Source: Cryobacterium cryoconiti (GTDB lineage Bacteria > Actinomycetota > Actinomycetes > Actinomycetales > Microbacteriaceae). From it: DNA of 64,000 bases. The position numbers and the translations under genes are program-made. Below the pieces are notes generated by a model. The model worked only from the letters and a program-made list of their open reading frames with translations, did not search any database and had not been told where the DNA came from. The stretch spans positions 1 through 64,000 of the forward strand of contig NZ_SOHA01000010.1 of the NCBI RefSeq assembly GCF_004403065.1, in the 5' to 3' direction. Shown piece by piece: positions 1-64,000 of the stretch. The first letter of the stretch is position 1. The number at the start of each line of letters is the position of its first letter.

Positions 1-789
1 CCGGCCGCCGTCCCGCGGCCCGCTGCATCCGCCGCCCCGCGGCCCGCTGCCGCGATGCCGGCCCCACGGTCCGCTGCCGCGACTCCGGGCCCTCGGCCCG
101 CGGGCGGCACCAAACCCGCCTCCTCAACCCGGATCCCGCCCACCGCTCCCGGCGCTGACCGCCCCGGGTCGTCTGGACGCCCGCCCGGCGGTGGTCGTCC
201 TGGTGGTCGTCGCCTTGTCGCCTGGATCGCGGGCGGTCTCGCGCTCGTGGTCGTGCTCGCGGCGCTCTTCTTCCTCGGGCAGAGCCTGGTCGGCGGGGGC
301 GATCCCGCTCCGGTCGCGGTGGGCACCTCCAGCGCCACCCCCACCCCGAGTGCCACCCCGACTGAAGCACCGCCGGCCCCGGTCGAGGTCACCGGTCCCC
401 AGCCGGCCGGCGAACACGCGTGGGACACCCTGTTCGGCGGCGAGTGCCTGCAGCCCTACGTGAGCCCGTGGGAGGAGAAGTTCACGGTCGCCGACTGTGC
501 CACCCCGCACGCGGCGCAGCTCGTCTACCGCGGAGTCTTCGCCGGCGATGCCGCCACCGCGTTCCCGGGCGAGGCGGAGCTGGCCGGTCAGATCAACGCA
601 CTCTGCAGCGCGCCCGGCGTGATCGATCCGGCCGCCGCCGCGGCGTACTCCGACCTGCAGGTTCAGGGCAGCTACCCGGTGACCGAAGAGCAGTGGACCG
701 ATGGCGCCCGCTACTACTACTGCTTCGTCAGCCTGGCTTCCGGCGAGCCGCTCACGGCGACCGTCGCGGGCCCCGGGCCGGCCGCCTAG
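1..789 (+). CDS. Membrane-anchored protein with septum-formation-like extracellular domain (5' partial)
   Basis: The reading frame is open from the first base, so the true start may lie outside the window; the first ATG in frame is at 55. Counting from that ATG, the protein has a Pro/Gly/Arg-rich cytoplasmic stretch (about residues 1-52), one membrane helix (about 53-78), a Thr/Pro-rich spacer and a compact outer domain with four cysteines (GGECLQPY, ADCATP, ALCSAP, YYYCFV). That Cys pattern and the CATPHAAQLV segment resemble the actinobacterial septum-formation family. The role in division is inferred from the family only. It converges on the HAD gene, with an inverted repeat between them. 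Confidence 0.6.
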   Translation, partial: PAAVPRPAASAAPRPAAAMPAPRSAAATPGPRPAGGTKPASSTRIPPTAPGADRPGSSGRPPGGGRPGGRRLVAWIAGGLALVVVLAALFFLGQSLVGGGDPAPVAVGTSSATPTPSATPTEAPPAPVEVTGPQPAGEHAWDTLFGGECLQPYVSPWEEKFTVADCATPHAAQLVYRGVFAGDAATAFPGEAELAGQINALCSAPGVIDPAAAAAYSDLQVQGSYPVTEEQWTDGARYYYCFVSLASGEPLTATVAGPGPAA

Positions 790-824
790 GCTCCCCGCGC
801 ATCCGTCGCCCCGCGATCACGGGC

Positions 825-895
825 GCGACAACTGTCGCCGGAGCGGACAAGTGTTGCCCGCACAACAGCGACAGTTGTCCGCTTGGGCAACAGTC
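825..895. repeat. Composite inverted repeat in a convergent gap
   Basis: Arms 831-858 and 867-894 pair over 28 positions with six mismatches around an 8-base loop. Each arm itself contains two similar sub-repeats: gcgacaactgtcgcc at 825-839 and gcggacaagtgttgcc at 843-858 on the left, with their complements on the right. It lies between the 3' ends of two convergent genes and has no T-tract. It shares its plan, though not its sequence, with the elements at 36530, 49997 and 59243. A gene-end hairpin or terminator role is inferred. Confidence 0.7.
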
Positions 896-900
896 AGACG

Positions 901-1701
901 CTAGATCGCGTCGGACTCGATCGGCTCCTGGGCGACGAGCTCATGCACGCCGGAGAGGATCTCGTCGGGGCGGAACGGGTAGCGGCTCACTTCGGCCTCG
1001 TCGCTGATGCCGGTCATCACCAGGATGGTGTGCAGCCCGGCTTCGATCCCGGCGATGATGTCGGTGTCCATCCGGTCGCCGATCATGGCCGTGTTCTCCG
1101 AGTGCGCGCCGATCTTGTTCATCGCCGAGCGGAACATCATCGGATTCGGCTTGCCCACCACGTAGGGCTCCATGCCGGTGGCCTTGGTGATGAGGGCGGC
1201 GATGGCGCCCGTGGCCGGCAGCGGGCCGTCCGCGCTGGGGCCGGTCGCATCCGGGTTGGTTGAAATGAAGCGGGCGCCGTTCAATAGCAGACGGATGGCC
1301 TTGGTGATGGCCTCGAACGAGTAGTTGCGGGTTTCTCCGACCACCACGTAATCGGGGTTGGTCTCGGTCATGATGAAACCGGCCTCGTGCAGGGCGGTCG
1401 TGAGCCCGACCTCGCCGATCACGAAGGCGGTGCCGCCCGGCGCTTGAGAACGCAGGAAGTCGGCGGTCGCCAGCGCGGAGGTCCAAATGCGGTCCTCCGG
1501 CACGTTCAGGCCCGAGGCGCGCAGGCGCGCGCTGAGGTCCCGCGGGGTGAAGATCGAGTTATTGGTGAGCACCAGGAACGGCGTGCCGGTGTCACTCCAC
1601 TGCTGCAACAGCTCCGCGGCGCCCGGGAGCGGGCTGTTCTCGTGCACCAGCACACCATCCATGTCGGTGAGCCAGCATTCGATCTCGTCGCGACGTGTCA
1701 T
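901..1701 (-). CDS. HAD-superfamily phosphatase, NagD type
   Basis: 266 residues. Motif I is WLTDMDGVLVHE near the N-terminus, followed by the NagD-type LTNNS motif and a C-terminal GDRMDTDIIAGIEAG motif that binds Mg2+. VVGKPNPMMF supplies the conserved lysine. Family members dephosphorylate small phosphometabolites in the cytoplasm; the substrate cannot be read from sequence. The ATG at 1701 is chosen because AAGGAG precedes it closely, and that site lies in the loop of a 7-bp inverted repeat (1703-1729). Longer readings only extend into the neighbouring regulator on the same strand. It lies downstream of the MntR-like gene. Confidence 0.88.
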   Translation of the reverse strand: MTRRDEIECWLTDMDGVLVHENSPLPGAAELLQQWSDTGTPFLVLTNNSIFTPRDLSARLRASGLNVPEDRIWTSALATADFLRSQAPGGTAFVIGEVGLTTALHEAGFIMTETNPDYVVVGETRNYSFEAITKAIRLLLNGARFISTNPDATGPSADGPLPATGAIAALITKATGMEPYVVGKPNPMMFRSAMNKIGAHSENTAMIGDRMDTDIIAGIEAGLHTILVMTGISDEAEVSRYPFRPDEILSGVHELVAQEPIESDAI

Positions 1702-1757
1702 GTGGTGGTACTCCTTTTGTTCACCACCAAGCCTAGCGGCGCAAGGTTTCCGGACGG

Positions 1758-2402
1758 TTACGCGGTGAGCCAGATCGACCGGGCCGCAGCGGTCGACAGC
1801 CGACGGATGTCCCCGTCCGGCAGGCGAACGGCGCCGGGTTCCAGCACCGTGAGCCGGGTGCCGGGGCCGACCAGATCCGCGGCGAGATCGCGCAGGATCG
1901 CCGGGTCGCGATCGCTGATGCGCACCACCTCCCCGACATGGCCGACAGCCGCATCCGCCAGCAGCACGGCGTCGGGCCGGATCAGGGTGCCGTCTGCGGC
2001 CGGAATCGGGTCGCCGTGCGGGTCCGCCGACGGATGCCCGAGCCGGTCCTCGATCGCCGCCAGCAGCCGGTCGGAGATGGAGTGCTCGAGGATCTCGGCC
2101 TCGTCGTGCACCTCGTGCCAGTGGTAGCCCATCTCCCGCACCAGCCAGGTCTCGATCAACCGGTGCCGGCGCACCACGGCCGTCGCGCGCAGGAAACCGG
2201 CCGGAGTCAGGGTGAGCGGCCCGTACGGCACATGCTCGATCAGGCCGCCGGCCGCGAGTTTCTTCACCATCTCGGTGACGGATGACGGCGCCACCCCGAG
2301 CCGTGCGGCCAGTGCCGAGGGCGTGATCGGCTGCGGCTGCCACTCGGTGTGCGCATAGATGGTCTTGAGGTAGTCCTCGGCCGCGGGCGTGGTGAGTTTC
2401 AT
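1758..2402 (-). CDS. mntR: MntR/DtxR-family metal-dependent transcriptional regulator
   Basis: 214 residues. An N-terminal winged helix (AEDYLKTIY, then LAARLGVAPSSVTEMVKKL) is followed by the metal-binding dimerisation domain with RHRLIETWLV and EVHDEAEILEHSISD, and by a short SH3-like C-terminal part. This matches manganese- or iron-sensing repressors. Location next to an Nramp transporter on the same strand favours manganese, so the symbol is by context. A -10-like TAGCCT stands nine bases before the ATG. Neighbours: mntH ends 71 bases upstream and the HAD gene follows. Confidence 0.85.
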   Translation of the reverse strand: MKLTTPAAEDYLKTIYAHTEWQPQPITPSALAARLGVAPSSVTEMVKKLAAGGLIEHVPYGPLTLTPAGFLRATAVVRRHRLIETWLVREMGYHWHEVHDEAEILEHSISDRLLAAIEDRLGHPSADPHGDPIPAADGTLIRPDAVLLADAAVGHVGEVVRISDRDPAILRDLAADLVGPGTRLTVLEPGAVRLPDGDIRRLSTAAARSIWLTA

Positions 2403-2440
2403 GACGCCTTCAGGCTAGCGGGCGCCCGCACGGAGCAAGC

Positions 2441-2473
2441 CGGCACGACCCGGAGCCAACTCGGCACGACCCG
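2441..2473. repeat. 12-bp direct repeat just past the mntH stop codon
   Basis: cggcacgacccg occurs at 2441-2452 and again at 2462-2473, the second copy abutting the mntH stop codon at 2474. The gap between mntR and mntH therefore carries a near-exact duplication beginning at a gene end. Similar but larger cases follow the SDR gene (28453) and purD (52783). Confidence 0.6.
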
Positions 2474-3745
2474 TCACGCCCCGGTGAACACGAGCACGAG
2501 CAGCACCACGTTCAGGGCCACCAGCAGCAGCGCGAAAATCGCTCCGGCCAGCGTCGTGAACCAGCGGTTGGCGTGCTCGCCGAGCACGCCGCGCTGCCGG
2601 GTGAGCCAGACCAGGGGGATCAGCGCGAACGGGATGCCGAACGACAGCACCACCTGACTGAGCACCAGGGCCTCGGTCGGGTCGAAACCCACGCCGAGGA
2701 TCAGCAGCGCCGGGATGAGCGTCACCACGCGCCGCACGAGCAGCGGCACCCGCACGCGCAGCAGGCCGTGCATGATCTCCGCGCCCGCGTACGCCCCGAC
2801 CGAGGTCGACGCCAGCCCGGAGGCGAGCAGCCCGACCGCGAACACCGTCGCGATCACGGGCCCGAGAGTCGCCTCCAGGGCCGCGTGGGCACCCTCGAGC
2901 GTGTCGGTTCCCGCGACGCCCTGCAGAGCGGATGCCGCGAGCAGCAGGATCGACAGGTTCACCGTTCCGGCGATCACCATGGCGATCGTGACGTCCCATT
3001 TGGTGGCCCAGAGCAGCCGGCGGGTCGCCGCCGCATCCGTCATCAGGGGGAACCGGTCCCGGGTGAGCGCGGAGTGCGCGTAGATGGCGTGCGGCATGAT
3101 CGTGGCGCCGAGGATGGACGCGGCCAGGAGCACCGAGTTCGCGCCCTCGAACCGCGGCACGAGGCCGGCGACGACGCTGCCGGCGTCCGGCGGCGCGAAG
3201 AACACGCCGGCCATGAAGCCCACCGTGATGATCAACAGCAGCGCCACGATGACGCGCTCGAATGTGCGTGGGCCGCGGCGGGTCTGCACCGTGAGCACGA
3301 TCATCGAGATGACGCCGGTGATCACGCCGCCGGCGAGCAGGGGGAGACCGAAGAGCAGATTCAGCGCGACCGCGCCGCCGATGATCTCGGCCAGGTCGGT
3401 GGCCATGGCCACCAGCTCCGCCTGCACCCAGTAGAGGCGCCGGGCCAGCGGCCGCCGCATCCGCACCCCGAGGATCTCCGGCAGGCTCGTGCCGGTCACG
3501 ATGCCGAGCTTGGCCGACAGGTACTGGATCAGCCAGGCCATCACGTTGCCGGCCACGACCACCCAGACGAGCAGGTAACCGTAGCGGGCGCCCGCCGTCA
3601 TATTGCTGGCGACGTTGCCGGGGTCGAGGTAGGCCACCCCCGCCACGAGGGCAGGGCCGAGCAACCAGAGCAGGCGAGTGGATGCCACGGTGGTCGTCAC
3701 CGGGGCCGGACCCCTCGCATCCGTGCGTACGTCGTTTTTAGCCAC
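2474..3745 (-). CDS. mntH: Nramp-family divalent metal (Mn2+/Fe2+) transporter
   Basis: 423 residues with about eleven hydrophobic helices. The Nramp signatures are present: DPGN in the first helix (VAYLDPGNVASN) and the MPH motif in the sixth (IMPHAIYAHS), which together form the metal site in this proton-coupled family. Start is GTG at 3745; a TATTCT hexamer ends six bases before it and there is no Shine-Dalgarno sequence, suggesting a leaderless mRNA. The adjacent MntR-type regulator probably represses it under high manganese, but only a TTAGGT half-site was seen upstream, not a full palindrome. Confidence 0.9.
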   Translation of the reverse strand: MAKNDVRTDARGPAPVTTTVASTRLLWLLGPALVAGVAYLDPGNVASNMTAGARYGYLLVWVVVAGNVMAWLIQYLSAKLGIVTGTSLPEILGVRMRRPLARRLYWVQAELVAMATDLAEIIGGAVALNLLFGLPLLAGGVITGVISMIVLTVQTRRGPRTFERVIVALLLIITVGFMAGVFFAPPDAGSVVAGLVPRFEGANSVLLAASILGATIMPHAIYAHSALTRDRFPLMTDAAATRRLLWATKWDVTIAMVIAGTVNLSILLLAASALQGVAGTDTLEGAHAALEATLGPVIATVFAVGLLASGLASTSVGAYAGAEIMHGLLRVRVPLLVRRVVTLIPALLILGVGFDPTEALVLSQVVLSFGIPFALIPLVWLTRQRGVLGEHANRWFTTLAGAIFALLLVALNVVLLVLVFTGA

Positions 3746-3793
3746 ACCGAAAGAATAGGGGAGATTTAGGTGGGCCGAAAGATCACCCGGCGG

Positions 3794-4486
3794 TTACTCG
3801 TCGCGGAGGTCCTCGGGAATCGTGGCGACGGGCACGGGGGACTTGCCGCGGGTGCGCAGCTGCTCGCGGCCGGCTTTGTAGAGCTCGGACAGGATGGGCA
3901 CGCCCGAGAGCAGCACGATGCCGATGATGAAGTACTCGGAGTACTTCGCCACGAACTCGATCTGTCCGAGCAGGTAGCCCATCAGGGTGAGGCCGACGCC
4001 CCAGGCGAAGGCGCCGATCAGGTTGAAGAGCACGAAGGTGCGGTAGTGCATGCGCCCGACGCCGGCGGCGACCGGTACGAAGGCGCGGAACACAGGCAGG
4101 AAACGGGCGATGATGACGGCCTTGCCGCCGTGCTTGGCGAAGAAGGCATTGGTGCGTTCCACGTTCTTCGGGTTGAACAGGCGGTTCTGCTCGCGGGCGA
4201 AGACGGCCGGGCCGGCCTTCCGGCCGATGTAGTAGGCCAGCTGGTCACCGGAGAACGCGGCGATGAAGATGACCAGGCAGGTCACCCAGATCGGGAACGG
4301 CACATCTCCGGTGGCGGTGAGCAGCCCCACGGTGAAGAGGAGGGAGTCGCCCGGCAGGAACGACAGCACGATGAAGCCGGTCTCGACGAACACGATCGTG
4401 GCCACGCCGAGGAGCACGAACGACCCGAACCAGCCGATCAGCCACTCGGAGTCGAGAAAGTCGAGGCCGAAAAGTGTGGGATGCAA
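3794..4486 (-). CDS. DedA-family membrane protein
   Basis: 230 residues with several membrane helices. The DedA core is clear: FLPGDSLLF, GDQLAYYIGRKAG and the ARFLPVFRAFVPVAAGVG motif with its conserved arginines and prolines. DedA proteins are implicated in phospholipid (undecaprenyl phosphate or PE) flipping and membrane homeostasis. The TTG start at 4486 is supported by GAAGGA five bases upstream. It is divergent from the RNA methyltransferase gene, sharing a gap of about 100 bases. Confidence 0.88.
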   Translation of the reverse strand: MHPTLFGLDFLDSEWLIGWFGSFVLLGVATIVFVETGFIVLSFLPGDSLLFTVGLLTATGDVPFPIWVTCLVIFIAAFSGDQLAYYIGRKAGPAVFAREQNRLFNPKNVERTNAFFAKHGGKAVIIARFLPVFRAFVPVAAGVGRMHYRTFVLFNLIGAFAWGVGLTLMGYLLGQIEFVAKYSEYFIIGIVLLSGVPILSELYKAGREQLRTRGKSPVPVATIPEDLRDE

Positions 4487-4585
4487 TGTATTCCTTCAGT
4501 CGGGGACGAGCCGGCGTAACGCAAACCCTGCAGGACAGAATAGCCGACGGCGCCGTGGCGGAGCCCGGCGGGATACGGTGGATCA

Positions 4586-5215
4586 GTGCAAGAGCCGCTG
4601 AACCCCACGCCCGAACTGTCCACCCACGGCGTCGGACCCTGGGCCGGCGAGTGGCCCGAGGAGTCCTTCTACGACCGGGAACTGCTCGAGCGCGGCGACA
4701 CCCGCAACGTGATCGACCGCTACCGGTACTGGACCATGGCGGCGATCGTCGCCGACCTCGACGAGAAGCGGCATCCGTTCCATGTCGCCATCGAGAACTG
4801 GCAGCACGACATGAACATCGGCTCGATCGTGCGCAGCGCCAACGCGTTCGCCGCCGACACGGTGCACATCATCGGGCGCAAGCGCTGGAACAAGCGCGGC
4901 GCCATGGTCACCGACCGCTACCAGCACGTGCTGCACCACCCGGATGTCGCGACTTTCGTCGAGTGGGCCGCGGCCGAGACCCTGCCGATCATCGCCATCG
5001 ACAACGTGCCGGGCAGCGTGATCATCGAAACTTTTCGCTTTCCCGAGCGCTGCGTGCTCCTGTTCGGGCAGGAGGGGCCGGGCCTCTCGCCCGAGGCGAT
5101 CGAGGCAGCGGATGCCGTCGTGGAGATCAGCCAGTTCGGCTCCACCCGCTCGCTCAACGCCTCGGCCGCCGCGGCCGTCACCATGCACAACTGGGTGTTG
5201 CAGCACCGGTTCTGA
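4586..5215 (+). CDS. SPOUT-class (TrmH-family) RNA 2'-O-methyltransferase
   Basis: 209 residues. The three SPOUT motifs are present: motif 1 in HDMNIGSIVRSANAF, motif 2 in FGQEGPGLSPEAIEAAD and motif 3 in ISQFGSTRSLNASAAAA, which form the knotted SAM-binding site. The N-terminal about 60 residues are not a typical TrmH extension. The substrate (tRNA or rRNA) is not deducible. The GTG at 4586 has no Shine-Dalgarno sequence, but TACGGT ends six bases upstream, so a leaderless transcript is likely. A GAAA-loop hairpin follows the gene. Confidence 0.85.
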   Translation: MQEPLNPTPELSTHGVGPWAGEWPEESFYDRELLERGDTRNVIDRYRYWTMAAIVADLDEKRHPFHVAIENWQHDMNIGSIVRSANAFAADTVHIIGRKRWNKRGAMVTDRYQHVLHHPDVATFVEWAAAETLPIIAIDNVPGSVIIETFRFPERCVLLFGQEGPGLSPEAIEAADAVVEISQFGSTRSLNASAAAAVTMHNWVLQHRF

Positions 5216-5229
5216 GGTCCGCCGCTGCC

Positions 5230-5247
5230 GCCCCCAGAAATGGGGGC
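5230..5247 (+). terminator. GAAA-tetraloop hairpin after the methyltransferase gene
   Basis: A seven-base-pair stem of five consecutive C:G pairs plus flanking pairs closes on a GAAA tetraloop, 15 bases past the stop codon. No T-tract follows, as is common in high-GC genomes, so termination strength is uncertain. Confidence 0.55.
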
Positions 5248-5391
5248 ACCCCGGGGCTGCCACCCGGATCGGGGAACCGATACATTCTCAGTAGATGTTT
5301 GTCCGGGGGGCAAATTCTCGGGACATGACGCCATGGGACGAGGGGCTACTGCATCGTATTGTCCGATGCCGCATGCCCCAGGAGCCCCACC

Positions 5392-8300
5392 GTGCCACAG
5401 CACCGCGCCCGCACCAGTAGCCGTACCGTTCGTGAAAAGCCCCTCACCCTGTTCGCAACGGGATTCCTCGCACCGGTCCGCGCGCACATCCGCATCACCG
5501 CCGGCGGCCTGGCCGCCCTGCTCGTCGCCGTCGGCCTGACCCTCGGCGCCGTCGCCCCGGCCAACGCCGATGCCCTGATCACGCTGTCCGCCGACTCGTC
5601 CGGCACCATCCTCGCCGGCGAGGACGCGACCGTGACGCTCACCGCCAGCGGCCCGAGCGGTTCCACCGCCGACTATTACAACCTGGCCTTCCGCTATGAG
5701 CTCCCGACCGGGGTGAGCTACGTCGCCGGCAGTGCGACGAGCGACACCGTGCCGGCCCTGCCTGACCCCACCATCGTGGTGATCACCGACTCGGCCGGGC
5801 CGCCCGCCGTCACCCACCAGGTGCTGATCTGGACGAACCTCGCTGATCTCCCGCGCGGCACCACCCCCGGATTCACCTTCAAGATCCGGCCGGATGCCGA
5901 CGTCTACCCGGTCGGGGCGCCGATCCCCGGCAACGCCGCCGTCTATGCGCAGACCAACCCGCGTCTGCTCGCCAAGTTCGCCACGGACACCGGCGTCGTC
6001 GTGCCCGGCACTTTCGCCGCCTCGGATGCCGTCAGCCCGGCCGCCACCAAGGTCACCGCGATCGAGGTGACCAAGTCGGAACCGAGCCCCGAGCATGAGC
6101 TCATGCGCGGCGTTCACACCGAAGCCCGGGTCTACTCGATCGCGACCCGCAATACCGGTGTCGCCCCCACCACCGGCGTCGTCCTCGTCGACTACCTGCC
6201 CGCCGGACTCGAGTTCCTCGGCTGCGGTCTGGCCGACAACAGCGCCGCCGAGGAATACCCGGGCTCCGGGCCCGTGCGCGCCACCCTCACCGGCGACGAG
6301 CTGGCCGCCTGCCAGGCCCCGGTCAGCATCGAGACCGTGAACGACCGGCCCGGTTTCGCCGGCCAGGTCTTCACCAGGGTCACCTGGAACCTCGGCGTGC
6401 TCGCCGCCGGCTCCACCCGCACCATCAGCTATGCCGCCGGGATCCCGCTCCGCGCCAACACCCTCTCCTGGCCGGCCGGCACCCCCGCCGCGGCCTCCCT
6501 GCTCCAGGGTGCGAACCTCGACAACAACACCGGGGCATCCACCCGCCAGGAAGACGCCGCCGCCGCCGGCCGGTCCCTGACCAACACGGCAACGGCCTCC
6601 GGCACGTACACCGGCAAGGTCGCCACCCCGGCGGATGCCGCCGTCTCCTCCAGCGACTCCGTCACCGTGAAGGCCATGGACCTGTCCATCGTCAAGTCCG
6701 GCCCCGGCCTGTTCAGCGCAGGCGACACGGCCGACTTCTCCCTGCTGGTGCGCGCCGGCGAGTACACCGACGACACGGCCATGACCATCGTCGACACCAT
6801 CCCCAACGGCCTCTGCCCCATCCTGCCGGCCTCCGTGCTGTTCACCCGCAGCGCAGGCTGCCCCGGTGACGGCATCGTCACCAATGCCACCGTGACCGGC
6901 GCCGTCGCCAACAGCGACGGCACATTCACCGTCACCATGACGCCCGCGCCCGACGCGATCGCGCATGGCGACAGCGTCACCATCGAATACAGCGCCTACA
7001 TGAACGAGACCTACCAGGGCACGTCCAGCGCCGGAACCGGCGCCGGGGTGCCCACCGCGGCCGGGGACTCCTTCCGCAACACGGTCACCATCGCCGGCAC
7101 CACGACCGGGCTCACCCCCGGCGACCTGGCCGTCAAGGCGGTCACCGACGACTCCTCCGCCGCGCTCGGCTCGGACGGACCGGAAATCAGCAAGAAGGTG
7201 CTGCAGCGCCCGACCCCCGGTGCCACCCCGGTGGACTGCGCGGCCGCCGACCCGACCCAGTACGTCGATGAAGAATCGATCCCGCCCGTGATGCCGGCCT
7301 ATCAGGTCGGCGACAGGGTCTGCTTCGAACTCACCGTCACGTTCTCCACCTCGACGAAGACCCGCAACGCCCAGATCACCGACTTCGTGCCGGTCGGCAC
7401 CCGCTACGACGCCTATGCCCTCGCCCCCGGCGGCACCGTCGCGGTCACCCCCGTCGCCGGCACCCAGTCCGCGACACCCCTGGTCGCCGACCCGCTCCCC
7501 GCGGCCTGGGACCTCGGCGTCACCGAAGGCGGCACCGACCGCTTCGTGCCCAAGGGTTCGACCCTCACCCTGTACGTGAGCGCCATCATCGATTCGCGCA
7601 CCGACGGAGCGGCGGTCGACATCACCGCCAACCTGATGAAGTACCGCCAGGAGACGACCAGCGGCGGCGTGCTCGCCCTGCGCGATCAGGTCGACTACAG
7701 GGTCGCCCCGACACCGGCGGTCGTGCTCGCCAAGAGCATCGCCCAGGTCAACGGCGCCGCCCCCGCGGCCCCGAATGACAACGTCGTTGTCAAGGAGGGC
7801 GACGTCGTCACCTACTCCGTCGACGTGAGCGGCGCCCCCGCGAACTTCTTCGACGTGGAGAACGTCACCGTTTGGGATGCGCTCCCAGCCGGCTACGACT
7901 GTGCGACCTGGACCGTCACCGCCATCACCGCGGGCGGGGTCTGCCGCAACCCGGGCGACGCCGGCTACCCGGCGAACTCCGCCACTCCGACCGGGCGCAG
8001 CGTGATCGAGTGGACCATCGCCGGGCCGCTCGGTGCCGCCGTTCTTGCCAACCTCGCCTACACCGTGACGGTTCCCGCCGGCGTGAGCGTGTCCCGGGTC
8101 TTCGTCAACACGGCATCCGTCGTCGCGTTCACCACTCCGACCACCAACGGCACCGACCAGACCTACTTCCCGAAGGGCTCGCTCAACCCTTCCCACGACA
8201 CCGACGGCAACGCCGCCCCGGCGAACGACAACGCCCAGGTGCGTCTTCCCGATGCCGTTCCGGGCAAGTCCGGCGTGACACGTATCAACGACGTCAACAA

Positions 8301-11300
8301 CAACGCGGCCAGCCAGGCCGTCGCCGGTGAACTCGTCGACTACACCTTCTCCGTCACGGTCCCGCCCCGCACCACGGTCTTCAACGGCGTGCTCTCCGAC
8401 GCCCTCCCGGCCGGCCTGACCACGACCGGCGCGACCGCCACGGCGACGCTCGACGGCGGGGCACTCCCGGCCGGATTCGGGCTGGACACGACCACGGGCA
8501 AGCTGACCTTCCCGGCGACACACGACAACACGACCGCGATCGGCCAGGTCTTCACCGTGACCCTGCCCGGCGTGCTCGTGGGCGTCGGATTATCCTCCGG
8601 CAGCCTCCGGAACACCGCGACGTTCGCCAGCACGGCCACCCTGACCGGCGCCGCGCTGCCTGCCCGCACCGCCCAGAAAACCGTGACGGTCGTGACGCCC
8701 CTGCCGACCCTGACCAAGACCGTCGACACGCCCACCGCCCGCGGCGGTGACCTGGTGGTCTTCACACTGACTGCCGGCAACACCAGCGGCCGCCCGGCCG
8801 CCTACGACTCCGTCATCACGGACTGCCTGCCCGCGGGCCTGGCCTTCGACCCCTCGACCGGGTTCCTCACGTCTCCCTCCGGCACCACGGTCGCCTCCGA
8901 GGCCGGCACCGGAACCGGCGCGGGCGGAAACGGCTGCGCCGTCGGCACCACCCGGATCACCTGGGCCCTGCCCGGAACGGGTGCCCTCCTGCACCCCGCG
9001 ACAGCCACTGTCACGTTCCAGGCCCGGGTGACGCCGACCTCCGCCGGTCTCGAGACGTACACCAACACCGCGTTCGTCACCGGATCGACCCTGGACAACT
9101 CCGGCGTCACCCCGGTGAACGACCCGGCCACCGAACGGGTCGTCACGGCGTCCTCCTCCGCCGTCGTCACGGTGCAGGGCGCCGTGACCGTGAAGACGGT
9201 GCTGCCGGCCACCGCCACCATCGGCGGCACGATCGACTACACCGTGACGGTCACCCTGCCGCAGAACGTCAACTTCTATGACGCCGCGATCATCGACACC
9301 CTGCCCGTCGGCCTCACCGCCGGAACCGCGACCGTGACCTGCCTCACCGCCGCCGCCGTGGACTGCGCGGCGGACCTGCCCGGAGCCGGGGCGCCCCTCA
9401 CGGCCTCCGGCCAGAAAATCGGCTGGTCGCTCGGCGACGTCACGGCGAAAGCCGAGATCCGCACCCTCACGGTCACCTTCACCGGTACCGTCACCTCGGC
9501 GCCCAGCAACGCGGCGGGCGTGATCCTGAAGAACGGCGCGTTGCTGGGCTGGAACGTGCTGAACGGAACCAACCCCACGGCGGCGAACGCGTCCTTCGCA
9601 CGCACCGCGGCATCCGCCACCGCCGACGTGACGGTTCTCGAACCGTCTCTCTCGATCGCCAAGGCCGTCTCCGACACCACGCCGGAACCCGGCCAGACCT
9701 TCACCTATACGGTCACGGCGCGGAACGCGAACACCGCCACCACGAGCGACGCCTACGCGGTGAGCATCGTCGACACCATCCCGGCCGGCATCGACCCGGC
9801 GAGCATCGTGAACATCTCGAACGGCGGCGTGCGCTCCGGCAGCACGATCACCTGGACCGTCGCGAGCATCGCCAAGAATGCCACCGCGGTGCTGACCTAT
9901 GACGCCACGCTCGCGGCCTCCGGCACCCTCGGCACCGGCGCGATCATCAACACGGTGACCATCCCCACCTACCGGTCGCTGCCCGCAGCAACGCCCGATG
10001 AGCGCGAGTACACGGTCAACCCGCCCCGGGCCACCGCCTCCGTCACACCGGACTTCCCCCGTATCGTGCTGACCAAGGCGGCGTCCAACGGCACCACCGC
10101 CTACCCGAACACCCCCTTCGGCTGGACCCTCGGCCTGACGAACACGGGTTCCGGCACCGCCGCCACCGTGACGGCGACGGATGTCCTCCCCGCCAACTGG
10201 GAGTATCTGGCCGGCACCGGCACGGTGTCGGTCAACGGCGCCCCGGCCGTTGCCCTTGCCGACCCGGCGGTCAGCACTGCCTCTGGCGTGCAGACCCTGG
10301 TCTGGCCGGCCTTCACGGGCGTCGGCCCCACCGGCACGATCGTCATCCGCTACTCGGCCCAGCCGACTCTGGCGGCGGCGACCACCACCCCGGGCGCAGG
10401 CGCGGGCATCCTGCACACCAACACCCTGTCCGCGTCGACGACGGATGCGACCGGCGCCACCGGCCGCTCCGGCCCCACCTCCTACACCGGAGGGCCGGCC
10501 ACCGCGGCTGCGCAGCTGCACTCCGCCGACGTTGTCATCGTCAAGGCCGCCGGCGCCGCCCTCGTCGCCGGCACGACGACCGCCGACGCCTGGACCCTGA
10601 CCGTGAGCAACCGGGGGCCGGACACCGCGGTCGGCGTGGTCGGCGGTCACAACTTCCGGGTCACCGACACCCCGGCCCAGCCGCTTCCGGCCGGGCTGAC
10701 GGTCTCCGCCGCCTCCGGCGCCGGCTGGTCCTGCACCGTCCCCGATGTGTCCACCGGCGCCTTCACCTGCGACCGCCTGAACAGTGCTGAAACCCTGGCA
10801 TCGGGCAGCGCCTGGCCGCCGATCACGGTGGCCGTCGCGGTCGCCGCCGACGTCGCATCCGGCACCGACGTGGCCAACACGGCCTCGGTCGCCAGCCGCA
10901 CCTTCGACCCGGCCCCCGGCAACAACGCCGACGCCGAGACCATCGCGGTCGGCACCAGCGCCGACCTCCGGATCGCGAAGGCGTCCCAGGGCGACTTCAC
11001 GGCCGGGCAGGTCGCCACCTGGACCATCGACGTGACCAACGACGGACCCTCGCTCTCCCGGGCCCCGATCGAGGTCGCCGACACCCTGCCGGCCGGAATC
11101 TCCGAGGTCTCGGCCACCGGAACCGACTGGACCTGCGACACCGCAGCGACCCCGGTGAGCTGCACGACCGACACCGACCTGGCGCTGGGTGCCACCTCCC
11201 GCATCACCGTGACCGCCCTGATCGACTCGGGCTTCACCGGCAGCCTGACCAACACGGCGACCGTGTCCGGCACCACGCCTGACCCGGATCCGAGCAACAA

Positions 11301-13797
11301 TGAGTCCCGCACCACCGACGACGTCGGCACCGGAACGACCCTGGCGATCGAGAAGACGCTCTTGGACGCCGCGCTGGTGCCCGGCGCCGAGGCCACCTAC
11401 CGCTTCGTCGTCACCAACACCGGCACCGCCGACGCCCGCACGGTCACCATCGCCGACGAGCTCCCGGCCGGGTTGACCTTCGTCGACACGGCCGCCGCCG
11501 GCCCGGGAACCTGGACCTGCACCGAGACGTCCACCGGCCCCTCCACCGTCGGCTGCGCCCTGACCGGCACCCTCGAGCCCGGCGCAGCCGCCGCCCAGAC
11601 CGTCGACCTGACGGTGCGCGTGGCCAGCAGCCTGCTCGGCGACGTCGTGAACGCCGCGACCGTCACGGCAGACAACGCCGATCCCGCCACCGACGACACG
11701 AACACCGCCCTCACCGGGGTCTCCGACCTGGGCATCGTCAAGTCCCACCCGGACGCCCCCGTCTCAGCCGGAACCGACGTGGTCTACACCCTCGAGGTGG
11801 AGAACCACGGGCCCTCGGATGCCCCGATCGGCACGGTCGTGACCGACCGCGTTCCGGCCGGGCTCACCCCGGTGTCCGCCGACGGCGGCTCCGAGTGGAC
11901 CTGTGACCCGCCGGTCGGCCAGGAGCTGACCTGCACGAGCACGGGCATCCTCGTCGCCGGCGCCACGGCGCAGTCGATCCTGGTCACCGTCAGCGTTCCG
12001 GCCGACGCCGGCGCGGCGACCTTCACCAACGTCGCCGAGGTCACCGGTGTCCTCGACGAACCGACGCCCGACGCCAACCCGAACACGGCGAGCGACCCGA
12101 CGGTCGTGACCGCCCTGGCCGAGGTCGGCATCGTGAAAACCGTCACGTCCGACAAGGGATCCGTCGTCGCCGGAGGCTCGATCAGCTACACGCTGACCGT
12201 GACCAACGCCGGCCCGTCCTTCGCGGACGCCCTCACCGTCTCCGACACCCTCCCGGCCGGCTTCACCGCCACCGCGATCACCGGAGACGGCTGGACCTGC
12301 GCACTCGCCACCGTGAGCTGCAGCCGGGACACCCTCGGCCTGACCACCGCCGTGATCACCGTCACCGCGACCGTCTCCTCCGCGGTGTCCGACGGCACGG
12401 TGGCCACCAACTCGGCCACCGTCGTCTGGACCGACAGTCGCCCGGAGCCGCACTCCGACACCGACACGGTTCCCGTGACGGTCGACGCCGTCGCAGACTT
12501 GGTTCTGGTCAAGACGGCGCGCACGAGCGTGCTGAACGCCGGTGAGACCGTCGACTTCGACCTCCAGTTGACGAACGCCGGCCTCTCCGACGCCGTCGGC
12601 CCGGTCACCGTGGTCGACACGCTGCCGGTCGGCATCCGGTTCCAGACGAGCGCGCCCGGCTGGACCTGCGCGGCAGACGCCGCCCCGGCCGACGCGGAAC
12701 AGACCGTGACCTGCACCCTCGGCGACGGAACCGTGGGTCTGGCGGCCGGCGGGACGGCAACCCTGCTGACGCTCATGACCGGCACCGACCCCGCGCTCGG
12801 CCCGGTCACGCTGACGAACACGGCCACCGCGGCGACGCCGACCACCGAAACCGACCTCGCCAATAACGACGGCGCCGCTGACGTCACCTTCACCCGGCTC
12901 GCCGACCTCGCCATCGTCAAGACGCACGGGGGAGACGGTGCCATCGGTGCCGCGACGGCGTTCCCGATCGTCGTCACCAACGACGGACCGTCCACGGCGG
13001 TCGCCGTGACCGTGGTCGACTCCCTGCCCGCGGGGCTCACCTGGGTCGACGCCGCCGGCAGCGACCCGGCCTGGACCTGCACGGCCGGGGCGACCGACGC
13101 CGACACCGGGGTCACCCCGGTGACCTGTGCGCTGGCGGGGGAGCTGGCACCAGCCGCGACGGCACCGACCCTGATCGTCAACGCCACGGTGGACGCTCGC
13201 GCCTACCCGCTCGTGACCAACCGGGCCGTGGTGTCCTCCGACACCCCTGACCCCGACCCGGCCGACAACTCCGCGACGGACCCGCTGACGGTGACGCCAC
13301 TGGTGACCCTTCAGGTCACCAAGGCGCATGTCGGGCAGGCCGCCACGGGCGAGAAGCTCGACTACCTCATCTCGGTGACCAACGTGGGCGTGACGAACGA
13401 TCCCGGCGGGTTCTCCATCGTCGACGACCTCCCGTCCGGTCTGGCCTATGTCGGCAGCAAGGGTAAGGATGTCACCTGTGCCGCCGTGCGGGCATCCGTC
13501 ACCTGCGTTTTCGACGGCGAACTGGCGATCGGTGCGACCCGCACGGTGACACTGACCACCACGGTGCTCGCGGCGGCCTCCAGCCAGGTCGTGAACACCG
13601 TCGTTGCCCGGAGCCTCTTCGCCGACCCGGCTGCGCCGACGGCCACGGCCACCGACACGGCCACCGTGCAGGAGGCGCTCGCCGACACCGGTGTCACGCG
13701 GTTCGCTCCGTTGCTGGCCCTGGCCCTGATGGTGCTGCTGCTCGGCGCGGGAATGCTGGTTTACGGACGTCGCCGAGGCGACGGCAGCCGGGGTTAG
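5392..13797 (+). CDS. Giant wall-anchored surface protein with DUF11-type repeats
   Basis: 2,801 residues from GTG 5392, chosen for AGGAG seven bases upstream; a TTG at 5359 lacks this. An arginine-rich N-region and a hydrophobic stretch ending APANA form a signal peptide. About eighteen modules of roughly 110-180 residues follow, counted by eye, each with a Lys-containing first strand (such as LAIVKTH), VTNxGPS and D(T/S)LPAG. These mark the DUF11 Ig-like fold; the Lys and Asp/Asn positions could allow isopeptide bonds. The eight C-terminal modules are regular and contain paired cysteines (WTC...VTC). The end is LADTG, a hydrophobic helix and YGRRRGD, a sorting signal for class E sortase. 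Probably a surface fibre or adhesin. No sortase gene is in the window. Confidence 0.9.
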   Translation: MPQHRARTSSRTVREKPLTLFATGFLAPVRAHIRITAGGLAALLVAVGLTLGAVAPANADALITLSADSSGTILAGEDATVTLTASGPSGSTADYYNLAFRYELPTGVSYVAGSATSDTVPALPDPTIVVITDSAGPPAVTHQVLIWTNLADLPRGTTPGFTFKIRPDADVYPVGAPIPGNAAVYAQTNPRLLAKFATDTGVVVPGTFAASDAVSPAATKVTAIEVTKSEPSPEHELMRGVHTEARVYSIATRNTGVAPTTGVVLVDYLPAGLEFLGCGLADNSAAEEYPGSGPVRATLTGDELAACQAPVSIETVNDRPGFAGQVFTRVTWNLGVLAAGSTRTISYAAGIPLRANTLSWPAGTPAAASLLQGANLDNNTGASTRQEDAAAAGRSLTNTATASGTYTGKVATPADAAVSSSDSVTVKAMDLSIVKSGPGLFSAGDTADFSLLVRAGEYTDDTAMTIVDTIPNGLCPILPASVLFTRSAGCPGDGIVTNATVTGAVANSDGTFTVTMTPAPDAIAHGDSVTIEYSAYMNETYQGTSSAGTGAGVPTAAGDSFRNTVTIAGTTTGLTPGDLAVKAVTDDSSAALGSDGPEISKKVLQRPTPGATPVDCAAADPTQYVDEESIPPVMPAYQVGDRVCFELTVTFSTSTKTRNAQITDFVPVGTRYDAYALAPGGTVAVTPVAGTQSATPLVADPLPAAWDLGVTEGGTDRFVPKGSTLTLYVSAIIDSRTDGAAVDITANLMKYRQETTSGGVLALRDQVDYRVAPTPAVVLAKSIAQVNGAAPAAPNDNVVVKEGDVVTYSVDVSGAPANFFDVENVTVWDALPAGYDCATWTVTAITAGGVCRNPGDAGYPANSATPTGRSVIEWTIAGPLGAAVLANLAYTVTVPAGVSVSRVFVNTASVVAFTTPTTNGTDQTYFPKGSLNPSHDTDGNAAPANDNAQVRLPDAVPGKSGVTRINDVNNNAASQAVAGELVDYTFSVTVPPRTTVFNGVLSDALPAGLTTTGATATATLDGGALPAGFGLDTTTGKLTFPATHDNTTAIGQVFTVTLPGVLVGVGLSSGSLRNTATFASTATLTGAALPARTAQKTVTVVTPLPTLTKTVDTPTARGGDLVVFTLTAGNTSGRPAAYDSVITDCLPAGLAFDPSTGFLTSPSGTTVASEAGTGTGAGGNGCAVGTTRITWALPGTGALLHPATATVTFQARVTPTSAGLETYTNTAFVTGSTLDNSGVTPVNDPATERVVTASSSAVVTVQGAVTVKTVLPATATIGGTIDYTVTVTLPQNVNFYDAAIIDTLPVGLTAGTATVTCLTAAAVDCAADLPGAGAPLTASGQKIGWSLGDVTAKAEIRTLTVTFTGTVTSAPSNAAGVILKNGALLGWNVLNGTNPTAANASFARTAASATADVTVLEPSLSIAKAVSDTTPEPGQTFTYTVTARNANTATTSDAYAVSIVDTIPAGIDPASIVNISNGGVRSGSTITWTVASIAKNATAVLTYDATLAASGTLGTGAIINTVTIPTYRSLPAATPDEREYTVNPPRATASVTPDFPRIVLTKAASNGTTAYPNTPFGWTLGLTNTGSGTAATVTATDVLPANWEYLAGTGTVSVNGAPAVALADPAVSTASGVQTLVWPAFTGVGPTGTIVIRYSAQPTLAAATTTPGAGAGILHTNTLSASTTDATGATGRSGPTSYTGGPATAAAQLHSADVVIVKAAGAALVAGTTTADAWTLTVSNRGPDTAVGVVGGHNFRVTDTPAQPLPAGLTVSAASGAGWSCTVPDVSTGAFTCDRLNSAETLASGSAWPPITVAVAVAADVASGTDVANTASVASRTFDPAPGNNADAETIAVGTSADLRIAKASQGDFTAGQVATWTIDVTNDGPSLSRAPIEVADTLPAGISEVSATGTDWTCDTAATPVSCTTDTDLALGATSRITVTALIDSGFTGSLTNTATVSGTTPDPDPSNNESRTTDDVGTGTTLAIEKTLLDAALVPGAEATYRFVVTNTGTADARTVTIADELPAGLTFVDTAAAGPGTWTCTETSTGPSTVGCALTGTLEPGAAAAQTVDLTVRVASSLLGDVVNAATVTADNADPATDDTNTALTGVSDLGIVKSHPDAPVSAGTDVVYTLEVENHGPSDAPIGTVVTDRVPAGLTPVSADGGSEWTCDPPVGQELTCTSTGILVAGATAQSILVTVSVPADAGAATFTNVAEVTGVLDEPTPDANPNTASDPTVVTALAEVGIVKTVTSDKGSVVAGGSISYTLTVTNAGPSFADALTVSDTLPAGFTATAITGDGWTCALATVSCSRDTLGLTTAVITVTATVSSAVSDGTVATNSATVVWTDSRPEPHSDTDTVPVTVDAVADLVLVKTARTSVLNAGETVDFDLQLTNAGLSDAVGPVTVVDTLPVGIRFQTSAPGWTCAADAAPADAEQTVTCTLGDGTVGLAAGGTATLLTLMTGTDPALGPVTLTNTATAATPTTETDLANNDGAADVTFTRLADLAIVKTHGGDGAIGAATAFPIVVTNDGPSTAVAVTVVDSLPAGLTWVDAAGSDPAWTCTAGATDADTGVTPVTCALAGELAPAATAPTLIVNATVDARAYPLVTNRAVVSSDTPDPDPADNSATDPLTVTPLVTLQVTKAHVGQAATGEKLDYLISVTNVGVTNDPGGFSIVDDLPSGLAYVGSKGKDVTCAAVRASVTCVFDGELAIGATRTVTLTTTVLAAASSQVVNTVVARSLFADPAAPTATATDTATVQEALADTGVTRFAPLLALALMVLLLGAGMLVYGRRRGDGSRG

Positions 13798-13813
13798 GGG
13801 CTAGCGTTGGATC

Positions 13814-14182
13814 ATGACTGCGATCACTGACGATCTGCCCGCCCGCCTCCTGCACGAAGAGCACGAGGGGTGGCAGGCGATTGTCGCTGGCCACGGCGGG
13901 GACTACTACCGGCGAACGATGACCGGGGACGGACTCCTGATCCTGCCGGGCAGAATCGTCACCCGCGACGAGGCGATCGCCTTCTTCAAGGGGATGCCCG
14001 CGGTCACCAGCTATCAGCTGCGCGCCCCGGCCGTGGTGCGCCTCAACGATCACGCCGCCGTGCTCGTCTACCGGCTCCTGGCGCACCGCGGCGACGAGGT
14101 GATCGAGGCGAACGCGGCCACGACCTTCGTGTTCGCCGACGGCGGCTGGTGCGTCGCGACGCACCAGCAGACTGCCCTCTAG
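13814..14182 (+). CDS. NTF2-like (SnoaL/DUF4440-type) small protein
   Basis: 122 residues. The pattern of an N-terminal helix, a TGDGLLILPGRI strand, TRDEAIAFFKGM and a C-terminal sheet ending ATTFVFADGGWCVATHQQT fits the cone-shaped NTF2-like fold of DUF4440 proteins, used both by small enzymes and by ligand-binding proteins. No catalytic residues can be assigned. It begins 16 bases after the giant surface-protein gene. TAGCGT ends six bases before the ATG, so it may have its own leaderless transcript. A strong hairpin follows. Confidence 0.7.
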   Translation: MTAITDDLPARLLHEEHEGWQAIVAGHGGDYYRRTMTGDGLLILPGRIVTRDEAIAFFKGMPAVTSYQLRAPAVVRLNDHAAVLVYRLLAHRGDEVIEANAATTFVFADGGWCVATHQQTAL

Positions 14183-14196
14183 CAGCACCTCCGGCA

Positions 14197-14230
14197 GTCG
14201 GGAGAGGGCCCTGCCGGGTCCTCTCCCGAC
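14197..14230 (+). terminator. 15-bp hairpin terminator
   Basis: gtcgggagagggccc (14197-14211) pairs with 14216-14230 over 15 positions with one G-T wobble, around a TGCC loop. It lies 14 bases past the NTF2-like stop codon. No T-run follows. It should separate this gene from the Rv2629-like gene. Confidence 0.75.
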
Positions 14231-14307
14231 GCCGTTCCGCGAGGGTTGTGAACGCTCGAACCCGGGGATACCGTGGCCGTCAAATTGTCACAGAAGGGAC
14301 TCCGGCC

Positions 14308-15576
14308 ATGGCTGATTTCGGTAATGAGGGGCTCGCGGACCTGTACCGTCGGCCCGGTTCGGTGTCGAGCGTCTACGTGGACGTGACGCAGGATGCCCGG
14401 AACCCCCGGCGCACCTCAACCCTGCGCCAGCGCACGCTGCGGGAGGCCCTGACCGAGGCCGGCGCCCCCGAGATCGACGCGAGCACCATCATCGAACTGG
14501 TTGAAGAGCCGCCCGGGGTCGGCGGCCCGATGGGTCGGCTGATGGTCGTGCGGGAGGGCGAGGTCGAGCTCAACGAGGTGCTCACGGGGGAGCCGCTCGG
14601 CGAACTCCTGGTTGCCTACGGCCCCGTGCCCAGCCTGCTCCCGCTGCTGATCCACCGGCCGCGTGATTTCAGCTATGTGGTGGCCGAGGCCGGGCGTGAC
14701 GGCGGCGAGATCACCCTGTTCCAGCTGAGCCGGTCCCAGCCCGTTTCCCGGGTGCGGGTGGAGGGCGACACGGAGTTTCTCACCAAGGTGGGGTCCGAAG
14801 ACGACTTTCTCGCGAACGGGCGCTACCAGCACCACACCGAGGAGGTGTGGAAGCGCAACGAGGGCCAGATCGCCGCGGCGATCGACGAGATCGTGCGTGA
14901 CAGCAGGGCTGAACTGCTGATGCTGACCGGAGATGTTCGCGCGCGCCAGCTCCTGGTCGACCAGCTGTCCCCGACCAGCCGGGAGGTGTTGCACGTCGTG
15001 CCCACGAACACCCGCCCGGGCGGGGCCACCCAGGAGGAACTCGAGGCAGACCTGCACCGGCACGTCGCGGCGATCCTCGCGCAGGACGAGTACGACGCTC
15101 TCGAGCGGTTGGGCACGGGGAAGGGCAACGGCCTCTCCGAGATCGACTTCGCAGCCGTGGTGCGTGCCCTGCAGCAGAGCCAGGTCGACGTGCTGCTGCT
15201 GGCCCCCGACCGGCTGCCGGGTGAGACCCTGATCGCCCTGGACCGCGGCCCGTGGCTGGCGGCCACCTCGGCCGACGCCCTCGGCGCGGGCGAACTCGGC
15301 TCGGTTCCGGCCGTCGACGCACTGATCCGCGCGGCTATTCTGACGGATGCGCGGGTGCTGGTGGTGTCTCCCGGCGAGCTTCCGGCGGAGGTGAGCGCCG
15401 CCGCGCTGCTGCGCTGGTCGACCGTCCCGGTGGCGGCCGAAGCCCCCACGCCGGCGGAGGCCGAACTGGCCGGTCTCCCCAGCCGCGGCGACGCGGTGAC
15501 GTTCCCGCGTCGTCGCGCCACGTCCGGCGCCCCGAACGGAGCACCGGACGGCGGACCGGACCGGCCGGAGCGGTAG
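14308..15576 (+). CDS. Rv2629-like protein (bacterial archaeo-eukaryotic release-factor-like family)
   Basis: 422 residues. The layout resembles mycobacterial Rv2629 and the bacterial eRF1/Vms1-like (baeRF) families: a first domain with SSVYVDVTQDARNP, a central segment GRYQHHTEEVWKRN at the place where the family has its GGQ-like loop, then a domain with SRAELLMLTGDVRARQLL and LSPTSREVLHVV, and a C-terminal L7Ae-like part (VDVLLLAPDRLPGETL, ILTDARVLVVS). Related proteins act on stalled ribosomes or tRNA; the role here is inferred. The ATG at 14308 has AGAAGGGA upstream. It converges on the glycosyltransferase gene with a 36-base gap. Confidence 0.7.
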   Translation: MADFGNEGLADLYRRPGSVSSVYVDVTQDARNPRRTSTLRQRTLREALTEAGAPEIDASTIIELVEEPPGVGGPMGRLMVVREGEVELNEVLTGEPLGELLVAYGPVPSLLPLLIHRPRDFSYVVAEAGRDGGEITLFQLSRSQPVSRVRVEGDTEFLTKVGSEDDFLANGRYQHHTEEVWKRNEGQIAAAIDEIVRDSRAELLMLTGDVRARQLLVDQLSPTSREVLHVVPTNTRPGGATQEELEADLHRHVAAILAQDEYDALERLGTGKGNGLSEIDFAAVVRALQQSQVDVLLLAPDRLPGETLIALDRGPWLAATSADALGAGELGSVPAVDALIRAAILTDARVLVVSPGELPAEVSAAALLRWSTVPVAAEAPTPAEAELAGLPSRGDAVTFPRRRATSGAPNGAPDGGPDRPER

Positions 15577-15612
15577 CGCCCCGCGGCGACGGATGCGCCG
15601 GACGCGCCGGGC

Positions 15613-17961
15613 TCAGCCCACGTTCGCCCGGCGCCGGCGGTCGTTGCCGCCGCGGAGGTCGCGGTTCAGCCGGCGGTCACCGAAGTACAGCACGGAGGCC
15701 CAGTCGACCTCTTCCGGTGTCTTGGGCACGATCACCGGCTCCACCGCCTTGGGCTTCTTCGGCGCGACGTAGAGCCAGCTCACCATTCCGAGGGTGATGT
15801 CCACGATCGAGTTGCGGATGCCGATGTACGACTTGATGGCCGATGCGGCCAGAACGGCGTTGAGCGTGGCGAAGGCCACGTTGCCCCAGCTCTGGTCCAG
15901 ATAGTTGCGCCAGATCGTGAGCAGCGAGAACGCGACGATCAGGTAGGGCACGACCACGTACAGGGCCGGCGCGGCCGTGCGGTTCTTCACCTTCGGCGTG
16001 CGCACGAAGGGGATCTTCTCCCCGGTGATGGCCTGCTGCATGGACTTGAGCACGCCCGCCAGGTTGACGGGCAGGAGCACGAGGTTGAACCCGTAGATGC
16101 GGAAGATGTCGCTGAAGCGGTGCCCGGAGTCCCGGAGGTCGCTGCCCATGGCCAGGAAGTACGGCAGCGCCGCGATGAAGACGACGGGGCTGAGCAGGCG
16201 GCTGTCGTAGGGGTAGCCGAGCAGGAACAGCAGGCCGAAGCTGGCCCAGGCGATGGACGCCATGTAGTTCACCCGCAGCAGCACCTCACGGAAGAGGATC
16301 TTCTCGCGCTGGTGACGACGGTGGGTCAGCTGGGTCCAGAGCTTGGGCAGGATGAGCAGGCCGCCGTTGGCCCAGCGTCGACGCTGCACGACGAGCGAGC
16401 CGAAGTCCGGGGGCGTGGCGCTGTAGCTGAGACGTTCCGGGTAGTTGGCGAGCGTCCAGCCGTGCGTGCCGAGGTCGACGCTCGACTCGGTGTCCTCGAT
16501 CACCGTGCGGTCCTGGATGTAGGTGCGGATCTCGAACCCGCCCACGGTCTCCACCTCGACGATGTCCTCGATGGCCTTCTTGCGGATGATGGCGTTGGCA
16601 CCTACCCAGAAGGTCGCACCGTAGTAGGTCATGCCCTGGTGCAGGATGTGCTGGATGTCGGTGGTGGCGCCGGCCAGGCGCTCGATCCGGGTCGGGGCTC
16701 CGCGGAAGGAGGAGTAGGGCGTCTGCGTGACGGCGACTCGTTCATTGCCGGCCGACTCCAGGAAGTAGACCAGGCGCAGGCAGTAGTCCCGCAGGAGCAG
16801 CGAGTCGGCGTCGAGCGTGAGGATGTAGGTGGTGTCCGGGACGACCAGGTCGTCGGGGTGAGGCTCGGCGTCGGACTCCCGCAGCACCACGGAACCGGCG
16901 GTGACCTCGCTCTGCCAGCGGTGTCCCATCAGGGAGATGTACGAGTTGAGGTTCATCGCCTTGTTGGCCTCGTGCGACAGGTTGCCGTACTTCTTGCGCT
17001 CGAACGTCTCGGTGCGCACGGTGAAGATCCAGGTCAGCCGCTGGTACAGCTGGCTGATCCGGCTGGTGTCCGGCGACGTGCCCTGCGCCGCGGCGGAGGT
17101 GAGGGCCAGAATGGTCAGTCGCAGTTCGCGGGCGAGCCCCATCACGACCAGGTCAACGAAGAACTCGTCGACGTGGTCCTCGATGCGCTCCGTCTCGGCC
17201 ATGTGCTCGAGCCAGGCGGCGGCAGCCTCGTACTCGGCGATGAGGAGGAGGAGTTCCGCCCGGGAACCGGCCTCGTCGGTGCGGGCCCGGCTGCGGAAGC
17301 CGTCCAGGGCCGCGGTGAACCGGGCCGCGGGAACGCTCAGAACTGCGGCGATGTCATCCGTCAGTGCCCGGGTCTCCTCGAGACGGGCCATGATGGCCGG
17401 ATCGGTCGGGAAGGGTGGGTCGTCGACGAGCAGCACGATCTTCAGGTCGGGGAATTCCTGCAACGCCGCGGACCACAGCGTGGCCCGCACGACGTGGGGC
17501 TCCTCCGCATAGGACGGCACGAGAACGGTGATGCCCTCGGTGTAGTGCGCGTAGTGCCGGTCGAGTTCGCCGCGGGGAACGCGCTGGTGGTCCTTGAACC
17601 GGTACAGCGCACCCTGGCGGGCCAGGAGGTACATCAGGGCCGAGAAGGTCAGGAAGGTGACCACGATGACATAGGAGATCGTCTCGACCTGGAACCGGAA
17701 GCCCGCGTCCGGGTTGTTCGCCAGCTGTTTGAAGATGGTCGAGAACAGGTAATAGGCCCAGGCCACGATCGTGGTGACGATGGCCAGCCGGCCGAGGGTC
17801 AGTTTGCGCTGGGACGGCACCGGATGCACGATCGAGAGCGGCTCGGAGCGTTTCTCCGACCCCCACTGCCGCTTGCGGGCCGCGGCGACGCGTGGAGCCG
17901 TTTCGATGTCGAGGTCGGTCAAGCCCAGCGACTCGTCCGAAAAAACTGCCTGATCTGTCAT
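15613..17961 (-). CDS. Processive family-2 glycosyltransferase (cellulose-synthase-like membrane protein)
   Basis: 782 residues. Two N-terminal membrane helices precede a cytoplasmic GT2 domain and several C-terminal helices. Visible motifs: first Asp pair VLLVDDPPF, DxD in LTLDADSLLL, TED-like TVIEDTESSVDL and QRRRWANGG, the QxxRW signature of processive beta-glycan synthases. Between the first Asp motif and DxD there is an unusually long, mostly helical insertion of about 170 residues. No PilZ domain follows. ATG 17961 has GGAG upstream. The gene is divergent from a GH18 protein, pointing to a beta-linked exopolysaccharide. The polymer (glucan or GlcNAc) is not deducible. Confidence 0.85.
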   Translation of the reverse strand: MTDQAVFSDESLGLTDLDIETAPRVAAARKRQWGSEKRSEPLSIVHPVPSQRKLTLGRLAIVTTIVAWAYYLFSTIFKQLANNPDAGFRFQVETISYVIVVTFLTFSALMYLLARQGALYRFKDHQRVPRGELDRHYAHYTEGITVLVPSYAEEPHVVRATLWSAALQEFPDLKIVLLVDDPPFPTDPAIMARLEETRALTDDIAAVLSVPAARFTAALDGFRSRARTDEAGSRAELLLLIAEYEAAAAWLEHMAETERIEDHVDEFFVDLVVMGLARELRLTILALTSAAAQGTSPDTSRISQLYQRLTWIFTVRTETFERKKYGNLSHEANKAMNLNSYISLMGHRWQSEVTAGSVVLRESDAEPHPDDLVVPDTTYILTLDADSLLLRDYCLRLVYFLESAGNERVAVTQTPYSSFRGAPTRIERLAGATTDIQHILHQGMTYYGATFWVGANAIIRKKAIEDIVEVETVGGFEIRTYIQDRTVIEDTESSVDLGTHGWTLANYPERLSYSATPPDFGSLVVQRRRWANGGLLILPKLWTQLTHRRHQREKILFREVLLRVNYMASIAWASFGLLFLLGYPYDSRLLSPVVFIAALPYFLAMGSDLRDSGHRFSDIFRIYGFNLVLLPVNLAGVLKSMQQAITGEKIPFVRTPKVKNRTAAPALYVVVPYLIVAFSLLTIWRNYLDQSWGNVAFATLNAVLAASAIKSYIGIRNSIVDITLGMVSWLYVAPKKPKAVEPVIVPKTPEEVDWASVLYFGDRRLNRDLRGGNDRRRRANVG

Positions 17962-18118
17962 TGTTCTCCGAGCGCTGGCCGAACGGGAACTCAGTCGCCC
18001 GTGGAACTGTCGGACCGCGTACCCCCAACCGGGCACGCTGTCATCCGAGAATTGCCTTCATAATAGGCGATGGAGAAACGTCGCGCCGTTCGGCCGGCAA
18101 CATCGTGGGGAGATTTTC

Positions 18119-19693
18119 TTGTCAAAGCGCTTTCCTGGTCGCAAATTGTCGTTGGTGAGGGTGCTGGCCCTCGGAGTCGCGGCCGGAGTCGTCGTCGTCG
18201 GGGCCGGATACGGCTGGAGCGGATTCGAGGATTCCCGCGCCGCCGCAGCCGGGTCATCCGGGTTCGCCGGCTACGTCGACGTCACCGCCACACCGACCTA
18301 CGCGTTCGAGCAGCCCGTCTCGGACGAGGCGGCGAACGTCGTGCTGTCGTTCATCGTGGCTGATCCGGACGAGGAGTGCACGCCCACCTGGGGTGCCAGC
18401 CAGAGCCTCGGCGAGGCCGAGATCAATCTGGATCTGGACCGGCGCATCGCCCGGCTGGTCGGTGACGGCGGCGAGGTCTCCGTGTCGTTCGGCGGCCTGG
18501 CCAACGACGAGCTGGCCACGGTGTGCACGGATGCCGGCAAGCTCACCCGGGCCTACGCGGCCGTCGTCGACCGCTACAACCTCACGTCGATCGACCTGGA
18601 CGTCGAGGGAGACAACCTCTCCGATACGGCCGCCGGCAAGCGCCGGGCCGAGGCGATGGCCGCCCTGCAGAAGAAGCGGCACGCCGCCGGCGAGGACCTC
18701 ACGGTCTGGCTCACCCTCCCCGTCGCCCAGACCGGCCTGACCGAGGACGGCCTCACCGCGGTGCAGCAGATGCTCGACGCGGACGTGGACCTGGCCGGAG
18801 TGAACGTGATGACGATGGACTTCGGCGGAAAACGGCCGACCTCCATGCTCGACGCGTCGATCGCGGCGGCCGAAGCCACCCACTCCCAGCTGCAGGACCT
18901 CTATCAGCGCAACGACCTGGCGGTCGGTTCGCAGACACTCTGGCGCCAGATCGGCGTGACGCCGATGATCGGGCAGAACGACGTTCCGGGGGAGATCTTC
19001 ACGCTGGACGACGCCGCGGGGCTGAACACGTTCGCGCGCGCCAAGGGTCTCGGCCGGGTGTCGCTGTGGTCACTCAACCGCGACTCGACCTGCGCGCCCA
19101 ACTACCCGGACGTGACCCGGGTGTCCGACGGCTGCAGCGGCGTCAAGCAGGGTGACGCGCTGTTCGTGGACGTTCTCGGCCAGGGCATCACCGGCCAGCT
19201 CGACGCGGACGTCGTCCCGGAGGAGCCCACCGCGAAAGCCGAAGTGGTCGACGATCCGGCCACGAGCCCGTACCCGATCTGGGACGAGGAGGTCGCCTAC
19301 GTCAAGGGAGACCGCATCGTCTGGCACGGCAACGTCTATGCCGCCAAGTGGTGGACCAACGGAGACCTGCCGGACGACCCGTCCGCCGCGGCCTCCGACG
19401 TGGCCTGGGACCTGATCGGCCCGGTCCTCCCGGGCGACAAGCCCGTTCCCACACTGACCGTGCCGGCGGGAACCTACCCGGAGTGGTCCACCGACACCGT
19501 CTATCAGCAGGATGACCTGATCCTGTTCAGTGGCCGGGTGCTCATCGCCAAGTGGTGGAACCAGAGCGACAGCCCGCAGGCCGCGCTCGAGGGCGCGACC
19601 GCCTCGCCCTGGCGACTGCTGAAAAACGACGAGGTGCAGGACATCCTCTCGGAGCTGGCCGCGGCCGAGCCGACGGCGGCGCCCCGGGAGTAG
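18119..19693 (+). CDS. Secreted GH18 chitinase-like protein with two chitin-binding modules
   Basis: 524 residues. The N-terminus has basic residues and a hydrophobic signal/anchor helix. The catalytic domain carries the GH18 motif DxDxE in TSIDLDVEGD, plus VNVMTMDFG and RVSLWSLNRD, which resemble the conserved barrel strands. Two type 5/12 carbohydrate-binding modules follow: YPIWDEEVAYVKGDRIVW...YAAKWWTNGD and YPEWSTDTVYQQDDLILF...IAKWWNQSD, with paired tryptophans. The TTG at 18119 is supported by GGGGAG six bases upstream. The gene is divergent from the glycan synthase over about 157 bases, so it may trim or remodel that polymer or scavenge chitin. Confidence 0.85.
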   Translation: MSKRFPGRKLSLVRVLALGVAAGVVVVGAGYGWSGFEDSRAAAAGSSGFAGYVDVTATPTYAFEQPVSDEAANVVLSFIVADPDEECTPTWGASQSLGEAEINLDLDRRIARLVGDGGEVSVSFGGLANDELATVCTDAGKLTRAYAAVVDRYNLTSIDLDVEGDNLSDTAAGKRRAEAMAALQKKRHAAGEDLTVWLTLPVAQTGLTEDGLTAVQQMLDADVDLAGVNVMTMDFGGKRPTSMLDASIAAAEATHSQLQDLYQRNDLAVGSQTLWRQIGVTPMIGQNDVPGEIFTLDDAAGLNTFARAKGLGRVSLWSLNRDSTCAPNYPDVTRVSDGCSGVKQGDALFVDVLGQGITGQLDADVVPEEPTAKAEVVDDPATSPYPIWDEEVAYVKGDRIVWHGNVYAAKWWTNGDLPDDPSAAASDVAWDLIGPVLPGDKPVPTLTVPAGTYPEWSTDTVYQQDDLILFSGRVLIAKWWNQSDSPQAALEGATASPWRLLKNDEVQDILSELAAAEPTAAPRE

Positions 19694-19697
19694 AGCG

Positions 19698-19714
19698 TCC
19701 GGGCAGAGCCCGGA
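19698..19714 (+). terminator. Short hairpin after the GH18 gene
   Basis: tccgggc (19698-19704) pairs perfectly with 19708-19714 around an AGA loop, five bases past the stop codon. No T-tract. It would isolate the GH18 gene from the ABC/YhgE operon. Confidence 0.5.
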
Positions 19715-19738
19715 GCGCACCATCGGGACCGTCCCGCA

Positions 19739-19800
19739 CTGCACGTCGATCTTTCGTTCTATACTGACTAGTCAGTACAAACGAAAGGATCGACGTGCAG
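19739..19800. promoter_or_regulatory. 62-bp imperfect palindrome over the ABC/YhgE operon promoter and start codon
   Basis: The core 19762-19777 (tactgactagtcagta) is a perfect 16-bp palindrome of the kind bound by TetR dimers, overlapping a TATACT -10-like hexamer at 19760-19765. The flanks also pair: ctgcacgtcgat (19739-19750) is repeated inverted at 19789-19800, and ctttcgtt (19751-19758) is inverted at 19780-19787, with one extra base. The right flank contains the AAAGGA ribosome site and the GTG start. The TetR gene third in the operon is the likely ligand-responsive repressor. Confidence 0.8.
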
Positions 19801-20490
19801 TCGACAGTGAGGGCGCATGATCTCGCCCTGCGGTTCCAGAGGGGCGCGGTCTACGGGCCCCTGAGCTTCGAGGCCGGCGCCGGTCTCACGGTGCTCTGCG
19901 GCCCCACCGGCAGCGGGCGCACCAGCCTGATGCTCACCCTGGCGGGGCGGATGAGGCCGAGCGAGGGAACGCTCGAGGTGCTCGGGCACGAGCTGCCCAA
20001 ACGGGCCCGCCGGGTGCAGAAGAGCACCGGCATCTCCGGTTTCCACGACATCGACGCCCTCGAGGAGTCCGTCACCGTCGGAGCGGCGATCCGCGAGCGC
20101 ACGGCCTGGATCTCGCCCTGGTGGGCGTTCATCCGCTCCGTCGACGACACCGAGGTGCGCCGCGTGTGCGCCCCCGTGTTCGGCGACGTGCCGATCCCGG
20201 CTGCCGACACCGTGATCTGGGACCTCGACGAGGTGCAGACGGTGCTGTTGCGGGCCGCGCTCGCGCTCATGAACGAGCCGAGAATCCTCTTCTTCGACCA
20301 GGTCGAGCAGGTGCACGAGCCGGAGTCCCGGCGAATCCTCTGGCAACGCCTGGCCGCACTCGCCGAGGCGGGCACCATCGTGATCGCCTCCGCGACCGCG
20401 CCCGAGACCGACATCTGGGGCGAGCTCGGCATCGAGCCGACCGTCGTGATGATGACCAAGGCCGTTCCCATGAATCAGGAGACCCGCTAG
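19795..20490 (+). CDS. ABC-type ATP-binding protein with degenerate motifs, partner of YhgE
   Basis: 231 residues with an ABC ATPase fold, but three key motifs depart from consensus: the Walker A is GPTGSGRTS (Arg for the invariant Lys), no LSGGQ is visible where DLDEVQTVLLRAALAL stands, and the Walker B is ILFFDQ, with Gln for the catalytic Glu. Such changes usually abolish or slow hydrolysis, so it may be a regulatory or slow ATPase. GTG 19795 has AAAGGA five bases upstream, inside the palindrome. It abuts the YhgE-like gene with no gap, so the two are likely co-translated. Confidence 0.8.
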   Translation: MQSTVRAHDLALRFQRGAVYGPLSFEAGAGLTVLCGPTGSGRTSLMLTLAGRMRPSEGTLEVLGHELPKRARRVQKSTGISGFHDIDALEESVTVGAAIRERTAWISPWWAFIRSVDDTEVRRVCAPVFGDVPIPAADTVIWDLDEVQTVLLRAALALMNEPRILFFDQVEQVHEPESRRILWQRLAALAEAGTIVIASATAPETDIWGELGIEPTVVMMTKAVPMNQETR

Positions 20491-22581
20491 ATGTTCGCCT
20501 TCCTCTCCTCGGGCACCGAGCTGCACCGCTTCGGCAAGGGCAAGATGCCCAAGATCGCCCTCGTCGTGCTGATGTTCATCCCGCTCATCTACGGGGCGCT
20601 CTACCTCTGGGCCTTCTGGGCGCCCGACCACCAACTCGACAACCTCCCCGTGGCGCTCGTGAACGTGGACGCCGGCGCCAGCCGCGACGGCGAACCGGTC
20701 ACCGCCGGCCAGGACCTGGTCGACGAGCTGGTCGACGGCCACGAACTCGGCTGGACCGTGACGAATGCGACGGATGCCGCCGCGGGCGTCAAGGACGGCG
20801 ACTACTACTTCTCCGTCACCATTCCGAGCGACTTCTCGGCCAGCGCCGTGTCCGCCGGCACGGATTCCCCGCTGTCGGCCACCGTGCAGGTCGACTACAA
20901 CGACAGCAACAGTTTCATCGCCACCACCATGGGCAAACAGGCCATGGTGCAGGTGCGCGACGCGGTCGCCACCGAGATCGGCGACCAGACCGTGAACGCC
21001 CTCCTGGTGGGAGTGGACGAGGCCGGCGACGGCATCCGCTCCGCAGCGGATGGCGCGGGCCGGCTGTTCGACGGGCTCACCACGGCGTCGGGCGGGACCG
21101 GCTCCCTGCTGGTCGGCCTCGACACCCTTGCCGATGGCGCGGTCACCCTCGACGACGGCGCAGCACGCCTCGCCGACGGCGCCGGCAGCCTGGCCACCGG
21201 GCTGGACACGCTGTCCGCGGGCGCGACGACGCTCGCCGAATCCTCCGTGACGCTCGCCGACGGTACCGGCCAGGTGTCCGCGGGGATGCAGGCCGCCGCG
21301 ACGGGATCCGCGACCCTCTCCGAGAAGTCGGCACAACTCTCCGACGGCGCCGCGGCGATCGCCACCGGAACCGGCGCCATCGCCGCCGGCACCGCGTCGG
21401 TCAGCACGGGCGTGACCGACCTCCTCACGGCCATGCAGGCGGCGCCGGAAGGAACCCCGGTCTCGGCGTTCCTTCCCGCCGTCGAGAAGCTCGGCACCGG
21501 CGCCGCCGCGGTCGACACGGGCGCCCAGGGTGCCCTCACCCAAACCCAGGCCTACGCCGGACTCAGCGAGCAGTTCAGCGCCGGCGTCGGGGAACTCTCC
21601 ACCAAGCTGGCCGCCGGGACCACCGGCGCCGCCCAGGTGGCAGCCGGGGCCGGGCAGCTCTCCGCCGGCGCGGCCTCGCTGGCGGAGGGAGCCGGCACCG
21701 CGGCATCCGGAGCGGACACCCTCGCCGTGGGCAGCGAACAGCTCGGCGCGGGCACCGGATCACTCGTCACCGGCACCGGCGAACTCGTCGCGGGCGGGAC
21801 GACCCTGAACAGCGGCGCCGCCGAACTCACCACCGGCAGTGGCACCCTCGCCGACGCCCTCAGCACGGGCGGTGAGAGCGCCCCCGACCTGTCCCCCGAC
21901 CAGATCGCGCAGAAGACGGCGGTGATCGCCAGCCCGGTCACCCTCGTGCAGAAGTGGGAGAACGCCTCCGGCAGCTTCGGTGAGGGGTTCGCGCCCTTCT
22001 TCCTCGCCCTGGCCACCTTCGTGGGCGGACTGATCACCTGGCTGATCCTGCGCGCGCTGCCCACCCGGGCCCTCGCCAGCGCCGCCTCCGGGCTGCGGGC
22101 GACCATGACCGGCTTCCTCCCTGCGATGGCCATCGGGCTCGCCCAGGTCGTGATCATGGTGCTCGTGCTGGTCTACGGAATCGGGCTGGAGCCCGAGTAC
22201 TGGCTCGGCATGACCGCCTTCCTCTACCTGACGACGCTCGCCTTCCTGGCCCTGCAGCAGATGTTCATCATCCTGCTCGGAACCGCGGCCGGCCGGGTGG
22301 TCAGCCTGGTGCTGCTCATGGTGCAGCTGAGTTCGTCGGGCGGAACCTACCCGGTGGAGACCACGCCCGTGTTCTTCCAGGTGATGCATCCGTTGATGCC
22401 GGCGTCGTACGTCGTGACCGGGCTGCGCGAGCTGATCACGGGCGGCATCGACTCTAGACTGTGGGTTTCGGTCGCCGTTCTCGTCGTCATGCTGGTCGGC
22501 TCGATCGCGATCAGTGCGTGGAGCGCCGGACGCCAGCGGATTTGGACCGTGGGCCGGCTGCACCCCGAACTGACGATCTAG
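20491..22581 (+). CDS. YhgE/Pip-family membrane protein
   Basis: 696 residues. One N-terminal helix (IALVVLMFIPLIYGALYLW) precedes an outer region with NVDAGASRDGEPV, then a long helical repeat region (about 190-460) of short Gly-Ala-Leu units such as LADGAGSLATGLDTLSAG, and about five C-terminal helices. This is the YhgE/Pip architecture, shared with phage-infection protein and ABC-2-like exporters; mycobacterial and Gram-positive relatives are linked to lipid, peptide or toxin export. Gene order ATPase-YhgE-TetR suggests an inducible export system. It starts with ATG directly after the ATPase stop codon. Confidence 0.85.
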   Translation: MFAFLSSGTELHRFGKGKMPKIALVVLMFIPLIYGALYLWAFWAPDHQLDNLPVALVNVDAGASRDGEPVTAGQDLVDELVDGHELGWTVTNATDAAAGVKDGDYYFSVTIPSDFSASAVSAGTDSPLSATVQVDYNDSNSFIATTMGKQAMVQVRDAVATEIGDQTVNALLVGVDEAGDGIRSAADGAGRLFDGLTTASGGTGSLLVGLDTLADGAVTLDDGAARLADGAGSLATGLDTLSAGATTLAESSVTLADGTGQVSAGMQAAATGSATLSEKSAQLSDGAAAIATGTGAIAAGTASVSTGVTDLLTAMQAAPEGTPVSAFLPAVEKLGTGAAAVDTGAQGALTQTQAYAGLSEQFSAGVGELSTKLAAGTTGAAQVAAGAGQLSAGAASLAEGAGTAASGADTLAVGSEQLGAGTGSLVTGTGELVAGGTTLNSGAAELTTGSGTLADALSTGGESAPDLSPDQIAQKTAVIASPVTLVQKWENASGSFGEGFAPFFLALATFVGGLITWLILRALPTRALASAASGLRATMTGFLPAMAIGLAQVVIMVLVLVYGIGLEPEYWLGMTAFLYLTTLAFLALQQMFIILLGTAAGRVVSLVLLMVQLSSSGGTYPVETTPVFFQVMHPLMPASYVVTGLRELITGGIDSRLWVSVAVLVVMLVGSIAISAWSAGRQRIWTVGRLHPELTI

Positions 22582-22604
22582 CCCCGAGCCCCGCCGGGAC
22601 GACA

Positions 22605-22650
22605 CCGCACCACATCCCGCACGACCTCCCGCACCACGTCCCGCACCGGG
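22605..22650. repeat. 12-bp tandem repeat upstream of the TetR gene
   Basis: Three adjoining 12-base units (ccgcaccacatc, ccgcacgacctc, ccgcaccacgtc) and a partial fourth fill most of the 81-base gap between the YhgE gene and the TetR gene, ending just before the AAAGGA ribosome site. Copy number could vary between strains. Confidence 0.7.
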
Positions 22651-22662
22651 AAAGGAACTCTC

Positions 22663-23256
22663 ATGGCACGTGCCATCGGCACGAAGCGCGCCATCCTGGA
22701 CGCGACGCTGGAACTGGCCGCGACCAAGGGCATCAGCGGCACGACGATGGACGAGGTGGCCGAGCGGGCCGGGGTGGCCAAAGGCAGCCTGTATTACAAC
22801 TTCAGTTCCAAGGACCGGCTCTTCGAAGAGCTGCTGCAGGAGGGTGTCGGCGCGCTCGCCGACACCCTCCGGGCCGCATCCGCCGGGCTGCACGGGCGCG
22901 CGGCCCTCGAAGCCCTGGTGCGAGCGCTGCTCGACGGGATCGCGGCGAACACGGCCCTGTCCAAGCTGATGGCGGCGGAGATCTTCCGCACCGACCGCAC
23001 CTGGCAGAAGACACTGTTCGCGCTGCGGCATGAGGCGCTCGCGGTGTTCGCCGACGCGATCGCGGAAGCGAAGCCGGGCAGTCGCGCCGACGGAACCTGC
23101 GGCCTGATGGCGTCGAGCGTCTTCGGCGCCGTGCTCATGTCGGGCCTGGAATGGCTGGTCTTCGAGCCCGAACGGCCGCGCGACGAGGTGGCTGCGGCCA
23201 TCGTCGGTTCCCTCTCCGGCGGACTGTTCGGCGAGGTGCGGCCCGCGTCGCGTTAG
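22663..23256 (+). CDS. TetR-family transcriptional regulator
   Basis: 197 residues. The N-terminal helix-turn-helix is typical of TetR: AILDATLELAATKGISGTTM, EVAERAGVAKGSLYYNF and SSKDRLFEELL. The C-terminal ligand domain is helical. ATG 22663 follows AAAGGA. It is the third gene in line after the ATPase and YhgE genes and most likely binds the 16-bp palindrome at 19762. The inducer is unknown. Confidence 0.88.
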   Translation: MARAIGTKRAILDATLELAATKGISGTTMDEVAERAGVAKGSLYYNFSSKDRLFEELLQEGVGALADTLRAASAGLHGRAALEALVRALLDGIAANTALSKLMAAEIFRTDRTWQKTLFALRHEALAVFADAIAEAKPGSRADGTCGLMASSVFGAVLMSGLEWLVFEPERPRDEVAAAIVGSLSGGLFGEVRPASR

Positions 23257-23264
23257 GATCGAGT

Positions 23265-23759
23265 GTGACCGGCGACAATTTGATCGAGCAGCCCGAGACC
23301 CTTCTTCCCGCGGAACCGGAGGTGATCGAGGCCCTGCGGCAAACCACCAGCGACGAGTTGGCAAGCGTCGTGGCGCAGCATCCGAAGTCCTCCCTGGCCT
23401 GGGCCGTGCTCGCAGACGCTGCCCACCTGGAAGGCCGCACGCTCGAGGCCTACGCCTACGCCCGCGTCGGATACCACCGCGGGCTCGACGCGCTCCGCAA
23501 GGCCGGCTGGCACGGCCACGGCCCGGTGCGCTGGAACCATGAACCCAACCGCGGAGTCCTCCGCGCCCTGTACGCCCTGCGCCGCGCCGCCGGCGAGATC
23601 GGCGAGCAGGACGAGTTCGACCGCCTCACCACCTTCCTGAACGACGCCGATCCCACCGCGATCAGCCGCATCGACCAGCAGACCATCACGCCGGACGGCT
23701 ACCGTGCCACCGACCCGGCCCCGCCCACCGAGGCGTTCTTTATCCGAGGAGAAAACTAA
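23265..23759 (+). CDS. DUF3151 family protein
   Basis: 164 residues. Features such as LIEQPETLLPAEPEVIEALR, SSLAWAVLADAA, AYAYARVGYHRGLDALRKAGW and GPVRWNHEPNRGVLRALYALRRAA are those of the actinobacterial DUF3151 family, which often lies directly before purA. Function unknown; the middle resembles a TPR-like helical repeat. GTG 23265 lacks a Shine-Dalgarno sequence but has TAGGAT ending five bases upstream. It ends immediately before purA and is likely co-transcribed with it. Confidence 0.8.
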   Translation: MTGDNLIEQPETLLPAEPEVIEALRQTTSDELASVVAQHPKSSLAWAVLADAAHLEGRTLEAYAYARVGYHRGLDALRKAGWHGHGPVRWNHEPNRGVLRALYALRRAAGEIGEQDEFDRLTTFLNDADPTAISRIDQQTITPDGYRATDPAPPTEAFFIRGEN

Positions 23760-25046
23760 ATGCCAGCGATCGTTCTGATCGGAGCCCAGTGGGGCGACGA
23801 GGGCAAGGGCAAGGCCACCGACCTCCTCGGCAGCCGGGTTGACTATGTGGTCAAGTTCAACGGCGGAAACAACGCCGGCCACACCGTGGTCATCGGCACC
23901 GAGAAGTACGCGCTGCACCTGCTGCCGTCGGGCATCCTCACCGCCGGTGTCACCCCGATCATCGCCAACGGCGTGGTCGTCGACATCGAGGTGCTCTTCG
24001 AAGAACTCGATGCGCTGATCTCCCGCGGCGTCGACGTCTCCCGCCTCAAGGTGAGCGCCAACGCGCACATCATCACCCAGTACCACCGCACGGTCGACAA
24101 GGTCACCGAGCGTTTCCTCGGCAAGCGCCAGATCGGCACCACCGGCCGCGGCATCGGCCCGACCTACGCCGACAAGATCAACCGCGTCGGCATCCGCGTG
24201 CAGGACCTGTTCGACGAGAACATCCTGCGCCAGAAGGTCGAGGGTGCCCTCGCCCAGAAGAACCACCTGCTGGTCAAGGTCTACAACCGCCGCGCGATCT
24301 CGGTCGACGAGATCGTGGACGACCTGCTCAGCTACGCCGAGCGCCTGCGCCCGATGGTCGCCGACACCGCCCTGCTCCTGCACGAGGCCCTCACCGAGGG
24401 CAAGACCGTGCTGTTCGAGGGCGGCCAGGCCACCATGCTGGACGTCGATCACGGCACCTACCCGTTCGTCACCTCCTCGAACGCGACCTCCGGCGGCGCC
24501 GTGACGGGCTCGGGCATCGGCCCGAACCGGATCGACCGCATCATCGCCGTCGTGAAGGCGTACACGACCCGTGTCGGCGCCGGCCCGTTCCCGACCGAGC
24601 TGTTCGACGAGTCCGGCGAGTTCCTGCGCGCCAACGGCTTCGAATTCGGCACCACCACGGGGCGCCCGCGGCGCTGCGGCTGGTACGACGCGCCCGTCGC
24701 CCGCTACACGGCCCGCATCAACGGGGTCACCGACTTCGTGCTGACCAAGCTCGACGTGCTCACCGGCCTCGACGTCATCCCGGTCTGCGTCGCCTACAGC
24801 GTCGACGGCGTGCGCTTCGACGAGGTGCCGGTCTCGCAGTCCGACTTCCACCACGCCAAGCCCATCTTCGAGGACTTCCCCGGCTGGACCGAGGACATCA
24901 CCGGTGCTCGCACCTTCGAGGACCTGCCCCGCGCCGCCCAGGAGTACGTGCTCGCCATCGAGAAGATGAGCGGCGCCCGCATCTCGGCGATCGGCGTCGG
25001 CCCCGGCCGTGAGGCGATCATCTCGCGTCACGATCTCGTCGACTAG
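23760..25046 (+). CDS. purA: Adenylosuccinate synthetase
   Basis: 428 residues, the normal length. It joins IMP and aspartate using GTP to give adenylosuccinate, the first step to AMP. The P-loop [12 protein letters not shown], the substrate loop [29 protein letters not shown] and the C-terminal [12 protein letters not shown] and [17 protein letters not shown] are all present. The ATG follows GAGGAGA at the end of the DUF3151 gene without overlap. A 58-bp perfect palindrome lies 30 bases past the stop codon. Confidence 0.97.
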
Positions 25047-25075
25047 GCACCTCGCCCCACCTCGCCCCACCTTCT

Positions 25076-25133
25076 GTGGCCGTTCCGGTCGAGAGTGACC
25101 GCTGCAGCGGTCACTCTCGACCGGAACGGCCAC
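25076..25133. repeat. 58-bp perfect palindrome downstream of purA
   Basis: Positions 25076-25104 are the exact reverse complement of 25105-25133, with no loop and centre CTGCAG. The stretch cgttccggtcgagagtgacc (25081-25100) recurs exactly at 54236-54255. As RNA it would form a 29-bp stem on either strand (less a minimal loop). A terminator for purA is possible, but no T-tract follows. It is the cleanest member of the intergenic inverted-repeat set in this window. Confidence 0.9.
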
Positions 25134-25223
25134 TGTCGTTGCCGCGGGTGGCGAGCCCGCGCTCGCGCCGACCTGACCGCCGCCGTTCATTCGGCGGCAA
25201 CCTGGCGCTGCCACAGTTCTCGC

Positions 25224-25868
25224 ATGAACGCCGAACGACCTCAGAACATCGCCATCGTGGGCCACTATGTGCGGCTCGAACCCCTCACCGGCGCGCTGCT
25301 GCCGGAGCTGCACGGCGCGATCGCGCATCCGCTGGTCTTCGACGGAGGTTTCGGCGGTGGTCCGGGCGGGCTGCGCACCAACCTGGCCGAGTTCACCGAG
25401 TGGGCGGATGCCTACGTGCACTGGGCGGGACTGCCCTACGCGGTTCGCCTCGTCGGCGGCCCGCACGACGGAGACCTCGTGGGCATGTCCACCCTCGGCG
25501 ACCTGCACCTGGAGCACGAGTCGGCGCACGTCGGCTGGACCGCCTACGACCCCCGGGTCTGGGGCACCGCCGTCAACGCGGAGACGAAGCTGCTGCTGCT
25601 CGGGCTGGCCTTCGACCACGGGTTCGGGCGGGTGAAGATCCAGGCGGACGTGATGAACGTGCGGTCCTGCGCGGCCATCGCGGGCCTCGGCGCCACCTAT
25701 GAGGGGATCATCCGCCGGGAGCGGCGCCGTGCCGACGGCAGCTGGCGCGACACCGTGATCTACTCGATCCTGGACAGCGAATGGCCTCGGGTGCGCGCCG
25801 GGCTGCGGGCGAGGCTCGACGGGCGCGGTGCGGAGCCGGTGCGGTACCGCATCCGGCAGTCGCGCTGA
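25224..25868 (+). CDS. GNAT-family N-acetyltransferase
   Basis: 214 residues. The order GHYVRLEPLTGALLPEL, LVGMSTLGDLHLEHESAHVGWTAYDPRVWGTAVNAETKLLLLGLAFD and RVKIQADVMNVRSCAAIAGLGATYEG follows RimJ/RimL-type GNAT proteins; the NVRSCAAIAGLGA segment is the usual family C-terminal signature. It probably acetylates a small amine or a protein N-terminus. ATG 25224 was chosen over the longer frame because upstream codons run through the palindrome. Its stop codon overlaps the first base of the next inverted repeat. Confidence 0.8.
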   Translation: MNAERPQNIAIVGHYVRLEPLTGALLPELHGAIAHPLVFDGGFGGGPGGLRTNLAEFTEWADAYVHWAGLPYAVRLVGGPHDGDLVGMSTLGDLHLEHESAHVGWTAYDPRVWGTAVNAETKLLLLGLAFDHGFGRVKIQADVMNVRSCAAIAGLGATYEGIIRRERRRADGSWRDTVIYSILDSEWPRVRAGLRARLDGRGAEPVRYRIRQSR

Positions 25869-25953
25869 ACGAATTCGACGGAGATTCTGCCGCTGGAGGG
25901 CGAAAACCGGCCCGCGGCATCCGTTTTCGCAAGAATCTCCGTCGGATTCGTTC
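25867..25953. repeat. Two-part inverted repeat after the GNAT gene
   Basis: Outer arms 25867-25888 and 25932-25953 pair over 22 bases with one G-T wobble. An inner pair, gcgaaaac (25900-25907) with 25923-25930, gives a second stem, so the whole folds as a long interrupted hairpin. It begins within the stop codon of the GNAT gene and ends 86 bases before the next start. It has its own sequence but the same placement as the other elements. Confidence 0.75.
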
Positions 25954-26039
25954 GCGGGCGGCGGCGGGTTTCGGCCGTAGCGGTCGGCAGGAGCCCGGCA
26001 CCAATGCGGGCCGGCGGCGGGGCGCGGTACAGTCGGCTG

Positions 26040-27017
26040 GTGAGAGACGCTCCAGACGCCGGCCGCACCCTGGTCATCCTCCAGTTCCTGGGCATGGGCC
26101 TGGTTTGGGGTGCCAGTTTCCTGTTCATGAAGATCGCCCTCGAGGGGGTGACGTTCGGCCAGGTCGCGTGGTCCCGGCTGGTGCTCGGCGGGCTCACCCT
26201 CGGCCTGATCGTGCTGGTGACGCGCCCGCGGGTTCTCGATGGGCCGGTGCTGCCGCGGGAGACGATCGTCTGGCTGCACTTCCTGGTGATCGCGATCACC
26301 GGATGCGTCGTGCCGCACCTGCTGTTCGCGTGGGCGGAGCAATACGTGTCCTCGAGTCTGGCCAGCATCTACAACGCCGTGACGCCGATCATGACCGCGG
26401 TGATGGCGACGCTCGCGTTCCGGGTGGAGCGGATCGTGCGCGGGCAGGTGGCGGGCATCCTCGTGGGCATCGCCGGCGTGGTCGTGATCATCGGGCCGTG
26501 GCGTTACGCGGCCCTGACCGGGGACCTCTGGGGCCAGCTCGCCTGCCTGGGTGCGGCGGTCTGCTACGGCTTCACGTTCGGGTACACCCGGCGGTTCCTG
26601 AGCGGGCGGCCGATCGCCCCCGCGACCTTCGCGTTCCTGAACATCGGCATCGCCGGGGCGATCATGCTCGTGGCGACCCCGGTGCTGGCGTGGCATCCGG
26701 TGGCGCTGACCGTGCCGATCGTGGCGGGCCTGCTCGTGCTCGGCGCGCTCGGCACGGGCGTTGCCTACATCTGGAACATCAACGTGTTGCGCGCCTGGGG
26801 GCCGACGAACGCCTCCACCGTGACGTACGTCACCCCCGTGGTCGGCGTGGTTCTGGGGGTGCTCGTGCTCGCGGAGACCTTCTCCTGGAACGAGCCGGCC
26901 GGGGCGGCGCTGGTGCTGCTCGGCATTCTGCTGACTCAGCGACGGCTGCGGTTGCCGGGGTGGGCGAGGCGGGCGGGTCGGCCGGCGCCGGCAGCGGCAC
27001 CGGTGGCGGCACCGTAA
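26040..27017 (+). CDS. EamA/DMT-superfamily transporter
   Basis: 325 residues with ten hydrophobic helices in two EamA repeats. Characteristic segments are GMGLVWGASFLFMKIALEGV, AEQYVSSSLASIYNAVTPI and WGPTNASTVTYVTPVVGVVLG. Members export or import amino acids, nucleotides or other metabolites; the substrate is not deducible. GTG 26040 is preferred over ATG 26004 because TACAGT ends exactly six bases upstream, fitting the leaderless pattern of neighbours. The C-terminus is a short Ala/Pro tail. Confidence 0.82.
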   Translation: MRDAPDAGRTLVILQFLGMGLVWGASFLFMKIALEGVTFGQVAWSRLVLGGLTLGLIVLVTRPRVLDGPVLPRETIVWLHFLVIAITGCVVPHLLFAWAEQYVSSSLASIYNAVTPIMTAVMATLAFRVERIVRGQVAGILVGIAGVVVIIGPWRYAALTGDLWGQLACLGAAVCYGFTFGYTRRFLSGRPIAPATFAFLNIGIAGAIMLVATPVLAWHPVALTVPIVAGLLVLGALGTGVAYIWNINVLRAWGPTNASTVTYVTPVVGVVLGVLVLAETFSWNEPAGAALVLLGILLTQRRLRLPGWARRAGRPAPAAAPVAAP

Positions 27018-27101
27018 CGGTCATCGGGGTAGCCGCGACCGGGATCCCGCCCACCTCGGCGGGGAATGCGAGCAGCGTGCGCGAAACGGTATCGTCGAAC
27101 C

Positions 27102-27521
27102 ATGGCCGCACACGAGGAATTGCCCGCCGGCGCGGGTCAGGAAGCGATCGACGAGCTGGGCAGCATCCGTCAGAGCATCGACAACATCGATGCCGCGCTG
27201 ATCCACCTGCTCGCGGAGCGCTTCAAGTTCACCCAGCAGGTCGGGCGCCTCAAGGCCACACACGGTCTGCCGCCCGCCGACCCCGAGCGGGAGCTGCTGC
27301 AGATCCGGCGGCTGCGCGGTCTCGCCGAGGATGCGCGGCTCGACCCGGCGTTCGCCGAGAAGTTCCTGAACTTCATCATCGCCGAGGTCATCCACCACCA
27401 CGAGCAGATCGCCGGCACCGAGTCGGCGCACGGGTCCGCGCCGCGGGCTGCGGGCGCGCCGGCGGATGCTGTGGGCACGGGCACAGGGACCGGCCCCGCC
27501 ACGTCTCCGGCCGTCTCATGA
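27102..27521 (+). CDS. Chorismate mutase (AroQ class)
   Basis: 139 residues, an all-helical AroQ-type domain: IRQSIDNIDAALIHLLAERF, VGRLKATHGLPPADPERE and FAEKFLNFIIAEVIHHHE carry the Arg, Lys and Glu positions that hold chorismate. It turns chorismate into prephenate in Phe/Tyr synthesis. TATCGT ends six bases before the ATG. A Gly/Ala/Thr tail of about 30 residues follows the domain. The stop codon overlaps the SDR start codon (ATGA), so the two genes are translationally coupled. Confidence 0.85.
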   Translation: MAAHEELPAGAGQEAIDELGSIRQSIDNIDAALIHLLAERFKFTQQVGRLKATHGLPPADPERELLQIRRLRGLAEDARLDPAFAEKFLNFIIAEVIHHHEQIAGTESAHGSAPRAAGAPADAVGTGTGTGPATSPAVS

Positions 27522-28471
27522 CCGCCCAGACCTCCGTCCTTCCCGGGGCGGCGCGGCCCCTCCCGGCCCAGTTCGGCAGGACCTTCGTCGTCACCGGCGC
27601 CAACGCGGGCCTCGGATATTTCACCGCCGAGCAGCTCGCCGCGGCGGGCGCCCACGTCGTGCTGGCCTGCCGCAATCCGGCCAAAACGGAGGCCGCGCTG
27701 GCGGCCATCCGCGGCCGGGTGCCCGGGGCATCCGTGTCGTCGGTGCCCCTGGACCTGGCCGACCTCGGCGAGGTGCACCGCGCCGCGGACTCGCTGTTGG
27801 AGTTGCCGCGGATCGACGGGCTGATCCTGAACGCGGGCATCGTGCACCCGCCACGCACGCGCGACACGAGCCCCGACGGGCACGAACTCGTCTTCGCGAC
27901 CAACTACCTCGGCCACTTCGCGCTCACCGCGCGGGTTCTGCCGGCCCTGCGGCGCACGCCGGGCAGCCGGGTCGTGGCGCTCGGATCGATGATTTCGCGG
28001 CTGCTGGATTCCCCTCTGCTCGACCTGCAGCTGGAGTCCGGCTACAACCGGTGGAAGGCCTACGCGCAGTCGAAGATCGCCATGCAGGTGTTCGGCTTCG
28101 AGCTCGATCGACGGCTGCGGGCGGCCGGAGCCGGCGGCACTGACGGGGTGCAAAGCCTCGTTGCACACCCCGGCTACTCGATTTCGGGGCTGACGCCGGG
28201 CATCCGCGGTGTCAATGCGCCGTCGCGGGCCAAGCGGTTCTCCGACAACCTGATGTCGTTCGGCGCGCAGGGCAAGGACGTCGGCGCCTGGGCCATCGTG
28301 AGCGCGGCCGTCGACCCGGATGCCCGTGGCGGCGATTTCTACGGCCCGCGCCACCTCACGCGCGGCCTTCCGACGCTGCAGGAGCCCACCCGCACCTCGC
28401 TCGACCCCGCGGTCGCGGAATCGCTGTGGAGCCGCTCCGAGCTGCTCCTCGGCGCCCCCTTCCCCGTCTAG
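27518..28471 (+). CDS. Short-chain dehydrogenase/reductase
   Basis: 317 residues. The nucleotide site is TGANAGLGYFTAEQL, followed by LDLADLGEV, LILNAGIV and an active site with a serine in GSMIS and YNRWKAYAQSKIAMQ (Tyr and Lys). Extended SDRs of this type, related to retinol dehydrogenase and protochlorophyllide reductase proteins, use NADP; the substrate is unknown. It is coupled to chorismate mutase by an ATGA overlap. The last 19 bases, including the stop codon, are tandemly repeated downstream. Confidence 0.85.
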   Translation: MTAQTSVLPGAARPLPAQFGRTFVVTGANAGLGYFTAEQLAAAGAHVVLACRNPAKTEAALAAIRGRVPGASVSSVPLDLADLGEVHRAADSLLELPRIDGLILNAGIVHPPRTRDTSPDGHELVFATNYLGHFALTARVLPALRRTPGSRVVALGSMISRLLDSPLLDLQLESGYNRWKAYAQSKIAMQVFGFELDRRLRAAGAGGTDGVQSLVAHPGYSISGLTPGIRGVNAPSRAKRFSDNLMSFGAQGKDVGAWAIVSAAVDPDARGGDFYGPRHLTRGLPTLQEPTRTSLDPAVAESLWSRSELLLGAPFPV

Positions 28472-28509
28472 CGCTCCCTTCCCCGTCTAGCGCTCCCTTC
28501 CCCGTGTAG
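28453..28509. repeat. 19-bp tandem repeat made of the SDR 3' end with its stop codon
   Basis: Three 19-base units lie head to tail: 28453-28471 (the end of the SDR gene with TAG), 28472-28490 (cgctcccttccccgtctag) and 28491-28509 (one more change). A decayed fourth follows. Every unit ends in TAG. Replication slippage at the gene end is the simplest origin; a reserve of stop codons or spacing of the downstream hairpin are alternatives. Confidence 0.8.
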
Positions 28510-28565
28510 CTCTCCCGTCGCCGCGCGCGCCGCGCGCTCTCCCGTCGCCCTCGTCACCTCACGCT

Positions 28566-28618
28566 AGAGCGCAAAATATGCCCCTTCGTTCGCGGTTTAA
28601 GGGCAGATTCTGCGCTCT
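28566..28618. repeat. Inverted repeat, AGAGCGCA class, downstream flank of the DUF559 gene
   Basis: Arms 28566-28586 and 28599-28618 start agagcgca and end in a gcccctt/aagggc core; they pair over about 20 positions with two mismatches and one bulge. The element at 29628 on the other side of the same gene has clearly related arms. It lies in a convergent gap between the SDR and DUF559 genes. A short direct repeat (ttcgcggtt at 28589 and again at 28629) joins it to the 3' end of the DUF559 gene. Confidence 0.75.
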
Positions 28619-28636
28619 CGCGGGCCAGTTCGCGGT

Positions 28637-29551
28637 TCAGGGGCGCCAGCCGGCGGCACGCAGCGCCGTCTCGACCTTGCGGAGCACGGAGGCCGGCTTG
28701 CTCCGCAGATGGGATTTGTTGATGCGGATGACGCGCCATCCCTCCTCCATGATCCGGTCGAGACGGTCGACGTCCCAGTGGTACTGCTCCTCGTCGGTGC
28801 GGTGCTGCTCGCCGTCGTATTCGACCAGCACCCGGTAGCGGCGGTAGACCAGATCCCCGGTGGCGATCTTCACCCCGAGACGGTCGGTGACGGCGCAGTT
28901 CACCTCCGGCTCGGGCAGCCCGGCCCGTACCAGTAGCAGCCGCAACTCGGTCTCTTTCGGGGAGTCGACACCGGGCCGCACCCACTCGAAGGCCTCGCGA
29001 AGCTTTCTCGCACCCCGATGCCCCGCATAGCGCAGCACCCCGGTGCGCAGCTCGTTCATCGTCGCCACCGGGTTCTTGCGGCGAACCAGCGCATCGCCGA
29101 CCTTGATCAGGTCGTCCAGGCGGAGCACGGATGCGAGCTGGCACCAGGTGTCGACCGGGGAGGTCACGCGCAGCCCCCGTACGTCCACGATTCGAACGGT
29201 GCCCGGCTCGACATGGTGTCCGACGATGCCGCGCACCCGGTGCCGGGTCGCCGGGTGCTCCGTGCACACGTGCAGGGTGCAGTCACGCTCCAGGATCAGG
29301 GGCAGCGGAAGGCCGTGGATGATCGCGGCGGTGACCTGACTGAAGAACTGGTCCGGCGGCATCCGTCGGCTGTACGTCTCGATGCGTGTGCGGGGGGAGT
29401 CATTGCCGCCCCGCGGGGAACGGATGCCGGAGAAAGGCTGAACGAGATCGGTGCCCCGCATCCGTTTGAGTGAGACGCCCGAGGCGGAGCCTTCAGCGGT
29501 CGTGAATGCCCGCCCGGACAGCGACGGCGGCAGTTTCTCAGCCCGTTTCAT
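28637..29551 (-). CDS. DUF559-type protein with vsr-like nuclease fold domain
   Basis: 304 residues from ATG 29551; a GTG at 29566 is also possible. The C-terminal part (about 210-300) has the DUF559/Vsr-like nuclease core: ETELRLLLVRAGLPEPEVN, YRVLVEYDGEQHRTDEEQYHWD and GWRVIRINKSHL, with the expected Glu, Asp-Gly-Glu and Gln-His residues. The N-terminal about 200 residues lack a clear match but contain short basic helices, as in related actinobacterial proteins that begin with a regulator-like domain. Function unknown. It is flanked on both sides by related inverted repeats, suggesting it moved or was acquired as a unit. Confidence 0.75.
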   Translation of the reverse strand: MKRAEKLPPSLSGRAFTTAEGSASGVSLKRMRGTDLVQPFSGIRSPRGGNDSPRTRIETYSRRMPPDQFFSQVTAAIIHGLPLPLILERDCTLHVCTEHPATRHRVRGIVGHHVEPGTVRIVDVRGLRVTSPVDTWCQLASVLRLDDLIKVGDALVRRKNPVATMNELRTGVLRYAGHRGARKLREAFEWVRPGVDSPKETELRLLLVRAGLPEPEVNCAVTDRLGVKIATGDLVYRRYRVLVEYDGEQHRTDEEQYHWDVDRLDRIMEEGWRVIRINKSHLRSKPASVLRKVETALRAAGWRP

Positions 29552-29627
29552 CCCCAGATGATGCACGACTCACTCGCCGAGCCGCAGAATCCATCCACAC
29601 CCTCGCGTTCCCCTCCCGCCCTGAACC

Positions 29628-29688
29628 CGCGAGAGCGCATTATCTGCCCTCTCAATTGCGCTGAAAGGGCAGATAGTGCGCTCTCGCG
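29628..29688. repeat. Inverted repeat, AGAGCGCA class, between DUF559 and purL
   Basis: Arms 29628-29654 and 29662-29688 pair over 27 bases with only two changes, both compatible with G-U pairs, around a 7-base loop. Farther out, tcccgccct (29614-29622) also pairs with 29706-29714. It lies downstream of purL and upstream of the DUF559 gene. The arm core agagcgcattatctgccct is related to the element at 28566. Confidence 0.85.
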
Positions 29689-29719
29689 ACCGTTTGGGGT
29701 CGAGGAGGGCGGGAAACCG

Positions 29720-32029
29720 CTACTGCGCGAAGCGGGACGGGAGGGTGCTGCGGTGGCGCGACTGCAGGTCGGCGAGCGACACCGTGAAGTAGTCCTGGAT
29801 CTCCAGGGTCGCCGAGGTCGAGTCCGTCACTCCGATGCGCAGCACCGGGTAGCCCCGCCCCTCGCACAGGCCGAGGAACTTCACGTCGTCTTCGCGGGGA
29901 ACCGACACGATCACGCGGCCGGCCGACTCCGAGAACAGGGCGACGGATGCGTCGATCCCGTCGCGCTCGCAGATGTCGCCGAGCCACACGCGTGCTCCGA
30001 CCCCGAACCGGAGCACAGCTTCGGCGAGGGTCTGGGCGAGCCCGCCCGAGCTGAGGTCGTGCGCGCTGTCGACGAGCGCCTCGATCGACGCCGCGTGCAG
30101 CAGCCCGGCGAGGGCCGCCTCGCCGGCGAGGTCGACGACGGGCGGCATTCCGCCGAGGTGGTCGTGGATGACGCCGGCCCAGGCCGAGCCGTCCAGCTCC
30201 TCGCGGGTGACGCCGAGCAGGTAGATGTTGTGTCCGTCGTCCTGCCAGCCGCTGGGCACGCGGCGGGCGACGTCGTCGATCACGCCGAGCACGGCGACCA
30301 CGGGGGTCGGGAAGATCGGCTGGTCGCCGGTCTGGTTGTAGAACGACACGTTGCCGCCGGTGACGGGGATCTCGAGCGCCAGGCATCCGTCGGCCAGACC
30401 GTCGACGGTCTTCGAGAACTGCCACATGACCTCGGGGTTCTCCGGCGAACCGAAGTTGAGGCAGTCGCTGATGCCGACCGGCACCGCGCCGGTGACGGCC
30501 ACGTTGCGGTAGGCCTCGGCGAGGGCGAGCTGCGCGCCGCGGTAGGGGTCGAGCTGGCAGTAGCGGCCGTTCGCGTCGGTGGCGATCACGAAGCCGAGGC
30601 CGGACTCCTCGTCGATGCGGATCATGCCCGCGTCGTCGGGGAAGGAGAGGGCCGTGTTGCCCATCACGTAGCGGTCGTACTGGTCGGTGATCCAGCTCGG
30701 GTCGGCCAGGTTCGGCGAGCCGAGCAGGGCCAGGAACTGCTCGCGCAGCACCTCCGGCGAGACCGGGCGCGGCAGCGCGGAGGCGGTGTCGGCCTGCAGC
30801 GCGTCGAGCCAGGTGGGGTAGGCGACCGGGCGGTCGTAGACCGGGCCGTCGACGGCGACGGTGCGCGGGTCGACGTTGACGATCTCCTCACCGTGCCAGT
30901 CGATGATCAGGCGGCCGGAGTCGGTGACCTCGCCCAGCACACTGGTCTCGACATCCCACTTGGCGGTCACCGCGAGGAAGCCGGCGAGCTTCTCGGGGGT
31001 GACGACGGCCATCATGCGCTCCTGGCTCTCGCTCATCAGGATCTCTTCGGCCGTCAGGGTGGGGTCGCGCAGCAGCACCTTGTCGAGCTCGATGAACATG
31101 CCGCCGTCGCCGTTGGAGGCGAGCTCGCTGGTGGCGCAGGAGATGCCCGCGGCGCCCAGGTCCTGGATGCCCTCGACCAGCTTCTCGCGGTACAGCTCGA
31201 GGCAGCACTCGATCAGCACCTTCTCGGCGAACGGGTCGCCGACCTGCACGGCGGGGCGCTTGGTGGGGCCGCCTTCGGAGAAGGTGTCCGACGCGAGAAT
31301 GGATGCTCCGCCGATGCCGTCGCCGCCGGTGCGGGCTCCGAAGAGCACGACCTGGTTGCCGGCGCCGGTGGCGTTGGCGAGGTGCAGGTCCTCGTGGCGC
31401 AGCACTCCCACGGAGAGCGCGTTGACGAGCGGGTTGCCCTGGTAGACCTTGTCGAACCAGGTTTCGCCGCCGATGTTGGGCAGGCCGAGGCAGTTGCCGT
31501 AGAAGGAGATGCCGGACACGACGCCGTGCACGACGCGGGCGGTGTCGGGGTCGTCGATGTCGCCGAAGCGGAGGGCGTCCATCACGGCGACCGGGCGCGC
31601 GCCCATCGAGATGATGTCGCGCACGATGCCGCCGACGCCGGTCGCGGCACCCTGGAACGGCTCGATGTAGGAGGGGTGGTTGTGCGACTCGATCTTGAAC
31701 GTGACCGCCCAGCCCTCGCCGACATCCAGCACGCCGGCGTTCTCGCCCATGCCGACCATGAGGTTCTTCTTCATGGCGGGGGAGACCTTCTCGCCGAACG
31801 AGCGCAGGTATTTCTTCGAGCTCTTGTAGGAGCAGTGCTCGCTCCACATCACCGAATACATGGCGAGCTCGCCGCTCGTGGGGCGGCGGCCGAGGATCTG
31901 GCGGATCTCCGCGTACTCGCCCGGGGTCAGCCCCAGCGCGTCGAACGGCTGCTCTTTCTCAGGCGTCGCAATCGCGTTCGCAACGGTGTCGGCGATGCCG
32001 CGGGAGGGTGTGGTGGTAACAGCGGTCAC
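29720..32029 (-). CDS. purL: Phosphoribosylformylglycinamidine synthase, large subunit (PurL)
   Basis: 769 residues, the small-PurL length that needs PurS and PurQ. It makes FGAM from FGAR using ATP and ammonia delivered by PurQ. Conserved segments: [13 protein letters not shown] with the catalytic His, GIGENAG-like [28 protein letters not shown]-like [14 protein letters not shown] and [16 protein letters not shown] 32029 overlaps the stop codon of the HupE-like gene by four bases (GTGA), so translation is coupled to it, an unusual partner for a purine gene. Confidence 0.96.
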
Positions 32030-33297
32030 GAGGCGTTCTCCCAGGGATAGCGGATGCTTGACCCGGTCAGTCTACCCGCCGCGCTGCGCCCTGAACGAGT
32101 GAGCGGGAGTCGAGCGTAGCCCACCACTGTGAGGGCGGAGATCCACAGCACGACCACCAGGTAGACGCTGACACCCTCGATGCCGTCCGCGGCTGAGGCG
32201 ATCGGGTTGGCGAAGCCGACCCGCTGGGCGAGCCAGCCGACCGCCGCGATGCCGGTCGCGCAAGCGGCAGCGAGGCGGAGCGGCCGGTAGGACCGTGTGC
32301 GTGCGAGAACCATGAGCGGCGGCAGCACCAGGGCGACGACGATGAGCTGCATGAGCTCGATACCCAGGTTGAAGCCGAGCAGGCTCAGCACAAGTTGGCC
32401 GCCCGAGAGGTGCAGCCCGGTCAGCGTGGCCGAGAAGGCCAGGCCGTGCACGAGCCCGAAAGCGGTGGCGACGACGGCTTCCCGTCCGGCGAAGATCGGG
32501 TGCACGGCGTGCACGGCGGCGATCAGGATGCTCACCGCGATCAGCGCCTCGACGACCGGCTGCGGGGCCGGGAGTCCGAGCGCCCCGAGCGCGAGAGTGA
32601 CCGAGTGGCCGATCGTGAAGGCGATCGTGATCGACGCGATCCGTTTGACGGCCGTGCGCGGCCGGGCCGGCCCGGCCCAGCGCCCCGCGGCGACGATCAG
32701 TGGTGCGGGCAGCAGGAGCGTCAACAGGAACAGTTGGTGGTCGACGCCCTCCCGGATGTGGGAGAGGCCGAGCGAGACCAGGCTGGTGAATCCGGTCCAG
32801 GCGCTCGCAGCGCCCAGATCGACGGTGAGCGGAGTGATCTCACCGGTCACGGTGTCCCGCCGGATCGTGCCGAGCCCGCGCGCCGATTCGACGACACCCC
32901 CCGACCAGTCGTTCTGCACGGACACGATGACCGCGTGGGTGACGATTCGGTGCACGACGACGTCGTAGCCCAGGTCGAACATCCGTGGGTCGGCGCCGTC
33001 CGGCGGCACCAGGTGCGCGGTCGCGGACTCGGGCGCGAAGTGCCGGGCGATGTAGGCGGCCACCGCGCTGTCGTGCGCGGCAAGATCGGCCGCCGTTTCG
33101 TCGCCGAGGTTGATGCCACTGGCCGAGACCAGGTCGGTGACCGGGATGCGGAGCTGGGCATCCATTGCGTCGTCGTGGACCTCGAGAACGACGGTGCTGG
33201 TGGGCAGCACGTGCGCGCTGGCGGGGGCGGCGACGCCCAGGATGAGCGCCGCCACCCCCGCCAGCACGGTCAGCGCCGCGAGTGCGGAATTTCTCAT
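32026..33297 (-). CDS. HupE/UreJ-type membrane protein with N-terminal extracellular domain
   Basis: 423 residues: a signal peptide (ending APASAHVLP), a soluble outer domain of about 150 residues, then seven or so helices with the HupE/UreJ marks [26 protein letters not shown] and [10 protein letters not shown]. The histidines and aspartates suggest metal transport, as in nickel-linked HupE and UreJ, but this longer form with a lumenal domain is of unknown substrate. It overlaps the DUF3500 gene upstream (ATGA) and purL downstream (GTGA). Confidence 0.85.
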
Positions 33298-34409
33298 TGC
33301 TGCTGCGTGCCGCCGTAGTCGGTGGTGCTGTCACGCCACACCGAGTGCGGGTGGCTGCCGGAGAGGATGATCCCGCGCTGCATCGAGAACTCGATCCATA
33401 CCGAGGGGCCATCGATGCGGATGTAGTCGTCCTGTTCCGTCAGAGACGAGCCTCCCGAGTAGGAGACGTAGGTCTCGTCGAGCTCGCTCTCATACTTCGC
33501 GAGGATGGTTGCGGCATCCGCATCGTTGATGTCGTTGACATAGGTGGCGATCGCCGCCAGCACGAGGGCCTTCTGGTCGGCCGCGAGCGTCCCGACCTGC
33601 ACCCCCTCGTTGTCGGCCGGGAATGCCCAGTCGTTGCCGGGTGTCAGCACCAGGTCTCGGTAGACGCCGTCGAGCTCGGCCGAGCTGAGCTGGTCGGTCG
33701 AAAGGCTGGCCAGTACGGCCGCGAGGGCGACCTGCTCCGATTCGAGCGGGGCGTTGGTTTCGCCGTCCTGCTCGAAGGTGCCGTACGGTTCGACGCCGCG
33801 GAATGAGGGGGTCGCGCCGGCCAGAACGCCGTCTGTGTAGGTGTTCGCGACGGCGAAGTGGTGGCCGCCGAACTGGAGTTCCCAGGTGCCGGTGTCGGAG
33901 GGCGTGCCGAGGAACGCGATGAAGTAGTTGCCGCTGCCATAGTCGGAACCGCCGCCGTTGTCGGCGAGATAGTCATCCGCGTTCAAGAGTTGCTGGATCT
34001 CGTCGTAGCCTTCTCCGGCCGTCGTGCCGGTGACCGCCTGCAGCAGAGTGCCGAGCGCGGTGAGCTGGCTGTCGTCCAGCTCGGAGAGCTGCAGGCCGAC
34101 GCGGTTGCGCGACATCGCCTGGGGCAGGTTCGACCAGGCCTCGGCGTTCTCGAGGGTGTATTCCTGGTTGAGGGATGCGAGTTGGTCGCTTGTCAGTGTC
34201 GCCGTGAATGCCTCGGTGGCGGCGACGACCGAGCCCGCGGCGGTCGTTGTCGGCGCCGTGGAGGTGGAGGTGGAGCTGGGGGTGGAGGTTGAGGTGCCTG
34301 CGGTGGAGGTGGTGGCCGTGCACCCGGTCAGGAGCGTGCCGAGAACGGCGGTCGACGCGACCAGGGTGATGACGCGTTTGGATCGGAAAATGGCTGGGAG
34401 TGTGGGCAT
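33294..34409 (-). CDS. DUF3500-family lipoprotein
   Basis: 371 residues. A lipobox LLTGC follows the hydrophobic signal, and a Thr/Ser-rich spacer leads into the DUF3500 domain: LNQEYTLENAEAWSNLP, GNYFIAFLGTPSDTGTWELQFGGHH and TYVSYSGG...YIRIDGPSVWIEFSMQ. Function of the domain is unknown. TAATTT ends six bases before the ATG and no Shine-Dalgarno sequence is seen, so the three-gene unit DUF3500-HupE-purL probably begins with a leaderless transcript. Confidence 0.85.
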   Translation of the reverse strand: MPTLPAIFRSKRVITLVASTAVLGTLLTGCTATTSTAGTSTSTPSSTSTSTAPTTTAAGSVVAATEAFTATLTSDQLASLNQEYTLENAEAWSNLPQAMSRNRVGLQLSELDDSQLTALGTLLQAVTGTTAGEGYDEIQQLLNADDYLADNGGGSDYGSGNYFIAFLGTPSDTGTWELQFGGHHFAVANTYTDGVLAGATPSFRGVEPYGTFEQDGETNAPLESEQVALAAVLASLSTDQLSSAELDGVYRDLVLTPGNDWAFPADNEGVQVGTLAADQKALVLAAIATYVNDINDADAATILAKYESELDETYVSYSGGSSLTEQDDYIRIDGPSVWIEFSMQRGIILSGSHPHSVWRDSTTDYGGTQQQ

Positions 34410-34619
34410 CCCGAAAAATTACGGGCCACTGATTGGAGCCTGCTATGCGCTGGCTATCAACCGCCTATGAAGGGCTGGTCGGCGGGAACAGGCGCTCACT
34501 CACGCGCCGCAATATGCAGCTGGATCACGATCTGGCCGCGGTCGAGGATCGCCCAGCACGCCAGGCGGCGGCACCGCCCGAACGCCCTCGAACCGGCCCG
34601 AGCGGTCAGGACGTCGCCG

Positions 34620-35090
34620 TCAGGCACCGCCGCCGGGCGGGCCCAGTGTCAGCAGCACCGTGAACACGGTGACCAGACCCACCACGAGAACGGATGCCAG
34701 CAGCACCGGCCGCGCCAGGCCGACGCGCAGCAGCCGGCTCACCAGCGTGTGGTCGCGGGGGTCGTCGGTGGCCTCCCGGCGCCAGTCGCCGGCGAGCAGG
34801 GTGCGCCGCTCGAGCCAGCGGTCGAACGGGATCGTGGCATAGGGCACCACCGCGGTTCCCACGGCCAGCATCATCAGCCGGAGACGCCAGTGCTGGTTCA
34901 CGCCCACGAGCACCGCCGTGATCCCGTAGGCCAGGAACACCAGCCCGTGCACGAAGCCGCCCACCCGAACCGCCCCGTCGCCGAACTCGCCGGGCACGAA
35001 CACGTACTTGAGCAGCATCGCGGTGATCAGGATGGTCCAGGTGATCGCCTCGGCGATGGACAGGATGCGGTAGAGCAGACGGGGTGACAC
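34620..35090 (-). CDS. DUF3817 integral membrane protein
   Basis: 156 residues from GTG 35090, chosen for GGAG ten bases upstream; a GTG at 35120 is possible. The N-terminal about 90 residues are the DUF3817 core with three helices: ILSIAEAITWTILITAMLLK, GGFVHGLVFLAYGITAVLVG and LMMLAVGTAVVPYATIPFD, including the conserved His. A C-terminal helix follows. Function unknown; homologues are widespread in actinobacteria and often sit near pur genes. The 210 bases between it and the DUF3500 gene hold no clear gene, only a short unidentified open stretch. Confidence 0.8.
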   Translation of the reverse strand: MSPRLLYRILSIAEAITWTILITAMLLKYVFVPGEFGDGAVRVGGFVHGLVFLAYGITAVLVGVNQHWRLRLMMLAVGTAVVPYATIPFDRWLERRTLLAGDWRREATDDPRDHTLVSRLLRVGLARPVLLASVLVVGLVTVFTVLLTLGPPGGGA

Positions 35091-35256
35091 GGGGACAACA
35101 CTCCAAAGGGTGGGGAACACGGCAGAAGGGGGAGCTTCGATCTTCGCAGGATGCCGGGGCCGAACGCATCCGCCGAAAGGATGACTCGGTCAATCGGCAG
35201 GTCAGGGGCAGCGGCGGCCCCTCGAGGGGCCACCGGACGAGGCCTTCGCCCCCGGG

Positions 35257-35457
35257 ATGACCGACAGTCTGACGAAGCTCCGCCGGGAGATCGAAGCGGA
35301 TGGCTGGGTCGAGACCGGCCGCGGAGCCGAGCCGTCTGCGTACATTTTCGTGCGGCCCGACGAGACGACTAGGGCACCGTGCCCCTGCGCGACCCGGGGT
35401 TCCGCTGACGTTCGCGGGGCCGACCACCCAGCCGACTGTGCCAGTCTGAAGGGATGA
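35257..35457 (+). CDS. Possible small protein, translationally coupled to the aldo/keto reductase
   Basis: 66 codons. The first about 38 have high third-position GC and protein-like content (LTKLRREIEADGWVETGRG, YIFVRPDE); the rest is Cys/Ala/Asp-rich and looks less coding, as though a frame had shifted. Its TGA overlaps the ATG of the next gene (ATGA), which favours real translation. No family recognised and no good ribosome site. It may be a decayed N-terminal fragment or not a gene. Confidence 0.3.
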   Translation: MTDSLTKLRREIEADGWVETGRGAEPSAYIFVRPDETTRAPCPCATRGSADVRGADHPADCASLKG

Positions 35458-36479
35458 CGTACCTTCCCGCAGACATCCGTTACGACTCCATGCCCTACCG
35501 CCGCACCGGTCGCAGCGGCCTCAAACTGCCCGCGATCTCACTGGGCCTCTGGCAGAACTTCGGCGGCACCGCGACGATGGAGACGCAGCGCGCCATCCTG
35601 CGCCGCGCCTTCGACCTGGGCGTCACCCACTTCGACCTGGCCAACAACTACGGGCCGCCCAAGGGCAGCGCCGAGAGCAACTTCGGCGTGCACCTGGCGC
35701 AGGACTTCGCCCCGCACCGCGACGAGCTGGTCATCTCGACCAAGGCCGGCTACGACATGTGGTCGGGCCCCTACGGCAACTTCGGCTCGCGCAAGTACCT
35801 GCTCTCGAGCCTCGACCAGTCCCTCGGCCGGATGGGCCTGGACTACGTCGACATCTTCTACTCCCACCGGGCCGACCCGGACACCCCGCTCGAGGAGACC
35901 ATGGGCGCGCTGCACACGGCCGTCACGAGCGGCCGGGCGCTGTACGCCGGCATCTCGTCTTACTCGCCCGAGCGCACCCGGCAGGCCGCCGCGATCCTCG
36001 CCGAGATGGGCACGCCGCTGCTGATCCACCAGCCCTCGTACTCGATGTTCAACCGCTGGGTCGAAGACGGTCTGCTCGACACCCTCGACGACATCGGCGT
36101 CGGCTGCATCGCCTTCTCCCCGCTCGCGCAGGGCCTCCTCACCGACCGCTACCTCAACGGGGTGCCCGAGGGCTCCCGCGCCTCGCAGGCCGGTTCGATG
36201 AGCCGTGACATGGTGAACGATCAGACGGTGGGGCGCATCCGTGCCCTGACCGAGATCGCGGATGCTCGTGGCCAGTCACTCGCGCAGCTCGCCCTGTCCT
36301 GGGTGCTGCGGCGGGACACCGTCACCTCGGCGCTCGTGGGTGCCTCCTCGGTGAAGCAGCTGGAGACGAACATCGCAGCGATCGACAACCTCGCGTTCAC
36401 CGCGGAGGAGATCACCGCGATCGATGAGCACGCCGTGGACATGGGCATCAACCTCTGGGAGCCGTCCAGCGCCGTCTGA
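35454..36479 (+). CDS. Aldo/keto reductase, YghZ/glyceraldehyde-3-phosphate reductase type
   Basis: 341 residues. Catalytic residues are visible: Asp and Tyr in HFDLANNYGPP, Lys in VISTKAGYD and His in DIFYSHRAD. The segments GSAESNFGVHLAQDF and MWSGPYGNFGSRKYLLSSLDQSL match the L-glyceraldehyde 3-phosphate reductase group, which detoxifies small aldehydes with NADPH. A CAGTCT hexamer stands six bases before the ATG; GAAGGG also lies there. A 31-bp inverted repeat follows its 3' end. Confidence 0.9.
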   Translation: MTYLPADIRYDSMPYRRTGRSGLKLPAISLGLWQNFGGTATMETQRAILRRAFDLGVTHFDLANNYGPPKGSAESNFGVHLAQDFAPHRDELVISTKAGYDMWSGPYGNFGSRKYLLSSLDQSLGRMGLDYVDIFYSHRADPDTPLEETMGALHTAVTSGRALYAGISSYSPERTRQAAAILAEMGTPLLIHQPSYSMFNRWVEDGLLDTLDDIGVGCIAFSPLAQGLLTDRYLNGVPEGSRASQAGSMSRDMVNDQTVGRIRALTEIADARGQSLAQLALSWVLRRDTVTSALVGASSVKQLETNIAAIDNLAFTAEEITAIDEHAVDMGINLWEPSSAV

Positions 36480-36529
36480 TCTGACCGGCGCCCGCGCGGC
36501 CCCTGCGCGGTACAGTGGCTCCCTGGCCT

Positions 36530-36597
36530 CGAGAGTCGCCGTTTGCACCGAGAATCGCCGCCGGATCGGCGACACTCGGCGCAAACAGCGACTCTCG
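36530..36597. repeat. Composite inverted repeat, CGAGAGTCGCCG class
   Basis: Arms 36530-36560 and 36567-36597 match at 27 of 31 positions around a 6-base loop. Each arm holds two sub-repeats (cgagagtcgccg and cgagaatcgccg on the left). It fills the convergent gap between the aldo/keto reductase and purQ genes. The elements at 49997 and 59243 share this core. Confidence 0.85.
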
Positions 36598-36655
36598 GCG
36601 GGCGAGGCGGGCTTCGGCGCAGCACGAACACGAAACCCGCGGCGAGCGGATGCTG

Positions 36656-37354
36656 CTACGCGCTGACGAGCATCCGTTCGATCACCGAGGTGAAGAAGGT
36701 GATCCCGTCGGTGCCGCTGCGCATGGCGTCGGTGGTGTCGGGGCCGAAACCGGGCTCGACCGCATGCTCGGGGTGCGGCATCAGGCCGACGACGTTGCCA
36801 CGCATGTTGCTGATGCCGGCGATGTCGTTCAGCGAACCGTTCGGGTTCATGCCGACGTAGCGCACGACCACGCGGCCCTCGCCCTCGAGGCGCTCGAGGG
36901 TGTCGGCGGAGGCGATGAAGCCGCCCTCGCCGTTCTTCAGCGGGATGGTGATCTCCTGGCCGGCCGCGAAACCGCCGGTCCAGTCGGTGAGGGCGTTCTC
37001 GACGCGCAACCCCTGGTCGCGGCAGATGAACAGGCCGTGGTCGTTGCGGATCAGGCCGCCCTCGAGCAGGTGCGCCTCGGCGAGCATCTGGAAGCCGTTG
37101 CAGATACCGAGCACGGGCATGCCGCTGTTGGCGGCGTCGATGACCTCGGCCATGATCGGCGAGAGGCTCGCGATGGCGCCGCAGCGCAGGTAATCCCCGT
37201 AGCTGAAACCACCGGGCAGAACGAGCGCGTCCACTCCGTGCAGGTCGTGCTCGCCGTGCCAGAGGGCGACGGGCTCGGCGCCGGCCAGGCGGATCGCGCG
37301 CGCGGCGTCGCGATCGTCGAGCGAACCGGGGAACGTGACGACGCCGATGCGCAT
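36656..37354 (-). CDS. purQ: Phosphoribosylformylglycinamidine synthase, glutaminase subunit (PurQ)
   Basis: 232 residues, a class I glutamine amidotransferase. [13 protein letters not shown] opens the protein, LGICNGFQ carries the nucleophile Cys and LMPHPEHA the His/Glu of the triad. It releases ammonia for PurL. The ATG shares one base with the purS stop codon (TGATG), so purS and purQ are co-translated. purL, its usual neighbour, is about 4.6 kb away on the same strand, separated by unrelated genes. Confidence 0.96.
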
Positions 37355-37623
37355 CAGTGCGTCTCTCCGGCGGGTGCCTCCAGCACGTGGATGCCGACGA
37401 CATCCTCGATCACCGAGTTGGACAGCACGGTGTCGGCGAGTTCCTGCACCTCGGCCAGCACGGCGTCATCGACGTGGCCGTCGACGGTGAGCTCGAACCG
37501 CTTGCCCAGGCGCACGCTGGTGAAACGGGTCTTGCCGAGGCGACCCAGGGCGCCGGCGACGGCCTTTCCCTGCGGGTCGAGCAGCTCGGCCTTGGGCATA
37601 ACTTCTACGACGATTGTTGGCAT
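37354..37623 (-). CDS. purS: Phosphoribosylformylglycinamidine synthase, PurS subunit
   Basis: 89 residues, normal for PurS, the small bridge that assembles the PurL-PurQ complex. Typical: [39 protein letters not shown] and [10 protein letters not shown]. The ATG has GGAG upstream. kynU ends 39 bases upstream on the same strand, so the kynurenine and purS/purQ genes could be in one transcript. Confidence 0.95.
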
Positions 37624-37662
37624 AGCTCACTCCGGAGACGTCGGCGGGTGGATTCCACGATT

Positions 37663-39099
37663 CTACAGGCCGCCTCCCGGGCCGCCGAGCGCACCGGCCA
37701 GACCCGTGCCGGCACCGCCGAGCGCCGCGCCATTCCCGCCCGCGAGCCCGCTCTGCCCGAGCAGCACGCCACGCAGCACGTCCCGGATCGCCGCGACCCC
37801 CTCGAAGGTCTCGACGAAGCTCGTGCTCAGCGGGGACAGGCCGATGCGCAGGGCGTCGGGGCCGCGAAAATCGGGGATCACATCGTGCTCCCACAGGATC
37901 TGCGTCACCTGCCGCATGGCTGGGTGGTTCACGGTCAGGTGCCCGCCGCGGTGCGTGGGCTCCCGCGGCGACGACACGGTCACGCCCATCGGCGCGAGCC
38001 AGGCGTCCACCAGGGTCAGCGCGAACTCGGTCAGCGCCACCGACTTGGCCCGCACCTGGTCGATGCCGGCCTCCTCGATCATCGCGATCGAATCCTGCAT
38101 GGCCAGCATCCCCACGATCGGCGGGGTGCCGCTCATGAAACGACGGATGCCGTCGGCCGGCACATACCCCGGGCCCATCATGAAGACATCCTTCGTTCCC
38201 ATCCAGCCCTGAATCGGCTGGGTGAGAACGTCCTGCAGGTCGCTGCGTACATAGGCGAACGCGGGGGCGCCGGGGCCGCCGTTCAGGTACTTGTAGGAGC
38301 AGCCGACGGCCAGGTCGACGTCGCACAGGTCGAGTTCGACCACCACGGAGCCGACCGAGTGGCTGAGGTCCCAGAGCACGAGGCCGCCCGCGGCGTGCAC
38401 CACCGCGGTGATCTCGCGCATGTCGGCGAGGAAGCCGGAGCGGTAGGCCACGTGGCTGAGCAGCACGAGCGCGGTCTGCGGGCCCACCGCCTGCCGCACC
38501 TGTTCCACCGTGACGCCGTTCGCGGGGTCGGAGTGGATCCAGCGCAGCGTCATGCCGCGCTCGGCCGCGATGCCCTCGAGCAGGTAGCGGTCGGTGGGGA
38601 AGTTGTCGGTGTCGAGCACGATCTCGGTGCGCATCGGTTCCGTGTCGACGCGGAGATAATCGACGGCCGCGCGGGCCAGTTTGTAGAGCAGCACGGTGGT
38701 CGAGTCGCCCACGAAGACCTGGCCGGGCCCGGCGCCGAGGGCGGCGCGGCCGATGTCGTCGCCGATCTTCAGCGGCAGGTCCAGCCAGGCCTCGTCCCAG
38801 CCGCGGATCAGGCGGGTGCCCCAGTCGTGGGTGAGGAACTCGGTGATGCGGGCCACGCTGGCCCGGAGGGGCCGGCCGAGGGAGTTGCCGTCGAGGTAGG
38901 CGACGGGATTCGGGGTGTGCCCGGTCGAGCCGCCGGTCGCGCCGCCGGTCGCGCCGCCGGTCGCGCTGTCCGGCTCGATGCCGACGAACTGCCGGCGGTA
39001 GTGCCCGAGCCCGTCGATGCGGTCCATCCGGCGGGCGAAGGCCAGGTGGGCATCCTGACTGCCGTTGCCGGCGGAGCTGATGTCGGTGCTGGGGGTCAT
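37663..39099 (-). CDS. kynU: Kynureninase
   Basis: 478 residues, longer than usual (about 410-420). A PLP enzyme that cleaves kynurenine to anthranilate and alanine. YLDGNSLGRP, the HDWG motif, LLSHVAYRSGFLADM, LWDLSHSVGSV and the PLP lysine in GCSYKYLNGGPG are present. Extra material: an insertion SATGGATGGATGGSTGHTP near residue 45, coded by a tandem repeat (about 38935-38970), and a Gly-rich C-terminal tail of about 30 residues. ATG 39099 follows GAGGAA. It is the last gene of the tryptophan catabolic unit. Confidence 0.93.
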   Translation of the reverse strand: MTPSTDISSAGNGSQDAHLAFARRMDRIDGLGHYRRQFVGIEPDSATGGATGGATGGSTGHTPNPVAYLDGNSLGRPLRASVARITEFLTHDWGTRLIRGWDEAWLDLPLKIGDDIGRAALGAGPGQVFVGDSTTVLLYKLARAAVDYLRVDTEPMRTEIVLDTDNFPTDRYLLEGIAAERGMTLRWIHSDPANGVTVEQVRQAVGPQTALVLLSHVAYRSGFLADMREITAVVHAAGGLVLWDLSHSVGSVVVELDLCDVDLAVGCSYKYLNGGPGAPAFAYVRSDLQDVLTQPIQGWMGTKDVFMMGPGYVPADGIRRFMSGTPPIVGMLAMQDSIAMIEEAGIDQVRAKSVALTEFALTLVDAWLAPMGVTVSSPREPTHRGGHLTVNHPAMRQVTQILWEHDVIPDFRGPDALRIGLSPLSTSFVETFEGVAAIRDVLRGVLLGQSGLAGGNGAALGGAGTGLAGALGGPGGGL

Positions 39100-39199
39100 C
39101 TGGATTCCTCGAGGTCGAACGGATGATGGGCAGCGCTCTCGCAGCGATGCGCGCTTCCCGGGGGCTCGCCGACACCGTGCCGCGCTGGAAGTATCCCAC

Positions 39200-40204
39200 T
39201 CACGCGGGTGGCTGCGCGACTGCGGCCGGGCTGATCGCGCGGGCGGTGCCGAGCCAGGCGCTGAACGCGGCCGGGTCGGCCGGACGCTCGCCGCGCAGCA
39301 CGGTGACCAGTCGCCCTGCGGCGTGTGCGGGGTCACAGCCCGCGTTCCCCGCGGGCCCGCGCAGCACCGTGCGTAAGCCGCCGAGGTGCTCCATGGTCAG
39401 GCTGCGCAGCACGTCGTCGCCCGTCAGTCCGGCGGCCAGCAGCGCGTCGATCTCCCGCACGTTCAGCCCGACTGCAAGCGGACCGTTGCCGAGGTCCGTG
39501 CCGTAGAGCACCTGCCCGCCGGCACGGTGGAAGCGGCGCAGGTTATCGACGGCGCGGTCGAAATCGTCGGTCGGTTCGCCCCAGCCGTGGATGTCGAGGG
39601 TGCTGATCCACGCCATCCGCCCGGCCATGGCCGCGATCAGTTCGTCGGTCAGCCGCTCGGTGAACGGCGTGTGCGCCAGGGCGTCCACCCCGCCCTCGAA
39701 GGCGCGCCGGGACTGGCCGGCCCCCTCGGCGTGGGCGACAACGGGGGCCCCTCGGGCATGGGCGTGCCCGACGATTGCCGCGAGCACCTCGCCCGGCAGC
39801 ACCGGGCCGGCGTCGCTGTTCAGCGTCACCTTGATCACGGATGCCCCGAGCCCCAGCTGGTCATCGACCGCGGCCGCGGCATCCGTTGCCCGGGCCACGA
39901 AGCGCACGCTTCCCTCCGGCGCCCAGGACCGCTCGCTCGGGTAGCCGCCCGGCGCGGCGAGGAATTGCCTCGCGAACACGGCCTCCGGCAGTCCCGCTCC
40001 CGCATCGCCCACATCTGCAACCGCCGAACTCGGCGACTCTCGCGACTCCGGCGCCTCCGGCGTCCACCCGCCGAGGTCGAGCACGCGGGCGATCCCGCGG
40101 GCGGTGAGCGGCGCCGGGTCGATCAGCGCGAAGTGCACATGCGCGTCGAGGAAGCCCGGCAGCACGGTCAGGCCGTCCGCGCCATCCGCCCTGCCCCCGC
40201 TCAT
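39200..40204 (-). CDS. Metal-dependent amidohydrolase in the kynurenine cluster
   Basis: 334 residues with metal-site segments of the amidohydrolase superfamily: HxH in GFLDAHVHF, then VVAHAEGAGQ, DALAHTPFTERL and the Asp in YGTDLGNGPL. The superfamily's N-terminal beta-sandwich (about 50 residues before HxH) is nearly absent: only 15 residues precede GFLDAHVHF. It lies between tryptophan dioxygenase and kynureninase, where N-formylkynurenine must be hydrolysed, and no ordinary arylformamidase is nearby. A role as formamidase is inference. Confidence 0.75.
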   Translation of the reverse strand: MSGGRADGADGLTVLPGFLDAHVHFALIDPAPLTARGIARVLDLGGWTPEAPESRESPSSAVADVGDAGAGLPEAVFARQFLAAPGGYPSERSWAPEGSVRFVARATDAAAAVDDQLGLGASVIKVTLNSDAGPVLPGEVLAAIVGHAHARGAPVVAHAEGAGQSRRAFEGGVDALAHTPFTERLTDELIAAMAGRMAWISTLDIHGWGEPTDDFDRAVDNLRRFHRAGGQVLYGTDLGNGPLAVGLNVREIDALLAAGLTGDDVLRSLTMEHLGGLRTVLRGPAGNAGCDPAHAAGRLVTVLRGERPADPAAFSAWLGTARAISPAAVAQPPA

Positions 40205-40211
40205 CCGCGCC

Positions 40212-41066
40212 TCAGGTCCCGAGTTCGGTGCGCACGGCGAACAGTTCGGGGAAGAAGGTCAGCTCGAGCGCCTTCTGCAGGAAGGCGGCGCCGCTCGACC
40301 CGCCCGTGCCGGTCTTCATGCCGATGATGCGCTGCACGGTCTTGAGGTGCCGGAACCGCCAGAGCTGGAAGTTGTCCTCCAGATCGACGAGTTCCTCGCA
40401 GGCCTCGTAGGCACCCCAGTGCTCGCCCGCGTTCTCATAGATGCCGCGGAAGGTGGCCACGAGTTCCGGATGCAGCACCCACGCCTCGGTCACGTCCCGC
40501 TCCAGCACGGATGCCGGAATCGAGAACCCCTGCCGGTGCAGGTACCGCAGGAACTCGTCGTAGATGCTGGGGGCCGCGAGCATCTCGGAGAGGAGCGCAA
40601 GGGCATCCGGGTCGCTCTCGAACACGCTCAGCATGCGCCGGTTCTTGTTGCCGAGTGCGAATTCGACGGCCCGGTACTGGTACGACTGGAATCCGGACGA
40701 GTTTCCCAGGAAGTGCCGGAACTCGGCGTACTCGCTGGGCGTGAGCGTGGCCAGAACCGACCACTGCTCGGTCAGGGTGCGCTGGATGTGCTTGACCCGG
40801 GCGATGCATTTGAGGGCCGGGGCGATCTGGTCCTGGCGCAGGAACGCGGTCGCGGCGCGCAGCTCGTGCAGCACGAGCTTGAGCCAGAGCTCGGTGGTCT
40901 GGTGCTGGATGATGAACAGAAGCTCGTCGTGGTGCTCGGGTGAGCTGACCGGCTTCTGCGCACCGAGCAGGGTGTCCAGATCGAGGTAGGAGCCGTAGCT
41001 CATCCGTTCGCGAAAATCGGTGACGATCTCGGGATCGAACTCTCGGGTGTTGTGCTCGACCGACAT
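40212..41066 (-). CDS. kynA: Tryptophan 2,3-dioxygenase
   Basis: 284 residues. A haem enzyme opening the indole ring of tryptophan to N-formylkynurenine. IIQHQTTELWLKLVLHEL carries the distal His, FRHFLGNSSGFQSYQYR the substrate-binding arginine region and LWRFRHLKTVQRIIGMKTGTGGSSG the proximal haem His. ATG 41066 is supported by GGAG five bases upstream; longer readings lack this. Divergent to it is a TetR-family gene that may control it. The amidohydrolase begins 7 bases after the stop. Confidence 0.95.
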   Translation of the reverse strand: MSVEHNTREFDPEIVTDFRERMSYGSYLDLDTLLGAQKPVSSPEHHDELLFIIQHQTTELWLKLVLHELRAATAFLRQDQIAPALKCIARVKHIQRTLTEQWSVLATLTPSEYAEFRHFLGNSSGFQSYQYRAVEFALGNKNRRMLSVFESDPDALALLSEMLAAPSIYDEFLRYLHRQGFSIPASVLERDVTEAWVLHPELVATFRGIYENAGEHWGAYEACEELVDLEDNFQLWRFRHLKTVQRIIGMKTGTGGSSGAAFLQKALELTFFPELFAVRTELGT

Positions 41067-41200
41067 GGTGCTCCGTTTCATTCGGGTGCTGACTGCATTC
41101 TGCGACACGGCCCCGGCCCGGCGCAACCGGCCGTCACCCGCCTGGGGGTCGTGGAGGTCAGCCTCCGCGATGCCAAGGTTCGGGACCTAGAATCGACTCC

Positions 41201-41974
<774 letters not shown>

Positions 41975-43072
41975 GTGAAGGCCGCGACCGTTTACGACGT
42001 CGCCGCGCACGCGGGGGTGTCGATTGCAACGGTTTCCCGGGTGTTGCGTCGTCCCGACGATGTACGCGCATCCACGAGAGCCCGCGTGCTGTCGTCCGTG
42101 CGGGAGCTGGGCTACGTGCCCAGCGCCAGCGCCCGCAGCCTGGCCGCGCGGCGCACGGGGGTGCTCGGCCTGTTCTTCCCGAGCATCGACGATGAGGACG
42201 ATCGCGCGGAAGCGGTCTTCGAGCAGGACACGCTGGCGCGGATCGTCGTGGACATCCCCGACACCGGCGAGGTGCGACCGCCGAACCTCTACTTCGACGA
42301 GGTGCTGCGGGGGAGCGAGCGGGAGGCCTGGCGCCACGGTTTCGCCCTGATGGTCGGGGTGGGTCGCGGCTCGGACCCCGCCACCATGGTCAACGACATC
42401 GCCGGCCGGGTCGACGGCATGGCCGTGCTGGCGCGCAGTGTGCCCGACGACCTGCTCGACCATGTCTCCCGGCGCATCCCGGTGGTGCTGATCGCCGGCC
42501 CGCGGCGCGGTGACGACTTCGACCACGTCAGCGTGAGCAACACGGAGGGCATGCGCGCCCTGACCGAGCATCTGCTCGACCGGCACCGGGTGACCGCGCC
42601 CGTTTATGTCGCGGGTCCGTCGGACTCGCCCGACGACGCGGAGCGCTACCTGGGCTTCCGGCAGGCGCTCGCGGCGGCGGGGATCGACCCGGACGCGCTG
42701 CCGGTGCTGCGCGGCAACTTCTCCCGGGTGGACGCGCGCGCCATCGCCGCGGAGCTTGTGACGGCCGGGGATCTGCCGCGGGCCCTGGTCTGTGGCAATG
42801 ACCAGATGGCCCTGGGCATTCTCGACGTGCTCGGCCCGGCGGGAGTCCGAGTACCGGACGACGTGATCGTGACCGGATTCGACGGGATCGAGGCAGGGCG
42901 CCTCTCGAGCCCGCGCCTGACCACCGTGCATCAGCCGATGGCCGACCTGGGGCGCGCGGCGATGCGGGCCATGCTCAGTCGCCTCGAGCACCCGGACCAG
43001 CCGCCCATCACCGCCCGCCTGCCCGTGAAGGTGCTGCTGCGGGAGAGCTCCGAGGGGGCGCCCGGGGCCTGA
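41975..43072 (+). CDS. LacI-family regulator of beta-glucoside uptake
   Basis: 365 residues. The N-terminal LacI helix-turn-helix (ATVYDVAAHAGVSIATVSRVL) and hinge (ASARSLAARRT) are followed by a periplasmic-binding-like domain with FDEVLRGSEREAW, RVDGMAVLARSVPDD, RGDDFDHVSVSNTEGM and VPDDVIVTGFDGIEAG. GTG start directly after the TetR stop codon. It stands directly before an importer and GH1 glucosidase operon and most likely binds the TGTAAGCGCATACA operator at 43110, released by a beta-glucoside. Confidence 0.88.
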   Translation: MKAATVYDVAAHAGVSIATVSRVLRRPDDVRASTRARVLSSVRELGYVPSASARSLAARRTGVLGLFFPSIDDEDDRAEAVFEQDTLARIVVDIPDTGEVRPPNLYFDEVLRGSEREAWRHGFALMVGVGRGSDPATMVNDIAGRVDGMAVLARSVPDDLLDHVSRRIPVVLIAGPRRGDDFDHVSVSNTEGMRALTEHLLDRHRVTAPVYVAGPSDSPDDAERYLGFRQALAAAGIDPDALPVLRGNFSRVDARAIAAELVTAGDLPRALVCGNDQMALGILDVLGPAGVRVPDDVIVTGFDGIEAGRLSSPRLTTVHQPMADLGRAAMRAMLSRLEHPDQPPITARLPVKVLLRESSEGAPGA

Positions 43073-43095
43073 GACCCCCGTGTTGAGCTTTCCTC

Positions 43096-43125
43096 TTGCA
43101 TATTGGGAATGTAAGCGCATACAGT
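43096..43125 (+). promoter_or_regulatory. Promoter with LacI-type operator for the beta-glucoside operon
   Basis: TTGCAT (43096) and TACAGT (43120) are spaced 18 bases and form a plausible sigma-A promoter. Inside, tgtaagcgcataca (43110-43123) is a near-palindrome with the central AGCGC typical of LacI-family sites and overlaps the -10. The 5' leader also holds an imperfect hairpin (43150-43183), and AAGGA precedes the first gene. Confidence 0.7.
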
Positions 43126-43215
43126 AGACGTATCGCCTCACGCATTCCCGTTCGGTAGCGATACCGCCCGCGACTGCCGAACAGGTCAACGACGACACGA
43201 AGGATTTCAAGAGCA

Positions 43216-44868
43216 ATGAAGCAATTGAGAGGGCACCTCATCCGAACGGCCTTTGCCGTGGTGGGCGTGACCGCACTGCTGGCCACCAGCGCGTGCAGCA
43301 TGGATGTCAAGAATCAAGCGAGCGGCCCGAGCGACGGGTCCCTGCTCGTGGCGGCCGACAACGGCTCGCCCACGTTCGAGAAGAACTTCAACCCGTTCTC
43401 CACGAGCAAGCGCGTCGCCACGACGTACATGTACGAACCGCTGCAGGTCACCAACACCCTCGACGGCAAAGCGACCCCGTTCCTCGCCACCGGCAACACC
43501 CTGCCGGACGCGAAGACGGTCGTGTACGACATTCGCACCGACGTGAAATGGTCCGACGGAACGGCGTTCACGCCGGCGGATGTCGCGTATACCTTCAACC
43601 TCGTCAAGGAGATCCCCGCGCTCGACACCTGGGGCGTCTGGCAGCACATCGAGAGCCTCGAGGTCGTCGGCGACACCGTCGTGTTCCGCCTCCTGACCGA
43701 GGACGTTCCCGCTGCCGCCATCATCGACCAGCAGCTGATCGTTCCGGAGCACATCTGGAAAGACGTGAAGGACCCGGTCACCTTCAAGAACGAGGAGCCC
43801 GTCACCACCGGCCCGTTCGTGCTGGACACCTTCACCGCCAACCAGTACACGCTCACGAAGAACGCGGACTACTGGCAGGCCGACAAGGTCGAGGTGGAGA
43901 AGCTCGTGCTTCCGGCCGCGAACAGCCAGCTCGACGTCGTGAAGAACGGCTACGACTGGGCTTACGCCTTCATCACGGATGTCGAAGGCACCTGGGTCAA
44001 CGCCGACAAGCAGCACAACAAGTACTGGTTCCCCCCGGGCGGCACCATCACCCTGTCCCCGAACCTCACCAAGGCGCCGTACAACGACGTGAACTTCCGC
44101 CAGGGCCTGAGCCTCGCTCTCGACCGCGAGAAGATCGCCACGGACGCCGAACAGGGCTACGTGGACGCCGCCGGCCAGAACGGTCTGCTGCTTCCGAACC
44201 AGGAGGCCTGGCTGAACGCCGACCTGCCCGACGGTGGTGCCGTGGCCCAGGACGAGGCCGCCGCGCTGGCCGCCTTCGAGAAGGCCGGCTACACCCAGCA
44301 GGGCGACAAGATGGTGGACGCTGCGGGAACGCAGCTGAGCATCACCATCCTCACGGCCAACGGCTACACCGACTGGCTGCAGGGACTGCAGACCGTGCAG
44401 TCCCAGCTCGGCGAGCTCGGTATCGACGTCAAGCTCAGCCAGCCGCAGCCGGCCGCGTACACGGAGGCGCTCAGCAAGGGTGACTTCGACATCGCGATGA
44501 ACAGCTTCGGCGGCACCGGCAGTGTCTTCCAGGACATGAACACCCTGCTGAACAGCGAATTCGCCACCCCGATCGGCACCGGCACCACCGGCAACTACGG
44601 TCGCTTCAGTGACCCGAAGGTGGATGCCCTGCTGGCCGAGCTCAAGTCCTCGACCGACGAAGCCGACCAGATGGCGATCTCGGCCCAGCTGCAGACCGTG
44701 CTCTACGAGCAGCTGCCCGTGATCAGCATGTTCTACGGCGGCCTCTGGGGTCTCTCCAGCGACAAGAACTTCACCAACTGGCCCAGCGAGGACAACGCCT
44801 ACGCTCCGCCGAACACGTGGAACTCGACCCCGCTTCTGATCCTCACGAATCTGAAGAAGGCGAACTAA
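43216..44868 (+). CDS. ABC importer substrate-binding lipoprotein, dipeptide/oligosaccharide family 5
   Basis: 550 residues. A signal with lipobox (ATSAC) anchors it to the outer membrane face. Family-5 features: NPFSTSKRVATTYMYEPL, DVKWSDGTAFTPADVAYTF, LVLPAANSQLDVVKNGYDW and REKIATDAEQGYVD-like segments. This family binds peptides, but also cellobiose and related oligosaccharides in some bacteria and archaea. Gene order with a LacI regulator and GH1 enzyme points to a beta-linked oligosaccharide. A stem-loop follows, before the permease genes. Confidence 0.88.
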   Translation: MKQLRGHLIRTAFAVVGVTALLATSACSMDVKNQASGPSDGSLLVAADNGSPTFEKNFNPFSTSKRVATTYMYEPLQVTNTLDGKATPFLATGNTLPDAKTVVYDIRTDVKWSDGTAFTPADVAYTFNLVKEIPALDTWGVWQHIESLEVVGDTVVFRLLTEDVPAAAIIDQQLIVPEHIWKDVKDPVTFKNEEPVTTGPFVLDTFTANQYTLTKNADYWQADKVEVEKLVLPAANSQLDVVKNGYDWAYAFITDVEGTWVNADKQHNKYWFPPGGTITLSPNLTKAPYNDVNFRQGLSLALDREKIATDAEQGYVDAAGQNGLLLPNQEAWLNADLPDGGAVAQDEAAALAAFEKAGYTQQGDKMVDAAGTQLSITILTANGYTDWLQGLQTVQSQLGELGIDVKLSQPQPAAYTEALSKGDFDIAMNSFGGTGSVFQDMNTLLNSEFATPIGTGTTGNYGRFSDPKVDALLAELKSSTDEADQMAISAQLQTVLYEQLPVISMFYGGLWGLSSDKNFTNWPSEDNAYAPPNTWNSTPLLILTNLKKAN

Positions 44869-44878
44869 CCAGCGCCCC

Positions 44879-44922
44879 GTGAGCGCGGGTGGGTGCCCTT
44901 GGGGGGACTCGCCCGCGCTCAC
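44879..44922 (+). promoter_or_regulatory. Intra-operon stem-loop after the binding-protein gene
   Basis: gtgagcgcggg (44879-44889) pairs perfectly with 44912-44922, 11 bp, enclosing a G-rich 22-base loop. It lies between the binding-protein and permease genes. Such hairpins commonly stabilise or partly terminate transcripts so that the binding protein is made in excess; that role is inferred. Confidence 0.65.
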
Positions 44923-44978
44923 CCTCCCCGGTGCATTCCTCCCTCGGGATGCCGACTCAGATTCGAAAGGAACGACCC

Positions 44979-45959
44979 GTGCGCTACACGCTGAGTAAGA
45001 TCGGCCTGCTGCTGCTGACCCTGTGGGCGGCCGTCACGCTGAACTTTCTCCTCCCGCGGCTCATGCCCGGCTCCCCAGCGGATGCCGCCATCGCCAAACT
45101 CGCCCAGAACGGCCCGGTCAGCCCGTCGACCCGCGCCGCGATCGAAGCCCAGCTGGGTGTGCCCACCGGCAGCGCCTGGAACCAGTACGTCGAGTACCTG
45201 AACAACGTCGTGCACTTCGACTTCGGCGTCTCGTACACCTTCTTCCCGCAGAGCGTGGCCAGCCTCGTCGGCACCGCATTGCCGTGGACGCTCGTACTGG
45301 TCGGCTTCGTCACCATCGTCGCCTTCATCTTCGGCACCCTGCTGGGAGTGCTCGCCGCGTGGAAGCGCGGCAGCTGGCTCGACACCCTGCCCACCGTCGG
45401 CGGCACCTTCGCCAGCGCGTTCCCCTATTTCTGGACCGCCCTTCTGCTGCTCTTCTTCCTCGGCTACGTAGCCGGCTGGTTCCCCACCTCCGGCGCCTAC
45501 AGCAGCTCGGCGACGCCTGAGCTCTCGGTCCCCTTCCTGCTCGATGCGCTCTACCACTCGATCCTGCCGGCCACCACGATCCTGATCACCTCTCTCGGCG
45601 GCTGGATCCTGGGCATGCGCAGCACCATGATCAACACGCTCGGCGATGACTACGTCACATTCGCCGAGGCGAACGGCCTGCACCCGCGCACCGTCGCCAT
45701 CCGTTACGCCGCCCGCAACGCCATCCTGCCGAACCTCACCTCATTCGGGCTCGCGCTCGGCGGGGTCGTCGGCGGGTCACTGCTCGTCGAGCGGGTATTC
45801 AGCTACCCGGGGGTCGGCTACCTGCTCTACACGGCAGTGGTCAACCAGGACTTCCCCCTCATGCAGGCCCTGTTCCTGATCATCACGATCAGTGTGCTGC
45901 TGGCCAACTTCATTGTCGACATCCTGTACGGCATTCTCGACCCGAGGACGAGACGATGA
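44979..45959 (+). CDS. ABC importer permease, DppB type
   Basis: 326 residues, about six helices. The permease carries LPRLMPGSPADAAIAKL at the N-terminal loop, which is typical of DppB proteins, and the EAA loop DDYVTFAEANGLHPRTVAIRYAARNAILP. GTG 44979 is chosen for GAAAGGA seven bases upstream. The stop overlaps the next permease start (ATGA). Confidence 0.9.
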   Translation: MRYTLSKIGLLLLTLWAAVTLNFLLPRLMPGSPADAAIAKLAQNGPVSPSTRAAIEAQLGVPTGSAWNQYVEYLNNVVHFDFGVSYTFFPQSVASLVGTALPWTLVLVGFVTIVAFIFGTLLGVLAAWKRGSWLDTLPTVGGTFASAFPYFWTALLLLFFLGYVAGWFPTSGAYSSSATPELSVPFLLDALYHSILPATTILITSLGGWILGMRSTMINTLGDDYVTFAEANGLHPRTVAIRYAARNAILPNLTSFGLALGGVVGGSLLVERVFSYPGVGYLLYTAVVNQDFPLMQALFLIITISVLLANFIVDILYGILDPRTRR

Positions 45960-46900
45960 CCCCCACGAGAACGATTGTTCCGCCCACCTCGGTCGTGAAG
46001 ACGATGTCACCGGGCACCCACGACGGTGGCGGGGCCAACCCGCTGCTGGTGGTCTGGCGGGCCTTCGCCACCATCTGGAGCGTGCCCAAGGCGCGGATCG
46101 GGCTGGCCCTGCTCGGCTTCTTCGTGATCCTCGCCGTCTTCGCCCCGCTGCTGGCGCCCTACGCTGCGACCGACAACACCTTCGGGCGCAGTGAGGACAT
46201 GAGCCCGGCGCACTGGCTCGGCACCACCGCGGCCGGGCAGGACGTGCTCTCGCAGATCATCTACGGCGCCCGCGTCTCGGTGTTCGTCGGCTTCGTCGCC
46301 GGCCTGCTGTCCACCATCATCGCGGTGTTGATCGGCCTGAGCTGGGGCTACCTGCGAGGCCCGGCCGGTGAAGTGATCAACTTCATCGTCAACCTGTTCC
46401 TCGTGATCCCCGCCCTGCCCCTGATGATCGTGATCGCCGCCTACCTCCAAAACGGCGGCATCGGCATGATCGTGCTGGTCGTGGTGATCACCGGCTGGGC
46501 CTGGGGAGCCCGGGTGCTGCGCTCGCAGACCCAGTCCCTGCGCTCGCGCGACTTCGTCACGGCCGCGATCTTCAGCGGCGAGAGCCCGTCCCGGATCGTG
46601 TTCCGGGAGATCCTGCCCAATATGACCTCACTGATCGTCGGCAGCTTCTTCGGTGCCTCGACCGCTGCGATCCTCGCGGAGGCCGGACTCGAGTTCCTCG
46701 GCCTGGGTGACTCGACCACGGTCAGCTGGGGCACCATGCTCTTCTGGGCGCAGAACAGCAACGCCCTCCTGACCGGCCAGTGGGTGCTGCTCTTCGCCCC
46801 CGGCCTCTGCATCTCTCTGCTGGCCACCTCCATGAGCCTGATCAACTTCGGCGTCGACGGGCTGAGCAATCCGCGCCTCCGAGAAGGAGCAAAACGATGA
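45956..46900 (+). CDS. ABC importer permease, DppC type
   Basis: 314 residues, about six helices. The N-terminal loop APYAATDNTFGRSEDMSPAHWLGTT and following DVLSQIIYGARVSVFVGFVAG are DppC-like; the EAA loop is LRSRDFVTAAIFSGESPSRIVFREILPN. Coupled by ATGA overlaps to both the DppB-type gene before and the ATPase gene after, so the membrane and ATPase parts are translated together. Confidence 0.9.
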   Translation: MTPTRTIVPPTSVVKTMSPGTHDGGGANPLLVVWRAFATIWSVPKARIGLALLGFFVILAVFAPLLAPYAATDNTFGRSEDMSPAHWLGTTAAGQDVLSQIIYGARVSVFVGFVAGLLSTIIAVLIGLSWGYLRGPAGEVINFIVNLFLVIPALPLMIVIAAYLQNGGIGMIVLVVVITGWAWGARVLRSQTQSLRSRDFVTAAIFSGESPSRIVFREILPNMTSLIVGSFFGASTAAILAEAGLEFLGLGDSTTVSWGTMLFWAQNSNALLTGQWVLLFAPGLCISLLATSMSLINFGVDGLSNPRLREGAKR

Positions 46901-48696
46901 GTCTCGTCAGCGTGCAGGGCATGTCCGTGGTCTACGAGCCCAAGGGAGCGCTCCCGGTCCCCGCCGTGCGGAACGTCTCCTTCGACCTCGAGCAGGGTGA
47001 CTTCGTCGGTCTGGTGGGCGAGTCCGGGTCTGGCAAGTCGACCCTGGGCTTCGCCCTGACCGGGCTCTCCAAGCCTCCGGCCCGGGTCAGTGCCGGCAGC
47101 ATCTTCTTCGACGGCGTCGACATCGCCGGCATGACGCCCAGCCAGTTGCGCGTGCAGCGGCACGGCGGCTTCGCCATGGTGCTGCAGTCGGGGATGAACG
47201 CGCTCAACCCGGTGCGCAGCATCCGCGATCACTTCTTCGATATCTTCGCCGCGCACGGGCACGTCTCCAAGCGAGATCGGGAGGCCCGCGCGGTCGAACT
47301 GGTCGGCAAGGTGGAACTGCCCGCGAGCGTGCTCGACCGGTTCTCCGGCGAGCTCAGCGGAGGGATGCGCCAGCGCGTCTCGATCGCGCTGGCCCTCTCC
47401 CTGGAACCGCGCCTGATGGTCTTCGACGAGCCGACCACGGCCCTCGACGTGCTCGTGCAGCACGCAGTGATGGACACCATCCGGGAACTGCAGAGGTCGG
47501 AGAAGTTCACGGCTGTGCTGATCAGCCACGACCTCGGCATGGTGCTCGAGGTCACCGAGCGGGTCATGGTCATGCACGACGGACTGATCGTGGAAGACGC
47601 CCTCGCCGCGGAGATCCTGGCCGCGCCGCAGCATCCGTACACCCGCATGCTGCTCAGTCACTACGGCGACCCGCGTGCTGCCGTCGTCGAGGTGCCCGGG
47701 CTGGCTGCCCGCGGCGGCCGGCGAGCCGCGGTGGTCGAGCCCGTCGAAACCCCCTCGGTGGTTGAGCCTGTCGAAACCCCCGCGGTGGTTGAGCCTGTCG
47801 AAACCCCCGCGGTGGTTGAGCCTGTCGAAACCCCTGTCGAAACCCCTGTCGAAACCCACCCGCCGGCCGTGCGCAAGCGCGAGGGTCGCGCCGCCCGCGA
47901 AGCGATCGTGGTCACCAACGTCTCGAAGATCTACCAGCGGCCCAGCCGCGGGGAGCAGCCCGTCTGCGCGGTCAACAACGTGTCGTTCACCCTCGAACCC
48001 GGGGCGTCGATGGCGCTGGTGGGGGCGAGCGGCAGCGGAAAGAGCACGATCGCCAAGCTGATCACGGGCGTGGAACGTCCGACCAGCGGCAGCATCACCT
48101 TCGGCGACCTGCAGATCGACACGATCAAGCGGCGGCAGTTGAAGCGGCTGCACACCGAGGTGCAGATGGTGTTCCAGGACCCGTACGCGGCGCTCAACCC
48201 GCTGCACACGGTCGAGTACATCCTGACCCGGCCGATTCTGAACTTCTCGAAGCTGCGCGGACGCGCCGCCCGGCACCGCATGCTCGAGCTGCTCGAGACC
48301 GTGGGGCTGACGCCGGTGGAGCAGTTCGCCGCCCGGCTGCCGCACCAGCTCTCCGGCGGACAGCGCCAGCGAGTGGTGATCGCCCGGGCCCTGGCCAGCG
48401 ACCCGCAGGTGATCATCGCGGACGAGCCGGTCTCGATGCTCGACGTCTCGCTGCGGGCCGGGGTCCTCGCCCTGCTCGACAGCCTGCGGGAGACCTGGGG
48501 TGTGAGCATGCTCTACATCACCCACGATCTGCTCAGCGCCCGCCTGGTGACCGACCAGATCATGGTGCTCAACAGCGGCGCCGTCGTCGAGGAGGGCGCC
48601 ACGGCCGACGTGCTGCAGAACCCGCAGGACGAATACACGATCCGGCTTCTCGAAGCCATCCCGCATCCGACCGTGGGCGGGCTGGTCGACTCGTGA
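46897..48696 (+). CDS. ABC importer ATPase with two fused nucleotide-binding domains (DppD-DppF type)
   Basis: 599 residues. Domain 1 (about 1-265): Walker A GESGSGKST, signature LSGGMRQRVS, Walker B LMVFDEPTTALD. Domain 2 (about 335-595): Walker A GASGSGKST, signature LSGGQRQRVV, Walker B VIIADEPVSMLD. Both look active. The linker, about residues 279-320, is a run of VVEPVETP repeats encoded by a 27-bp DNA repeat (47731-47856). ATG 46897 overlaps the previous stop codon (ATGA) with GAGAAGGAG upstream. Confidence 0.93.
   Translation: MSLVSVQGMSVVYEPKGALPVPAVRNVSFDLEQGDFVGLVGESGSGKSTLGFALTGLSKPPARVSAGSIFFDGVDIAGMTPSQLRVQRHGGFAMVLQSGMNALNPVRSIRDHFFDIFAAHGHVSKRDREARAVELVGKVELPASVLDRFSGELSGGMRQRVSIALALSLEPRLMVFDEPTTALDVLVQHAVMDTIRELQRSEKFTAVLISHDLGMVLEVTERVMVMHDGLIVEDALAAEILAAPQHPYTRMLLSHYGDPRAAVVEVPGLAARGGRRAAVVEPVETPSVVEPVETPAVVEPVETPAVVEPVETPVETPVETHPPAVRKREGRAAREAIVVTNVSKIYQRPSRGEQPVCAVNNVSFTLEPGASMALVGASGSGKSTIAKLITGVERPTSGSITFGDLQIDTIKRRQLKRLHTEVQMVFQDPYAALNPLHTVEYILTRPILNFSKLRGRAARHRMLELLETVGLTPVEQFAARLPHQLSGGQRQRVVIARALASDPQVIIADEPVSMLDVSLRAGVLALLDSLRETWGVSMLYITHDLLSARLVTDQIMVLNSGAVVEEGATADVLQNPQDEYTIRLLEAIPHPTVGGLVDS
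47731..47856. repeat. 27-bp tandem repeat within the ATPase gene linker
   Basis: Copies at 47731-47757, 47758-47784 and 47785-47811 (gtggttgagcctgtcgaaac then a C-rich tail), a shortened copy at 47812-47832, and two 12-base partial units to 47856. The unit resembles the dispersed repeat commonly seen between genes in actinobacteria. Here it stays in frame and encodes VVEPVETP repeats. Confidence 0.85.
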
Positions 48697-48808
48697 GCGT
48701 CGCCGACGTGGCCGGCCTGGCCGCCGGCTGACGCCTCGTTGCGGCTCCACGGCCGTCCGCTTTCTTCGAAATCTCAGTTTTCCGTTCTTTTCAGTGCAAG
48801 GAGTTATC

Positions 48809-49984
48809 GTGCTCAATTTTCCCAAGGGCTTCCTCTGGGGTGCCGCCACGGCCGCCCACCAGATCGAGGGCAACAATGTCAACAACGACTGGTGGGTGAA
48901 GGAGCATGCCGTCGGTACGCAGATCGTCGAACCCAGCGGTGACGCCATGGACAGCTATCACCGCTTCGGTGAGGATATGAAACTGCTTGCCGACGCCGGC
49001 CTGAACTCCTACCGGTTCAGCATCGAGTGGAGCCGGATCGAACCCGCGCCCGGCTTCGTCTCCCGTGCCGAGATCGACCACTACCGACGGATGGTCGACA
49101 CCGCCCTCGAGTGCGGGCTCAACCCGGTCGTCACGCTGATGCACTTCACCGTGCCGCAGTGGATGTTCGAGAAGGGCTTCTGGCGCAATCCCGACGCCCC
49201 CGAGCTGTTCGCCCGGTTCACCGAGCTGGCCCTTCCGATCGTGTCCGACGGCGTCGACTACGTCTGCACCATCAACGAGCCCAACATCGCCGCCATGCTC
49301 GCCGGCGGGGAGAGCGCCGCCAACCTGGTGGCGTTCGGCCTGCCGCGACCCGACCTGCAGGTGGCCGACGCGCTTCTCGCGTCGCACAAGGCCTCCCGCG
49401 AGGTGCTTGCCTCGGTGCCCGGGCTGAAGTCCGGCTGGACCGTCGCCACCCAGGCGTTCCATTCCACGGGCGAGCCCGGGGCCGACGAGAAGCTGCGCGA
49501 GTACGCCTATCCGAGCGACGACTGGTACCTCGAGAATGCCCGCGGCGACGACTTCATCGGCGTGCAGGCGTACACGCGCACGTTCATCGGACCGGACGGC
49601 CCCCTCCCGGTCCGGGATGACGTGGAGACCACGCTGACCGGCTGGGAGTTCTTCCCGCCGGCGCTGGAACTCGGCGTGCGCGCCGCCTGGGAGCTCAGCG
49701 GGCACGTGCCCGTCATGGTCACCGAGAACGGCATCGCCACCGCCGACGACACCCGTCGGATCGACTACACGGATGGCGCCCTCCGCGGCCTGCACGCCGC
49801 CATGGAGGACGGCGTCGAGGTGCTCGGCTACCTGCACTGGAGCGCCCTGGACAACTACGAGTGGGCGAGCGGGTTCCGGCCCACATTCGGCCTGGTCGCC
49901 GTCGACCGGGAGACGTTCGTGCGCACGCCGAAGCCGAGCCTGGCCTGGCTGGGCGAGGTCGCCCAGCGGAACGGGCTCGCCTAG
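48809..49984 (+). CDS. GH1 beta-glucosidase-type glycoside hydrolase
   Basis: 391 residues, shorter than most GH1 enzymes (about 440-470). Catalytic signatures are intact: acid/base Glu in CTINEPNIAA and nucleophile Glu in VPVMVTENGIA; the C-terminal SALDNYEWASGFRPTFGL matches the family. The N-terminus FLWGAATAAHQIEGNN is typical. No signal peptide, so it probably cleaves imported beta-glucosides in the cytoplasm. GTG 48809 follows AAGGAG. It is the last gene of the importer cluster, 112 bases after the ATPase gene. Confidence 0.92.
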   Translation: MLNFPKGFLWGAATAAHQIEGNNVNNDWWVKEHAVGTQIVEPSGDAMDSYHRFGEDMKLLADAGLNSYRFSIEWSRIEPAPGFVSRAEIDHYRRMVDTALECGLNPVVTLMHFTVPQWMFEKGFWRNPDAPELFARFTELALPIVSDGVDYVCTINEPNIAAMLAGGESAANLVAFGLPRPDLQVADALLASHKASREVLASVPGLKSGWTVATQAFHSTGEPGADEKLREYAYPSDDWYLENARGDDFIGVQAYTRTFIGPDGPLPVRDDVETTLTGWEFFPPALELGVRAAWELSGHVPVMVTENGIATADDTRRIDYTDGALRGLHAAMEDGVEVLGYLHWSALDNYEWASGFRPTFGLVAVDRETFVRTPKPSLAWLGEVAQRNGLA

Positions 49985-49996
49985 CACCATACGGAT

Positions 49997-50068
49997 GCCG
50001 AGTGTCGCCGTTTCTGCCGAGAGTCGCCGTCCTGGCGGGTCACCTCGGCACAAGCGGCGACACTCGGC
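49997..50068. repeat. Composite inverted repeat, CGAGAGTCGCCG class
   Basis: Arms 49997-50021 and 50044-50068 agree at 23 of 25 positions; a second sub-repeat gagagtcgccg (50020-50030) lies within the loop. It lies in the convergent gap between the GH1 gene and a VOC gene, starting 13 bases past the stop codon. Related to the elements at 36530 and 59243. Confidence 0.85.
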
Positions 50069-50096
50069 GGGGCTGGGGGACCTCCGCGCCGTGGTC

Positions 50097-50966
50097 CTAC
50101 TTCGTGCGCACCACGATCTGGTTGCCCCACGGGTCGTCGAAGCCGAGGGTCTGCCCGTCGTGACGGGTCTGCACGCCGAAGTGGGACATCCGTTCGTTCA
50201 GAGCACCGATGTCGTCGGCACCCGGAAGGATGATGTCGACCTCGCCGAGCCCGAGCGCGAGGCGGCGCTTGCCGGCGCCGGCGCTGTTCCAGGTGTTCAT
50301 GGCCATGTGGTGGTGGTAGCCGCCGGCAGAGACGAACAGGGCCTGGCCGCCGAGGTTCGCGGTGGCCTCGAAACCGAGCCGGTCCACGTAGAACTCCCGG
50401 GCGGTGCCCACATCGCCGACGGACAGGTGCACGTGCCCGACGATCGCGTTGCCGACCGACGGATGCGCCTGGCCGTCACGGGTCAGATGCTCGCCGATGA
50501 AGGTGTTCGGGTCGAGGTAGAGGGTGTCCATTTCGACCTGGCCGTGGCTCCAACTCCACTCGGTGCGGTCGCGGTCCCAGTAGAGCTCGATGCCGTTTCC
50601 CTCCGGGTCGGTGAAGTAGAAGGCCTGGCTGACGAGGTGATCGGCGCTGCCGGTGAACGATCCCGGATGCCTCGTGCCCACCGAGTACACGGCCGCGGCG
50701 AGCTGCGCCTGCGTGTCGAAGAGGATGGCGGTGTGGAACAGTCCGCTCGAGCGGGGCTCGGCGGCGGCCAGCTCCGGGGCGTGCTGCAGGATCACGATCG
50801 GCACGGTCCCGCGGCCGAGCACGGCGACCGGCCCGTCGTGGCTCTGCAGCTCGAGGGTCACCGCGTCGCGGTAGTACGTGATCATGGCGTCGAGGTCACC
50901 CACGCGCAGGGTCACCGCGCCCATGCCGGTGGACGCGGGCAGCAGGTCGTTCGCAGATCGATTCAC
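50097..50966 (-). CDS. Two-domain VOC (glyoxalase/extradiol dioxygenase-like) protein
   Basis: 289 residues made of two vicinal-oxygen-chelate domains: GAVTLRVGDLDAMITYYRDAV... and VGHVHLSVGDVGTAREFYVDRLGFEA. Putative metal residues are seen in SGLFHTAILF, VGHVHLSV, YHHHMAMNTW and EVDIILP. Two-domain VOC proteins of this kind resemble catechol-2,3-dioxygenase or CppA types; the substrate is unknown. GTG start with GAGG upstream. It lies beside a single-domain VOC gene on the same strand. Confidence 0.82.
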   Translation of the reverse strand: MNRSANDLLPASTGMGAVTLRVGDLDAMITYYRDAVTLELQSHDGPVAVLGRGTVPIVILQHAPELAAAEPRSSGLFHTAILFDTQAQLAAAVYSVGTRHPGSFTGSADHLVSQAFYFTDPEGNGIELYWDRDRTEWSWSHGQVEMDTLYLDPNTFIGEHLTRDGQAHPSVGNAIVGHVHLSVGDVGTAREFYVDRLGFEATANLGGQALFVSAGGYHHHMAMNTWNSAGAGKRRLALGLGEVDIILPGADDIGALNERMSHFGVQTRHDGQTLGFDDPWGNQIVVRTK

Positions 50967-51035
50967 ACTGGCCTCAACGGAGGACGCGCCCTCGGTATTC
51001 CGGCGGAGCGAGCGCGCTACGCCGGCCGGGCGCCG

Positions 51036-51419
51036 CTACTGCTCGTCTTCGTGGAGCTGGATCAGGTTGCCGCAGGTGTCGTCGAAGAGCACCGAGGTGC
51101 CATCGGCATCCGTGCTGGGGGCGCCGGCGAACTGGACGCCCAGGGTGCGGAGCCGCTCATATTCGGCGTGCACGTCCGGGGTGCCGAACACGATGGCCGG
51201 CAGCCCGAGGCTGCGGATGCCCTGCGCGTACTTCTGGGACACCTTGTTGTCGGTCGGCTCGAGGAGCAGGCCGACCCCGTCGGGGTCCTGCGGGGACTTG
51301 ACGATGTACAGCTGGTGCTCCGGCATGGCCAGCAGCTTCTCGAATCCGAGCACGGACGTGTAGAAGTCGAACGCGGCCGCGGGATCGTTCACGTGGACAC
51401 TGCACATCTTGATTCGCAT
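51036..51419 (-). CDS. Single-domain VOC-family protein
   Basis: 127 residues. The betaalphabetabetabeta VOC pattern appears in KMCSVHVNDPAAAFDFYTSVLGFEKL, VGLLLEPT and SVLFDDTCGNLIQLHE. The last segment carries the usual acidic metal ligand, but the full set of metal ligands is not certain. TACGCT ends six bases before the ATG, suggesting a leaderless transcript. Possibly a glyoxalase, bleomycin-resistance-like or unknown binding protein. Confidence 0.82.
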   Translation of the reverse strand: MRIKMCSVHVNDPAAAFDFYTSVLGFEKLLAMPEHQLYIVKSPQDPDGVGLLLEPTDNKVSQKYAQGIRSLGLPAIVFGTPDVHAEYERLRTLGVQFAGAPSTDADGTSVLFDDTCGNLIQLHEDEQ

Positions 51420-51523
51420 GGCCGGAGCGTATCATTGTGCGGCCTGTGGCCGCCGGGCTGTGACGCCCCACGACGGTGCGACCGGCGGCCCGGACGCCTG
51501 CGCCGAGCCGGCCCCGGAAACGC

Positions 51524-52525
51524 CTACGCGGAGCCGGCCCCGGACGCCGCGCTCGTCAGCCGCTCCAACAGTTCCCGGTAGCGGGCCGCGGTCTGCTCGA
51601 TGATGTCCGCCGGGAGCGCCGGCGGCGTGCCGGTCATATCCCAGTGGGCCGCGAGCCAGTCGCGCACGATCTGCTTGTCGAAGCTGGCCATCCGCTGCTC
51701 CGGGGTGGTGCCGGACTGCCAGCGGGAGGCGTCCCAGTAGCGGCTCGAGTCGCTCGTGAGCACCTCGTCGGCGAGCGTGATGGCACCCGTGACACGGTCG
51801 GCGCCGAACTCGAATTTCGTGTCCGCCAGGATCACCCCGGCCCTTTCGGCGATCACCGAGGCGCGTCCGAAGATCTCCAGCGACAGGCGGCGCAGCTCGT
51901 CGGCGACGGATGCCCCGACCAGCTCCACCGTGCGATCGAACGAAATATTCTCGTCGTGTTCGCCCATCGGGGCCTTCCAGGCGGGCGTGTAAATGGGCTC
52001 CGGCAGACGGTCCCCGTTCTGCAGGCCGGCCGGCAGCGGGATGCCGCAGACCGTCTGGTCGGACTGATATTCCTTCCAACCCGAACCGGTCAGGTACCCG
52101 CGCACGACGCACTCGATCGGGAACATGTCGAGGGTTTTGCAGAGCATGGCCCGCCCGGCGACGGCGTCCGGGATCAGGCTGGTCACGGACCCGTTGACGG
52201 TGTGGTCGGGCACGAGATGGTTAGGCACGCCCGCGAGCTGGTCGAACCACCACAGGCTGAGCGTGGTGAGCAGTTCACCCTTGCCGGGGATGCCGGGCTC
52301 CAGCACGTGGTCGAACGCGCTGACGCGGTCGCTGGCGACCACGAGCACGCGCGCGGCGGTTGCGAGGTCGGCCGCGGCATCCGTGCCCGCGGTGTCGTCG
52401 GGGCCCGACGGCAGCGAGGTGGGCGACGTCGGGACGTAGAGGTCGCGCACCTTGCCCGAGTAGGCGTGGCGCCACCCCGGCAGGTCGGGCGGGGCGGATG
52501 CGGCGGGCTGGTCGAGTGCGGTCAC
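51524..52525 (-). CDS. purC: Phosphoribosylaminoimidazole-succinocarboxamide synthase (SAICAR synthetase)
   Basis: 333 residues. It joins CAIR and aspartate using ATP. HAYSGKVRDLYVP, VVASDRVSAFDHVL, VPNHLVPDHT, MFPIECVVRGYLTGSGWKEYQ, DTKFEFG and LADEVLTSDSSRYWD are conserved. An Ala/Asp/Thr-rich insertion of about 25 residues splits the first two strands (about residues 32-58). The GTG start has no ribosome site but AAGAAT ends six bases upstream. It is downstream of purD on the same strand, across a repeat-rich 370-base gap. Confidence 0.95.
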   Translation of the reverse strand: MTALDQPAASAPPDLPGWRHAYSGKVRDLYVPTSPTSLPSGPDDTAGTDAAADLATAARVLVVASDRVSAFDHVLEPGIPGKGELLTTLSLWWFDQLAGVPNHLVPDHTVNGSVTSLIPDAVAGRAMLCKTLDMFPIECVVRGYLTGSGWKEYQSDQTVCGIPLPAGLQNGDRLPEPIYTPAWKAPMGEHDENISFDRTVELVGASVADELRRLSLEIFGRASVIAERAGVILADTKFEFGADRVTGAITLADEVLTSDSSRYWDASRWQSGTTPEQRMASFDKQIVRDWLAAHWDMTGTPPALPADIIEQTAARYRELLERLTSAASGAGSA

Positions 52526-52558
52526 GGCTACATTCTTGCAGGCGAAGGGGCTTACTCA

Positions 52559-52627
52559 GGAGAATCGCGGTGCGGGCATCCCCAGGATGGTGTTTCCTGG
52601 CGGATCCAGCCCGTGCCGCGATTCTCC
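52559..52627. repeat. Inverted repeat near the purC start
   Basis: The 370 bases between purC and purD hold only repeats. The first: arms 52559-52577 and 52609-52627 pair over 19 positions except for two adjoining central bases. Loop contains a smaller CCAGGA/TCCTGG hairpin. It lies 34 bases upstream of the purC start codon and past the purD 3' end. Confidence 0.7.
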
Positions 52628-52679
52628 AGCGTTGGCCACAGAGAAGTGGCTGACACCGGGGCCGACTGTGCGCCGACTG

Positions 52680-52776
52680 GTGCATAACTCCTGCAATTTC
52701 CGGGCCGGACGTCGACCCGCCGCGTGATTCCGGGGGTCCTGCCGAGCCCGTGCGAGAAATTGCAGGAGTTATGCAC
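52680..52776. repeat. 21-bp perfect inverted repeat between purC and purD
   Basis: Arms 52680-52700 (containing tgcataactcctgcaattt) and 52756-52776 are exact reverse complements, with a 55-base GC-rich loop. The A/T-rich arms stand out from the local composition. No similarity to the other classes was seen. Confidence 0.85.
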
Positions 52777-52782
52777 GCCGCA

Positions 52783-52901
52783 GGCCGGGTGGCTCAGTCG
52801 GCCGGGTGGCTCAGTCGGCCGGGTGGCTCAGTCGGCCGGGTGGCTCAGTCGGCCGGGTGGCTAAGTCGGCCGGGCGGCTCCGGCAGCCGGGTGGCTCAGT
52901 C
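52783..52901. repeat. 17-bp tandem repeat made of the purD 3' end with its stop codon
   Basis: Five units of ggccgggtggctcagtc lie head to tail at 52783-52867 (the fifth with one change), then two decayed units reach 52901. The last overlaps the end of purD, whose stop codon (TCA on the plus strand) is within the unit. Unit length 17 is not a multiple of three. It parallels the 19-bp stop-codon repeat at 28453. Confidence 0.85.
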
Positions 52902-54164
52902 GGCGACGCGGGCGGCGATGTCGGTGCGGTACTGCGAGCCCTCGAGCGAGATGAGGGTGAGCGCCTCGTAGGCGCGGGCGCGGGCATCCGTGAAGCCGTC
53001 GCCGACCGCCACGACGCTGAGCACACGTCCACCGGTGGAGACGAGCAGGTCGTCGATCACAGCGGTCGCCGCGTGGGCGATGCTGACGCCGGGCACGGCG
53101 GATGCCGCGTCGAGGCCGGCCAGCGCACGCCCGGTGACCGGCGCATCCGGATAGTTCTCGCTCGCGAGCACGACCGTGACGCAGGCCTCGGGGGAGAAGA
53201 CCGGGCGGGCCAGGCCGCCGAGGCCGCCGGTGGACGCCGCCAGCAGCAGACCCGACAGCGGCGTGACCAGCCGCGGCAGCACGACCTGGGTTTCCGGGTC
53301 GCCGAACCGCGCATTGAATTCGATCACCCGGATACCGTCGGCCGTGAGAATGAGCCCGCAATAGAGCAACCCGATGAAGGGGGTGTCCTCGTCGGCGAGC
53401 CGGCGCACCGTGGGCAGCGCGATCGTTTCGATGACCTCGTCGACGAAGGCCTGCTCACTGCCGAACTCGGCATCCAGCCAGGGCAGCGGCGAGTAGGCAC
53501 CCATGCCACCGGTGTTCGGGCCGAGGTCGCCGTCGCCGAGGCGCTTGTAGTCCTGGGCAGGGGAGAGGGGCAGCACACTGTGGCCGTCGCTGAGGAGGAA
53601 GAGGGAGACTTCCTGGCCGTCGAGGAACTCCTCGATCAGCACGCTGCCGTGCTGCAACCAGTGCGTGGCGTGGGCGAGTGCGGCGTCGCGGTCGGGGGTG
53701 ACGAGCACGCCTTTGCCGGCGGCGAGACCGTCCGCCTTGACCACGTACGGGGCTCCGAAATCGTCGAGCGCGGCCGTGGCTTCGGCGAGCGAGCCGGCAC
53801 GCTCGGCGCGTCCGGTGGGCACATGGGCGGCATCCATGATGCGTTTGGCGAAGGTTTTGCTGCCTTCAAGGGCGGCCGCGGCCTGACCCGGGCCGAAGAC
53901 CGGGATGCCCCGCGTGCGCAGGGCGTCGGCGACTCCGGCAACCAGAGGCGCCTCCGGACCCACCACGACGAGCTCGATGCCGTTGAGGTTGGCATAGTTC
54001 GTGACCTGCTCGGGGTCCGCCGGGTCGAGCGGGACCACCGGTACGTCCCGGGCGATGCCGGCGTTACCGGGCGCCGCCACGATGTCGTGGCGCGGCTCCT
54101 CTCGGAGCAGCGCGGTGATGATGGCGTGCTCGCGGGCACCGGAACCGAGGACCAGAATTCTCAC
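52896..54164 (-). CDS. purD: Phosphoribosylamine-glycine ligase (GAR synthetase)
   Basis: 422 residues. An ATP-grasp enzyme joining glycine to phosphoribosylamine. MRILVLGSGAREHAI, VGPEAPLVAGVADAL, GPGQAAAALEGSKTFAKR, YVVKADGLAAGKGV, GGMGAYSP and IEFNARFGDPETQVVLPRL are present. The GTG start (54164) has TAACCT ending six bases upstream, a clear leaderless arrangement. Last codons lie within the tandem repeat region. Confidence 0.96.
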   Translation of the reverse strand: MRILVLGSGAREHAIITALLREEPRHDIVAAPGNAGIARDVPVVPLDPADPEQVTNYANLNGIELVVVGPEAPLVAGVADALRTRGIPVFGPGQAAAALEGSKTFAKRIMDAAHVPTGRAERAGSLAEATAALDDFGAPYVVKADGLAAGKGVLVTPDRDAALAHATHWLQHGSVLIEEFLDGQEVSLFLLSDGHSVLPLSPAQDYKRLGDGDLGPNTGGMGAYSPLPWLDAEFGSEQAFVDEVIETIALPTVRRLADEDTPFIGLLYCGLILTADGIRVIEFNARFGDPETQVVLPRLVTPLSGLLLAASTGGLGGLARPVFSPEACVTVVLASENYPDAPVTGRALAGLDAASAVPGVSIAHAATAVIDDLLVSTGGRVLSVVAVGDGFTDARARAYEALTLISLEGSQYRTDIAARVAD

Positions 54165-54235
54165 CCCGTCAGGTTAGCGGATGCCGCCCCGACCCGCGCG
54201 GGCCAGCGCTGAGGCGGCAACGGTGTGAGAGAGCC

Positions 54236-54308
54236 CGTTCCGGTCGAGAGTGACCCGCGCAATGGGCACTCTCGACCGCAATGGGCACTCTCGACTGCAA
54301 CGGGCACT
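54236..54308. repeat. Inverted and tandem repeat in the purD divergent gap
   Basis: cgttccggtcgagagtgacc (54236-54255) is identical to half of the palindrome after purA. Its core ggtcgagagtg is met downstream by inverted copies in a 19-base tandem array: gcaatgggcactctcgacc at 54259-54277, 54278-54296 and a partial one to 54308. It lies between the divergent starts of purD and the sterol-carrier gene, the only member not downstream of a gene end. Confidence 0.8.
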
Positions 54309-54423
54309 GCGACGCGCAGGTGAGGCCGACAGCCGACCGAGAGCAGGCGGCGCGGGAGGCACGTCCGGTGGGAGGCGCGTCCGGCGGCAGCCGCGGCCGG
54401 CGCACAGGAGGCAGACTGGACAC

Positions 54424-54783
54424 ATGGCACGAGCGAGGATCGACGACGGCGTGGGACGCGCGGCGGTACACGAGCACGCGGCACAGCAGGGGGAGGTGAG
54501 CCGGGACATCCGTGCCCTGGCGGTCCGGTACACGCTGCAGCTGCTCGCCGAGAAGGCCACCGGCAACACCCTCGAGGTGCGCGTGCCGCCGTTCGGGGCC
54601 GTGCAGTGCATCGCCGGCCCGCGCCACACGCGCGGCACACCGCCGAACGTCGTCGAGACGGATGCGCCCACCTGGCTCGCCCTCGCCACCGGAACCCTCT
54701 CCTGGGCCGACGGCATCGCATCCGGTCGCATCGCCGCCTCCGGGCAGCGCGCCGACCTCGTCGGCCACCTGCCGCTGCTCTGA
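54424..54783 (+). CDS. Sterol-carrier-family protein
   Basis: 119 residues. RALAVRYTLQLLAEKATGNTLEVRVPPFGAVQCIAGPRHTRGTPPNVVETDAPTWLALATGTLSWADGIASGRI is the segment seen (described here in parts: VRYTLQLLAEKATG, VRVPPFGAVQC and NVVETDAPTWLALATG). It matches the MDMPI/sterol-carrier-like C-terminal fold found beside purD in Microbacteriaceae. Ligand unknown. CAGACT stands six bases before the ATG; longer frames run into the tandem repeat, so 54424 is preferred. Confidence 0.75.
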   Translation: MARARIDDGVGRAAVHEHAAQQGEVSRDIRALAVRYTLQLLAEKATGNTLEVRVPPFGAVQCIAGPRHTRGTPPNVVETDAPTWLALATGTLSWADGIASGRIAASGQRADLVGHLPLL

Positions 54784-54872
54784 ACCGGCCTCTCCCGGCT
54801 CAGCGGCGTTTTGCCGCGCGGGCGGCGGCCGCGCGGCTCGGCGACCCTCCCTCCGGCTGGGGTTCGTCGGTT

Positions 54873-54930
54873 CCGGTCGAGTTCGACCTGTGTGCCACGC
54901 GAAGTCGACCGAAAGTGTCGAACTCGGCGG
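54873..54930. repeat. Inverted repeat in the convergent sterol-carrier/PfkB gap
   Basis: ccggtcgagttcgac (54873-54887) pairs with gtcgaactcggcgg (54917-54930), with one central change; ggtcgagttcgacc is itself palindromic. The half ttccggtcgag is shared with the elements at 25076 and 54236. It stands in a convergent gap 15 bases before the PfkB 3' end. Confidence 0.65.
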
Positions 54931-54945
54931 GACAAGGGCCGGCCG

Positions 54946-55905
54946 TCAGATCAGGATCGCGGTGACCTCGGCGAGGGTGGGCATCGAGGTGATGGCACCC
55001 GGGCGGGTGACCGAGACGGATGCCGCGACCGTCGCCCAGCGCACCGCGTCGATCATCTCCGCTTCGGTGACGCCGGCAGGCCCGGCAGCGGCAGGCCCGG
55101 CAGGCTCTTCTGCCGTCCGCTCGCGACGAGCCCCGGTCGCCAGCCGCGCCACCAACGCCCCCACGAACGTGTCGCCGGCTGCGGTTGTGTCGACCATGCC
55201 CACCGGGCGGGCCGGCGCGAGGCCGAGTGCGGAGCCGTCGAACGCGACGACGGCTCCCTCCTCACCCAGAGTGACGATCGCCCACCGGCTGCCGCGGCTC
55301 AGCACCTCGGCCGCGCGCACCGGGTCGTTCTCACCGCTGAGCTCGGCGGCCACGGGCCGGCCGGGCACGATCAGGTCGACCAGGTCGAGGAATCCGGCGG
55401 GCAGCGCCATCGCGGATGCCGGTGTGAGCACCGTGAAGACTCCGGCGTCCCGGGCGATGGCCAGTCCTTCCGTCAGTGCCGTCACGGGCAGCTCGCACTG
55501 CAGCACCAGGAACGCCGCCGCGGTGATCATCGAACGCTGCACCTCCGTGAGCTCGGCCAGGTCGGCATTGGCCCCCGGCACCACGACGATCGCCTTCTCG
55601 CCCGAGTCGACGACCGCGGTGTGCGTGGTGCCGGTCGGCGTCGGGGACCACTCGAGACCGGCGCCATGGATGCCCTCCGTCACCAGCACCCCGCGCAGCT
55701 GTTCCCCGTGCGGGTCCGCGCCGACCATGCCGAGGAAGTCCACCGCGGCACCCATCCGGGCCGCGGCGACGGCCTGGTTCAGGCCTGTGCCGCCCGGGCC
55801 GACGCTGAACCCGGAGCCGACCATCGTCTCACCCGGGCGGGGCAGCCCCGGCTGCCGCACCACGTGGTCCATGTTCGCGCCGCCGAGTACCGCAATCCTG
55901 TTCAT
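54946..55905 (-). CDS. PfkB-family carbohydrate kinase, ribokinase type
   Basis: 319 residues from ATG 55905. RIAVLGGANMDHVV, LPRPGETMVGSGFSVGPGGTGLNQAVAAARMGA and VDTTAAGDTFVGALVARLA carry the family's two signatures, with the catalytic Asp in AAGDTF. Ribokinase or a related sugar kinase is likely; the exact sugar is unknown. CAGACT ends six bases upstream of the ATG, favouring it over a GTG two codons earlier. Ribose-5-phosphate would feed PRPP for the nearby purine genes. Confidence 0.85.
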   Translation of the reverse strand: MNRIAVLGGANMDHVVRQPGLPRPGETMVGSGFSVGPGGTGLNQAVAAARMGAAVDFLGMVGADPHGEQLRGVLVTEGIHGAGLEWSPTPTGTTHTAVVDSGEKAIVVVPGANADLAELTEVQRSMITAAAFLVLQCELPVTALTEGLAIARDAGVFTVLTPASAMALPAGFLDLVDLIVPGRPVAAELSGENDPVRAAEVLSRGSRWAIVTLGEEGAVVAFDGSALGLAPARPVGMVDTTAAGDTFVGALVARLATGARRERTAEEPAGPAAAGPAGVTEAEMIDAVRWATVAASVSVTRPGAITSMPTLAEVTAILI

Positions 55906-55994
55906 CCGCACAGTCTGTCATCCGCTCAGTCCGGCATCCGCTCGGCCGGGCCGGCACCTGCCGCAGGACCGCTCTCGCGTGCGAGAATAGGGGA

Positions 55995-56393
55995 GTGACT
56001 TCAGACCAGCAGCCCGAGCAGTCAGCAGCGTCCGGCCCCGGAGAGAGCGCCGGCGAGTCGGTTGTGGACAAGTCCACCGTCACCGTGCGACGATCGCCCC
56101 GCTACTTCAACTTCATGATTCTCGGCGCCCTGACCGGTGCCATCACTGCCCTGATTCTCACGGTCGTGTTCCCGGAGAACGCCGAGTTCGGGGCCACCCA
56201 GGTCTTCGGATTCCTGTTGCTCGCTTTCGTCGCCCTGGGCGTCACACTGGGCGGCGTCGTGGCGATCATCATCGACCGGTTGATCTCTCGCCGCGGAACG
56301 ACGGTCATCGTCGATAGAATGGCACCGCTCGAGTCGAGTGATCCCGAGGCTCCGGATGCCGCGGCCACCCCCACGGATTCCGACCAGAACTAG
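55995..56393 (+). CDS. Small membrane protein before purF
   Basis: 132 residues. A charged N-terminus with Ser/Gly/Glu, two membrane helices (YFNFMILGALTGAITALILT and FGFLLLAFVALGVTLGGVVA) and a cytoplasmic tail ending ATPTDSDQN. No family recognised beyond actinobacterial neighbours of purF. GAGAAT ends six bases before the GTG. The purF start lies 76 bases later, so the genes may share a transcript. Confidence 0.65.
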   Translation: MTSDQQPEQSAASGPGESAGESVVDKSTVTVRRSPRYFNFMILGALTGAITALILTVVFPENAEFGATQVFGFLLLAFVALGVTLGGVVAIIIDRLISRRGTTVIVDRMAPLESSDPEAPDAAATPTDSDQN

Positions 56394-56469
56394 CCCACCG
56401 GCACTCCCGGTCACCCCACAACTCTCAGCACACATTCCCCCGAGCACTGATAGTAGAAGAGGCACCGAT

Positions 56470-58080
56470 TTGGCTGGCGGCGACGGACTATTAGGTCACG
56501 ATCTACTTCCCGGAGAGAAGGGGCCGCAGGATGCCTGCGGCGTCTTCGGCGTCTGGGCTCCCGGCGAGGAGGTGGCCAAGCTCAGCTACTTCGGCCTCTA
56601 CGCCCTGCAGCACCGCGGCCAGGAATCGGCCGGGATCGCCACCAGTGACGGCTCGAAGATCCTGATCTACAAGGACATGGGCCTGGTCTCCCAGGTCTTC
56701 AACGAGGCCGCGCTGAGCACCCTGATCGGTCACATCGCCGTCGGGCACACGCGCTACTCGACCACCGGGTCCTCGAGCTGGCAGAACGCCCAGCCCACCC
56801 TGGGCCGCACCTCGGGTGGCACGGTCGCCCTCGGCCACAACGGCAACCTCACCAACACGGCCGAGCTGCTGCAGCTCGTGCACGAGCGTTACCCGAAGGT
56901 GGAGGGTGAGCTCGCCCGCGGCAACACCACCGACACCGCCGTGATCACGGCCCTGTTCACCGGCGACGTCGACCACACCCTCGAGGTCACCGCACTCGAG
57001 GTGCTGCCGCGCCTGCGCGGCGCCTTCTGCCTCGTCTTCATGGACGAGACCACCCTGTACGCCGCCCGCGACCCGCAGGGGGTGCGCCCACTGGTGCTCG
57101 GCCGTCTCGAGCGCGGCTGGGTCGTCGCCTCCGAAACCGCCGCCCTCGACATCGTGGGGGCCAGCTTCGTGCGCGAGGTCGAGCCGGGCGAGCTGATCAC
57201 GATCGACGAGGACGGCCTGCGCACGCAGCGGTTCGCCGAGGCGAAGCCCGCCGGCTGCGTGTTCGAATACGTCTACCTGGCCCGGCCAGACACCACCATC
57301 GCCGGCCGCGGCGTGCACGAGGCTCGGGTCGAGATGGGCCGCCGCCTCGCCCAGGAGTACCCCGTCGAGGCCGACCTCGTCATTCCGACCCCCGAGTCCG
57401 GCACCCCGGCGGCGATCGGCTACGCGCAGGCATCCGGCATTCCGTTCGGCCAGGGCCTGGTGAAGAACTCCTACGTGGGACGCACGTTCATCCAGCCGTC
57501 GGAGACCATCCGGCAACGCGGGATCAAGCTCAAGCTCAACCCGCTCAAGGCCGTGATCAAGGGCAAGCGGTTGATCGTCGTCGACGACTCGATCGTGCGC
57601 GGCAACACGCAGCGCGCCCTGGTCAGCATGCTGAGGGAGGCCGGCGCCGCCGAGGTGCATGTGCGCATCTCGAGCCCGCCGATCACCTGGCCGTGTTTCT
57701 ACGGCATCGACTTCGCCTCCCGTGCCGAACTCATCGCGACCGGCCTCGGCGTCGACGAGGTACGCCAGGCCATCGGCGCGGACTCGCTCGGCTACCTCTC
57801 GCCGGAAGGCATGATCGCCGCCACCGAGCAGCCGCCCGAACGCCTGTGCACGGCCTGCTTCACCGGGGTCTACCCGATCCCGCTGCCCGACTCCGCGCAC
57901 CTGGGCAAGAACCTGCTCGAGCGCCCGGCCGCCGCCTCCAACGGATGCGACCCGGGCCCCGACGCAGAGTTCGAGCCTCTGCTCGACCCCGCGACCTCCC
58001 TGCGCCCAGAGACGGCGCGCGAAGAAGCCCTGACCAAACAGGGTAAACCCCCGATCGGCGATCCAGGAAGACAAGAATGA
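56470..58080 (+). CDS. purF: Amidophosphoribosyltransferase
   Basis: 536 residues from TTG 56470, with AGAGG upstream; earlier codons overlap the previous gene. First committed step: PRPP and glutamine to phosphoribosylamine. A short propeptide is cut before the nucleophile Cys in QDACGVFGVWAPG. Then ALQHRGQESAGI, GHTRYSTTG, HNGNL and the PRPP site LIVVDDSIVRGNT. Cysteines in TWPCFYGIDF and RLCTACFTG suggest the iron-sulfur form. The stop overlaps purM (ATGA). Confidence 0.96.
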   Translation: MAGGDGLLGHDLLPGEKGPQDACGVFGVWAPGEEVAKLSYFGLYALQHRGQESAGIATSDGSKILIYKDMGLVSQVFNEAALSTLIGHIAVGHTRYSTTGSSSWQNAQPTLGRTSGGTVALGHNGNLTNTAELLQLVHERYPKVEGELARGNTTDTAVITALFTGDVDHTLEVTALEVLPRLRGAFCLVFMDETTLYAARDPQGVRPLVLGRLERGWVVASETAALDIVGASFVREVEPGELITIDEDGLRTQRFAEAKPAGCVFEYVYLARPDTTIAGRGVHEARVEMGRRLAQEYPVEADLVIPTPESGTPAAIGYAQASGIPFGQGLVKNSYVGRTFIQPSETIRQRGIKLKLNPLKAVIKGKRLIVVDDSIVRGNTQRALVSMLREAGAAEVHVRISSPPITWPCFYGIDFASRAELIATGLGVDEVRQAIGADSLGYLSPEGMIAATEQPPERLCTACFTGVYPIPLPDSAHLGKNLLERPAAASNGCDPGPDAEFEPLLDPATSLRPETAREEALTKQGKPPIGDPGRQE

Positions 58081-59180
58081 GCAACGCGTCCTATGCGGCA
58101 GCCGGAGTCGACACCACGGCCGGCGATCTCGCCGTCTCCCTGATGAAGGAGGCCGTGTCGAACACGCACGGCCCCGAGGTCCTCGGCGGGTTCGGCGGCT
58201 TCGCCGGGCTCTACGACGTCTCCTTCCTCACCAGCTTCAAGCGCCCGCTGCTGGCCACGTCAACGGATGGCGTGGGCACCAAGGTCGCGATCGCCCAGGC
58301 CATCGACAAGCACGACACGATCGGTCAGGACCTCGTGGGCATGGTCGTCGACGACATCATCGTGGTCGGGGCCCGCCCGCTCTTCATGACGGACTACATC
58401 GCGTGCGGCAAGGTCGTTCCCGAGCGCATCGCGGACATCGTCGCGGGTATCGCCCGCGCCTGCGCCGCCACCGGCACCGCCCTCGTCGGCGGAGAGACCG
58501 CCGAGCACCCCGGCCTGCTCGGCGTGGACGACTACGACGTGGCCGGCGCCGCCACCGGCGTGGTGGAAGCCGACCAGGTCCTCGGCGCGGAGAAGGTGCG
58601 CCACGGCGACGTCGTCGTGGCGATGGCGTCCTCCGGCCTGCACTCCAACGGCTACTCGCTCGTGCGGCACATCCTCGCCACGCGCGGCATCGGCTACACC
58701 GACACCTCCGCCGAACTCGGCGGCGTGGTCGGCGAGGTGCTGCTCGAGCCGACCCGGCTGTACACCGGGCCGCTGCTCAGCGTGCTCGCCGACCCGGAGC
58801 TCGCCGGCGTCGTGCACTCGCTCAGCCACGTCACCGGCGGCGGCATCGCGGCGAACCTCGCCCGCGTGCTCCCGCTCGGCGCCTGGGTGGAGGTCGACCG
58901 GTCCACCTGGTCGCCGTCCCCGGTCTTCCGGGTGCTCAGTGAACTGGCCGGATCTTCGCTCGAGAGCTCGGAGGGCACCTGGAACCTGGGCGTCGGCATG
59001 TTCGCCGTCGTCGCGGCCGAGTCGGCGTCATCCGTGATCGCGCGCCTTGCCGCCGACGGCGTCCCCGCGTGGGTGGCCGGCCGTGTGTCGACGGCCCCGC
59101 ACGATTTCACGGGCTTCGAGCAGGGTGCCAAGGGCGTGAACGGCGGTGCCGTGCGCCTGGTCGGCGGCTACGCGGCGTAG
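58077..59180 (+). CDS. purM: Phosphoribosylformylglycinamidine cyclo-ligase (AIR synthetase)
   Basis: 367 residues. It closes the imidazole ring of FGAM to AIR using ATP. SYAAAGVDTTAGDLAV, GGFGGFAGLYD, LATSTDGVGTKV, DLVGMVVDDIIVVGA, GGETAEHPG, ASSGLHSNGYSLVR and SHVTGGGIAANLARV are typical. Coupled to purF by an ATGA overlap. A 33-bp inverted repeat begins 62 bases after the stop codon. Confidence 0.96.
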   Translation: MSNASYAAAGVDTTAGDLAVSLMKEAVSNTHGPEVLGGFGGFAGLYDVSFLTSFKRPLLATSTDGVGTKVAIAQAIDKHDTIGQDLVGMVVDDIIVVGARPLFMTDYIACGKVVPERIADIVAGIARACAATGTALVGGETAEHPGLLGVDDYDVAGAATGVVEADQVLGAEKVRHGDVVVAMASSGLHSNGYSLVRHILATRGIGYTDTSAELGGVVGEVLLEPTRLYTGPLLSVLADPELAGVVHSLSHVTGGGIAANLARVLPLGAWVEVDRSTWSPSPVFRVLSELAGSSLESSEGTWNLGVGMFAVVAAESASSVIARLAADGVPAWVAGRVSTAPHDFTGFEQGAKGVNGGAVRLVGGYAA

Positions 59181-59242
59181 CCCGTTCGGCGGTCGGCCCG
59201 GCTCGCCCGCCCCGCCCCGCCCTGCACGGCTCGGGGATGGCT

Positions 59243-59314
59243 GTCGAGCGTCGCCGTTCGTGCCGAGAGTCGCCGTCGGTGCGGCGACTCTCGGCACAAT
59301 CGGCGACTCTCAGC
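59243..59314. repeat. Composite inverted repeat, CGAGAGTCGCCG class
   Basis: Arms 59243-59275 and 59282-59314 match at 28 of 33 positions around a 6-base loop. Each arm has two direct sub-repeats (gtcgagcgtcgccgt then gccgagagtcgccgt). It fills the convergent gap between purM and the DUF3073 gene, and is the clearest copy of this class. Confidence 0.85.
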
Positions 59315-59379
59315 AAGGGAGGGCGCGCGCGCGGCGCGACGGCAGGCACGCCGACGGGGGCGGCCGTCAGGCTCGGGGC

Positions 59380-59637
59380 CTAGGCGCGCTTCTGCTCGTC
59401 TTCGGTGGCGTAGTGGTCGACGTACTGGTCGTCGTCGTCATCGTCGGTTTCCGCGGTCTTGCCCGGCTTGCCGGCCTCGTACTCCGGCCACTTCGCGAGG
59501 TCTTCGTCGAGGCGAGGGTCGCTGGCCGGATGCCCGGTGAGTTCGCGTTCGAGCGCGTTGTAGTTGGTGTCCGGGCTGAAGTACTTCAGTTCCCGGGCAA
59601 CTTTGGTGTGTTTTGCTTTTTGACGGCCGCGCCCCAT
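59380..59637 (-). CDS. DUF3073 family protein
   Basis: 85 residues. The basic N-terminus MGRGRQKAKHTKVARELKY, then YFSPDTNYNALERELTG, and an acidic tail (DDDDDDQYVDHY) are the marks of DUF3073, a small actinobacterial protein of unknown function. The Arg/Lys-rich start with an acidic tail suggests nucleic-acid or ribosome contact, inferred only. The ATG has AGGGGG upstream. Its leader contains a CTCCCGGGAG palindrome (59679-59688) and a CCGTCA/TGACGG inverted repeat (59712-59731). Confidence 0.85.
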   Translation of the reverse strand: MGRGRQKAKHTKVARELKYFSPDTNYNALERELTGHPASDPRLDEDLAKWPEYEAGKPGKTAETDDDDDDQYVDHYATEDEQKRA

Positions 59638-59807
59638 GCGAGACCCCCTAACGATGCCAGGCCGGGTGAGAGAAACGTCTCCCGGGAGTTGCCGAATATG
59701 GTGAAAACTAGCCGTCAGTTTAGCATGACGGGCCGAACGGACCGCGGGTGCAGATCACGAGCAGCGGCAGCCAGGCACGTTCGCAGGCAGCGTTATCTCA
59801 CTGTACC

Positions 59808-60176
59808 TCAGCGGGAGAGAACGTACCCGGCCCCGCAGACCAGGAACCCGAGAAAAAGAGTAGCGGTCAGATTGAGGATGCCCGCCCGCCAGCGCCCGGT
59901 CAGCGCCAACTCGACCGTCTCAACGCTCCAGGTGCTGAAGGTGGTCAGGCCGCCGCAGACGCCCGTCAGCAGGATCAGCCGCACGTCGTCGGAGACCGCG
60001 GCGCGCTCCGCCAGCCCGAGAACCACGCCACCGATCAGCGACCCGGCCACGTTCACGATCAGCACGCCGAACGGCAGCCGCCCGGGGCCCACGGGAAGGG
60101 CGCGGGAGACGAGGAAGCGCACGACCGCCGCTGCGCCGCCGGCGGCGAGTACACCGAGAACCAGCCAGGCGCTCAC
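59808..60176 (-). CDS. crcB: CrcB/Fluc fluoride channel subunit 2
   Basis: 122 residues, four helices. GGAAAVVRFLVSRAL, IVNVAGSLIGGVVLG and GVCGGLTTFSTWSVETV carry the Fluc signature (conserved Asn and TTFSTWS). It forms a passive fluoride exit channel. GTG 60176 overlaps the stop codon of the sister crcB gene, a paired arrangement in which two different subunits likely make a heterodimer. No fluoride riboswitch was seen. Confidence 0.9.
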   Translation of the reverse strand: MSAWLVLGVLAAGGAAAVVRFLVSRALPVGPGRLPFGVLIVNVAGSLIGGVVLGLAERAAVSDDVRLILLTGVCGGLTTFSTWSVETVELALTGRWRAGILNLTATLFLGFLVCGAGYVLSR

Positions 60177-60589
60177 AGGGTGCTCCCGGCATCCGGGATA
60201 TCCGCCAGTGTGCGATGCCGAAGCAGCGCGCCCAGCCGCAGGCCGAGGGCCGCGGCGCCGAAACCGAGCAGGAGCGTCGCGGCGAGGTAGACCCAGCCCA
60301 GCGCCGAGGCGCCGGCCGCGACAAGAGCGACCAGGGAGACCATCACGGCGGAGTAGGTCGTGAACGATCCGAGCAGGCCCGTGCCAAGGGCTGCCTTGAC
60401 CCAGGCAGGCAGGCCCGGTCGGGTCCACAGGCCGGCCACCAGCCAGCCGAGTGCGAGAGCACCGAGTGTGTTGGCGATCAGCGTGCTCACCGGGAAGGCG
60501 GTGTCGGTGTGCGGGAGCGCCTGGTCGATGCCGAGGCGGAGGCCCGTGCCGACCAGGCCGCCGAGGAAGACGGGAAGCGCCAGGCGCAT
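60173..60589 (-). CDS. crcB: CrcB/Fluc fluoride channel subunit 1
   Basis: 138 residues, four helices. VGTGLRLGIDQAL, LIANTLGALALGWL and GTGLLGSFTTYSAVMVSL hold the Fluc marks, here SFTTYS in place of TTFSTWS. The ATG stands three bases after the KimA-like gene stop codon, so potassium-uptake-like and fluoride-export genes are in one transcript. Four-base overlap with the second crcB gene. Confidence 0.9.
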   Translation of the reverse strand: MRLALPVFLGGLVGTGLRLGIDQALPHTDTAFPVSTLIANTLGALALGWLVAGLWTRPGLPAWVKAALGTGLLGSFTTYSAVMVSLVALVAAGASALGWVYLAATLLLGFGAAALGLRLGALLRHRTLADIPDAGSTL

Positions 60590-60592
60590 CCG

Positions 60593-62752
60593 TTACTTCC
60601 TCTTGCGGCGGCGGGCGGCCGAGGGCCGGGACGTCGCCGGAACCGTGCCGACGGCGACCGGAGGCTTGACCGGCGCGTCCTTGGTTGCCGGCGCCAGCGG
60701 TCGGCGGGGGATCGGACGGGGGCGCACGGGTTCGCCGCGGCGGTCCTGGCCGGGCACGGGCCGGGACCGCCGGCCGTAGATCAGCTCGGAGGAATCAAGC
60801 AGCCACGGCACCAGAGCGATGGTGACGCCGTGCACCATCATGAGCTTCTGGCGCAACCGGCGGGCCTTGTGGTTGTGCAGGAGACCCTCCCACCAGTGGC
60901 CCACGATGTAGATCGGGGTGTACACCGTGACGACCTCGGAGCCGTGGTCTTCGCGCCGGTCCTTGATGTAGCAGATCAGCGGCCAGCTGATATCCCGGTA
61001 CGGCGACTGCACGATGCGCAACGGCACCTGGATGTTCTGCTGCACCCAGGCGCGTTTGAGATCCTTGGTCTCGTCGTAGTCGACCGAGATGTGCACGGCT
61101 TCGATGCTCTCGTGGCGGGCGGCGATGGCGTAGTCCAGCGCCTTGAGCACGGGCTTCTGCATCTTGCCCACCAGCACGATGGCGTGGTCGCCCTGGGAGC
61201 CGAAGGTGGTGTGGGCATCCACTTCGATTTCCTTGGCCACATCCCGGTAATACCGGTTCACGCCGAGCATCAGGGTGAACAGCACGGGCATCAGAACGAA
61301 GACGAGCCAGGCGCCGTGGGTGAACTTGGTGATCGTGACCACGATCAGCACCACGCCGGTGAGCAGCGCGCCGAAACCGTTGATCGAGAGGCTGGCGATG
61401 ATGGATGCCCGGTTCGGCGGGTTGGTCTTGAGCAGCTTGAGCCAGTGCCGCACCATGCCCGTCTGGCCGAGCGTGAAGGAGACGAAGACGCCGATGATGT
61501 AGAGCTGGATCAGCACGGTCAGGTTGGCCTGGTAGATCACCAGGATGACGCACGCGAAGAAGGCCAGCAGCAGCACGCCGTTGGAGTAGATCAGGCGGTC
61601 TCCGCGGGTGCTGAGCGATTTCGGTGCGTAGGAGTCCTTGGCGAGCACCGAGCCGAGCAGCGGGAACCCGTTGAACGCCGTGTTGGCGGCCAGCAACAGC
61701 ACGGCCGCGGTCGCGGCCTGCAGAACGAAGAACATGATCGAGTTGTTGCCGAAGGTGGCGGCCGCGATCTGGGCGATCAGGCTGCGTTGCGGGGAGGTCG
61801 CGCACTCCTCCCAGCCGATCAGGTCGCAGGGGTTCTCCGCGTAGTGCACCTTGGCGAACAGGGCGAGGGCCGTCAGCCCGATGAAGAGCGTGATGGCGAT
61901 GCCACCCATGAGCACCAGGGTGCGCTGGGCGTTCTTGACCTTCGGCCGCTTGAACGCGGGAACCCCGTTGGCGATCGCCTCGACCCCGGTGAGCGCGCTG
62001 CACCCGCTGGCGAAGGAGCGCAGCAGCAACAGGATGAAGGCTGACTGGGCCAGGTTCTGGGCCTCGACCTCGTAGTTGGCCGATTCGGCCATCGGGGTGT
62101 CGCCGAGGGCCACCCGGGTCAGACCCACCACGACCATCAACGCCACGGTGCCGATGAAGAGGTAGGTGGGGATGGCGAAGGCCTTGCTGGACTCGTGCAC
62201 GCCGCGCAGGTTCACCGCCGCGAGCATGATCACGAAGAAGACCGCGAATTCCACTCGGAACGGGGCGAGCGCCGGGAGCGCGGAGATGATGTTGTCGACA
62301 CCGCTGGCCACCGACACGACCACGGTCATCACGTAGTCGACGAGGAGGGCGGACGCGACGATGAGGCCGGCCTTCTCGCCGAGGTTCTTGTGGGCGACCT
62401 CGTAGTCGCCGCCGCCGGACGGGTAGGCCTTGATCAGCTGGCGGTAGGACGCGACGACCACGACGAGCAGAAGCACGACGCACGCCGCGACCCAGGGCGC
62501 GAAGCTGAGGAAGGCGAGCCCACCGAGCGTCAGGATCATCAGGAGCTCTTGCGGTGCGTAGGCGACGCTCGAGAGTGGGTCGCTCGCGAAGATGGGGAGG
62601 GCGAGGTGCTTGGGCAGCAACTGGCCGTCGAGCTTTTCGGTCGACAGCGGGTCACCGATGATCCACCGTTTCGGTGAACGTGTTTCCGGTACTGGGGGGC
62701 TTCCCTCTGGTATCACGAGGGTCGACACTACTCCCTTGGATTCCACTGTCAA
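60593..62752 (-). CDS. APC-family permease resembling the potassium importer KimA
   Basis: 719 residues by the longest frame. SDPLSSVAYAPQELLMIL, LSYRQ-like ASYRQLIKAYPSGGGDYEVA and NLGEKAGLIVASALLVDY strongly resemble KimA of Bacillus: about twelve helices and a long cytoplasmic C-terminal domain (ends RKRK). KimA imports K+ and is shut by c-di-AMP. The start is uncertain: TTG 62752 is the longest, but TTGACA (62752-62747), 16 bases and TAGTGT (62730-62725) form a good promoter inside the ORF, so GTG 62716 is a likely leaderless start. Confidence 0.8.
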   Translation of the reverse strand: MTVESKGVVSTLVIPEGSPPVPETRSPKRWIIGDPLSTEKLDGQLLPKHLALPIFASDPLSSVAYAPQELLMILTLGGLAFLSFAPWVAACVVLLLVVVVASYRQLIKAYPSGGGDYEVAHKNLGEKAGLIVASALLVDYVMTVVVSVASGVDNIISALPALAPFRVEFAVFFVIMLAAVNLRGVHESSKAFAIPTYLFIGTVALMVVVGLTRVALGDTPMAESANYEVEAQNLAQSAFILLLLRSFASGCSALTGVEAIANGVPAFKRPKVKNAQRTLVLMGGIAITLFIGLTALALFAKVHYAENPCDLIGWEECATSPQRSLIAQIAAATFGNNSIMFFVLQAATAAVLLLAANTAFNGFPLLGSVLAKDSYAPKSLSTRGDRLIYSNGVLLLAFFACVILVIYQANLTVLIQLYIIGVFVSFTLGQTGMVRHWLKLLKTNPPNRASIIASLSINGFGALLTGVVLIVVTITKFTHGAWLVFVLMPVLFTLMLGVNRYYRDVAKEIEVDAHTTFGSQGDHAIVLVGKMQKPVLKALDYAIAARHESIEAVHISVDYDETKDLKRAWVQQNIQVPLRIVQSPYRDISWPLICYIKDRREDHGSEVVTVYTPIYIVGHWWEGLLHNHKARRLRQKLMMVHGVTIALVPWLLDSSELIYGRRSRPVPGQDRRGEPVRPRPIPRRPLAPATKDAPVKPPVAVGTVPATSRPSAARRRKRK

Positions 62753-62797
62753 ATCCGTGGGAGTCGGGTGTTCCGTGGGCGTGTCGTGGGCGTGTCG

Positions 62798-63238
62798 TCA
62801 GGTGGTGTGCGAGGCCTCGATGACCCGCCACAGGGAACGGCGGAGGAGTTCGAGCTCGTCGTGGCTCATTCCCAATTTGTCGATGATGCGGGGAGGGATC
62901 GTGCGGGCCTCGTTGCGGAGGCTTCGTCCGATGTCGGTGAGCGAGACGTCGAGCACGCGTTCGTCCTGCTCGTTGCGGTGCCGGGCGATAAGTCCGGATG
63001 CCTCCAGTCTCTTGAGCAGAGGGGAGAGGGTGGCCGGTTCGAGCCGGAGCTCCTCGGCCAGATCCTTGACCCGGCAGGGCTCGCGCCCCCAGAGGGCAAG
63101 CATCACGAGGTATTGCGGATGGGTGAGCCCGTAGGGCTCGAGGACCGGGCGGTAGATCGAGATCACGCTGCGCGACGCGATGGCGAGGGCGAAGCAGACC
63201 TGATCCTCCAGACGGAGGAGGTCGGGGACATCCGTCAC
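62798..63238 (-). CDS. MarR-family regulator, OhrR-like
   Basis: 146 residues. EDQVCFALAIASR with the conserved reactive Cys, YRPVLEPYGLTHPQYLVMLALWG and the wing region LRLEPATLSPLLKRLEASGLIARHRNEQDERVLDVSLT follow OhrR, which senses organic peroxides through that Cys. GTG 63238 follows GGAGGAA. Divergent from a small gene, with ATTAGT-N6-ACTAAT between them. The KimA-like gene follows after 45 bases. Confidence 0.85.
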   Translation of the reverse strand: MTDVPDLLRLEDQVCFALAIASRSVISIYRPVLEPYGLTHPQYLVMLALWGREPCRVKDLAEELRLEPATLSPLLKRLEASGLIARHRNEQDERVLDVSLTDIGRSLRNEARTIPPRIIDKLGMSHDELELLRRSLWRVIEASHTT

Positions 63239-63259
63239 GGGCTTCCTCCGGTTCTGGGT

Positions 63260-63277
63260 ATTAGTTAGTACACTAAT
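63260..63277. promoter_or_regulatory. Putative MarR-family operator
   Basis: ATTAGT (63260-63265) and ACTAAT (63272-63277) are exact inverted halves separated by six bases, in the 43-base gap between the MarR gene and a divergent small gene. It overlaps TACACT (63269-63274), a -10-like hexamer seven bases before the ATG at 63282. AT-rich against its surroundings. Autoregulation is the likely role. Confidence 0.7.
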
Positions 63278-63281
63278 GATT

Positions 63282-63548
63282 ATGACACGCACGAGAAAAG
63301 AACCGAGTGACGAGCGTGGCCTGGTCGGCGTCATCGCCCGCCTCAACCGCCGGCTGCTGCCCTGGATCGGCCCGCCACCCCTCGGGCCCTACGACACGGT
63401 GACCCCCGCCGAAGTCGAGCAGACGCGGGCGCGCTCGGTGTGCCCGATCTGCGGCGCCCTGATGTCCCTGCACGAGATCGACCGGTCGGGTGAGCGCACC
63501 CAGATGCGTCACCCCACACCGGAGGAGATCGCGGCTCGTACCGTGTGA
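63282..63548 (+). CDS. Small CxxC protein divergent from the MarR gene
   Basis: 88 residues. A basic N-terminus, LNRRLLPWIGPPPLGPYD, then SVCPICGALMSLHEIDRSGERTQMRHP with one CxxC and nearby histidines that could bind zinc. No family recognised. ATG 63282 is preferred to ATG 63276, which lies within the operator. TACACT ends seven bases upstream, so the mRNA may be leaderless. Probably controlled with the MarR gene. Confidence 0.65.
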   Translation: MTRTRKEPSDERGLVGVIARLNRRLLPWIGPPPLGPYDTVTPAEVEQTRARSVCPICGALMSLHEIDRSGERTQMRHPTPEEIAARTV

Positions 63549-63563
63549 CCCTTTCCCGAAGAC

Positions 63564-63607
63564 AAACGGAGAACCCCCTCGCCGGGCGGCGAGGGGGTTC
63601 TCCGTTT
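63564..63607. terminator. 20-bp perfect hairpin terminator
   Basis: Arms 63564-63583 and 63588-63607 pair over 20 bases with a GGGC loop, starting AAACGGAG and ending CTCCGTTT, so each strand has a short T-run at the stem foot. Convergent position between the small CxxC gene and the next gene suggests a two-way terminator. It is the only element here with canonical terminator features. Confidence 0.9.
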
Positions 63608-63628
63608 CGGGTCGTGTGTCGGGACTTG

Positions 63629-64000
63629 TCAGCGACCGACCGAGTCGAGGATGCCCGCTCGCACCTCAATCAGGCGAGCCCGCAGTTCCGGCACGATGGA
63701 GGCCGGCACGCCGGAGCGCGTGGCTGCCTGGCGCAGGTCGGCTCGCAGCTGCTGGCGGAATTCGTTCAGCACCAGATCGGCCTCGTGCAGCGCTCGGTTG
63801 GACTCGAGGCGCGGGTCGGGTGCCCGTGCAGCAGTGGATTCCGGCTCGCCCTCGGTGGTGCCGGCGCGGGCGCCCGTCCCCTCGCCCGCGGTCGTCGGTG
63901 CGCCGTCGGGCACCGTCTGCTCTGCGGTGTCGCGGGTTCCCGTTTCGGACGCCGTGCCGGTCGGATGTCCCGGTGTGGTCGCTGCGGCTGCGGCGGCTGC
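63629..64000 (-). CDS. Ala/Thr/Glu-rich protein, C-terminal part (5' partial)
   Basis: The frame stays open to the end of the window, so only the last 123 codons or so are seen. The visible part starts with an Ala-rich, then Thr/Gly/Glu-rich low-complexity region, followed by a helical C-terminus: RLESNRALHEADLVLNEFRQQLRADLRQAATRSG and SIVPELRARLIEVRAGILDSVGR (given in parts). Not recognised. Function unknown; the C-terminal helix pair could be a coiled coil. Confidence 0.55.
   Translation of the reverse strand, partial: AAAAAAATTPGHPTGTASETGTRDTAEQTVPDGAPTTAGEGTGARAGTTEGEPESTAARAPDPRLESNRALHEADLVLNEFRQQLRADLRQAATRSGVPASIVPELRARLIEVRAGILDSVGR

Follow-up and report, generated by a model that had tools for sequence, protein, structure and literature searches.

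The window analyzed here, a 64,000-nucleotide stretch of a Cryobacterium cryoconiti contig, contains a nuclease gene (28637-29566, minus strand) flanked on both sides by related palindromes. The gene encodes a protein of 309 aa that joins an AbiEi-antitoxin-like N-terminal part to a Vsr/EDxHD-like domain. The 3' palindrome (28562..28622, 61 nt, no strand assigned) follows the nuclease stop codon at a distance of 14 nt and that of a convergent short-chain dehydrogenase (SDR) gene at 90 nt. The 5' palindrome (29628..29688, likewise 61 nt and strandless) lies 31 nt past the stop codon of a purL-type gene (29720-32029) with AIRS and FGAR-AT linker domains, and is separated from the nuclease start codon by a spacer of 61 nt (29567..29627, minus strand). 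The neighbors in the window also include a gene for chorismate mutase; an adjacent AbiEii nucleotidyltransferase toxin was not found among them. A preliminary description of this DNA had placed the second palindrome exactly but the first at 28566-28618, which omits 4 nt on either side. A tandem repeat (28452-28523) of about three GCGCTCCCTTCCCCGTCTA-like units with a 19-nt period also covers the end of the SDR gene and the bases just past its stop codon.

The two palindromes are 77% identical to each other. The arms of the 5' copy form a 27-nt pair that is 93% complementary, and those of the 3' copy a 22-nt pair that is 86% complementary. When folded as DNA, they reach -28.5 kcal/mol (z -8.9) and -18.0 kcal/mol (z -3.6) respectively, with none of 200 shuffles folding as well. 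The exact half-site AGAGCGCANNNTNTGCCC occurs four times in the window, always within the two brackets. When up to three mismatches are allowed, 11 matches are found in the window against 8.7 expected, and these looser matches are therefore without meaning. The window contains 12 hairpins of at least 20 pairs, compared with 0-1 in each of six dinucleotide shuffles. The initial claim that no other gene in the window is bracketed by one class thus holds for this bracket class, which has only two copies here, but other hairpin families are present as well. Rfam gave no matches at gathering score within the window and the window has no tRNA. No intrinsic terminator with a T-run was called at 28400-29800, and no T-run follows either bracket.

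The protein has the DUF559, Vsr-like nuclease fold that had been proposed for it. Its Pfam DUF559 match exceeds the cut-off (27.4 vs 20.6 bits), whereas that to MTES_1575 falls below it (29.5 vs 38.2). The AlphaFold model of the protein has a mean pLDDT of 92.5 and a pTM of 0.88. Foldseek alone returned nothing at E <= 0.001, with mitoribosome proteins and I-Bth0305I as its top rows, and the fold assignment was clarified afterwards by VIA-align. In this structure comparison, residues 202-307 match the catalytic domain of I-Bth0305I (Z 13.0, 96 residues, 2.5 A) and about the same stretch matches Vsr (1cw0, Z 10.7), while residues 8-197 match AbiEi (6y8q, Z 11.6, rmsd 6.0). The domain limits of approximately 8-197 for the AbiEi-antitoxin-like part and 200-307 for the Vsr/EDxHD-like part are correspondingly approximate. 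Among the fold matches there are also FASTKD4 and mitoribosome rows (Z 8-10), which represent the Vsr-like RAP domains of mitochondrial RNA proteins. Six residues are invariant across 36 homologues (E205, D238, E249, D251, H255, D265), in keeping with a working nuclease. Of these, E205, D238, H255, and D265 may correspond to the E-D-H-D catalytic set of the EDxHD family. NCBIfam provided no useful name for the protein, PHROGs gave weak matches only, and PADLOC gave no match for the window protein; one PADLOC AbiEi model matches 12 of the 36 family members, the window protein not being one of them.

To follow the bracket through the family, hairpins were detected blindly within 350 nt of each homologous gene in 81 loci, comprising the window and the best 80 of 256 loci from named genomes. 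A 5' hairpin was found in 50 loci, a 3' hairpin in 46, and both in 31, which leaves 50 of the 81 loci without a detected pair. In 29 of the 31 two-sided loci, no other locus matches either side better than the opposite side does, the exceptions being L103 and L124. The median own-pair score is 36 compared with 8.5 between loci, a value reached by none of 2000 permutations, although permutation counts are not strict probabilities given that close species are not independent. The palindromes have a median length of 61 bp. Bracketed relatives are spread across the Actinobacteria, and their bracket sequences vary by species: GAGAGCGGGTGAATCGTCGG in L062 and L063, GAGAGTGCACTTTTCGCCCC in L065 and L066, GAGTGAGCAATAAATGCACTTCCCG in L073, and CCCAACTGGATCGCAGTTAATGTCC in the Arthrobacter locus L120. 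The gene at the SDR site of G014 lacks any bracket. Of a further 29 homologue loci taken from 48 match rows, 27 were assessed for brackets; L330 and L317 were dropped with no tblastn hit. One of the homologues, in L316 (G012), has three hairpins upstream and two downstream, all five nearly identical.

Three comparisons show how closely the palindromes keep to this gene. Across 80 loci, hairpins of at least 22 pairs number 62 in the 55,011 nt within 350 nt of the gene and 23 in the 834,279 nt elsewhere, a 41-fold higher density near the gene. In a test that does not depend on hairpins, 52 of 82 loci have 5' and 3' flanks whose similarity exceeds that of 99% of cross-locus pairs, a score reached by 10 of 345 control genes from the same loci. 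Finally, the tested loci include seven homologues from a plasmid collection that played no part in forming the idea, of which three have matched hairpin pairs (L295, L297, L299) and five pass the flank test. Bracketing by palindromes does recur around other genes of this nuclease family, as it had been suggested to check, and the results support the palindrome-gene-palindrome arrangement as a genuine recurring unit with a strong association between palindromes and nuclease gene. The window brackets are only 77% alike, which is the one point in favor of chance or an artefact of GC-rich sequence. We give that explanation next to no credence, since it is contradicted by the shuffles, by the permutations across loci, by the control genes, and by the loci from the plasmid collection.

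The palindrome class of the window has about 15 copies in this genome, one of them degenerate. The outer part CGCGAGAGCGCA and a GCCC block are nearly fixed among the copies and the bases between them vary, mostly with a matching change on the opposite arm. Such compensatory changes affect 10 pairs and 26 cells, as opposed to 9.5 after shuffling and 3-6 for slid controls. By eye, the copies end in CGCGAGAG. Paralogues of the nuclease in the same genome have brackets of other types: the C21 type is present on both sides of its gene, and the C40 and C25 types on the 3' side only. Four of the five multi-copy hairpin families in the own-genome stretches examined match a nuclease-gene bracket, in counts that include the brackets and over-represent the window type, since the loci were chosen around window-type copies. 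No bracketed gene was found in these stretches for the fifth family. Solo copies number four for the C21 type, two for the C25 type, and two for the C40 type. Hence each gene with a visible bracket is associated with a single palindrome type. The C21 homologue (L061 3020-3601; C21:21519-22100) is an open stretch with an in-frame TGA and may be a gene in decay that has kept its brackets.

The location of the copies was established for 35 palindromes in four genomes (15 here, 6 in G015, 6 in G018, 8 in G022), including the degenerate L057; gene calls came from a simple codon-usage finder rather than a standard annotator. Nineteen copies are convergent, 13 tandem, and two inside ORFs, with L057 as the sole divergent copy. 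Ordinary gaps of at least 30 nt are by comparison convergent in 16 cases, tandem in 44, and divergent in 23. A stop codon lies within 22 nt in 25 of the 32 copies where one faces the palindrome, and the median distance between a palindrome and its closest stop codon is about 13 nt. In G015, a hairpin is present in 6-7 of 10 loci, according to two counts. Target-site duplications were not in evidence: repeats of at least 3 nt flank 2 of 32 copies against a shuffled mean of 0.96, in a set that includes the unrelated L206 hairpin and excludes the degenerate L057 and the two brackets.

Two alternative explanations bear on these locations. The first is that the palindromes are bidirectional terminators or 3'-end hairpins of mRNA that spread by ordinary recombination, the nuclease being an RNA-acting, RAP/Vsr-like factor for 3'-end processing. 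The short distance to the nearest stop codon, the 19 convergent copies, and the mitochondrial RAP domains among the fold matches agree with such a role. We nevertheless consider it quite unlikely, as no T-run follows the window hairpins, no terminator-like site was called, and both the matched brackets around one gene family and the copies in coding linkers described below are left unexplained. The second is a regulon, in which the protein would be a palindrome-binding, AbiEi-like regulator that also has a nuclease domain. The brackets would then serve as operator and terminator of its own gene, and the dispersed palindromes would be regulated sites that co-evolve with its specificity without transposition. 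The AbiEi fold of residues 8-197 is suggestive here, as is the upstream bracket often lying about 60 nt before the gene (median 68 nt, quartiles 56-106 in relatives; 61 nt in the window). Site type and bracket also change together in part. The sites, however, are past stop codons, and a single one of the 35, itself degenerate, is in a divergent promoter gap. In addition, the two copies in coding linkers and the exchange of families at one site require insertion, and this explanation is accordingly unlikely.

The clearest case of insertion is a copy in L047 (2948-3008) that interrupts an Ada/AlkA-like gene in the linker joining its HTH and AlkA_N domains. The loci of ten relatives were fetched for this linker, of which the tenth (G010) held no match. 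The hairpin is absent from all nine orthologues found, and linker length is variable among them. Given that the linker is interrupted here and palindrome-free in 9 of 9 orthologues, the palindromes insert. The L047 palindrome is open in two of the three forward frames. A second copy, in L046 (2969-3029), likewise lies in a coding linker, between lipoyl and E3-binding domains of an acyltransferase.

Gains, losses, and swaps of palindromes are also seen at three unlinked gene ends compared at orthologous positions: C44, C29:170 kb, and C46. An unlinked site at C46:29.1 kb was too diverged in the relatives for comparison. At C44, the palindromes of this genome, G001, G009, G011, G010, and G012 differ in spelling, with those of G010 and G012 being of their own bracket type. 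G013 and G014 have another family at this position, G015 and G024 a plain GC hairpin, and G002, G018, and G022 no palindrome. At C29:170 kb, the hairpins of G002, G011, and G015 resemble their own brackets, the type in G010 and G012 differs from their own bracket, and G022 has its orphan type (see below). G001, G013, and apparently G014 have the family that brackets the C25 paralogue of this genome, and the own-type copy in G018 is decayed, the hairpins of G001 and G018 having been read by eye rather than called by the detector. None is present in G009 or G024. At C46, resemblance to the own bracket is seen in G002, G010, and G018 but not in G001 or G022; the hairpin of G014 is short, and this gene end is bare in G009, G011, G021, and G023. 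On the basis of the insertion and these comparisons, the mobility of the palindromes is well supported. Roles in regulation or RNA 3'-end formation fit poorly with the coding-region copies and family swaps, and either may be a secondary role.

The type of palindrome found at these sites partly follows the bracket of the genome. Over 21 usable rows, the resemblance of site hairpins to the bracket of their own genome was 575 compared with 414 +/- 49, a value reached in 6 of 5000 permutations. This test used the 10 genomes in which the SDR-site gene has a detected bracket and omitted G013 and G014 (bracket not usable), G024 (gene at another place), and sites with plain terminators or no hairpin. 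The tracking is imperfect: the own bracket is the best match for 7 of the 21 site hairpins, and at one site it comes at or close to the bottom of the ranking for G010 and G012.

The specificity of the types was followed by pattern searches across genomes. Matches to GAGCGCANNNNNTGCCC number 26 in this genome (G000), 15 in G018, which is the L100 genome with the same bracket type, and 12 in G022 (Cryobacterium sp. Y11), compared with 0-5 in each of the 16 other Cryobacterium genomes (19 in total). The L062 type has six half-sites in its own genome (G001), corresponding to the two brackets and one solo palindrome, with none here and 0-2, allowing mismatches, in seven others. Likewise, the L120 type is confined to its own genome (G007) among nine, where it comprises the two brackets and one half-site. 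Dispersal can thus be slight, as in G001 and G007 under the strict pattern. The palindrome type is GAGAGTACG in G010 and GAGAGCGGG in G001. Y11, G010/G012, and G015 each have a dispersed type without a matching bracketed gene among the homologues examined; for each of these orphan types, the matching bracket is present on the gene of a sister species. We read the orphans as older populations left after the resident gene changed type.

The nuclease gene itself behaves differently from its palindromes. All 14 homologues with at least 62% identity come from named Cryobacterium genomes; purL is directly upstream in nine of them and the SDR neighbor is kept in 13. Because this SDR-side position is shared by 13 of 14, the window gene is vertically inherited, with no recent insertion history. 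The preliminary description had seen at this locus the layout expected of a small mobile or domesticated unit, and one of the two outcomes it named as refuting this was a constant gene position without insertion history. That one of the two was found, in those 13 of 14 homologues, and the proposal is not supported for the window copy. More broadly, it survives in that the unit recurs and palindromes insert elsewhere, although the window gene has not recently moved. What moves readily is the palindrome, not the gene of the window.

Syntenic loci lacking the gene, a comparison also put forward in the preliminary description, are available for L073, where a homologue and its palindromes occupy a gene junction. 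Gene and palindrome are both absent in all 10 relatives compared. The neighboring genes at this junction are not the same in every species, and another hairpin occupies that gene end in G015 and G013, so it was rejected as a clean empty site. The absence of this gene and both of its palindromes, situated between two gene ends, would be expected if the palindromes were the ends of an autonomous transposon-like element and the solo palindromes its MITE-like leftovers, as would matched ends in general. Such an element is very unlikely overall. It is difficult to reconcile with a window gene vertically kept in one place, with the lack of target duplications, and with own-genome paralogues that have distinct palindrome types rather than copies of one unit.

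The explanation we favor, with a probability of about 0.6, is a partnership like that of REPIN-RAYT systems, in which the palindromes are a genome-specific mobile family of about 60 bp and the bracketed gene encodes their partner nuclease. Judging from fold and symmetry, the AbiEi-like half would bind the palindrome as a dimer and thereby provide sequence specificity. The EDxHD/Vsr-like half would then cut at or beside the palindrome, or else at a target site, for example a hairpin already present at a gene end. Repair or copying would place the palindrome at new sites, preferably just past stop codons; the location of copies past stop codons and the gain and loss of palindromes are the observed side of this step, while mobilization by the nuclease is what we infer. 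At a gene end, the inserted palindrome would replace, or become, a terminator-like hairpin. Should the preference of the nuclease shift, both brackets and then the dispersed copies would change in step, and old palindrome families would linger for a time as orphans, a pattern partly seen in the genomes above. A wider form of this proposal is that of a separate class of intragenomic mobile element, in which palindromes colonize and overwrite gene-end hairpins across the Actinobacteria, each family is driven by its own bracketed AbiEi-EDxHD nuclease, and a change of specificity rewrites palindromes genome-wide. This would make it an analogue of REPIN-RAYT that evolved independently from a homing-endonuclease fold, and we regard it as an even bet.

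Several known systems share features with this one. Rickettsia palindromic elements are short palindromes, some of them within coding regions. We know of no partner nuclease for them, and they differ from the present case in that here the palindrome type goes with the resident gene. REPIN-RAYT systems consist of dispersed extragenic palindromes and a resident gene that has palindromes of its own class on its flanks; a genome can contain several such classes, each next to a separate gene (PMC3116915). The present system is similar in that genes are flanked by their own palindromes, with a distinct class for each gene (although the pair went undetected in 50 of 81 loci), and in having dispersed extragenic copies in the same genome (slight in G001 and G007). 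It differs in its enzyme, which combines an AbiEi fold with a Vsr/EDxHD fold rather than being a Y1 (HUH) tyrosine transposase. In addition, its copies are single 60-bp palindromes of low copy number, whereas a REPIN is a pair of REPs with GTAG/CGTC tags, which are absent from the own-genome copies. MITEs are set apart by target-site duplications, which were not in evidence here (2 of 32 against 0.96).

The enzyme also has partial counterparts. I-Bth0305I, an EDxHD homing endonuclease, shares the nuclease domain fold (Z 13.0) and, according to a review, dimerizes on a target of nearly 60 bp (PMC3943268), compared with a median of 61 bp for the palindromes. The present gene, by contrast, is a free-standing bacterial gene with an AbiEi-like N-terminal part and palindromes on both sides. 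AbiE type IV toxin-antitoxin systems share the AbiEi antitoxin fold (6y8q, Z 11.6); the window gene instead has a fused nuclease domain and is located beside purL-type, SDR, and chorismate mutase genes, not an AbiEii toxin. The nuclease fold is shared with the Vsr mismatch repair endonuclease (1cw0, Z 10.7). Caulobacter VsrA has a DUF559 / PD-(D/E)XK nuclease domain, but is linked to cytosine methylation, and palindromes go unmentioned in the portion of that paper considered here (PMC12907096). Among the open-licence PMC papers listed, as judged by titles and the starts of abstracts, none ties palindromes to DUF559, Vsr, or AbiEi genes. Because the enzyme lacks the defining transposase of REPIN-RAYT and this open literature is negative, the findings suggest a previously unrecognized class of very small mobile DNA that relies on an enzyme of its own.

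If this is true, at least two unrelated superfamilies of bacterial enzymes run populations of tiny palindromes. DUF559 proteins, which are common "unknowns" in actinobacterial annotation, would gain a function. The hairpins at many actinobacterial gene ends could then be mobile DNA that switches type with a single gene, providing a directly testable case of a protein binding preference rewriting its sites genome-wide.

Three further large hairpins of the window (36530-36597, 49997-50068, 59246-59311), all between convergent genes by the gene calls used here, form one GAGAGTCGCCGTTTGTGCCGAGA-like family for which a bracketed gene was not found. Dispersed hairpins at 25076-25133, 54227-54292, and 831-894 belong to the bracket types of the C21 (L061) and C25 (L060) paralogues. 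The two highest flank scores among the control genes belong to an ORF by the chorismate mutase gene (L062 8535-9539, L063 8537-9556), the positional counterpart of the EamA transporter gene of the window. In L063, this ORF has C21-type-like hairpins on both flanks.
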